From Candidatus Sumerlaeota bacterium (GTDB lineage Bacteria > Sumerlaeota > Sumerlaeia > JABWBI01): a DNA stretch of 33,121 nucleotides. Numbering within the stretch: the stretch's first letter is position 1; the number at the start of each line of letters is the position of its first letter. Where the stretch lies: positions 1 to 33,121 of the forward strand of contig JAFGKF010000362.1 in the NCBI GenBank assembly GCA_016928695.1, given 5' to 3'. The notes under the pieces are model-generated. The model was given only the letters and a program-made list of their open reading frames with translations. It had not been told where the DNA came from and did no database searches. Positions 1 to 33,121 of this stretch are shown here, in pieces. The position numbers were made by a program, and so were the translations under genes.

Positions 1-255
1 AGCGCCGGCGCCCTCGCCGGCATTGGCAGTGTCGGCCTCAAAGACCGACACGAAGAGGCGCTGCCTGAAGGCAGCCGGGTCTCCGGATGTTTGGAGTCCT
101 GCGGCTTGCCGCAGTTTCTAGAAACATGAGCAAGCTCATGGACTCCACATGTTTGGAGTGCGGTGAGGGCGCCAGTGCTCCATCATTCGATTCGGCCTGC
201 TTCAGCGGGTGCCTCTTGGCCGCTGGCTTCAGCCAGTGGCCTGAAAGACCGACGC
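1..255. repeat. Composite intergenic element of nested inverted and direct repeats
   Basis: There is no convincing gene here. Hairpins are visible at 4-21 (7-bp stem), 29-51 (GTGTCGG/CCGACAC) and 60-75 (GCTGCC, loop TGAA, GGCAGC). The core at 90-149 is bracketed by TTTGGAGTCC (90-99) and GGACTCC (140-146) and holds three abutting palindromes: TGCGGCTTGCCGCA (100-113), GTTTCTAGAAAC (114-125) and ATGAGCAAGCTCAT (126-139). Arms at 53-74 and 197-217 are inverted copies of AAGAGGC-N5-CTGAAG-CAG with one extra base in the left arm. An 18-base direct repeat, GGCCTCAAAGACCGACAC at 34-51, recurs at 238-255 with two mismatches. A further stem with a TTCA loop lies at about 217-241. The core is shared with 20455-20632. 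The left end may continue beyond the window. Confidence 0.75.
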
Positions 256-280
256 CGCTGGGCAATGTGATGGGGTGATC

Positions 281-1039
281 TCACTCCCCCAATCGCCTCC
301 TCCTCATCACCCGCCACACGAAGCGGGGATTGCCGAGCAGGTAGCGGCGCCAGAGTCGCCGAGGCTCGAGCACCAGTCGAAACAGCCACTCCAATCCGCA
401 TCGGCGCATCCAGACGGGCGCCCGGGGAAACTCCCCCGCGTAGTAGTCCAGCGTCGCCCCCACACACCAGGCGACGGGGACCGCGAGGGCATCCCAGTTC
501 GCCCAGAGCCAGCGCTCCTGGTGCGGAACTCCCATGCCGACGATCAGCAGACTGGGCTCCGACCCGTTGATCCGCGCGATGACCTGCGGGGTGCTCGCCC
601 CCGAGAGAAAGCCGTGGTGCGTCCCCGCGACGCGGAGCCCCGGGGCCAGCTCGCACAGCCTCGCGGCCGCTCTCTCCGCCACACCTGGCGGCGAACCGAG
701 GAAGAAGACAGAGAGATTCTCCTCCGTGCAGCGCTGAAAAAACGCTGGAAAAAAGTCCCCTGCATTCACGCGCTCGGGCACCCCGTCGCCCAGTCGCCGG
801 GCGGCCCAGACAATCGCCTGACCGTCCGCGTAGACGAGCTCCGCCGTCCGCAGCGTCTGGAGGTAGTCGGGCGTCTCCGCGGCGGTGTTGACACACATGG
901 CGTTGATGTAGGTGATGCGGGTGCGCTGGCGCGCCCTCGCGCGCGCGATGACCGTTGCAGTGAAGTCCTCCGTGGAGATCGCCGTCAGAGGGATCCCGAG
1001 GAAGTCGACGATCCGATGGCGCTCCGCCCCCTGCTCCAC
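281..1039 (-). CDS. WecG/TagA/CpsF family (GT26) glycosyltransferase
   Basis: This 252-residue protein looks like a complete GT26 glycosyltransferase. The family transfers a sugar, often N-acetylmannosamine or its uronic acid, from a UDP-sugar to a membrane lipid-linked acceptor during surface polysaccharide or teichoic-acid-like synthesis. Family landmarks are the Asn-Ala-Met segment after the first strand (YINAMCVN), YADGQAIVWAARRLG, the Rossmann-like FFLGSPPGV, and the region LLIVGMGVPHQERW followed by CVGATLDYYAGEFPRAPVW. The C-terminus is basic and Trp/Arg-rich (LWRRYLLGNPRFVWRVMRR), as usual for peripheral membrane attachment. The start is GTG at 1039, four bases past the stop of the upstream gene, so it is probably translated by coupling; no strong Shine-Dalgarno is seen. 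It closes the mutL-SDR-GT operon. The sugar and acceptor cannot be read from sequence. Confidence 0.9.
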   Translation of the reverse strand: MEQGAERHRIVDFLGIPLTAISTEDFTATVIARARARQRTRITYINAMCVNTAAETPDYLQTLRTAELVYADGQAIVWAARRLGDGVPERVNAGDFFPAFFQRCTEENLSVFFLGSPPGVAERAAARLCELAPGLRVAGTHHGFLSGASTPQVIARINGSEPSLLIVGMGVPHQERWLWANWDALAVPVAWCVGATLDYYAGEFPRAPVWMRRCGLEWLFRLVLEPRRLWRRYLLGNPRFVWRVMRRRRLGE

Positions 1040-1042
1040 GGC

Positions 1043-2026
1043 TCACGACTCACGGCTCAGATCACGGAAGTGCTCGAGCATCTCCTCCAGCGTCTCCTCG
1101 AGCGGGATGCGGGGCCGCCACCCCGTGACGCGGCGGAAGCGTGAGGCGTCGCCCGCGAAGACGGGCGTGTCACTCGGTCGCATGAGATCGGGGTCGGTCT
1201 CGACGACGATGTTGGCCGTGCTGCACTCGAGCAGCGTCTCGAGGATCGACTGGATGGTGCGCGGCTTGCCCGAGGCGATGTTGTAGGTCTCGCCGATCCG
1301 GCCCCGGCAGAGCGCCCGGATGTAGGCGTCGACGACGTCGCGCACATCGAGGAAATCGCGCCGGGGCGTCAGGTCGCCGACGCTCAGGATCGCAGGCTGC
1401 CGCCCCAGCTCGACGCGGGCGATCTGCTCGGCGAAGGCGGCGCAGACGAACTTCGACGACTGGCCCGGCCCTGTGTGGTTGAAGGGGCGGACAATGATCG
1501 CCGGCACCTGCCCGGCATCGGCCATCTGACGCGCAAAGATCTCGGCGGCCAGCTTCGAGGCCGCATAGGGATTCGGTGGGCGCGGGATCGCACTCTCGTC
1601 GATCGGAACGCGGTCAGGGCGGCCGTAGACGTCGCCCGTCGAGACCATGAGGAATCGCGCGGGGGAGTCCAACTCCGCGCAGGCGCGAAGCAGATGAAGT
1701 GTCCCCAGGACGTTGATGCGCGTCGTCCGCTCGGGATTCTTCCACGCCGAGGGGACATGGCTCTGCGCCGCGAGGTGGATCACCGCATCGGGCTCGGAGA
1801 TGGCCAGGAGGTTCTGGACGTCCGCCGGGCGCCGGATGTCGCACTCGACGTGGTGATAGTGCGCGTCCCTCAGCGGGGGATCGTCGAGGACGTCGGCGCC
1901 GAAGACCTGCGCCCCCTCCTCGAGCAGCGCAGGGACCAGGTGCGATGCGACGAAGCCCGTGGCCCCCGTGACGATGACCGTCCGGCCCTCGAGCGTGTCC
2001 CAGCGTGACAGATCCAGCGGTGGCAT
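1043..2026 (-). CDS. NAD-dependent epimerase/dehydratase, GDP-6-deoxy-mannose reductase-like (extended SDR)
   Basis: A 327-residue extended short-chain dehydrogenase acting on nucleotide sugars. The N-terminal dinucleotide-binding loop is VTGATGFVASHL, followed by the DAVIHLAAQSHV segment. The catalytic triad is visible as the Ser of LMVSTGDVYG and the Tyr and Lys of YAASK. The stretch RPFNHTGPGQ resembles the GDP-4-keto-6-deoxy-mannose reductase (Rmd) and GDP-mannose dehydratase branch, which makes GDP-rhamnose or related sugars; substrate assignment is inferred from this motif only. AGAAGGG precedes the ATG at 2026 and overlaps the mutL stop, so the gene is read from the mutL transcript. 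The next gene is a WecG-type glycosyltransferase, so both probably serve surface glycan synthesis. Confidence 0.85.
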   Translation of the reverse strand: MPPLDLSRWDTLEGRTVIVTGATGFVASHLVPALLEEGAQVFGADVLDDPPLRDAHYHHVECDIRRPADVQNLLAISEPDAVIHLAAQSHVPSAWKNPERTTRINVLGTLHLLRACAELDSPARFLMVSTGDVYGRPDRVPIDESAIPRPPNPYAASKLAAEIFARQMADAGQVPAIIVRPFNHTGPGQSSKFVCAAFAEQIARVELGRQPAILSVGDLTPRRDFLDVRDVVDAYIRALCRGRIGETYNIASGKPRTIQSILETLLECSTANIVVETDPDLMRPSDTPVFAGDASRFRRVTGWRPRIPLEETLEEMLEHFRDLSRES

Positions 2027-2036
2027 GGGGGCCCTT

Positions 2037-3884
2037 CTAGGTGCGTTTGAACTGCTTGTCGAGCTGTTCGAGTGTCAGAAGCGCCATCGTCGGACGCCCG
2101 TGGGGGCAGGTGTGGGGCAGACGCGCGCGGATGATGTCACGGATCAGCGCCCGCATCTCCTCGACGGAGAGGTGCCGGTTGGCCTTGATCGCCGCGTGGC
2201 AGGCCATGCGGGTCAGCACACGGTCGCGCACCTGCTCAGCGCTCGGCGGGGCCTTCTCCGCCTCGAGGTCGGCGGCGACATCCATCACGACGGCGGCGAT
2301 GTCGAGCCTCTCAAAATCGGTGGGGAAGCTGCGGATCAGAACGGTCTGGCCGCCGAAGGGCTCGAGATCGATGCCGATCTGACCGAAGACCTCGCGCATC
2401 TCCTCCAGGTGCGACATCGAGCTCGCCGGCAGGTCGAAGGAGAGCGGCACCAGCAGCGGCTGCTCCGCGCGCTCCTGCTCGCCGAAGCGCCGCTGGACCA
2501 GGGCGTACATCAGCCGCTCGTGCGCGGCGTGCTGGTCGATCACAAGCATGTCGTCGCCGCACGAGGCCACGATGTAGGAGTCGCCGATCTGGCCGAGTGG
2601 CTCGATCGTCAGACTCTCGTCGATCAGTGGATCGATCAGAGGGGTGTCAGCCGGGGGCGGAGCGGACGAGGTGGGGACCGACGACACCGCGTCGCGGGGT
2701 GGGGGAAGGGGGATCGAGGATTGAACACCCGCGGGAGCCGGGGGAGCGGCGGGCTGGGGCGCCCCCCACTGGAGTGGCATCGTGGGCGAGGGCTGGGGGC
2801 CGCCGGGGGGCAGGGAGTGGGGCAACGGCTTGCCATCGACCGAGAGGCGCGGCCGGAGATCCGCTGTGCCCAGCGCGGTCTGAACAGCCCGGTAGACAAG
2901 ACCGGCCACCAGATCCTCGTCCTCGAAGCGGACCTCGTCCTTCGTCGGGTGGACGTTGACGTCGACCGTTCCCGGGGGACACTCGATGAAGATCGCGGCG
3001 ATCGGCTGGCGATCGGTCATGATCAGCCCCGTCATCGCCTGGCGCAGCGCGAAGCCGAGGCGGCGACTGACGACGGGGCGGCCGCCGACGAAAAAGTGCT
3101 GCCCGCGTGTGTCGCGCCGCGTGGCCAGGGGGCGGGCGATGAATCCCGTCACCAGGAGATCGCCGTCCTCGCGCTCGATCGGCACCAGGTGCTCGGCCAC
3201 CTGCGCACCCAGCACCTGGGCGAGGCGATCACGGAGCGTCTGCTCGGCGGGGAGCTCCAGGACACGGGTGCGATTGCCCTCGCGGACCCGTTCGAGCGTG
3301 AGGCCGACCTCCGGATGGCTCAGCGCCTGCTGAATCGCCACGCGCAGGATCGCGTTGAACTCCGCCTGAGGAGACTTGAGAAACTTCCGGCGGGCGGGGA
3401 CGTTCTCGAAGAGATCGGTCACCTCCACGCGTGTGCCCTGCGGTGCTCCGATCGGCCCCCGGCTCTGCACCTCGCCGCCGAGCACCTCGATGACCATGCC
3501 CCCCTCGGAGTCGGCGGTGCGCGAGGTCAGGCGGACGCGGGCCACCGACGCGATCGAGGCGAGCGCCTCGCCGCGGAATCCCCGGGTCTCGAGGGCTCCG
3601 ATCTCGTCGAACGAGGTGATCTTCGATGTCGCGTGGCGCAGCAGCGCCGTCTCGATCTCGCCTTCAGGGATGCCGACGCCGTCGTCGGTCACCGTGATCG
3701 AGCGCCCATCGCCGTCGATCAAGATCGCGACGCGCGTCGCCTCGGCGTCGAGGCTGTTCTCGACCAGCTCCTTGACGACCGAGGCGGGGCGCACGATCAC
3801 CTCGCCCGCCGCGATCTGGTTGATCAGCGTCGGGTCGAGAAGCCGGATCGGGCGGCGTGGGGCGCCGGTCGGGGACTCGCTCAC
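2037..3884 (-). CDS. mutL: DNA mismatch repair protein MutL
   Basis: A 615-residue MutL. The N-terminal GHKL ATPase shows NQIAAGEVIVRPASVVKEL, ENSLDAEA, DDGVGIP, ATSKI and GFRGEAL, then the transducer segment VDVNVHPTKDEVRF. A Pro-rich linker covers roughly residues 350-420, and the C-terminal dimerisation domain follows. MutL couples MutS mismatch recognition to strand removal. The endonuclease-type motif DQHA-x2-E-x4-E reads DQHAAHERLMYA (residues 450-461), so the last Glu is Ala, while ACHAAIKA and CPHGRP remain. Nicking activity is therefore uncertain. The start is GTG at 3884 with GTGAG just upstream. It is first gene of an operon with two glycan genes. An alternative reading of the Ala as a sequencing error would need only one codon change. 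Confidence 0.97.
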   Translation of the reverse strand: MSESPTGAPRRPIRLLDPTLINQIAAGEVIVRPASVVKELVENSLDAEATRVAILIDGDGRSITVTDDGVGIPEGEIETALLRHATSKITSFDEIGALETRGFRGEALASIASVARVRLTSRTADSEGGMVIEVLGGEVQSRGPIGAPQGTRVEVTDLFENVPARRKFLKSPQAEFNAILRVAIQQALSHPEVGLTLERVREGNRTRVLELPAEQTLRDRLAQVLGAQVAEHLVPIEREDGDLLVTGFIARPLATRRDTRGQHFFVGGRPVVSRRLGFALRQAMTGLIMTDRQPIAAIFIECPPGTVDVNVHPTKDEVRFEDEDLVAGLVYRAVQTALGTADLRPRLSVDGKPLPHSLPPGGPQPSPTMPLQWGAPQPAAPPAPAGVQSSIPLPPPRDAVSSVPTSSAPPPADTPLIDPLIDESLTIEPLGQIGDSYIVASCGDDMLVIDQHAAHERLMYALVQRRFGEQERAEQPLLVPLSFDLPASSMSHLEEMREVFGQIGIDLEPFGGQTVLIRSFPTDFERLDIAAVVMDVAADLEAEKAPPSAEQVRDRVLTRMACHAAIKANRHLSVEEMRALIRDIIRARLPHTCPHGRPTMALLTLEQLDKQFKRT

Positions 3885-3904
3885 AGTCTCACCCGCCTCC
3901 CATT

Positions 3905-3928
3905 CCCGCCAGCCTGGGCCCTGGCGGG
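3905..3928 (-). other. Hairpin between the PIN gene and mutL
   Basis: CCCGCCAG (3905-3912) pairs perfectly with CTGGCGGG (3921-3928) around an 8-base loop. It lies after the PIN gene stop and about 20 bases before the mutL GTG. No T-run follows on the minus strand, so it is a weak terminator candidate or a 5' leader structure of mutL. No mutL promoter was recognised in this 111-base gap. Confidence 0.4.
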
Positions 3929-3995
3929 CAGGGGGGCAACTGCAAATCGATCAGCCGCAGGGAGCTGCAGCTCAGATTGTGCCGAGAAGATGGCA

Positions 3996-4511
3996 TCATG
4001 GGAATCGGTGATTGCGAAGTGCATTCCAGCTTTGGTCCGCGCCACCGGAGATGATGAAATCATCCCTTCTGACCAGATCTGCGAGGATCATCTCGCATCT
4101 TTTCGCCGAGATGACCCTGTTCAACACGAGATCCCTCAGGATCATGGCACAGTTTCCGACGATCAATCCCCGAGCCTGGATCGCCTTCGCCAGGGCTCTG
4201 TCAGCGGTGACGACACAGAGTCTGCAATGCACCGCGGTCGCATAGACAATGCGGTCCACATCGGAGATCGACTTCGAGAGACGCACCCCGCTCAGGATCT
4301 GGGCGAGCTCGGTGGCACCTGGCGATTTGATGCGCTGGCAATGATGACAGATTCTCTCAGCAGTCTCAGGTCGCAGGTGGTCAGAGATGAGGTTCTCTTC
4401 GATGACACTCATGACTGGGACCACAGCGATCAGGTCGGGGTGGTCCAGGAGAATTTTGTCAACGGTGATCAGGGAGCACGTGTCAAACAGAGCGCTGTCC
4501 CACCAGCTCAA
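3996..4511 (-). CDS. PIN-like domain protein, partner of the XRE/ImmA gene (putative toxin)
   Basis: A 171-residue protein with the layout of a PIN-fold nuclease. Acidic residues sit at the expected places: D10 in LFDTCSLI after strand 1, E38/E39 in SVIEEN, D84/D86 in ISDVDRIVYATA and D104 in VVTADRALA. PIN toxins cleave RNA using Mg ions held by such residues. The match is by pattern, not by close recognition of a named subfamily. Its ATG overlaps the stop of the XRE/ImmA gene by four bases (4508-4511), so the two are translationally coupled. Base composition is near 55% GC in a sampled line, against over 70% in mutL, suggesting acquisition by transfer. A non-nucleolytic PIN-like sensor is an alternative. 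Confidence 0.7.
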   Translation of the reverse strand: MSWWDSALFDTCSLITVDKILLDHPDLIAVVPVMSVIEENLISDHLRPETAERICHHCQRIKSPGATELAQILSGVRLSKSISDVDRIVYATAVHCRLCVVTADRALAKAIQARGLIVGNCAMILRDLVLNRVISAKRCEMILADLVRRDDFIISGGADQSWNALRNHRFP

Positions 4512-5692
4512 TTCAGCGATCCATCCTCATTCGAAGGTCGCAGCCATCTCGCGGTGCACACCTTCGCTTCGTCAACAGTTATTTGGAACATCTCCGCGAC
4601 CTTTGCCACCCCTATTTTCTCCTGGATGAAAGCGGATCGGACCAGACGCTCAAATCTCGTGGATCGCTGAAGGGCTTCGCGCCTCAGGGGCTCGGGTTCC
4701 AGATCCTCCATCTTTGCCTTTCCCCTAACTCCCATCAGTCGCTTGACCCGATCAATCAGCAGAGGATGCTTCATGTCGGTGAGTCTCATCTGCAATGTTC
4801 GCTGATACAGGCACCAGATGCTGACACGGAACACTCTTTTGAGGATGAGCAGTGCATGCTCCAGTGGCAGGTGATCAAGTCTCTCGGCTTGCCAGAGATG
4901 CTGGAGCTCTTCGCTGGGAACGAGGAGGCAACCTGCAAAGCGCTGGGCTTCATTTTCGCAGTTGCGTTCGTTCTCTGTGTTCTCTGGCTGCTGAGTGAAC
5001 AGCTCTGGGTGCATCACCAAGTGCCCAAGCTCGTGAGCGGCACTGAAGATGATCCGCTCCGCTGTGACGCTCGGATGCTCGTTCAACATCACCAGTTTGA
5101 GATCCCCGTGCACCACACTGAGACCGTCGATTTTGCCTTTTCCAGACCAGCGGAAAAAAAGGCTCCGGACTCCGAGATCCTCCAGGACACTCACGATCCT
5201 CTCTGGCCCAGCCTCAGAGATCTTGCAGGCCCTGCGTGTGGCTCGCGCCGTGTTCTCAATGCGTCGATCCAGATCAGGATCCTCGGGATCGACACTGAAC
5301 TGCTCAATCTTGGGGGTGAGCCGTGTCTCGGTGATCTCCTCGATCTCAGAGTAGGCGCGAAGGAACTTTCTCGCGACGACGGTGATGTCTGGGTTCTGCC
5401 TCAGCACTCTGTGGGCACGGAAAGCGAAGCGGGGTGCTGGGGCTGTGGATTCACCGGTCAGCAGCTCCATCACACTGCACCCGATCGCCTCAGCGATCTT
5501 CAGCAGATCCGTTCCACTGGGCTCCGTCTTGCCCGTCTCATAGTTGGCAATAGTGTTGCGAGTGACACCCAGGAGAGAGGCCAACCTGGAGACTTTCATT
5601 CCGACTGCAGTGCGCTGTGCTCTGATACGAGCGCCAATTGCGGCTGGGAGATGGGTGTTGCCGTTCGCTGGATTCATGGTCATCCCTCGCAT
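4508..5692 (-). CDS. XRE-family HTH protein fused to an ImmA/IrrE-type metallopeptidase
   Basis: A 394-residue two-domain protein. Residues about 17-80 form a Cro/C1-type helix-turn-helix (IGARIRAQRTAVGM, TRNTIANYETGKTEPS, LLKIAEAIGCSVMELL). Residues about 165-265 form an ImmA/IrrE (COG2856) zinc peptidase with HELGH at 220-224 and a likely third ligand E248 in NEAQRFAGCLLVP. In such fusions the peptidase typically cleaves a repressor or its own HTH part. The C-terminal 110 residues hold another probable helical DNA-binding region (IGVAKVAEMFQITVDEAKV). The ATG at 5692 has GGAG seven bases upstream; ATGs at 5683 and 5677 are alternatives. It is coupled to the PIN gene and preceded by a palindrome, suggesting autoregulation. 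GC is lower than in its neighbours. Confidence 0.88.
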   Translation of the reverse strand: MRGMTMNPANGNTHLPAAIGARIRAQRTAVGMKVSRLASLLGVTRNTIANYETGKTEPSGTDLLKIAEAIGCSVMELLTGESTAPAPRFAFRAHRVLRQNPDITVVARKFLRAYSEIEEITETRLTPKIEQFSVDPEDPDLDRRIENTARATRRACKISEAGPERIVSVLEDLGVRSLFFRWSGKGKIDGLSVVHGDLKLVMLNEHPSVTAERIIFSAAHELGHLVMHPELFTQQPENTENERNCENEAQRFAGCLLVPSEELQHLWQAERLDHLPLEHALLILKRVFRVSIWCLYQRTLQMRLTDMKHPLLIDRVKRLMGVRGKAKMEDLEPEPLRREALQRSTRFERLVRSAFIQEKIGVAKVAEMFQITVDEAKVCTARWLRPSNEDGSLN

Positions 5693-5739
5693 CTGCTCCG
5701 CAAACCGCGGAGGTCACCAAACTGCCCTATTCTGTGAGC

Positions 5740-5768
5740 AATATCGTCTCAGAATGGCAGTGTGGCAA
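5740..5768 (-). promoter_or_regulatory. Putative promoter of the XRE/ImmA-PIN cassette
   Basis: On the minus strand TTGCCA (5768-5763) and GATATT (5745-5740) are separated by 17 bases, a fair sigma-70 match. They lie about 50 bases upstream of the ATG at 5692. The 18-bp palindrome at 5777-5794 ends nine bases upstream of this -35 box. Confidence 0.4.
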
Positions 5769-5776
5769 TCAAGAAA

Positions 5777-5794
5777 TGCACAATTGATTGTGCA
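5777..5794. promoter_or_regulatory. Perfect 18-bp palindrome, probable operator of the XRE/ImmA gene
   Basis: TGCACAAT (5777-5784), TG, ATTGTGCA (5787-5794) is a perfect 8-bp inverted repeat with a 2-bp centre. It is AT-rich compared with the flanking genome. It lies just upstream of the predicted -35 box of the XRE-family gene. XRE-type regulators usually bind such dyads and control their own promoter; that this protein binds here is inference. Confidence 0.55.
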
Positions 5795-5800
5795 AAGAGA

Positions 5801-5823
5801 GGGGGGGGTCTCGATCCCCCCCC
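5801..5823 (-). terminator. Hairpin terminator after the ftsZ-bPH operon
   Basis: Eight G (5801-5808) pair with eight C (5816-5823) around a 7-base loop. On the minus strand the hairpin lies about 47 bases after the bPH gene stop and is followed by TCTCTTTGC, a pyrimidine-rich tail. The T-run is short, so strength is uncertain. Loop and tail resemble those of the hairpin at 23390-23414. Confidence 0.55.
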
Positions 5824-5869
5824 AAAAAAGATCAGGCGTTCATCTCTGATTTGAAAAGACTTGGGTGGC

Positions 5870-6568
5870 TCAGGTCTCGATCTCGACCGACTGCCGCGAG
5901 GTCAGCTGCATGATCTCTTGCTCCCGGCGGTTGACCCAGGGGACGTGCTCCATGATGAACGGCTCCCGGCGGCCGGGGACGGTGATGACCAGCAGGCCGG
6001 AGCCGAGAAGCAGGAGCTCGAGGAGGTCGTTGATCTCCTTCGTGTGCTTCATGCCGCGGGTGTCGTGACGCTCGACGTCGCCGAACAGCCCCTGGCGGTA
6101 GACGACCTCGTTGCTCTTGATCTCGATGTAGTAGAAGCGGCGGATCAGCCAGATGATGAAGAAGATGAGGGCCATCACGACCGTGTAGCTGAAGTAGAAC
6201 CACCAGCTCATCTCGATCTTGATCTGGCGCAGGAAGTTGAAGAGGGCGGGCAGGAAGTGCCACGACTGGTTGATGACGTAGGCGAGCAGGGCCAGTGCGA
6301 TCAGGGCCATGGTGCAGAGCAGCGCCACCCACGTGCGGAACTCGAAGGAGATGACGAAGACGTTGAAGAAGAAGACGATCATGAAGATCATGCCGAACGT
6401 CGCCGCGTGGGTGCTCTGGCCGGGCGGGAAGGCGCCGGCGAAGAAGCAGCAGAGCGCCGCCACGATCACGCTCGGGTAAAAGAAGATCACCTTCGGATAG
6501 GACCGGACGATGACGACGTCGATGTCCCTGGGCGCGCCCTTGGCGCTCGGGGGACTGGGTTGGGTCAT
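5870..6568 (-). CDS. Membrane protein with C-terminal bacterial PH-like (bPH) domain, downstream of ftsZ
   Basis: A 232-residue protein with four likely membrane segments, at about residues 27-46, 56-75, 79-99 and 123-142. The following region (FYYIEIKSNEVVYRQGLFGDVERHDT to VPGRREPFIMEHVPWV) looks like a bPH (YdbT/DUF304-like) domain: strand-rich, starting with the typical 'I...evv.r.GlfgrverhdtrgmkHT.ei' pattern. GGGAGG lies about nine bases upstream of the ATG. The gene follows ftsZ after 48 bases on the same strand, so they are probably co-transcribed. Function is not known; an envelope or division-associated role is suggested only by context. It is followed by a hairpin terminator. Confidence 0.75.
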   Translation of the reverse strand: MTQPSPPSAKGAPRDIDVVIVRSYPKVIFFYPSVIVAALCCFFAGAFPPGQSTHAATFGMIFMIVFFFNVFVISFEFRTWVALLCTMALIALALLAYVINQSWHFLPALFNFLRQIKIEMSWWFYFSYTVVMALIFFIIWLIRRFYYIEIKSNEVVYRQGLFGDVERHDTRGMKHTKEINDLLELLLLGSGLLVITVPGRREPFIMEHVPWVNRREQEIMQLTSRQSVEIET

Positions 6569-6616
6569 GGGGAATGCCTCCCGGTGTTCTCTGGTCGCCG
6601 TGCGATGAGGGGGCGG

Positions 6617-7885
<1,269 letters not shown>

Positions 7886-7970
7886 GGGTCCATGTGCCTC
7901 CTGGGGACGAATGAGAGATCAAACCGCTGGGACTCCGGCACGTCTGTTCCGCCGATCTCCCAGATGTGCC

Positions 7971-7999
7971 AAATGAGCTGATGTGGGGCGCTCCGTCAA
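7971..7999 (-). promoter_or_regulatory. Possible ftsZ promoter
   Basis: On the minus strand TTGACG (7999-7994) is followed after 17 bases by TCATTT (7976-7971). The -35 matches well, the -10 poorly. It would give an 80-base leader before the ftsZ start. Confidence 0.25.
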
Positions 8000-8043
8000 G
8001 GGTTTCCTGGCCGTTCGCCCTTGCCCCATGCGGCTGAAACGCG

Positions 8044-8072
8044 TTGACAGGGACGAGGGGGGAATCCCAGAT
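8044..8072 (+). promoter_or_regulatory. Possible promoter of the exported PPC-like gene
   Basis: A perfect TTGACA at 8044-8049 has only a weak -10 (CCAGAT, 8067-8072) 17 bases on. It faces the gene starting at 8134. Small G/C-rich inverted segments follow at about 8076-8107. Confidence 0.25.
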
Positions 8073-8133
8073 CAGAGGGGTTCCCCTCCGGCGGGAGACC
8101 CCCACCGGGCCAATGATCTGCGGAGGAATCGCC

Positions 8134-9081
8134 ATGAGGTCATCTCTGACTCTGCTGGCTCTGATCACACTGGCACTGCCCGCCCTCGCCGTTCTGCCCC
8201 CGGAGGCCCAGGAGGCGGCCGAGCGCGACGCCGCTCTCGCGCTTCCCCAGGTGCAGCAGGCGATCGGTGGACGGCACCCCATCACCGTCACGCGCGAGGG
8301 AGACGTTCTCACCATTCAGGCGGGCGATGTCGCGGTGCAGGCCCGCATCGTGTATCTGCCCAGCGATCCGATGATCGACGGGCCGGTCAACTTCCGGGCC
8401 GAGTACATCGGTGCCACGGCCGTTGCCCAGGTCCAGCCCGTCAATCTGGCCTCGCCGAGTCGGCAGACGGCCCGGGAGATCGTGGCCGTTCTCCAGAGCG
8501 AGGCCGTGCTCGAGCAGCTCGGGGACCAGCCGATCCACACGATCGTGCGCATGGATCCCCAGGAATATCAGGTGGACACGTGGGCGACACAGGTCAGCGC
8601 CCGGGTCATCTACGAACCCAGGGCGGGCATGCCTGTGGGCGAACCGATTCCCCTGCGGGTGGAGGTCGGCGAGCTCCCCGATCTGCGCAATGTGCCGGCC
8701 GTCAGTGTCGATTGCCCGATCTCGGTCGGCGAGACGGTCCAGGGCGCCTTGATCCCCGGTGACAATGCCGCGCTCACGGCCGATATTCGGGCCGGTGCGG
8801 CCTATCTCCGTGACGGCTATCTGTTCGAGGCGCAGGGGGGTCAGCCCCTGCTCATCGACCTCGTCTGCGATTTCGACGGCTATCTCTTCCTCATCGCCCC
8901 GGGGGGTGTGATCGTGGCGAGCAATGACGACTTCACGTCGGTCAACACCTCGCGGATCCGGCACACCCCCTTCGAGAGCGGATGGCACCGCGTGGTGGTG
9001 ACGTCGTTCAGCGAAGGGGTGTCCGGGAACTACACTCTGAGTCTGATGAGAGACATGGCTCTGCCCGCGGCGGCCCCCTGA
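8134..9081 (+). CDS. Exported protein with PPC-like C-terminal domain
   Basis: A 315-residue exported protein of unknown function. I placed the start at ATG 8134, preceded by GGAGGAA, because it opens a clean signal peptide (MRSSLTLLALITLALPALA, cleavage near residue 19-20); an in-frame start at 8044 would bury this signal. Residues 20-210 are mixed alpha/beta without a recognised motif. Residues about 215-305 resemble a bacterial pre-peptidase C-terminal (PPC) beta-sandwich: ISVGETVQGALIPGD, GYLFEAQGGQPLLIDLVCDFDGYLFLIAPGG, ASNDDF, and a final SGNYTLSL strand. PPC domains usually trail secreted enzymes but no catalytic domain is visible here. It stands alone on the plus strand and ends six bases from the convergent hslV. 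Confidence 0.8.
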   Translation: MRSSLTLLALITLALPALAVLPPEAQEAAERDAALALPQVQQAIGGRHPITVTREGDVLTIQAGDVAVQARIVYLPSDPMIDGPVNFRAEYIGATAVAQVQPVNLASPSRQTAREIVAVLQSEAVLEQLGDQPIHTIVRMDPQEYQVDTWATQVSARVIYEPRAGMPVGEPIPLRVEVGELPDLRNVPAVSVDCPISVGETVQGALIPGDNAALTADIRAGAAYLRDGYLFEAQGGQPLLIDLVCDFDGYLFLIAPGGVIVASNDDFTSVNTSRIRHTPFESGWHRVVVTSFSEGVSGNYTLSLMRDMALPAAAP

Positions 9082-9087
9082 GAGCTC

Positions 9088-9618
9088 TCAGGCCAGCGAC
9101 TCGAGCACCACCTGATCGTTCGTGTAGACGCACTGCCGGGCGGCGATGGCCATGGCCGCCCGGGCGATCGCCTCGGCGTCCATGTCGGCGTGCCCGATCA
9201 GGGCCATGGCGGCGGCCTGGGCGATGGGACCCCCGCTGCCGATGGCGGCGACGGCGGTGTCGGGCTCGATCACATCCCCCGAGCCGCTGAGGACGAACAT
9301 CTGCCCGCGGTCGGCGGCGATCAGCAGCGCCTCGAGCCGCCGCAGGACGCGGTCGGTCCGCCAGTCCCGCGCCAGGGCCACGGCGGCCCGCGCGAGATGG
9401 CCATCGAACTCATCGAGCCGCTGCTCGAGCTTCTCGAACAGCGTCAGCCCATCGGCGGCCGATCCGGCGAAGCCGGCCAGCACTGTGCCCTTGGCCAGCG
9501 GCCTCACCTTCCGGGCGCCGTGCTTCATGATCTGGTCGCCGTGGGTCACCTGGCCGTCGCCGGCGACGACCGTCACGCCGCGGTGGCGCAGCGCGAGAAT
9601 GGTTGTGGAGCGGATCAT
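9088..9618 (-). CDS. hslV: ATP-dependent protease peptidase subunit HslV
   Basis: A 176-residue HslV (ClpQ), the proteasome-beta-like peptidase that assembles as a dodecamer with the HslU unfoldase. The start at ATG 9618 gives [14 protein letters not shown], placing the catalytic Thr right after the short propeptide, and the [23 protein letters not shown] segment is diagnostic. [19 protein letters not shown] and the C-terminal [12 protein letters not shown] also fit. Length equals the family norm. It lies 28 bases after topA, as in the Bacillus smf-topA-codV-clpQ-clpY order, but xerC/codV is missing between topA and hslV and no hslU follows; the next gene is convergent. HslU must be encoded elsewhere or be absent. 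Confidence 0.95.
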
Positions 9619-9646
9619 GGCTCGACCCTCTGTTCTGGCCGCGGGA

Positions 9647-11971
9647 TCAGGACTCCTCCTCCTCGGAGGGCCCCCCGATCTCCGACGGTTTCTTGTATCC
9701 ACACGCGGGGCACTTGAGGCGGCCGCGCAGCGGCCCCTTGCCGTGAACCAGGTACGGGTGCTTGCACTCGGGGCAGGGCTCGGGGGCCGGCATCTCCCAT
9801 GAGGTGTGGTCGCAGTCGGGGTAGGCATTGCAGGCCCAGAAGGTGCGCCCCTTCTTCGACTGCCGCTCGACGATCTCGCCGGGGCATCCCTCGCGCGGGC
9901 ACTTGACGCCGATCTTCAGCGGCTCGGAGTGCTTGCACTCGGGGTAGCCCGGGCAGGCGGCGAAGCGCCCCCGGCGGCCGCTCTTGACGATCAGCGTCTT
10001 GCCGCAGTTGGGGCAGGTCTGGCCCTTGGCCTCCTGGGGCGCCGAGCGTCCCGAGCCATCGCCATTGTCGTCGCACTCGCGCGTGTTGCGGCACTCGGGG
10101 TAACCCGAGCAGGCGAGGAAGCGCCCGTTGCGCCCCCACTTGACGACCATCGGGCGGCCGCACTTGTCGCACGTGATGTCCGTGGCGATCGTCTCGCGCT
10201 TGAGGTTGCGCATGTTGACCTTCGCCTCGGCCATGCGGCGGCGGAAGCTGTCGTAGAAGTTGCGCAGGAGCTCGACCCAGTTGACCTTGCCATCCTCGAC
10301 CTGGTCGAGCTGCTCCTCCATCAGCGCGGTGAACTTCGCGTCGAGGATCTCGGGGAAACTCTCGACGAGCAGGTCGGTCACCAGCACGCCGAGCTCTGTG
10401 GGCTTGAACCGCCCCTTGTCGAGCGAGACGTACTCCTTCTCCTGGATCACCGAGACGATGGCCGCGTAGGTCGAGGGGCGGCCGATCCCCCGCGACTCGA
10501 GCTCCTTGACCAGAGAGGCCCCGGTGAAGCGCGGCGGGGGCTGGGTGAAGTGCTGAACGGGCTCGATCGACCTGACTGTGACCTGAGCCCCCTCGGCCAG
10601 CGCGGGCAGGCGCCCGGGAACCTCGCCGTTGTCCGCGTCGTCCTTGCCCTCCTCGTAGACGGCCAGGAAGCCGGGGAACTCGATCACCGTCCCGGTGGCG
10701 GCGAAGCGGTGCCCCTTTGGGTTCTCGAGCTCGATGCGGGTCTGCAGCACGCGGGCGGGCGCCATCTGGCAGGCCACGGTGCGGTTCCAGATCAGGGTGT
10801 AGAGCTTGAGCTGATCGGGCGTCAGGTGCTTGGCCACCGACTCGGGGTCGTGGCGCATGTAGGTCGGGCGGATCGCCTCGTGCGCATCCTGCGCACCCTT
10901 TTTCGTGCGATAGACGTTCGGCTTCTTCGGCAGGTACTCCTTGCCGTGCCGCTCCTCGATGTGATGGCGCAGGTGAGTCAGGGCGATGTCGGCGATGCGC
11001 GTGGAGTCCGTCCGCATGTAGGTGATCAGACCGACGTTGTTGCCCTCGCCCAGATCCACGCCCTCGTAGAGCCTCTGGGCGATGACCATCGTCTTCTTCG
11101 GTGAGAAGCGCAGCTTGCGGTGCGCCTCCTGCTGAAGCGTCGAGGTGATGAACGGCGGGGCCGGGTTGCGCTTGGCCCTCTTCTGAGTGACGGAGGCAAC
11201 GGTCAGCGCCCCCCTGCCGATCTCCTTGACGAGCGCCTTGGCCTCCGCCTCGTCGGCGATCAGGCGCTTCGCGGGCTCGCCTTTTTTCCTGCGCCTGGTC
11301 TCGGGCTCAGGGCGCTGGAGGATCTGCTCCTCGCCGACCGCCACGAGTCTCATGGCGAACGCGGGGGGCTCATCGCCCATCCCCTCGGCCTCGATGGTCC
11401 AATACTCCTGTGCCTGGAACCGCTGGATCTCCTGCTCGCGCTCGACGACGAGGCGCACGGCGACCGACTGAACGCGTCCGGCCGACAGACCCCGCCGGAT
11501 CTTCTCCCAGAGCAGCGGCGAGAGCTGGTAGCCGACGATGCGGTCGAGGATGCGCCGGGCCTGCTGGGCGTCGATCAGCGCCATGTTGAGATGCCCGGGA
11601 TTCTCGAGGGCCCGGAGAATCGCCTCCTTGGTCACCTCGTTGAAGGTCACGCGCCAGGCCTTTTTCTGGGGCAGCCTGAGCTCCTCGGACACATGCCAGG
11701 CGATCGCCTCGCCCTCGCGGTCGAAGTCGGAGGCCAGGAACACGCGCTCGGCCGACTTCGCCGCCTTGCGCAGGGCGGCCAGGGCCTTCTCCTTGCCCTT
11801 GACCTGAATGTACTCAGGCGCGAAGGCGTGCTCCAGGTCGACCCCCAGGCGATTGGTGGGAAGATCGCGGATGTGGCCCATCGTGGCCAGCACCTGGTAA
11901 TCCTTCCCGAGATATTTGGAGATGGTCCGCGCCTTTGCCGGCGACTCGACCACGACGAGAGACTTAGCCAT
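9647..11971 (-). CDS. topA: DNA topoisomerase I (type IA)
   Basis: A 774-residue type IA topoisomerase that relaxes negative supercoils. The Toprim domain opens with [18 protein letters not shown] and includes [16 protein letters not shown]; the active-site Tyr is Y318 in [11 protein letters not shown]. The C-terminus carries four C4 zinc-ribbon modules (CDKCG...CSGYPEC, CPNCG...[15 protein letters not shown]...CNAYPDC, CPECKHP...CPACG). I chose ATG 11971 over GTG 11980 because [10 protein letters not shown] is the usual N-terminus and GTGAGG lies just upstream. The start overlaps the dprA stop by eight bases, so translation is coupled. dprA-topA is a common order in bacteria. Confidence 0.97.
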
Positions 11972-13199
11972 GGTCCTCACTGTTCAACGGAGGTGTGGGG
12001 CCCGCGGCGCGCGTCTCGAGCGACGCCGAGGACGGGCAGGCGGTGTAGCGCTTGCCCGGGAGCTCCGCGATCAGACCGTGGAGCTGAAGATTCATCAGGT
12101 GCATTGGCAGCGCCGCGCGCTGATCGGGGTCCAGGCCCCGCATCAGTGTGTCGAGCTGCACCGCCCCCCCCTGGATGCGGGTGAAGAGACCCCGCTCCTC
12201 CTCATCGAGCGCCTCGAGAACCGCGCTCGGCACCGGGGGTGGATCAGGGCTCGCCCCCTCCGCCCCGAGCGCCGCCTCTCCCCCCAGCTCGGAGAGGAGA
12301 CCGCGCAGCAGGCCACGCATGTCGGCCAAGACGTCCTCGGCAGACATCACCAGGCGCGCCCCCTCCTGGATCAGGCGGTTCACACCCCGCGAGTTGGCAC
12401 GTGTCGCATCGCCGGGGACCGCAAAGACGGGGCGGCCGAGCTCCGCGGCGCGGGTGGCGGTGATCAGCGCACCGCTCTTCTCGCCCGCCTCGACGACGAC
12501 CACTCCCTGCGCCAGGCCCGCGAGGACCGCATTGCGCTCGGGGAAGTGCTCGGCGCGTGGGGCCGCACCCAGCCGATACTCGCTGATCAGCGCACCGCTC
12601 TCGGCGACCCGCTGGCGAAGGCGTCGATGCGTCGAGGGATACACGATGTCGAGCCCCGCCCCGAGCACGGCCAGCGTGCGCCCCCCCCGCTCCAGCGCCG
12701 CCCGGTGGGCGGCGCCGTCCACGCCCGTGGCAAAGCCGCTGATCACCGTCACCCCCGCCTCGGCGAGGTCGCCGGCGATCGCCTCGGTCATCTGGCGGCC
12801 GTAGTCGGTCATGTTGCGGGAGCCGACGATGGCGATGCCCACCTCGTCGAGCGGCTCGAGCTCGCCCAGCACATGCAGCAGGGGAGGCGGGTCATCCATC
12901 GCGCGCAGGGCGCGGGGGTAGCCCGGATCGGTGAAGGGGATCAGCCGCGCCCCCATGGCGGCGATCGCCTCCGCCTCCGGGCGCAGGTCCAGGGTGTCGC
13001 GGTGCTCCACGATGCTGTTCACGGTGACCTCGTCGACTCCCTCAGCGGTTCGCAGCGCCCGCGGTGAGGCGCGCAGCACCTCCCCGGGACTGCCCAGCGC
13101 TGTGATGAGCTGCCACAGGCGGCGTCGTCCGACCTGGGGGATCGCCGCCAGCGTCAGCCAATCCGTCCAGAGGGCGAGATCGGCGGTCGAGGGCGTCAC
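11964..13199 (-). CDS. dprA: DNA-processing protein DprA (Smf)
   Basis: A 411-residue DprA, which binds incoming single-stranded DNA during transformation and loads RecA. An N-terminal SAM/HhH-like region (residues 1-70) precedes the Rossmann-like core with IAIVGSRNMTDYGRQM, VISGFATGVDGAAHRAAL, LAVLGAGLDIVYPSTHRRL, HFPERNAVLAGLAQGVVVVEAGEKSGALITATRAAELGRPVFAVPGD and GVNRLIQEGA. A C-terminal winged-helix (about residues 340-400) follows. The GTG start overlaps the stop of the upstream gene by four bases (GTGA), and its own stop overlaps topA. With the PilB/PilC pair 1.2 kb away this could support DNA uptake, but no comEA/comEC is in the window. Confidence 0.96.
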   Translation of the reverse strand: MTPSTADLALWTDWLTLAAIPQVGRRRLWQLITALGSPGEVLRASPRALRTAEGVDEVTVNSIVEHRDTLDLRPEAEAIAAMGARLIPFTDPGYPRALRAMDDPPPLLHVLGELEPLDEVGIAIVGSRNMTDYGRQMTEAIAGDLAEAGVTVISGFATGVDGAAHRAALERGGRTLAVLGAGLDIVYPSTHRRLRQRVAESGALISEYRLGAAPRAEHFPERNAVLAGLAQGVVVVEAGEKSGALITATRAAELGRPVFAVPGDATRANSRGVNRLIQEGARLVMSAEDVLADMRGLLRGLLSELGGEAALGAEGASPDPPPVPSAVLEALDEEERGLFTRIQGGAVQLDTLMRGLDPDQRAALPMHLMNLQLHGLIAELPGKRYTACPSSASLETRAAGPTPPLNSEDHG

Positions 13200-14272
13200 T
13201 TGATGAGGTCGCGGCCTCGGACACAGAATTCGCTGAAGGCGTCCTGCCCAGCCTGCGTGGGGTTGTTCGAGCCGTAGGGCTCCAGCCAGACAACCACCAA
13301 GATGTTCGATCGATAGAACGCCCCCACATAGTGGCCCGCACGCGTGTCCTCCACGGCTCGGCGGACCTCATCGGTCAGGGCCGAGGCCTCCGTGCGACTG
13401 TCCATCATGAAGAGCGCGAGGCAGATGTAGTCCTGGCTGTTGTTGGCCCACAGCTGCTTGTACTCCTCACGGGCCTCCAGGCGATCGATCAGGCTCTGGT
13501 CAAAGACCCCGAGATTCACCAACCTGTCCTCCACCACGAGGGTGTCGGAGATGTCTCTTCGGTTGTCAGCCGTCGGATCGTGCTCCCAGAAATCCCCTGG
13601 CAGGAAACCGCGGGTCTCCTCGGGGGGAACAGCGAAACCCACCCAGTCGAGCCGATAATACTTGATGTGCGGGAAAAAGAACCGCAGGCCGATGTCGTAG
13701 GTGTAGTAGAAGGCGTTTCTCGTCGCCGGGTAATCCTTCAGCTTCGACCAGTCCCAGATGCCCAGCACCTGGACACCGACAGTGACGAAGATCAGGCCCA
13801 TGAGAATGATCAGGCCCTTCGTGACGTTGCTCTTGAGGACTCGGTCGATCCGCTGCTTCGTGCGGTGGCGGAACTGCTCGGCCCGATAGACCGCCTCGGA
13901 GATCTCGCTGAGCTCCTGGCGCTTCTCCTCGAGGTTGCCCAGGGTCTCCTGGAGAAGAAGAAAGGCCTGGTGCCACTCGATCTCCATCTTTTTGACCTCG
14001 GCCACACTCATGCGAGCCAGGTGATGGAGCGTGATCGCCCGGGAGACGATCGTCAGCATGGACTGGGCGATGTTCTTGTCCGCCATGATCGCGGCCATGA
14101 ACGAGTCGTGGAGCATGGCGATGCGACTCTTGACGTTGAGGAAGTCCTCCTCGCCCTCGTTTGTCACGGCGTCGCCCTTGACACACTGCGCCATGATGTC
14201 ATGGAAACGTCGCCAGAGCTCCAGCAGCTCGGTGCAATCGCTGTAGTTGCGCTCCAGGGCAGGGTCAATCAT
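13196..14272 (-). CDS. Single-TM protein of unknown function, coupled to dprA
   Basis: A 358-residue protein I do not recognise. Residues 1-145 are helical, with a probable coiled coil at about 100-145 (QETLGNLEEKRQELSEISEAVYRAEQF). One membrane segment lies at about 152-172 (KGLIILMGLIFVTVGVQVL) after a basic patch, without an N-terminal signal, so the helical part is probably cytoplasmic. Residues 180-358 form a mixed domain with several Trp/Tyr residues and a basic C-terminus. GGAG lies nine bases upstream of the ATG at 14272. Its stop overlaps the dprA GTG by four bases, making it the first gene of a dprA-topA-hslV operon. Membership suggests a role near DNA uptake or envelope, but nothing in the sequence proves this. 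Confidence 0.8.
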   Translation of the reverse strand: MIDPALERNYSDCTELLELWRRFHDIMAQCVKGDAVTNEGEEDFLNVKSRIAMLHDSFMAAIMADKNIAQSMLTIVSRAITLHHLARMSVAEVKKMEIEWHQAFLLLQETLGNLEEKRQELSEISEAVYRAEQFRHRTKQRIDRVLKSNVTKGLIILMGLIFVTVGVQVLGIWDWSKLKDYPATRNAFYYTYDIGLRFFFPHIKYYRLDWVGFAVPPEETRGFLPGDFWEHDPTADNRRDISDTLVVEDRLVNLGVFDQSLIDRLEAREEYKQLWANNSQDYICLALFMMDSRTEASALTDEVRRAVEDTRAGHYVGAFYRSNILVVVWLEPYGSNNPTQAGQDAFSEFCVRGRDLIK

Positions 14273-14313
14273 GGCTGGTTCTCCACCTCGATCTCCCTTG
14301 TGTCAGAGAACGA

Positions 14314-14342
14314 CTCCAGCCGAGCGAGCGGGGATTTGTCAA
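14314..14342 (-). promoter_or_regulatory. Possible promoter of the dprA-topA-hslV operon
   Basis: A perfect TTGACA on the minus strand (14342-14337) is followed after 17 bases by CTGGAG (14319-14314), a poor -10. It lies about 42 bases before the ATG at 14272, between the pilC terminator and the gene. Confidence 0.3.
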
Positions 14343-14403
14343 CGGGTTTGTCCCAGGCCTCGGGGAGAGGTGGCCGTGGGTCTCATGCGGCCCGGATGAG
14401 AAA

Positions 14404-14433
14404 AGGGCGCCGGGATTTTTCCTCCGGCGCCCT
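14404..14433 (-). terminator. Rho-independent terminator of pilB-pilC
   Basis: AGGGCGCCGG (14404-14413) and CCGGCGCCCT (14424-14433) form a perfect 10-bp G/C stem with a 10-base loop. On the minus strand it is followed at once by TTTTCTC. It lies 22 bases after the pilC stop. Confidence 0.85.
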
Positions 14434-14455
14434 GATATCACTGGGTTTGATGGTG

Positions 14456-15661
14456 TCATCCGATGTGGTCGAGCATCCGGATCAGGGGCAGGAACATCGA
14501 GATGACGATGAATCCCACCACGACACCCAGGAAACAGATCAGCAGCGGCTCGATGAGGCTTGTCAGACCGGCCACCGCGGCATCGACCTGATCCTCGTAG
14601 AAGTCGGCGATCTTGTTGAGCATGGGATCGAGTGCGCCTGTCCGCTCACCGACATCGATCATGCGGGTCACCATCGGGGGGAAGACGCCGGAGTCGGTCA
14701 GGGGTTTGGCGATCGACTCACCGCTCTGGATCGAGGACTTGGTGCGGAGAACAGCGTCCTCGATCACCACGTTGCCGGCGGTCTTGGCGGTGATGTCCAG
14801 CGCCGAGAGGATGTTGACGCCCGAGCGCATGAGGACACCGAGGGTGCGGGAAAACTTGGCGATGGCGACCTTGAGGAAGATCGGCCCAAAGACGGGCATC
14901 ACCAGCTTGAAGGAGTCGATGCGCCACCGGCCCGTGCGGGTCTTGCCCCACTGCCAGAGTCCGAAGGCGATGCCGCCGACGAGCAGGGCCAGCAGGATGT
15001 AGTGGTCGCGCATGAAATCGGAGATCGCGATGGTCCAGGCGGTTGTCAGGGGGAGCTTGGCCCCGAAGCCGTCGAAGATGTCCTTGAAGACGGGGACGAC
15101 CTTGACCATGAGGAAAGCCGTGATGCCGATCGCCACGACTGACACGACGGCGGGGTAGATGACGGCGCTTTTGACCTTGCGCTGGATCGAGGCGACCTTC
15201 TCGAGGTAGATGGCCACCTGATCGAGAATGGTGTCGAGCATACCCGAGGCCTCGCCCGCGCGGACCATGGAGACGAAGAACTGGCTGAACGCCTGGGGGT
15301 GCTTCGCCAGGGCCTCGGTCAGGCTGGAGCCGCCCTGGACATCGCGCTCCACCTTGCCCAGCACATCCTTCATCGTGAGCTTCTCCACCTGCTCACCGAG
15401 GATGTTGAGCACCTCCAGCAGCGGGAGACCTGCGCGGATCATCGTCGCGAGCTGGCGGCTGACGATCACCAGGTCGTCGATCTTGATCTTGCCGCGCTTG
15501 AGCTTGCGCCTGCGCCGACGGGATCGGATCTCCTCGATGGTGGTGGGCGTCAGCCCCTTGTCGCGCAGAAAGCGCGCCACCACCGCGGGGTCCGCGGCGT
15601 CGTGGGACCCGGTGATCGACCTTCCCCCCGGGTCACGTGCGACGTACTGAAATGTGGGCAT
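14456..15661 (-). CDS. pilC: Type IV pilus/type II secretion inner-membrane platform protein PilC (GspF family)
   Basis: A 401-residue polytopic protein of the PilC/GspF family. I chose ATG 15661 because it starts at MPTFQYVARDPGGRSITG, the usual family N-terminus, with AAGGAG ten bases upstream. Two T2SSF domains are visible: the first around SRQLATMIRAGLPLLEVL...FFVSMVRAGEASGMLDTIL, the second around KFSRTLGVLMRSGVNILSALDI...MVTRMIDVGERTGALDPML. Membrane segments follow the first domain (about 165-190 and 215-235) and end the protein (LLICFLGVVVGFIVISMFLPLI). PilC couples the cytoplasmic ATPase to pilin assembly. It follows pilB by 43 bases. Sequence does not distinguish pilus from secretion system use. 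Confidence 0.93.
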   Translation of the reverse strand: MPTFQYVARDPGGRSITGSHDAADPAVVARFLRDKGLTPTTIEEIRSRRRRRKLKRGKIKIDDLVIVSRQLATMIRAGLPLLEVLNILGEQVEKLTMKDVLGKVERDVQGGSSLTEALAKHPQAFSQFFVSMVRAGEASGMLDTILDQVAIYLEKVASIQRKVKSAVIYPAVVSVVAIGITAFLMVKVVPVFKDIFDGFGAKLPLTTAWTIAISDFMRDHYILLALLVGGIAFGLWQWGKTRTGRWRIDSFKLVMPVFGPIFLKVAIAKFSRTLGVLMRSGVNILSALDITAKTAGNVVIEDAVLRTKSSIQSGESIAKPLTDSGVFPPMVTRMIDVGERTGALDPMLNKIADFYEDQVDAAVAGLTSLIEPLLICFLGVVVGFIVISMFLPLIRMLDHIG

Positions 15662-15704
15662 GGGCAATGGGCTCCTTGCTCTTGAATCGCTGGTTCGGTG
15701 CCTC

Positions 15705-17441
15705 TCACTCGTCGCCGACGGTGACGCTGAGCACCTCCTCAATCGTGGTCTTTCCCAGGATGAGCTTCTTCAGGCCGCTCTGGCGCAGGGTCTGCATCCC
15801 CTCCTCGATGGCGAAGCGCTTCAGCTGACTGCTCGTCGCCCCCTCCATGATGTAGTCGCGCATCTTGTCGGTGATGGCCATCATCTCGTACAGCGCCAGG
15901 CGGCCCCGGTAGCCGGTTCCCGAGCAGCTGTGGCACCCGCGGCCGTGCATGAGCTGCACCTTGTCCCATCCCGAGAAGTCCTCGTGTCGCGGCGTCCCGA
16001 GCGAGGCCAGGCTCTCGGGCTTGGCGGTGACAGGCTCCGCGCAGCCCTCGCAGATGCGGCGCACCAGGCGCTGGGCGACGGCCATGATGACCGAGGCGAC
16101 GACGAGGAACGGCTCCACGCCCATGTTCGTCAGGCGCTGGACCGACGAGGGGGCATCGTTGGTGTGGAGCGTGGACAGGACCAGGTGGCCCGTCAGAGCG
16201 GCCTTGATGGCGATCTCCGCCGTCTCCAGGTCGCGGATCTCGCCCACCAGCATGATGTCGGGGTCCTGGCGCAGGAACGAGCGCAGCCCCTCGGCGAACG
16301 TCAGCCCGATCTCGGGCTTGGCCTGCACCTGGTTGATCCCCCCCAGCTGGTACTCGATCGGGTCCTCGATCGTCGTGATGTTCTTGTGCGGATCGTTGAT
16401 CGTCGACAGCGCCGAGTACAGCGTCGTCGATTTGCCCGATCCCGTCGGCCCGGTGACGAGCACCATGCCGTAGGGCTTGAGGATCACCCGCTCGAAGATC
16501 TCGAGCTGGTGGGAGTCGAAGCCCAGATCGCGCAGATCGAGCTGGAGGTTCGACTGGTCGAGGATGCGCATCACGACCTTCTCCCCGTGAGCCGTGGGGC
16601 AGGTCGAGACACGGAAGTCGACGTTCTTGCCGCCGATGCGGACCTTGAAGCGGCCGTCCTGCGGCAGGCGCCGCTCGGCGATGTCCAGCTCGCTGAGGAT
16701 CTTGACGCGCGAGATGATCGCGTTCTGGAACTTCTTGGGGGGCGGCGAGATCTCGTGCAGCACGCCGTCGATGCGGTAGCGCACGCGCAGTGTCTTCTCG
16801 TAGGGCTCGATGTGGATGTCCGACGCCCGCATCTTGATCGCCTCGGACACCATCAGGTTGACCAGCTGGATCACCGGGCCGTCGTCGGCCTGGATGCTCA
16901 GGTCGTTGATGTCCTCCTCCGAGCCGTTGGCGCCATCCTCGTCGCGGATCACCTCCAGGTCACGGTCCGTGATCTCCCGGAGCATCTCCTCCAGCTCGTT
17001 GCCGTTGCCCGAGTAGTACTTCTCGATCGACTCGAGGATGTCCGACTCGAACGAGATCACCGGGATGATCTGGCACTGGGTCAGCAGACGGATCTCATCG
17101 AGCACGTAGATGTTGCTCGGGTCCGACAGCGCGATGGTCAGGGTATCGCCCGTCCGGTCGACGGGGACGATCTTGTACTTGCGGACGATGTCCTCGGGGA
17201 TTGACTTGAGAACTTCGGCGTCGATCTCGTAGTGCGAGAGGGTGATGAAGGGGACGTTGAGCTGCTTGCCGAGCGCCGCGGCCATCTCCCACTCGCTGGC
17301 CAGACCCATCTCGATCAGCACGCGGCCGAGACTGATCCCCGAGGAGACGCTCTGCTCCAGAGCGGACTCCAGATCGTCGGCCGAGATGATCTGGTCGTCG
17401 ACCAGCATCTGACCGAGCTTTCTCTCCATCGTTGTGGACAT
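15705..17441 (-). CDS. pilB: Type IV pilus assembly/type II secretion ATPase PilB (GspE family)
   Basis: A 578-residue assembly ATPase. The N-terminal MshEN-type domain (KLGQMLVDDQIISADDLESAL to about residue 145) is followed by the N2 domain with MRASDIHIEP. The ATPase core has Walker A GPTGSGKSTTLYS (K337), the Asp-box TTIEDPIEYQL, Walker B DPDIMLVGEIRD and the His-box GHLVLSTLHTNDA. A tetracysteine zinc site is present (CEGC and CHSC). I chose ATG 17441 (MSTTMERKLGQ); GTG/ATG starts at 17507/17501 with AAGG are possible. No pilT, pilD or pilin gene is adjacent, so these two genes are separated from the rest of the machine. Confidence 0.94.
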   Translation of the reverse strand: MSTTMERKLGQMLVDDQIISADDLESALEQSVSSGISLGRVLIEMGLASEWEMAAALGKQLNVPFITLSHYEIDAEVLKSIPEDIVRKYKIVPVDRTGDTLTIALSDPSNIYVLDEIRLLTQCQIIPVISFESDILESIEKYYSGNGNELEEMLREITDRDLEVIRDEDGANGSEEDINDLSIQADDGPVIQLVNLMVSEAIKMRASDIHIEPYEKTLRVRYRIDGVLHEISPPPKKFQNAIISRVKILSELDIAERRLPQDGRFKVRIGGKNVDFRVSTCPTAHGEKVVMRILDQSNLQLDLRDLGFDSHQLEIFERVILKPYGMVLVTGPTGSGKSTTLYSALSTINDPHKNITTIEDPIEYQLGGINQVQAKPEIGLTFAEGLRSFLRQDPDIMLVGEIRDLETAEIAIKAALTGHLVLSTLHTNDAPSSVQRLTNMGVEPFLVVASVIMAVAQRLVRRICEGCAEPVTAKPESLASLGTPRHEDFSGWDKVQLMHGRGCHSCSGTGYRGRLALYEMMAITDKMRDYIMEGATSSQLKRFAIEEGMQTLRQSGLKKLILGKTTIEEVLSVTVGDE

Positions 17442-17743
17442 CGACGGCGGTGCTCCCCGCTCGTGGCTCGGCCCACTCGCACGTGGGCCCGATCTTCTCA
17501 TCGGCACCTTCGGATTGATGTTGAGTATTTTGATACACCCGTGAGGGACGGAAATCCTCTGACCGCAGCTCTTTTCAAGGCGCTGGGACGAGGGGGCGAG
17601 GCGAGACGCCGTGGCCGGAATGACTCACCCACGGGGTCCCAAAATCAATGGTCAGAGGGGTCAAACAGACCTCTTCCCGCGGGGAAAATCCCTGAAAACG
17701 GGGAGAATCCGCCGGGGGCTCTCGATCGAGGGGGGAAAGGGGC
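17442..17743. other. Intergenic stretch between proA and pilB
   Basis: No gene is supported in these 302 bases. An AT-richer patch at about 17510-17560 lies upstream of pilB and may hold its promoter, but no good box pair was found: TTGAAA-N17-ATTTCC on the minus strand is the best. Near proA the sequence has A/G-rich tracts and the short palindrome CTCGATCGAG at about 17719-17728. No clear terminator follows proA. Confidence 0.4.
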
Positions 17744-19024
17744 TCAGCTGCGCAACTGACCGGTCCCCAGACCGATCCACTTGACCGTCGTCAGATCGCG
17801 CAGCCCCATCGGGCCCCTGGCGTGCAGCTTGTCCGTCGAGATCCCGATCTCGCATCCCAGCCCGAACTCCCCGCCGTCGCTGAACCGCGTCGAGGCGTTG
17901 ACGAACACACAGGCCGAGTCGACCTCGGCCAGGAAGCGCATGGCGAGCCCGTGTTCGCGCGTGACAATCGCGTCGGTGTGGTGCGAGCCATGCCGGTTGA
18001 TCCAGGCGACAGCCTCCTCGAACGTGTCGACGACCTTCACCGAGAGAATCAGGTCGAGATACTCCTCTCCCCAGTCCTCCTCGGTCGCTGCCTTCGCCCG
18101 GGGCTCGAGGGCGCAGACGTGCTCGTCCCCCCGGATCTCGACGCCGAGGTCGATGAGATCACCGAGCAGCGAGGCGAGGAACGGGTCGGGCACCGCCGCA
18201 TGGACAATCAGGCTCTCCGCCGCATTGCAGACTCCCGGGCGCTGGGTCTTGGCGTTGATGACCAGCCCGCGGGCGAGGTCGAGATCCGCGTGCGCGTCGA
18301 TGTAGACGTGGCAGTTACCGTCGTAGTGCTTGATCACCTGCATCCGCGCCTCGCGGACGACCGTCTCGATCAGTCCGCGTCCGCCCCGCGGGATCACGAG
18401 GTCGATCTGCCCCTCCAGGTGGAGCATCGCTGTGATCGCCTCTCGGTCGGTGACGGGGATCAGCTGGATCGCGTCCTCGGGCACGTCGCTCCCGCGCAGC
18501 GCGCCGCGGATCGCCTCGACGATCGCCGTGTTCGAGTGAAATGCCTCGGAGCCCCCGCGCAGAATCACGGCGTTGCCACTCTTGAGGCAGAGGCATGAGG
18601 CGTCGGCCGTCACGTTCGGGCGGCTCTCGTAGATGATCCCGATCACGCCGATGGGGGAGCGCATCCGTCCGACCCGCAGGCCGTTGGGGCGCGTCTGGAT
18701 GTCGAACGTCTCGCCCACGGGATCGGGCAGCGCCACGACCTCGCGCAGGCTCTGGATCATGCCCGCGATGCGCCGGTCGGTCAGCGCCAGGCGGTCGAGC
18801 ATGGCGGGTGAGAGACCCTGTGCGCGGCCCGCGGCGAGATCCCTCTCGTTCTCCGCCTGGATCTGCGAAGAGCCCGCCTCGATGGCGCGGGCCATCCGCT
18901 CCAGCGCATCATTTTTCTGGGCGGGGGTGAGCCTCACCAGCTCGGATGCCGCCGCGCGGGCGCGCTGGGCCATGCCCAGCATCAGGGAGGAGAGGTCAGT
19001 GGATGAGGTGCCGGTGCGAGTCAT
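17744..19024 (-). CDS. proA: Glutamate-5-semialdehyde dehydrogenase (gamma-glutamyl phosphate reductase)
   Basis: A 426-residue ProA, the second enzyme of proline synthesis, reducing gamma-glutamyl phosphate to glutamate semialdehyde with NADPH. Landmarks are SPIGVIGIIYESRPNVTADA, CLKSGNAVILRGGSEA, DLVIPRGGRGLI, the catalytic Cys C266 in PGVCNAAESL, and the end DGGEFGLGCEIGISTDKLHARGPMGLRDLTTVKW. I chose ATG 19024, giving MTRTGTSSTDLSSLM and normal length; in-frame extensions upstream are not family-like. In many bacteria proA directly follows proB; here about 1.6 kb containing a regulator, an exported protein and repeats separates them, with proA still on the same strand downstream of proB. 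Confidence 0.96.
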   Translation of the reverse strand: MTRTGTSSTDLSSLMLGMAQRARAAASELVRLTPAQKNDALERMARAIEAGSSQIQAENERDLAAGRAQGLSPAMLDRLALTDRRIAGMIQSLREVVALPDPVGETFDIQTRPNGLRVGRMRSPIGVIGIIYESRPNVTADASCLCLKSGNAVILRGGSEAFHSNTAIVEAIRGALRGSDVPEDAIQLIPVTDREAITAMLHLEGQIDLVIPRGGRGLIETVVREARMQVIKHYDGNCHVYIDAHADLDLARGLVINAKTQRPGVCNAAESLIVHAAVPDPFLASLLGDLIDLGVEIRGDEHVCALEPRAKAATEEDWGEEYLDLILSVKVVDTFEEAVAWINRHGSHHTDAIVTREHGLAMRFLAEVDSACVFVNASTRFSDGGEFGLGCEIGISTDKLHARGPMGLRDLTTVKWIGLGTGQLRS

Positions 19025-19150
19025 GGGATCACCGCTCTGGGGGTGTGAGAGTCCGCCACCTTGCCGCCCTGAGGGCTCGGGCGTCAAGAGCCTCCCACCT
19101 CCCGGGCCTCGGCCCGAGGTCGCCGAGGGGATCCGGGGTCGAGGAGGAGG

Positions 19151-19243
19151 CCTTCGGAAAAGATAAATACTTTCGATTTTTTTCACCTGATTTCCTTGAA
19201 TTAAGCACTGGGGCATGCATGGTGATCCCAGGTTGGGACTTCG
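19151..19243 (+). promoter_or_regulatory. AT-rich promoter region between proA and the NsrR-like gene
   Basis: About 33% GC over 19151-19210 in an otherwise GC-rich genome. It contains AAAG-ATAAATA-CTTT (about 19159-19173), an imperfect dyad in the region where NsrR-like regulators bind, and two T-runs. No confident -35/-10 pair can be chosen. It serves the plus-strand regulator and possibly proA on the other strand. Confidence 0.4.
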
Positions 19244-19696
19244 ATGCAGCTGACACTTCATGCCGATTACGCCCTCAGGGTGCTACTCTACCTCGGGCTT
19301 CATCCGGGACGGCTGGTCCCCACACACGAGATCAGCCGCGCCTATGGCATCTCAGCCAACCACTTGGTCAAAGTCATCCTGCACCTGAATCAGAGGGGTC
19401 TGATCCAGTCACGCCGCGGCCGCGCGGGGGGAATTCGCCTCGCCAAGAGCCCCTCGGAGATCAACATCGGGAAGGTGCTTCGGGTGATGGAGCCCGACTG
19501 GAATCTGGTCGAGTGCCTCGAGCCGCGGACGAACACCTGCCCCATCCAGCCGATCTGCGGGGTCATCCCGCTTCTCGAGGAGGCGCTTCAGGCCTTCCTC
19601 GACGTGCTCGACAGCCACACGCTGGCCGACGTTCTGAACAACGCCTCCCCCGAGCAGTTTGAGGCGATGTTCCAGGCGACGGCCGCCCAGGCGTAG
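19244..19696 (+). CDS. nsrR: Rrf2-family regulator, NsrR-like nitric oxide sensor
   Basis: A 150-residue Rrf2 protein resembling E. coli NsrR along its length. Its winged helix shows MQLTLHADYALRVLLYLG, ANHLVKVILHLNQRGLI and GRAGGIRLAKSPSEINIGKVLRVMEPDWNLVEC. The three Fe-S cysteines are in ECLEPRTNTCPIQPICG, spaced C-x7-C-x5-C, whereas E. coli NsrR has a shorter first gap. The C-terminus ALQAFLDVLDSHTLADVL is typical. NsrR holds an iron-sulfur cluster that nitric oxide destroys, derepressing NO-detoxification genes. No hmp, hcp or nor gene adjoins, so its targets are elsewhere. It may repress itself through the AT-rich upstream region. Its stop is 11 bases from a convergent gene. Confidence 0.85.
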   Translation: MQLTLHADYALRVLLYLGLHPGRLVPTHEISRAYGISANHLVKVILHLNQRGLIQSRRGRAGGIRLAKSPSEINIGKVLRVMEPDWNLVECLEPRTNTCPIQPICGVIPLLEEALQAFLDVLDSHTLADVLNNASPEQFEAMFQATAAQA

Positions 19697-19707
19697 AGAG
19701 ACTCCCC

Positions 19708-20355
19708 TCAGGGCTGACTGGAGTCGCGGAGATTCCGCGAATCCTGAATCGCCTGCATGTACCGGCGGGAATCACCGGCGGGTGCTGATGGGGCACTCTC
19801 GCTGGAGGGTGGAGGCCTGCGAGCCGCAGCCTCGGCCGCACGCTGCGCCTCCTCCGCCTCACGGCGGATCCACTCGGTCTCGGCGAGATCCTGAATCAGC
19901 TCCCGACCCCGCTGGGCGTTCTCCGCCTCCCAGCGCGCCTGTTCGATCTCGTGGACAACCCTCGCCATGGTCGAGCGCAGTCTCTGGGCCCTCGCGATGT
20001 CCTCGGGATCGGCGCCGGGAGCGCCCTCCACCCGCTCGGTGACCTCGTTCACCACCTCGAGGAGGCGAGGCGCATCGTTCTGAAACTGCGTGCGAGCGAG
20101 ATGGATGGAGATCTCGGCGAGCGCGAGCTGGAGGGCAACGCTCTCCTCCGCGCCGTTGGCCGCCTGGAGCAGAAGGCGAAAGCCCCCGGGGAAGTTGTCC
20201 TCGGCCAGCTCCTGCCGGGCCTGGAGGACAAGCGACCGTGTCTCCTCGGGCAGGGCGGTCAGCTCCTCATTGGAGAGGTTGATCTCCACCGGCGCCGCAG
20301 TGGCGTGCGACACGGCGAAGAGCAGGGCGAGGGCGATGAGGGCGCGGGGAATCAT
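19708..20355 (-). CDS. Exported coiled-coil protein of unknown function
   Basis: A 215-residue protein I cannot assign. It begins with a signal peptide (MIPRALIALALLFAVSHATA, AxA site before residue 21). Residues 25-130 are helical and alanine/glutamate/arginine-rich. Residues about 125-175 (ARVVHEIEQARWEAENAQRG to EEAQRAAEAAARR) form a strong coiled coil. The tail (PPPSSESAPSAPAGDSRRYM) is disordered. It is probably periplasmic. It lies between the convergent NsrR-like gene and the repeat element at 20455-20632, interrupting the usual proB-proA pair. No neighbour suggests a job. Confidence 0.75.
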   Translation of the reverse strand: MIPRALIALALLFAVSHATAAPVEINLSNEELTALPEETRSLVLQARQELAEDNFPGGFRLLLQAANGAEESVALQLALAEISIHLARTQFQNDAPRLLEVVNEVTERVEGAPGADPEDIARAQRLRSTMARVVHEIEQARWEAENAQRGRELIQDLAETEWIRREAEEAQRAAEAAARRPPPSSESAPSAPAGDSRRYMQAIQDSRNLRDSSQP

Positions 20356-20454
20356 CGGTCGTCTTCCCTCTCATCCATGCGTCAACTGGCGCGATGCGGC
20401 AACCGGAAATCACAGAGGGTGGAAGCCACGGGAGCGGCAAGAGGGATGCTCTTG

Positions 20455-20632
20455 GGAGTGCGGCGGCGCCCCATTTCTGATTTGGAGTCCTGCGGCTTGC
20501 CGCAGACGGTCTGAGATGGAGTCCACGGACTTGCCCGTGAGTCTGGGGCAAGCCCCAGGACTCCAAACATGAGATTGCGCGAGCAAGCTCGCGCAGTCCA
20601 GAGCACAGGCAAGCCTGTTCACTCCATATCAG
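20455..20632. repeat. Modular palindromic repeat element with CTTG/CAAG-centred hairpins
   Basis: This gap after proB holds a chain of small palindromes: TGCGGCTTGCCGCA (20491-20504), CACGG-ACTTGC-CCGTG (20524-20539), TGGGGCAAGCCCCA (20544-20557), GCGCGAGCAAGCTCGCGC (20577-20594) and ACAGGCAAGCCTGT (20605-20618). Each has CTTG or CAAG at its centre. They are separated by GGAGTCC or its inverse: TTTGGAGTCC (20481-20490), GGAGTCC (20518-20524), GGACTCCAAA (20558-20567), AGTCCA (20595-20600) and ACTCCA (20620-20625). A second module, GGAGTGCGG then GGCGCC (20455-20470), also occurs at 155-173. The first outer unit and first hairpin match 90-113 exactly. It resembles a REP/BIME-type element. Confidence 0.85.
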
Positions 20633-20659
20633 ATCCGCAGAGGCCCGGCAGCGCTGCCC

Positions 20660-23365
<2,706 letters not shown>

Positions 23366-23389
23366 TGGATCGTCCTCTTGGCAAACAGA

Positions 23390-23414
23390 GAGGGCGGGGT
23401 CTCGCCCCGCCCTC
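23390..23414 (-). terminator. Hairpin after rpmA (terminator or attenuator)
   Basis: GAGGGCGGGG (23390-23399) and CCCCGCCCTC (23405-23414) form a perfect 10-bp stem with a 5-base loop. On the minus strand the tail is TCTGTTTGC, with a weak T-run. It lies 30 bases after the rpmA stop and 24 bases before the permease start, so it probably lowers rather than ends transcription into obgE-proB. Confidence 0.65.
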
Positions 23415-23444
23415 GAAATCTCATGATGACTCAGCCGTGGGGCG

Positions 23445-23726
23445 TCAGCTGGCCTCCGCCTCGGCGGGCGTCTCGAACGGGACGACGCTGACCACCCGCT
23501 TGCTCTTGCCCTGGCGCGAGAAGGTGACGACGCCGTCAGCCTTGGCGAAGAGGGTGTTGTCTCGGCCGATGCCGACGTTGCCGCCGGGCAGGATCTTGGT
23601 GCCGCACTGGCGGACGATCACGCCGCCCGCGAGAATGCCCTGGCTGCCGTAGACCTTGACGCCGCGGCGCTGGGAGTTGGAGTCGCGACCGTTTCGCGAG
23701 GAGCCGCCGGATTTTTTGTGAGCCAT
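23445..23726 (-). CDS. rpmA: Large-subunit ribosomal protein bL27
   Basis: A 93-residue bL27 that contacts the peptidyl-transferase centre of the 50S subunit. The N-terminus [19 protein letters not shown] is the untruncated Ala-Lys-Lys form, followed by [44 protein letters not shown]. The C-terminal end ([10 protein letters not shown]) is a small extension. It follows rplU by 19 bases, the usual pair, and is followed by a hairpin at 23390-23414. Confidence 0.98.
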
Positions 23727-23745
23727 GGGTCTCTCTCCTCCTGCG

Positions 23746-24057
23746 TCAGCGCTTGATCTCGCGGATCAGGACGCCGGTGTGCGGCTGACGATGACCCTGA
23801 GTGCGCGAGTAGCCTTTGCGCTTCTTGAATTTGTAGACGCGGATCTTCGGGCCGCGGTGCTGCGAGACGATCTTGCCGAGGACCTGGGCCTTCTCCACGC
23901 GCGGGCGCCCAATGATGGTCGCCTTCTCGTCGCGGATGATCAGGACGTCGTCGAAAACGACCTCCTCACCGACCTCGCCGGGGATCTTTTGGATCTCGAT
24001 GGTCTCGCCCTCGCGGACCGTCGTCTGTTGGCCACCTGTGCGGATGACTGCGTACAT
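23746..24057 (-). CDS. rplU: Large-subunit ribosomal protein bL21
   Basis: A 103-residue bL21. I chose ATG 24057 ([23 protein letters not shown]) because it gives the family's usual start and length and has GAGG about ten bases upstream; the frame stays open upstream but that sequence is not L21-like. The C-terminal [21 protein letters not shown] is the RNA-binding signature. It is first of the rplU-rpmA-permease-obgE-proB run. A CCCTC-GCG-GAGGG hairpin in its leader (about 24079-24092) may affect translation but matches no leader I can name. Confidence 0.97.
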
Positions 24058-24105
24058 TGAACTTGTCCTCATGCGCGCACCCTCGCGGAGGGGCACGAGC
24101 GCGAT

Positions 24106-24135
24106 TTGATACGCGAATGCCACCGCCCTTGTAAA
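24106..24135 (-). promoter_or_regulatory. Putative promoter of the rplU-rpmA operon
   Basis: On the minus strand TTTACA (24135-24130) and TATCAA (24111-24106) are 18 bases apart, a reasonable sigma-70 pair in the divergent gap. It predicts a leader of about 45 bases before rplU. Confidence 0.42.
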
Positions 24136-24223
24136 GCTCGAAGTGCTTGGAAATCGGGACTTCCCCCCGGAAGAGGGGATTGGCTCTTGACGGTGTGGTG
24201 TCCCGTCTCTGTGGTGTGTCCCC

Positions 24224-25654
24224 ATGTCTGTCCCCCGAGATCATGTCGCGGTGCTGGGCGCCGGGGTCTGTGGCCTCGCCGCCGCCTGGGAGCTCCTGCG
24301 TTCGGGCGCGGCCCAGCGGGTGACGGTTTTGGAGGCCGAGGATCGCCCCGGAGGAATGGCGCGGTCGGTCCACGACCCCTCGGGGCTCCAGGCCGACCTG
24401 GGGCCGCACCGCATCCACACCGAGATCGAGGAGATCGACGCCCTGCTCGGCGAGCTGTGCGATCGGGAGATGCACTGGGTCGAGCGGCGCAGCGCCATGT
24501 GGGTCGAGGGGCAGTGGGTGAATTATCCCTTCCGTCTGGGTGGGGTGCTGAGGCTGTTCGGCCCCATCGAGTTCTGCCGGATGGGATTCAGCGCGCTCTG
24601 GGCCAAGACGAGTGGTCTCTGGCGCCCGCGCCCCGCGAACTTCGAAGAGCACATGCGGCGCGCCTTCGGCGCACGCGTCTGGAATCGTGTCCTGAGGCCC
24701 TATTCCACCAAAGTCTGGAAGACCGACCCGAGCGGGCTCTCGGTCAAGGCCGCCGAGGTCCGTGTCTCAGCGGGAAGCATGGTGAAAATGGCCAAGCGTC
24801 TGCTGATGGGCGGGCGCGAGAGACGGGGGCAGGAGACGGCGCTGAAGCGCTTCCGCTATCTCACCGGCGGAGTTGAGAGTCTCGTGAAACGTCTCGGGGA
24901 GAGGGTGCGTGGGGCCGGGGGCGTGATCGAGTGCGGGGCGAGGGTCGAGGAGATGATCTGTGAGGGGGAGGGGCGCTGGCGCGTGCGCCACTCGCGGGGC
25001 GAGACGGAGGCCAATGCGGTTCTCTCAACGATTCCCGTGACGCAGATGACCCCGATGCTCCGGGGAATCGTCGGGGAGTCTGCGCCGGAGGAAAATCTGG
25101 CGGCTCTCGAGTATTTGGCCATCCATCTGGTCTTTCTCGTCATCAATCGGCCGCAGGCGACGCCGAATCATTGGCTCTACTTCCCCGGTGAAGACATCTG
25201 TTTCAACAGGGGTTACGAGGCCAAGCACTTCTGGGAAGCCGAGGCCGCCCCCGCGGATCAGACCTTGCTCTGCCTGGAGATCACGGCGCGGCCCCACACG
25301 CCCCTGCACACCGCGGGCGAGAGGGAGCTGATTGAACGGACCCAGGGGGATCTGTCCCGCATCGGCTTGGTCACGGCCGGCGAGATCGAAAAGAGCTTTG
25401 TGGTGACTCTGCCGTTCGGGTATCCTCTCTACGATCGCCTCTCGGATGAGAACCTGCGGCGTGTGCTCGAGCACCTGGCGGGGTGGCCGGGACTGATCGT
25501 GACGGGTCGCCAGGGACTGTTCAGCCACAACAACATGGATCACTCGATGCACATGGGTCTGGAGGCCGCGCGGGCCCTGGCCGCGGGTCCGGAGGGCGTC
25601 GCAGGCTTCTACGCCCGCGCTGACCGGCTCCGGCATCACCGGATCGTGGATTGA
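24224..25654 (+). CDS. FAD-dependent oxidoreductase (protoporphyrinogen oxidase/UDP-galactopyranose mutase-like)
   Basis: A 476-residue flavoprotein with an N-terminal FAD-binding Rossmann fold, VAVLGAGVCGLAAAWELLR, ending in the acidic residue of VTVLEAEDRPGGMARS. This GG-doublet layout, plus DLGPHRIHTEIEEID, is shared by amine oxidase-like, protoporphyrinogen oxidase-like and UGM-like proteins. A C-terminal FAD contact is visible at VTGRQGLFSHNNMDHSMHMGLEAA. Substrate is unknown. No strong Shine-Dalgarno precedes the ATG at 24224; a weak TTGACG-N17-TGTGGT pair (24187-24215) would give a very short leader. It overlaps or abuts the first radical SAM gene and is probably co-expressed with both, so the three likely act in one pathway. 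Confidence 0.82.
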   Translation: MSVPRDHVAVLGAGVCGLAAAWELLRSGAAQRVTVLEAEDRPGGMARSVHDPSGLQADLGPHRIHTEIEEIDALLGELCDREMHWVERRSAMWVEGQWVNYPFRLGGVLRLFGPIEFCRMGFSALWAKTSGLWRPRPANFEEHMRRAFGARVWNRVLRPYSTKVWKTDPSGLSVKAAEVRVSAGSMVKMAKRLLMGGRERRGQETALKRFRYLTGGVESLVKRLGERVRGAGGVIECGARVEEMICEGEGRWRVRHSRGETEANAVLSTIPVTQMTPMLRGIVGESAPEENLAALEYLAIHLVFLVINRPQATPNHWLYFPGEDICFNRGYEAKHFWEAEAAPADQTLLCLEITARPHTPLHTAGERELIERTQGDLSRIGLVTAGEIEKSFVVTLPFGYPLYDRLSDENLRRVLEHLAGWPGLIVTGRQGLFSHNNMDHSMHMGLEAARALAAGPEGVAGFYARADRLRHHRIVD

Positions 25655-25659
25655 GAGCA

Positions 25660-27078
25660 GTGAAAGTCCTTCTTGTCGTCCCGCCCACCGGCAAGCTGAT
25701 CCGCGAGGATCGATGCCAGACCCCGATCGACGATCTGAAGACGGTCGCGCTCCGCCCACCGGTCGAGCTGCTCTACGCCGCCTCGTCGTTCGAGGCGGGT
25801 GGCGCGGAGTGTCGCGTGCGCGATTATCCGGCGCACGACCTGGGCTGGGAGGCGTTCGACGCCGATCTGCTCGAGTGGCGACCCGACGCGGTGGTGATCT
25901 CGATCACCTGCCCGACGATGGAGGCCGACCTGTGCACGGCGGCGCGGGCCAAGGAGCTGCTTCCGGAGTGCATGACGCTGGCGAAGGGGGCGCTGTTCGA
26001 GGCGCAGGACCTGAGGCCGATCAGCGAGTGCGAGGCGCTCGACGGCGTGCTGCGCGGGGAGCATGAGCACGCCTGCCGCGAGATCGCCGAGGGACGGCCA
26101 CTGAACGAGATCCAGAGTGTCTCGTGGCGCAACGGGAGCCGTGTCGTTCACAACCCCGATCGCCCGTTCGAGGAGAACCTGGACGCGATCCCCTTCCCCG
26201 CGCGGCATCTGGTCGACAATCGCCTCTACCGCCGCCCCGACACCGGGGCGCTGCAGACGACCCTTGTCGCGAACCGCGGCTGCCCCCACACGTGCATCTA
26301 CTGCCTGGCGCAGCAGGTGGCGGGCGCGAAGCACCGCCGCCGCAGCCCGGAGAACATCGCGGCGGAGATCCGCGAGTGCATCGAGCACCACGGCATCCGC
26401 AGCTTCCTGTTCCGGTCCGACCTCTTCACGGCCAAGAGGAGTTGGGTGATGGATCTCTGCGACCATCTGGTGGAGACGGGGCTCGCGGACGAGATCGACT
26501 GGTCGTGCAACTCGCGGGTCGACACGATCGATGAGGAGATGCTGACGGCGATGAGGCGCGCGGGATGCTTCATGATCGCGTACGGCGTCGAGAGCGGCGA
26601 CCAGGAGATCCTCGACCGCCTCCAGAAGCGCGCCACCGTCGAGCAGGCGCACCGCGCGGTGAAGCTGACGAAAGCCGCGGGCATCAAGGTCTCCGCCTAC
26701 TTCCTGCTCGGGCTGCCCTGGGACACGCGCGAGACGATCGACGATCAGATCCGCTTCGCCTGTGAGATCGACCCCGACGTCGCCGAGTTCTTCTACGTCT
26801 ACCCCTTCCCCGGCACGGAGCTGCACCGCATCGCGGTCGAGGAGGGCCTGATCGAGCCCGACGAGCTCCCCGTCGAGGCCTACGGCCAGCCCGCGTTCCC
26901 CTCGAAGACGCTCTCGCGCGAGGACCTGCGCCGCGAGCGGCTTCGGGCGCTGCGCCGCTACTACCTGCGCCCCCGTTACATTCTGAGGACGCTGGCGAGC
27001 GCGCCGAGCCCGAGGGTGTTTTTCAACTACCTGCGCTTCGGTTTTTCGCAGCTGGGCGCGATGCTGAGGAGCCGCTGA
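25660..27078 (+). CDS. B12-binding-type radical SAM protein (first of tandem pair)
   Basis: A 472-residue radical SAM protein with an N-terminal cobalamin-binding-like domain (KVLLVVPPTGKL, PPVELLYAASSFEAGG, PDAVVISITCPTM), no obvious DxHxxG cobalamin ligand, and a TIM-barrel core. The [4Fe-4S] cluster cysteines are C208, C212 and C215 in CPHTCIYC; GVESGDQEILDRLQK and FLLGLPWDT are family features. The C-terminus carries a basic ALRRYYLRPRYILRTLAS element that is typical of this group. I chose GTG 25660 (MKVLLVV); a TTG at 25651 overlaps the upstream stop by four bases. Family members methylate or rearrange carbon skeletons, for example in lipids, hopanoids and pigments. The target here is unknown. 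Confidence 0.88.
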   Translation: MKVLLVVPPTGKLIREDRCQTPIDDLKTVALRPPVELLYAASSFEAGGAECRVRDYPAHDLGWEAFDADLLEWRPDAVVISITCPTMEADLCTAARAKELLPECMTLAKGALFEAQDLRPISECEALDGVLRGEHEHACREIAEGRPLNEIQSVSWRNGSRVVHNPDRPFEENLDAIPFPARHLVDNRLYRRPDTGALQTTLVANRGCPHTCIYCLAQQVAGAKHRRRSPENIAAEIRECIEHHGIRSFLFRSDLFTAKRSWVMDLCDHLVETGLADEIDWSCNSRVDTIDEEMLTAMRRAGCFMIAYGVESGDQEILDRLQKRATVEQAHRAVKLTKAAGIKVSAYFLLGLPWDTRETIDDQIRFACEIDPDVAEFFYVYPFPGTELHRIAVEEGLIEPDELPVEAYGQPAFPSKTLSREDLRRERLRALRRYYLRPRYILRTLASAPSPRVFFNYLRFGFSQLGAMLRSR

Positions 27079-27079
27079 G

Positions 27080-28495
27080 ATGCCCTCGCCCGCCCCCGTC
27101 AAAAAGGTCCTGCTGCTCAACCCCCCGGGTGCGGAGACGTATCTGCGCGACTACTACTGCAGCCACACGTCGAAGGCGACGTACATCTACTGCCCCTACG
27201 ACCTCTTCGCGCAGTCCGGCTGGCTGGCGACGCGGTTCGAGGTCGAGGCGATCGATGCCATCGCCGAGAGACTCTCCCCCGACGAGACGCTGCGCCGCAT
27301 CGGCGAGAGTGGGTGCGACACCATCCTGTTTCTCACCGGCGCCGTCTCATGGGTCGAGGACTTCGACTTCATGGCGCGCGTGGTGCGCGAGGTGGGGCGC
27401 CCCCTGCGCATCTTCGGAAACGGCGACATCCTCTGGGAGGAGCGCGACCGCTTCATCGAGCGACACGACTGGCTCGAGGGGGTGATGACGGACTTCACGA
27501 CCCGCGACCTGCTCGATCACCTCTCGGGCGATCACGCGGGCGAGCCCGTGCCGAACATCTACTGCCGCGTCGGCGACCGCATCGTGAAGGGGGGGATGCT
27601 CCGGCGAAAGGGCAAGTGGTCGATGCCGCGGCCACTCCATGAGATCTTCCCGATCCGAAAGTACCGGGTGCCCCACGGGCGTCATCTGCCCTACACCGAG
27701 ATCCTGACCGACTACGGCTGCGTCTACCAGTGCACCTACTGCATCGGGGGCGACCTGGGATTCCGGGTGCGCGACATCGACAACGTGATGGAGGAGCTGC
27801 TCTTCGTGCGCGACCGTCTGGGGGTGCGCGAGGTGCGGCTCAAGGACCTGACCTTCGGTGCGGTGAGGCGCCACGCCGACGCGCTGCTCGACCGGATGAT
27901 CTCCGACCGGCTGAACATGTCGTGGATCTGCCTGAGCCGCCCGAGCGTGCTGTCGGGCGATCTCCTCGAGAAGATGCGCGAGGCGGGGTGCCACACGATC
28001 CAGATGGGGATCGAGAGCGCGGACGCGGAGTTCATCAACCGCTACAAGAAGTCGATCAAGACGACGAAGATCCATGAGATCCTCGATGAGTGCCGGAGGG
28101 TGGGCATCCGGGTGCTGGGGCACTTTATCCTCGGACTGCCCGGCGACACGCCTGAGAAGATCGAGCAGACGATTCAGTACGCGATCGACCTCGATCCGGC
28201 GTTCGCCTCGTTCAACATCGCGATGCCCCGCCTGGGGACGCGTTTCCGGCGCGAGGCGCTGAGCCGCGGGCTGATCACCGAGGACACAAATCTGCTGGAC
28301 AACTCCATCTCCTATCCCATTTTGGAGACCGATGAGCTCAGCCGCGAGGCGCTGTGGAGACTGCGCAACCGTGCCATCCGGCGCTTCCATCTGCGCCCCG
28401 GGTACATCCTCCGCCGACTGCTCGGCGTGCGCTCCGCCTACGAGCTCAGGACGCTTTTCACCGAGGGATGGGCTCTGCTGCGCTCGACGACCTGA
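27080..28495 (+). CDS. B12-binding-type radical SAM protein (second of tandem pair)
   Basis: A 471-residue relative of the preceding protein, starting one base after its stop. The N-terminal domain (KKVLLLNPPGAETYLRDYYCS to RIFGNGDILWEE) is shorter in recognisable cobalamin-domain features. The radical SAM cluster is C214, C218 and C221 in CVYQCTYC, with GIESADAEFINRYKK and FILGLPGDTPEKIEQTI downstream. It shares the C-terminal pattern RRFHLRPGYILRRLLG with its neighbour. The two are not close copies in the N-terminal half, so this looks like an old duplication or a paired two-step enzyme set. With the FAD oxidoreductase it suggests a dedicated biosynthetic route. The product is not predictable from the sequence. 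Confidence 0.88.
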   Translation: MPSPAPVKKVLLLNPPGAETYLRDYYCSHTSKATYIYCPYDLFAQSGWLATRFEVEAIDAIAERLSPDETLRRIGESGCDTILFLTGAVSWVEDFDFMARVVREVGRPLRIFGNGDILWEERDRFIERHDWLEGVMTDFTTRDLLDHLSGDHAGEPVPNIYCRVGDRIVKGGMLRRKGKWSMPRPLHEIFPIRKYRVPHGRHLPYTEILTDYGCVYQCTYCIGGDLGFRVRDIDNVMEELLFVRDRLGVREVRLKDLTFGAVRRHADALLDRMISDRLNMSWICLSRPSVLSGDLLEKMREAGCHTIQMGIESADAEFINRYKKSIKTTKIHEILDECRRVGIRVLGHFILGLPGDTPEKIEQTIQYAIDLDPAFASFNIAMPRLGTRFRREALSRGLITEDTNLLDNSISYPILETDELSREALWRLRNRAIRRFHLRPGYILRRLLGVRSAYELRTLFTEGWALLRSTT

Positions 28496-28540
28496 CCGCT
28501 CTTCCCAACCCCGGAACGCCCTGAGAGAGAGGAACCCGCC

Positions 28541-29929
28541 ATGGGAGCACGCATGCGTGCCCTTCGCCTGATCCCTGCGCTGGCCGCAGCCCTGAGCCTG
28601 CTGATCGCCTGCGGGCCGCCCACGCCCGAGGAGCTGCTCGAGCAGGCCGAGATCGAGCTGACCCAGAACGGCGACGCCACCGAGGCGGAGCTGATTCTCC
28701 GCCGCCTGCTGAGCACCCCGGACCTCGATCCGGAGATCGCCGTCCAGGCCCACATGCTCAGGGCCGGCAACTTTGCCCGGGGCCTCAACCAGATCGACCG
28801 TGCGCGCGCGGAGCTCGAGGCGATCGTCGATCTGGTGGGAGTGAACAGCGAGCAGGGGCTCCAGGCGGCCATGATCCTGGCCACCTCCCACCTGGATGAG
28901 GGCATCGATGCCTACGACACGGAGATCGCGCGCCTGACAGCCGGGTTGCCCTCGAGCTCCGAGGAGGCCATGCAGGTCTCGCTCCATCGGTGGATGGTCA
29001 TCACGAACATCAATGCGACCAATGAGATCTGGGAGACGCACGGTCCGACGATCGACCGGGTCCTGGCCGCCGAGACTCTGCGCGAGGATGAGAAGCGCGA
29101 TCTCGTGCTCCGCATCACGCTCCAGGCGGTGGAGCAGGCCAGCCTGCGGGGCGAGTTCCAGACTGCGATCGAGCTCCTCGAGAGATTCATCGAGAGATTC
29201 CCGGGCAGTGATCCCGCGGAGTTCATGCCTTTCCAGATCGCCGGCCTCTGGCAACAGGCCGGTGAGACGGAGCGGGCCGAGAGCACCGCGGCGGCGGCCT
29301 TCACGCGACTCGACGAGCGCGTGGCGGCAGCCCAGACCTCGGCGGAGGTGGCCATCCTCACCGTCATGCGGGGCGATGCCTATGTGATGCTCGAGGATCA
29401 CATCGCCGCGGGGGAGGCCTATGAGTATGCCTTCAACAACTTCCTCGACTACCCGCGTCGACCCGAGGCGATGCTCAGCTGGTCAGTGACGCTCGCCGAG
29501 CAGGGCAGCACCGAGCGGGCGCGCGAGCTGGCCACCCGCCTGGCTCTGGAGTACCCCAACTCCAATTACGATCTGGCGGCCAACCGGGTGATCCAGCGCA
29601 TTGACCAGGGGCTGTATTCACCTGAACCTCCCCCCGCCGTCGAGGAGGTGGAGGCGCCTGCCCCCGCCTCGCCGGAGGAGATCGCCGAGCCGGTCTCCCC
29701 CGAGCCCATGATGGAGGAGGAGGTCGCCACCCCCGAGACCAACATGGAGGCGGTGCCGATCGAGGAGGTCTCTGCTCCCGAGGCCCCTGAGGGCATCTCC
29801 GAGGAGGAGACCGCCGAGGAGACCGCTGCGCCCGTCACCCCTGAGTCGGTCATGGAGGGGGAGCCCGTCGAGGCGAGCCCTGAGATCGAAGTGGTCGAGG
29901 AGCCGGTCTCTCCGGAGAGCGCTGACTGA
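28541..29929 (+). CDS. Lipoprotein with TPR-like helical repeats and an acidic Pro/Glu tail
   Basis: A 462-residue predicted lipoprotein. The N-terminus MGARMRALRLIPALAAALSLLIAC ends in a lipobox (L-I-A-C24), so a mature lipidated Cys is expected. Residues about 30-360 are helical with tetratricopeptide-like spacing (EELLEQAEIELTQNGDATEAELILRRLL, QTAIELLERFIERFPGSDPAEFMPFQIAGLW), a fold used for protein contacts. The last 100 residues are almost all Glu, Pro, Ala, Val and Ser, with recurring blocks such as EPVSPEPMMEEEV and APVTPESVMEGEPV. AGAGAGG lies nine bases before ATG 28541. It sits 45 bases after the radical SAM pair and seven before hisH. Asn or Ser at +2 is absent (Gly), leaving outer-membrane sorting likely but unproven. 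Confidence 0.82.
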   Translation: MGARMRALRLIPALAAALSLLIACGPPTPEELLEQAEIELTQNGDATEAELILRRLLSTPDLDPEIAVQAHMLRAGNFARGLNQIDRARAELEAIVDLVGVNSEQGLQAAMILATSHLDEGIDAYDTEIARLTAGLPSSSEEAMQVSLHRWMVITNINATNEIWETHGPTIDRVLAAETLREDEKRDLVLRITLQAVEQASLRGEFQTAIELLERFIERFPGSDPAEFMPFQIAGLWQQAGETERAESTAAAAFTRLDERVAAAQTSAEVAILTVMRGDAYVMLEDHIAAGEAYEYAFNNFLDYPRRPEAMLSWSVTLAEQGSTERARELATRLALEYPNSNYDLAANRVIQRIDQGLYSPEPPPAVEEVEAPAPASPEEIAEPVSPEPMMEEEVATPETNMEAVPIEEVSAPEAPEGISEEETAEETAAPVTPESVMEGEPVEASPEIEVVEEPVSPESAD

Positions 29930-29936
29930 GGATCTC

Positions 29937-30551
29937 ATGATCGCCGTTGTCGACTATGGCCTGGGCAACCTCCACTCCGTCTGCAAGGCGCTCGAGCGTG
30001 TGGCGGGCGAGGAGGAGGTCTGCCTGACCGAGGACCCGTCGGTTGTGGACCGCGCCGAGCGCGTCGTGGTCCCCGGTGTCGGGGCGTTCGGCGACACGAT
30101 GCAGGGGCTCCAGCGGCGTGGCATGGTGCCGGCCCTGCATCGGGTTCTCGGGTCGGGGCGTCCCTTTCTCGGAATCTGCATGGGGATGCAGGCGCTGTTC
30201 GCCGCCAGCGAGGAGTCCCCCGGGGTTGAGGGGCTCGGATTTTTCCCCGGCACGCTGCGCCGCTTCCCCCATGCGCCGGGCCTCAAGGTGCCCCACATGG
30301 GGTGGAATGCGCTGAGTTTTCCCGGACGTGTGCCCCTCTTCGAGGGACTCGACGAGGGGACCCACGTCTATTTCGTGCACTCGTACTTCGCCGATCTGTC
30401 ACAGCCGGAGATCGTGGCGGCCTCGAGCGAGCACGGCCTGCGCTTCGCGGCGGCGGTGGCGAGGCCACCCGTCTACGGGACGCAGTTTCACCCGGAGAAG
30501 AGTCAGCGGGTGGGGCTGAGGATTCTCGAGAACTTCGTCTCGCTGCGCTGA
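29937..30551 (+). CDS. hisH: Imidazole glycerol phosphate synthase glutaminase subunit HisH
   Basis: A 204-residue class I glutamine amidotransferase subunit that supplies ammonia to HisF in histidine and purine-linked AICAR formation. The catalytic triad is C81 in FLGICMGMQ, H185 and E187 in FHPEKS. DYGLGNLHSVCKALE, VVPGVGAFGDTM and VPHMGWN are HisH signatures. Length is typical. No hisF, hisA or other his gene is in the window, so it is detached from a his operon. It follows the lipoprotein gene by seven bases and converges on the HD-GYP gene with a four-base gap. Some hisH homologues serve other amidation reactions, but the HisH motifs here are standard. Confidence 0.96.
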   Translation: MIAVVDYGLGNLHSVCKALERVAGEEEVCLTEDPSVVDRAERVVVPGVGAFGDTMQGLQRRGMVPALHRVLGSGRPFLGICMGMQALFAASEESPGVEGLGFFPGTLRRFPHAPGLKVPHMGWNALSFPGRVPLFEGLDEGTHVYFVHSYFADLSQPEIVAASSEHGLRFAAAVARPPVYGTQFHPEKSQRVGLRILENFVSLR

Positions 30552-30555
30552 TCGC

Positions 30556-32103
30556 TCAGCGCGCGGTGCGCTCCGATTCGCCGAGCTCGCGGGCGACCTC
30601 CTGGATCCTCTCTCTCATGCCGAGGAAGGCGTCGACGAGCATGGGGTCGAGCTGAGAGGCGGCCACTTTGCCGACGTGCTCGAACGCCTCTTCGATTGGC
30701 CATGCCCTCTTGTAGGGGCGGTCGGAGATCAGGGCGTCGAAGACGTCGGTCACGGCGACGATGCGGGCCTCGATCGGGATCTTGTCGCCCCGACGCCCAT
30801 GGGGGTAGCCCGAGCCGTCCCACCACTCGTGATGACCCAGGGCGATGCGCTCGGACATCTGAAGCAGGGGGGCCTCGGAGGCCTCGCAGATCTGGGCGCC
30901 GAAGACGGTGTGCTGCTTGACCACCTCATACTCCTCCGGCGTCAGCTTGCCGGGTTTGCGGAGCAGTTGGTCCGGGATGCCGATCTTCCCGATGTCGTGC
31001 ATCATGCTGGCGTGGCTGATCAGGCTCACCGCCGTCTGAGGCAGCCCCACGGCCTGTGCCAGCATGGTCGAGAACCGTGACATGCGCCGCAGGTGGATGC
31101 CCGTGTCGGTGTCGCGGTACTCCACGGCCAGGGCGAGTCGGAAGATGGTCTCCTCGTGCGCTGTCTCGAGGGCCTCCTTGGCCTCGACCAGATCGCGGCT
31201 GTGCTCGGAGACCAGCTCCTCGAGACGCTCGGAGTGGTCGCGCAGCTGGATCTCCGAGCCCACACGCTGCGCCAGGGTCAGGAGGATGCGCACCGCGTCG
31301 CGGTCGAGGTCGGCGGGCGTCTCGAAGGCCACGATGGCTCCGATCACCTTGCCGCTGTGGGCGAGGATGGGCACACCCACAGAGCCGGTGTTGAGACCCG
31401 AGCGCCGCTGTGTCGCGGAGTCATCGGCCGCGATGACGATGGGCGCTCCGTCGGAGAGGATCTGGCCCACGACCCGGGAGTTGAGGATGCGCTCCATCAC
31501 CTGGGGGTGGGCGCGCAGCGGCCAGCACGAGAGCATCTCGGGGGGCTTGCCGCGCCGCCCGAGCAGCACGGCGACCTGACCGGCCCTCAGCAGATCCCCG
31601 GTGCGCCGCCCGAAGTCGGAGAACATCCGGGTCGAGGCGTCGGCGTAGCCCTGGCACAGGGTGGAGATCGCGAGCAGATTGTCGATGATCCGGTGCTGAC
31701 GTCTCAGCTCGACGTCGAGCGCGTTGGAGCGGGCGATCATCCGAACGCGTGCGATCATCTCGGCGGTCTCGAGCGGCTTGCGCATGCAGTCGGTCGCGCC
31801 CGCCTCGATGGCGCTCAGCCGCGCCGAGCGGTCCGACTCCTCTGCGATGAGAATGAAGGGGATGTGGCGCGTGGCCTGGTCGCTCCGGATCATGCGGCAG
31901 ATCTCGATCCCGCTGGTGTCGGGCATCCTGAGGTCGCACAGGATCAGGTCGGGGCTCTTGCCGTGGATCGCCCGGAGGCATGAGTCGCCATCGGTGGCCT
32001 CGCACACCCGGTGGCCCTCCTCCTCCAGGGCCCAGCGCAGGAGCTGGCGGTAGCTGGGATCGACGTCAGCGATGAGGATCAGACAGGGCGCTCTGTCCGG
32101 CAT
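30556..32103 (-). CDS. Response regulator with REC, GAF-like and HD-GYP domains
   Basis: A 515-residue signalling protein. Residues 1-120 form a receiver domain: phosphoacceptor D57 in LILCDLRMPD and K109 in MRKP, but the pair near D13 reads ADVDP and the conserved Thr/Ser is Ala87. Residues about 130-300 look GAF-like (VGVPILAHSGKVIGAIVAFETP). After a helical linker the HD-GYP phosphodiesterase has H369-D370 in MMHDIGKIGIPDQLL, HHEWWDGSGYP and FDALISDRPYK, all expected for c-di-GMP hydrolysis. I chose ATG 32103; GTG 32115 is an in-frame alternative without better ribosome binding. No sensor kinase is adjacent. It would lower c-di-GMP in response to phosphorylation, affecting motility or surface behaviour. 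Confidence 0.93.
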   Translation of the reverse strand: MPDRAPCLILIADVDPSYRQLLRWALEEEGHRVCEATDGDSCLRAIHGKSPDLILCDLRMPDTSGIEICRMIRSDQATRHIPFILIAEESDRSARLSAIEAGATDCMRKPLETAEMIARVRMIARSNALDVELRRQHRIIDNLLAISTLCQGYADASTRMFSDFGRRTGDLLRAGQVAVLLGRRGKPPEMLSCWPLRAHPQVMERILNSRVVGQILSDGAPIVIAADDSATQRRSGLNTGSVGVPILAHSGKVIGAIVAFETPADLDRDAVRILLTLAQRVGSEIQLRDHSERLEELVSEHSRDLVEAKEALETAHEETIFRLALAVEYRDTDTGIHLRRMSRFSTMLAQAVGLPQTAVSLISHASMMHDIGKIGIPDQLLRKPGKLTPEEYEVVKQHTVFGAQICEASEAPLLQMSERIALGHHEWWDGSGYPHGRRGDKIPIEARIVAVTDVFDALISDRPYKRAWPIEEAFEHVGKVAASQLDPMLVDAFLGMRERIQEVARELGESERTAR

Positions 32104-32167
32104 GGGGGGGCTCACTGCGGAGAGCTGTCATCGACTCTGGCGCAATCCGGCCCGTCAGCTCAACCGC

Positions 32168-33121
32168 TCATTTGCGTCTCTTGGGGGCGAAGATCAGGTA
32201 TCCCATCCCCGAAAAGCCGAACCAGGCTCGGCTGAGGGGGACGAGCGGGTAGCTCCGAGGCACAGCGGAGATGGTCTGGGCGGCGGAGTCGTTGACAAGG
32301 ACGTCACCCTCGGGGGTGAGGCCGCGGATCACGATGAGATGCCCGCCGGAGTGGCCGATCGGGGCGCCGGGGAGATCGACTTTGCCGCGTGGGAACTTGA
32401 TGCTGGCCGCCAGGGGCACACCGGCCTTCAGGCAGCCGAGCACCTGCCCCCAGTGACGGAAGAAGACGAGTGCGCCGGGGCATCGGTGGCGCCACGCCGC
32501 CTCGATCGCCTTCTGCCAATTCCCGTAGATCTTCGCCAGTGGGTCCCAGGTGGTCCGCATGACCTCGGGCACGGAGAGGCGGATCCCCCGGTGAGCGAGG
32601 AGCATCTGGATGGAGGTGGGTGAGCAGGCCTGGGACCCGTCGCGTCCCCCCTCAGCCATCTGCGAGGCGCTCGGCACGCGGATCGCCACGCGCCGGTCCA
32701 TGGGAGGGGGCGTGCACCAGAGGGCGTGACGCCCTCTGCCGCGCCATGTGACGGAGGCGAGCCCCCATCGCCAGCGCCAGGGTTCCCCGCCGAGGGCGGT
32801 CAGCCGGAGTCTCCATCGGCGGGCGGGGTGCCTGAGCTGGAGGTGATCCACGTCGGTCAGAACGCCCTTGGTCCTCAGGCGCCGGCGGGGCAGCAGCTCT
32901 GTGTCACCGCTCCAGCCAACATCGCACAGGGATGAGTCACCCGCGGCCATCTGAATGCGCAGGGCGGAGCCCCTGGGGGGAAGCACCTGCACGGTGGGGA
33001 CGATCTGGCTGAAAGCGGCGGGTGTGGCTCCGCTTCGCTCGAGAGTCCAGTGCCCTCCGTGCGATCTCCACGCATCGCGCTGGTCGAGCCCCTCGAGAAA
33101 GGCGAGCGGGAGCGGGGGAAG
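32168..33121 (-). CDS. C39-family-like cysteine peptidase (partial; N-terminus outside the window)
   Basis: The reading frame stays open to the right window edge, so at least 317 residues are seen and the start lies beyond 33121; the GTG at 32992 is not a convincing start because the upstream frame reads like protein (EGLDQRDAWRSHGGHWTLER). The C-terminal half resembles Peptidase_C39_2: catalytic Cys in GSQACSPTSIQMLL (codon at 32634-32636), His in SGGHLIVIRGL and the Asn-Asp of VLVNDSAAQ. The N-terminal half is rich in Trp and Arg and beta-like (LRLTALGGEPWRWRWG), as in an accessory substrate-binding domain. Secretion cannot be judged without the N-terminus. The HD-GYP gene follows after 64 bases. 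Confidence 0.75.
   Translation of the reverse strand, partial: LPPLPLAFLEGLDQRDAWRSHGGHWTLERSGATPAAFSQIVPTVQVLPPRGSALRIQMAAGDSSLCDVGWSGDTELLPRRRLRTKGVLTDVDHLQLRHPARRWRLRLTALGGEPWRWRWGLASVTWRGRGRHALWCTPPPMDRRVAIRVPSASQMAEGGRDGSQACSPTSIQMLLAHRGIRLSVPEVMRTTWDPLAKIYGNWQKAIEAAWRHRCPGALVFFRHWGQVLGCLKAGVPLAASIKFPRGKVDLPGAPIGHSGGHLIVIRGLTPEGDVLVNDSAAQTISAVPRSYPLVPLSRAWFGFSGMGYLIFAPKRRK

Follow-up and report, generated by a model that had tools for sequence, protein, structure and literature searches.

Chained CTTG-centred hairpins in a Candidatus Sumerlaeota genome, probably REP-type elements with an unusual guide tag and a RAYT

What kind of element is the chain of small palindromes at positions 20455-20632 of a 33,121-nucleotide stretch of Candidatus Sumerlaeota DNA (contig JAFGKF010000362.1 of assembly GCA_016928695.1; this whole stretch is called the window)? 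A preliminary description made from the letters alone had reported five chained palindromes with a CTTG or CAAG centre, and all five (A to E) were confirmed at that place in the sequence. We conclude that they very probably belong to a RAYT/REP (REPtron) system, as REP-type elements whose guide tag is unusual and whose hairpins are hetero-paired. The cluster and its neighbours are laid out as follows.

19708-20355, minus strand: gene downstream of the cluster, 215 aa, no Pfam match
20455-20473, plus strand: decayed GGGAGTGCGGCGGCGCCCC, the probable remnant of a TNTGGAGT-GCGGCGG unit
20481-20505, plus strand: unit A, tag TTTGGAGT (20481-20488), then C, then hairpin CTGCGG(CTTG)CCGCAG (20490-20505)
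20515-20539, plus strand: unit B, tag GATGGAGT, then C, then hairpin CACGGA(CTTG)CCCGTG (20524-20539)
20518-20564, strand not applicable: head-to-head, REPIN-like pair of B and C, 47 bp, 3-nt spacer, unlike stems, one of the 27 tight pairs sampled
20543-20567, minus strand: unit C, tag TTTGGAGT in reverse (20560-20567), C, hairpin CTGGGG(CTTG)CCCCAG (20543-20558)
20577-20602, minus strand: unit D, tag TCTGGACT in reverse (20595-20602) and GCGCGAG(CTTG)CTCGCGC (20577-20594)
20605-20628, minus strand: unit E, tag TATGGAGT in reverse (20621-20628), GA, hairpin ACAGG(CTTG)CCTGT (20605-20618)
20660-21778, minus strand: ProB-like glutamate 5-kinase (Pfam AA_kinase and PUA), the cluster lying just 3' of the gene

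The cluster thus lies in the 304 bp that separate proB from a downstream gene on the same strand. Unit B, whose hairpin has one A/C mismatch, is the left half of the pair and unit C the right half, with complementary outer arms (GGAGTCC/GGACTCC). Unit A is an extra unit beside this pair, and its stem, CTGCGG, is the genome's commonest, being present in 39 of 101 sampled units. The motif GGAGTCC is found in units A, B and C only; D has GGACT and E has GGAGTGA, and these two belong to the same tag family as a sister subfamily to the GGAGTCC units.

The cluster is one site among many. In the whole draft genome (4.17 Mb, 393 contigs) the pattern GGAGTCCN2-8GCTTGC has 90 matches (48 forward, 42 reverse) and the reversed control pattern has none. 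The genome-wide count that had been proposed earlier thus gave many copies, and with their differing stems these 90 units bear out the suggestion of a family spread through the genome, as opposed to duplicates of a single sequence. Many contigs of the draft end in or near these repeats (C4, C14, C44, C91, C132, C136, C213, C278, C328, C372 and C377). As the repeats fragment the assembly, the copy number is a lower bound. Statistics other than pattern counts come from about 0.44 Mb (about 441 kb) taken around the matches, a sample biased by its enrichment for repeats; there, stems of at least 5 bp surround CTTG and CAAG in about 6% of cases, versus 0.25% for the average tetramer, that is, about 25 times as often.

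Each unit opens with TNTGGAGT or TNTGGACT as its tag; 0-2 nt further on comes a hairpin of 6-7 bp centred on G(CTTG)C. We sampled 101 units headed by GGAGTC, from the window and from the stretches fetched around matches. The loop is CTTG in 90 of them and the 6-bp stem is perfect in 93, with ten different perfect stems around CTTG, most commonly CTGCGG, CACGGG, CTGGGG, CATGGG and CATGAG. The constant tag is TNTGGAGT, because a T at position -3 and a T at position -1 before GGAGT are each present in 98 of the 101 units (T at -1 and -3 in 45 of 46 Chloroflexota copies). Within the 0.44-Mb sample, a hairpin begins within 0-1 nt after 120 of 162 TNTGGAGT sites and after 10 of 31 TNTGGACT sites, and follows most other TNTGG words in about 5% of cases or less. 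The hairpin foot therefore carries an unpaired 5' tag, TNTGGA[G/C]T. What had been taken for a constant spacer, or punctuation, is the 5' tag of each unit: GGAGTCC is TNTGGAGT plus the first base or bases of the hairpin, and the palindrome of which it is a part is thus the one 3' of it. At six loci (L048, L055, L061, L075, L081, L082) we also observed CTGCGG units in which a longer palindrome, AAGTCGCCGACGCGCC...GGCGACGGCGCGCC, takes the place of the loop, giving the impression that one hairpin element was inserted into another or grew out of it.

The stems vary and nevertheless remain self-complementary. Across 35 distinct hairpins, drawn from Chloroflexota as well as from this genome, pairing is kept in 98.1% of cells. 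Changes on both sides were counted in 69 cells; shuffles gave 20.4 and slid controls 4-15. Five of the six base pairs have been changed on both sides, and nothing is essentially fixed but the closing G-C pair and the CTTG loop. The earlier proposal that the centre is held constant while the stems vary is thus substantiated by compensation within the stems. Such features could also be read at the level of RNA, as G(CUUG)C is an unusually stable RNA tetraloop. The hairpins would then mainly be RNA elements (3'-end mRNA stabilisers, terminators or protein-binding sites), selected gene by gene, with the tetraloop recognised. The fixed loop and the covariation agree with this reading, as does the strong predicted RNA fold of the window cluster; an Rfam scan of the window at gathering cut-offs gave no match to a described RNA family. 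However, the tag TNTGGAST, which is unpaired, is no less constant than the loop, and both orientations and symmetric pairs occur.

The position of the units relative to genes bears on the same alternative. With genes called by a simple codon-model gene caller, 94 of the 101 units lie outside called genes, as befits a short, mostly intergenic palindrome with 90 copies. The gaps that hold units are tandem in 21 cases, convergent in 9 and divergent in 2, versus 36, 8 and 23 among the other gaps of at least 150 bp, so that divergent gaps are avoided (2 of 32 versus 23 of 67, P=0.003). This preference for sites 3' of genes would suit RNA elements, but REPs have also been reported to avoid divergent gaps (PMC3733652). 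Among 147 related genomes, one of the same family included, the pattern is no commoner than chance would give; the member of the same family is devoid of units, and its genes after proB differ from those found here. That relatives of the same class do without the pattern, that RAYT genes carry the same hairpins and that the dispersal would be left unexplained all make a primary role in RNA very unlikely in our judgement.

A main arrangement of the REP-type units is the inverted pair. Among the 101 sampled units there are 27 tight head-to-head pairs of 47-64 bp, with a spacer of mostly 3 or 10 nt, and in all 27 the two hairpins have unlike stems (identical stems: 0 versus 4.7 expected, P about 0.005, the copies not being independent). 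Stems of one class (CTGCGG, CTGGGG, CAGCGG and one variant) face those of another (CACGGG, CATGGG, CATGAG, CGCAGG and one variant) in 27 of 27 pairs, the two classes having been named after the pairs had been seen. A second pair is found in the window, followed by a further module.

90-149, strand not applicable: second pair, TTTGGAGTC-CTGCGG(CTTG)CCGCAG-TTTCTAGAAA-CATGAG(CAAG)CTCATG-GACTCCACA, its CTGCGG and CATGAG hairpins spanning 93-146
153-184, plus strand: TTTGGAGTGCGGTGAGGGCGCCAGTGCTCCA, a tagged palindromic module, both ends of which have a GGAG/CTCC foot

A recurrence of the cluster's parts at 90-173 had been described before. The pair is real (93-146), but the GGAGTGCGG-GGCGCC module is scarce as such, with 2 copies in the sample of about 0.44 Mb, and many GGAGTGCGG units are ordinary hairpins carrying the same tag as the cluster units.

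The two halves of a pair can also form one long hairpin, and energy minimisation prefers it. Stem positions 2-4, however, pair within their own hairpin in 81 of 81 cases in the 27 tight pairs and across the halves in only 10 of 81, and the conserved structure is therefore the small hairpin. The single long hairpin (a symmetric REPIN fold) was accordingly rejected as the conserved structure, since the covariation follows the local hairpins. The same figures weigh against the idea that the pairs are MITEs, deriving from another transposon family that has GGAGTCC as its terminal inverted repeats, and that the RAYT association is incidental. The outer arms GGAGTCC/GGACTCC are indeed inverted repeats and a pair can be folded as one long hairpin, as this idea would have it, but single units with the same tag exist, and a RAYT clade that extends over two phyla has hairpins of this design in its flanks. 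We hold a MITE origin to be highly improbable.

Which protein could move these elements? A family search found two Y1 transposase genes in the genome, one of which, P0001, is a REP-associated tyrosine transposase (RAYT). It reaches 92.9 bits against NCBIfam NF047646 (cut-off 80), resembles the E. coli TnpA-REP protein 4er8 (E=6e-7 alone, 2e-10 with alignment) and has the motif YVHQNP. The gene runs to the end of contig C328 and is completed by C174, which starts with the same 87 bases; its reading frame is intact. Its 5' flank bears TCTGGACT-GCGCGAG(CTTG)CTCGCGC (tag GGACT), the same tag and hairpin as unit D, and its 3' flank bears the inverted GCGCGAG(CTTG)CTCGCGC hairpin with TCTGGAGT (GGAGT form). 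This hairpin has 15 exact copies in the genome. The search for a RAYT that the preliminary description had suggested thus led to a single gene with the unit D hairpin on both sides. As these flanks are D-type hairpins and not GGAGTCC pairs, the link with the commonest subfamily is drawn from the shared tag, the shared loop and the Anaerolineales case described below.

The second Y1 gene (IS200-like, on C208, protein P0006) is disfavoured as the mover of these elements because a different repeat family lies beside it. This second, unrelated palindrome family, of GGCCACTGGCTTCAGCCAGTGGCC- and AAGAGGCGC-type hairpins, is also seen in the window at 1-80 and 185-255 and has about 16 copies in the genome. 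One copy, at G000:C208:82-105 (L069), lies about 65 bp upstream of the P0006 gene, whose protein has a Y---Q--HH motif, and the two are perhaps a second hairpin/transposase system.

The same association of tagged pairs with a RAYT is observed elsewhere. In an 84,980-species collection, which may leave out this genome itself, the whole pair pattern was found at 11 loci, all of them in Chloroflexota MAGs, with the same layout and other stems, for example GGAGTC-CGACAG(CTTG)CTGTCG-AAATTT-CAGGAG(CAAG)CTCCTG-GACTCC. Each of the nine pair-bearing genomes has 3-17 pattern matches; no pair was found in viral contigs. Five of the nine have a RAYT near the query family, the gene lying beside tagged hairpins or pairs (the Anaerolineales RAYTs L192, L193/L242, L198/L276, L204/L277 and L279); P0002, the one Anaerolineales homologue compared, is 51% identical to P0001. 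Three of the nine drafts, possibly incomplete ones, yielded no RAYT of this clade at E<1e-15, and a fourth has a distant RAYT relative only, which speaks against the association. In four Anaerolineales genomes (L192, L193, L198, L204) the RAYT adjoins the same gene, whose products are homologous and at least 150 aa long (...AAGYNVRIN...); the RAYT site thus appears to be old and vertically kept. In two Chloroflexota genomes, pairs are seen at apparently the same point of an alcohol-dehydrogenase-like gene (L119, about 4048-4094; L120, about 932-981), the reading frame seemingly being kept.

A tree of 44 RAYTs has a supported group of 19 (99/97) that unites the RAYT of this genome with those of same-class relatives and Chloroflexota. 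By strict criteria, a GGA[G/C/T]T-tagged hairpin lies within 350 bp at 16 of the 19 clade loci, and two more (L276, L277) have visible tagged hairpins of weaker or variant form. When 5-mers at hairpin feet were counted free of assumptions, TGGAG, GGAGT, TGGAC and TTGGA came on top in this group, versus CGTAG and GTAGT for the other RAYTs. With perfect hairpins required, GGA[G/C/T]T feet are found at 9 of 19 clade loci, versus 0.1 on average in shuffled flanks, and GT[AG]G stands at the hairpin foot at 1 of 19 clade loci versus 10 of 25 other RAYTs. Strictly, the tag does not mark a single clade, since GGANT tags also occur on RAYTs outside the group (L186, L255-L258, L261). Among these, a separate Chloroflexota RAYT group (L256, L257, L258, L261) has GGA[G/C/T]T-CCCGAA(CTTG)TTCGGG flanks, with the same tag and loop on a different branch.

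We infer that mobilisation by this RAYT is the likeliest mechanism behind the repeats. The replicating unit would most likely be the head-to-head pair (REPIN) of two unlike hairpins, which may fold when the region is single-stranded, for instance on the lagging-strand template. The RAYT, predicted here to be an HUH/Y1 single-strand nuclease, would read tag and hairpin, and its predicted cutting and rejoining of the DNA would place copies at new, mostly intergenic sites, perhaps to this day. Repeated events of this sort could build mosaics such as that at 20455-20632. Only for this last step does another route compete: old REP clusters may have exchanged copies through homologous recombination or gene conversion, transposition no longer being active. 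One 47-bp element is found in five places, and these identical copies have some neighbouring repeat sequence in common, so that the larger mosaics may stem from copying by recombination; mosaic clusters and tandem partial copies (L063, L086) point the same way. Pairs that stand alone in unrelated intergenic places, and the intact RAYT reading frame, argue against it, and we consider it rather unlikely, though less so than the two alternatives above.

One might speculate further that these elements represent a third guide-tag class, in which one RAYT clade (Chloroflexota and this phylum) has changed its GTAG-reading residues and reads TNTGGANT, the mobile unit having to consist of unlike hairpins as left and right ends, and the stems drifting freely while self-complementary; we put this forward tentatively, at slightly less than even chances. 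The E. coli protein contacts GTAG through W94, Q95, E100, H101 and R104 (PMC6006769), which align with W, F, D, T and T in the RAYT here. Judged from this alignment, the altered residues are consistent with a changed tag and do not prove it. If the tag is truly read by this clade, the GTAG and TGGANT sister clades would be a natural pair for studying site choice, and the varying stems and never-matching pairs would show which part of a REPIN is read by sequence and which by shape. Searching for the signature TNTGGANT at hairpin feet would also annotate unexplained palindromes in poorly studied phyla.

How do these elements compare with known systems? The preliminary description knew of no named family with this grammar, but the REP/REPIN kind matches in its tag, hairpin, head-to-head pairs and RAYT, which make up the published REPIN/REPtron plan of tag, hairpin, inverted pair and nearby RAYT (PMC3116915, PMC2817692, PMC8266576). 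The REPINs GI-GIII of Pseudomonas fluorescens SBW25, with group 3 RAYTs, share with our elements a GCTTGC centre with differing stems (GGGGGCTTGCCCCC, GGGAGCTTGCTCCC), a tag before the hairpin, inverted pairs as the replicating unit and a RAYT adjoining copies, whereas their tag is GTGG/GTAG in place of TNTGGA[G/C]T (PMC3116915, PMC2817692); the REPs of their GI and GII doublets are spaced by 71 and 110 bp, versus pairs of 47-64 bp, always of unlike hairpins, here. The E. coli REPtron (TnpA-REP, and BIMEs with Y and Z REPs) likewise has a homologous HUH/Y1 protein and inverted pairs of unlike REPs, but a GTAG tag and bulged stems (PMC8266576). The GTAG and CGTC super-families of palindromes resemble ours in being tagged, in forming HH dimers, heterodimers included, and in their intergenic, non-divergent sites, but neither tag is found at these hairpins (PMC3733652). 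In place of the canonical GT[A/G]G they have GGAG or GGAC within TNTGGAST, and they differ from the CGTC-tagged palindromes, which have no transposase association. Since published REPs without GTAG exist, the tag limits membership to the wider kind, outside the GTAG super-family. Both TnpAY1 class 3 and the 'atypical' subclass 2.6 have HUH-Y1 genes flanked by many-copy non-GTAG hairpins, yet the CnGA foot and Y----Q motif that define class 3 are replaced here by TNTGGAST and YVHQNP (PMC6006769); the YIH[QN]NP of subclass 2.6 (Bacteroidetes) is nearer to YVHQNP than class 3 is (PMC6006769).

Rickettsia palindromic elements are palindromic repeats able to sit inside coding genes; among ours, only the two Chloroflexota copies L119 and L120 look in-frame. 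A literature search, short on subscription journals and figures, found no paper naming the tag TNTGGA[G/C]T, nor does the text of the RepRanger paper mention it (PMC12306157); for the literal GGAGTCC and GGAGTGCGG, the matches listed were unrelated papers only. What would be new in this already known kind of system is thus the tag, together with the rule that the hairpins paired around one RAYT clade are always unlike; we found no description of either.

Follow-up and report, generated by a model that had tools for sequence, protein, structure and literature searches.

The window (the whole stretch of 33,121 nucleotides analyzed here, from the genome of a Candidatus Sumerlaeota bacterium, G000) carries on its plus strand the genes FAD, R1, and R2, encoding a flavoprotein and two radical SAM proteins, followed on the same strand by two further genes:

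24224-25654, plus strand: FAD, a flavoprotein of 476 aa with an amine-oxidase fold, assigned by Pfam, NCBIfam, a profile match, and a residue map to the branch resembling UDP-galactopyranose mutase (PRK07208).
25651-27078, plus strand: R1, an HpnJ/AprD4-like radical SAM protein of 475 aa with a predicted N-terminal cobalamin-type Rossmann domain.
27080-28495, plus strand: R2, a second radical SAM protein of 471 aa belonging to a distinct clade, the N-terminal domain of which is divergent in sequence and has the same predicted fold as that of R1.
28541-29929, plus strand: a TPR-repeat lipoprotein-like gene identified by TPR matches, 45 bases 3' of R2, a possible accessory part.
29937-30551, plus strand: a gene lying 3' of the TPR gene, GATase by domain search, which we take to be hisH.

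The tight coupling of the three genes on one strand, as described in the sequence-only reading, was confirmed: the stop codon of FAD and the TTG start of R1 overlap by 4 bases, and a single base separates R1 from R2. An alternative GTG start of R1 is present at 25660 and is the same as the start in G001, a genome of the same family, and a good ribosome-binding sequence was read by eye 5' of the R2 start. No terminator-like site was found in the interval between R2 and the TPR gene, and a scan for promoters and terminators gave none above shuffled expectation. A TPR gene also lies 3' of R2 in G001, G003, and G167; since TPR proteins are common, the association with the set is weak. The divergent side of FAD-R1-R2 carries obgE, along with two ribosomal protein genes that are presumably rplU and rpmA. 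A gene encoding an ArsP_1 permease-like protein (22844-23365 of the window), which covers the first 135 of the 294 profile positions and is either short or truncated, adjoins obgE.

Pfam assigns the FAD protein to Amino_oxidase/NAD_binding_8. The cut-off of the NCBIfam model PRK07208.1-4 (NF005548), which is 389 bits, was reached neither by the window protein (232.6 bits) nor by its homolog in G182 (316.2 bits), a genome of the same domain from outside the phylum. A profile built from 21 FAD sequences matched the eukaryotic UDP-galactopyranose mutase (UGM) 4dsg over its full length (E 3.5e-44), and the active-site residues H63, Y104, W167, R182, Y317, R327, Y419, R447, and N457, the roles of which in UGM are those listed in Table 3 of PMC3624792, are invariant in all 21 sequences. 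Judged by the same table, the protein departs from UGM at Y453, which is replaced by His in 21/21, at N207, which is Leu or Val, and at the uracil contact Q107, which is Arg or Lys in most of the sequences: contacts to phosphate and flavin are kept, while those to the base and one to the sugar are altered. Because these three positions are changed, UDP-galactose is doubtful as the substrate of FAD. Matches from other UGM-like paralogs also carry Y317, R327, Y419, R447, and N457 in all 17 rows and R182 in 15 of them (one G182 sequence, found at L156 and L173, being counted twice), and these residues therefore mark the superfamily rather than the FAD-R1-R2 pathway. The bacterial UGM model TIGR00031 gave only 27.8 bits as against a cut-off of 303.75. 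From this combination of profile match and residues, FAD is classified as a member of the UGM branch.

In the case of the radical SAM proteins, Pfam recognizes Radical_SAM in R1, with a B12-binding match lying slightly under the cut-off (31.8 vs. 32.1 bits), and Radical_SAM alone in R2, without any B12-binding match. The CxxxCxxC cluster motif is kept in all the aligned sequences (23/23 for R1 and 10/10 for R2), which places both proteins in the radical SAM superfamily. The two can be aligned only over the core and the C-terminal tail, i.e., residues 179-474 of R1 and 181-469 of R2 (33.6% over 298 residues). The AlphaFold models (pLDDT 89.5 for R1 and 83.5 for R2) both gave AprD4 (6fd2_A) as the best Foldseek match over nearly the full chain (E 3.4e-27 and 1.8e-23, respectively; TM 0.77-0.81), followed by TsrM, MgmA, CysS, TokK, and OxsB. 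Since the R2 model aligns with AprD4 over almost its full length, the N-terminal part of R2 is predicted to be a divergent B12-type Rossmann domain and not a domain of another type. In the models, the N-terminal halves of R1 and R2 have a single cobalamin-type Rossmann fold in common, and on these predicted folds both proteins would belong to class B, the cobalamin-type radical SAM enzymes. The description of the two as proteins with similar C-terminal tails and different N-terminal domains thus holds for the sequences and fails for the fold, which is AprD4-like in both models, N-terminal domain included.

None of the curated models of radical SAM enzymes of known function that were scored reached its cut-off with R1 or R2. 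The best model for R1 was HpnJ (TIGR03471; 229.9 bits vs. 577.6), followed by BchE (TIGR02026; 158.3 vs. 481.35), and the AprD4 model NF033070 gave 144.6 bits with R1 and 70.2 with R2 vs. a cut-off of 500. HpnJ was also the best model for R2, with 148.7 bits and over the C-terminal half only; R2 gave 64.6 bits on BchE. The scores on the ladderane model TIGR04072 (cut-off 360) were 99.6 bits for R1 and 78.6 for R2. An Arg-(Glu/Asp)-x-x-Cys loop located after the first strand of the N-terminal domains, which are otherwise dissimilar, is invariant in both groups (R18-C22 in 23/23 R1 sequences and R23-C27 in 10/10 R2 sequences) and might possibly be an active-site or substrate loop. An R1-like paralog, R1b (G000:C145:9404-10801, L029), about 40-46% identical to R1, is present in most of the phylum genomes and in G182 and G167, the latter also being a genome of the same domain from outside the phylum; R1b in G182 adjoins a TPR lipoprotein-like gene (L159:10367-11638).

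R1 was identified at 620 bits or more in 32 of the 40 phylum genomes. FAD, searched for with the window protein, scored at least 196 bits in 34 of them, and a gene encoding a soluble, DPM-like glycosyltransferase, GT2, at least 329 bits in 34; these cuts were set after viewing the gaps in the scores, and several of the genomes are incomplete. FAD, R1, and GT2 are near-core genes of the phylum Sumerlaeota. Outside the phylum, R1 was found in 2 of 251 genomes (G182 and G167). R2 is present in 9 of the 40 phylum genomes and in 15 of the 251 others, among which R1 of ortholog grade occurs only in G182 and G167. When named genomes were scanned with the single R2 sequence, one close relative was obtained (78%), encoded on a contig from a Candidatus Sumerlaeia MAG, the other match being distant (23%).

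FAD, R1, and R2 directly follow one another, always in this order, in G000, G001, and G003 (L025) and, outside the phylum, in G182 (L156); as G000 and G001 belong to one family, this amounts to three lineages. The complete series GT2-FAD-R1-R2 occurs in G003 and G182. R1 and R2 are adjacent in G167, where FAD lies elsewhere, G006 has R1-FAD only, and GT2-FAD is found without R1 alongside in G008, G009, G010, and G016, R2 being about 5 kb off in G010. Among the phylum genomes carrying both members of a pair, adjacency was observed in 4 of 28 for R1 and FAD, 3 of 8 for R1 and R2, and 5 of 30 for GT2 and FAD. The proteins of G182 are 31% (FAD), 51% (R1), and 41% (R2) identical to those of the window, and the repetition of the order outside the phylum at this level of divergence argues against chance. 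Homologs commonly found apart had been named as evidence against a three-gene set: they are indeed mostly apart in the phylum, yet the order recurs in G182, and FAD-R1-R2 is a recurrent arrangement rather than an obligate operon.

In the phylogenetic trees, R1 and R2 form separate clades (15 rows with a support of 100/99, and 14 rows with 100/100, respectively). The sequences of G182, G167, and G039 stand apart from those of the window's class in both the R1 and R2 trees, the grouping of the three in the R2 tree having a support of only 81/55. In the FAD tree, which has several long branches, the orthologs of these three genomes and of the window's class form a clade of 25 rows (95/91), apart from the UGM-like paralogs. 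These placements fit an old gene set and not a recent transfer. The low identities and the R1 and R2 trees, which put G182 with G167 and G039, disfavor the view that the three genes were transferred recently between G182 and the lineage of the window.

The GT2 of the window's genome lies outside the window (G000:C257:299-985). The gene immediately precedes FAD, in the same orientation, in the five phylum genomes mentioned above (G003, G008, G009, G010, and G016) and in G182, where the two genes overlap by 4 bases; clustering of the GT2 neighbors gave FAD at six loci and nothing else widely shared. The nearest PDB match of the protein is dolichol-phosphate mannose synthase (5mlz, 75 bits), followed by ArnC, and the nearest NCBIfam model is AglJ; the scores on the AglJ and ArnC models are about 112 bits or less, as against cut-offs of 325 and 529. 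It is 250-255 aa long, vs. 374 aa for the 5mlz chain and 322 aa for the ArnC chain. Since it resembles dolichyl- and undecaprenyl-phosphate sugar synthases, GT2 is likely to load a sugar onto polyprenyl phosphate. Among the nine outside genomes searched, ortholog-grade GT2 was found in G182 and G167 (430 and 405 bits, the others giving 258 or less), the two outside genomes in which R1 orthologs also occur.

In the outside genomes, R2 adjoins glycosyltransferases at several loci (GT2, GT4, GT9, and PMT-type): these account for at least about 11 of the 71 near genes (9 plus PMT and PMT_2) vs. at least 6 of 72 distant ones, which does not amount to a clear enrichment. The clustering of R1 neighbors yielded two genes in one family only, where R1 lies at L093, L098, and L101 (G019, G004, and G024) between what we take to be folE (GTP cyclohydrolase I) and metK (SAM synthetase). 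In one outside family (G072 and G217; L028:8188-9564 and L225:831-2297), R2 is followed by a gene that we presume to be cyclic 2,3-diphosphoglycerate-synthetase-like, without any Pfam match at L028, and by a LolA gene.

The three genes had been described as a compact enzyme set with no recognized product, which is supported by the missed radical SAM cut-offs. No description of the FAD-R1-R2 set was found in our literature search, and the papers on Sumerlaeota that were searched for these terms mention neither radical SAM nor cobalamin. Based on homology and gene neighbors, we infer a lipid-linked sugar as the class of substrate, along with the type of reaction, and we propose, at somewhat less than even confidence, that FAD, R1, R2, and GT2 belong to one pathway remodeling a polyprenyl-linked sugar. 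GT2 would probably load the sugar onto polyprenyl phosphate. FAD would probably bind the sugar phosphate or diphosphate via a UGM-type Arg/Tyr clamp, and its reduced flavin would act on the anomeric carbon, as in UGM, so that the donor or the lipid-linked sugar adopts another ring form. R1, and then R2 where it is present, would generate a 5'-deoxyadenosyl radical abstracting a hydrogen from the sugar, and the outcome would be either dehydration, by analogy with AprD4, or a carbocycle produced by forming or contracting a ring, a reaction reported for HpnJ with hopanoid-bound glucosamine.

A common pathway is suggested by the order of FAD-R1-R2 kept in G000, G001, G003, and G182 and that of R1-R2 in G167, by the six genomes in which GT2 abuts FAD, by the near-core status of R1, FAD, and GT2, by the co-occurrence of GT2 and R1 in the same two of nine outside genomes, and by the trees, in which the FAD orthologs form one clade and R1 and R2 of G182, G167, and G039 are separated from those of the window's class. 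That the substrate might be a sugar is suggested by the UGM residues of FAD, the polyprenyl-type GT2, and the AprD4-like radical SAM models, together with statements in the available parts of two papers that non-methylating cobalamin-dependent radical SAM enzymes carry out ring formation or rearrangement (PMC13142503) and that HpnJ acts after glycosylation (PMC12583986). The sequence-only reading had left the field open between lipid, pigment, and glycan modification: a glycan or a lipid-linked sugar is likely, while a role in pigment synthesis is not borne out, since FAD lacks the pattern of protoporphyrinogen oxidase (PPO) and R1 lies far under the BchE cut-off.

Several observations go against the one-pathway reading and can be explained just by neighboring genes without any common pathway, where FAD, R1, and GT2 would have separate core jobs and R2 would be an accessory enzyme: in most genomes of the phylum the genes do not lie together, R2 is more widespread than R1 and often occurs without it, and glycosyltransferases are not clearly enriched near R2 relative to distant genes. 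GT2 is moreover absent from the window, the positions of Tyr453, N207, and Q107 differ from UGM while the conserved UGM residues also occur in paralogs, and the R1 neighbors in the one clustered family are folE and metK rather than glycan genes. We consider independent jobs fairly unlikely, however, in view of the same order in G182, the R1-R2 pair of G167, the GT2-FAD pairs in six genomes, and the presence of R1, FAD, and GT2 orthologs in the same two of the nine outside genomes searched for GT2. It is slightly less probable still that the genes modify hydrocarbon lipids, R1 and R2 forming rings or cross-links in fatty or isoprenoid chains, with FAD as a desaturase-like enzyme and GT2 adding a head group. 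Cobalamin-type radical SAM enzymes have been proposed for ladderane and GDGT rings in the part of PMC13142503 available, R1 gives a score on the ladderane model, and the amine-oxidase fold includes carotenoid desaturases; against this, R1 is far from the cut-off of that model and scores higher on HpnJ, BchE, and AprD4, and FAD retains the sugar-diphosphate residues of UGM (as listed in Table 3 of PMC3624792) and gives 51.5 as against 238 on CrtI.

Tetrapyrrole chemistry, with FAD as an enzyme of the PPO type and the radical SAM proteins as BchE-like cyclases, is very improbable and was rejected. The second rank of BchE among the R1 models and a weak FAD score on the PPO model TIGR00562 (50.1 bits) speak for it, but both cut-offs were missed (97.85 in the case of PPO), none of the five PPO controls has R182, Y317, R327, or Y419, and a separate PPO exceeding the cut-off is present in two of the carriers, G001 and G182. 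Hopanoid cyclitol ether synthesis by a true HpnJ is the most improbable of all: this model heads the list for both R1 and R2, yet their scores remain far below its cut-off, and squalene-hopene cyclase (TIGR01507) was detected in 0 of the 40 phylum genomes by a search which, in the control, gave a signal in 1 of 14 known genomes, that of B. subtilis, under the curated cut-off. A hopanoid substrate in these genomes is thus refuted unless a non-homologous cyclase exists.

Carried further, the reading of one pathway acting on a polyprenyl-linked sugar leads to a broader proposal, which we put forward tentatively and regard as rather unlikely as a whole: an undescribed pathway, core to the Sumerlaeota and present in at least two outside lineages, in which a sugar attached to polyprenyl phosphate would be rearranged to a carbocyclic or deoxygenated sugar of the cell surface by the combined action of GT2, a flavin mutase resembling UGM, and one or two radical enzymes of the AprD4/HpnJ type. 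If this were true, sugar or lipid chemistry undescribed so far would be a core trait of a whole candidate phylum, and UGM-type flavin chemistry and radical SAM sugar chemistry would be joined in one pathway. The GT2-FAD-R1-R2 series of G003 or G182 would provide defined genes for reconstitution, and a testable class of substrate would be available for R1 and R2, each representing a large and mostly unnamed group of B12-type radical SAM proteins, as well as for a clade of UGM-like flavoproteins.

Each of the components can be compared with a known system. HpnJ, the radical SAM enzyme of the hopanoid cyclitol ether, is the closest NCBIfam relative of R1 and R2; the pathway to which it belongs likewise combines a glycosyltransferase with a radical SAM enzyme acting on a lipid-bound sugar, HpnJ making the BHT cyclitol ether from glycosylated BHT according to the available part of PMC12583986. 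The present set differs in that R1 and R2 score less than half the curated value, the phylum lacks a detected squalene-hopene cyclase, and a UGM-like flavoenzyme occurs along with two radical SAM proteins. The radical SAM diol dehydratase AprD4 is the best PDB match of R1 and R2 in sequence as well as in fold and acts on a sugar, its substrate being paromamine and its partner the NADPH reductase AprD3, as stated in the part of PMC5461906 available; the overall fold is common to the R1 and R2 models, while both scores fall far short of the AprD4 cut-off. The FAD-adjoining GT2 has its nearest kin among dolichol-phosphate mannose synthase and the AglJ- and ArnC-type enzymes, from which it differs by its low scores, its shorter chain, and the location of its gene outside the window. 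Lastly, FAD resembles the eukaryotic UGMs (4dsg, 3ute) in its full-length profile match to 4dsg and in nine of the active-site residues compared, and it has a Pro ahead of the flavin His, as do KpUGM and DrUGM in Table 3 of PMC3624792; it differs from UGM at Tyr453, N207, and the uracil contacts and in its low score on the bacterial model.
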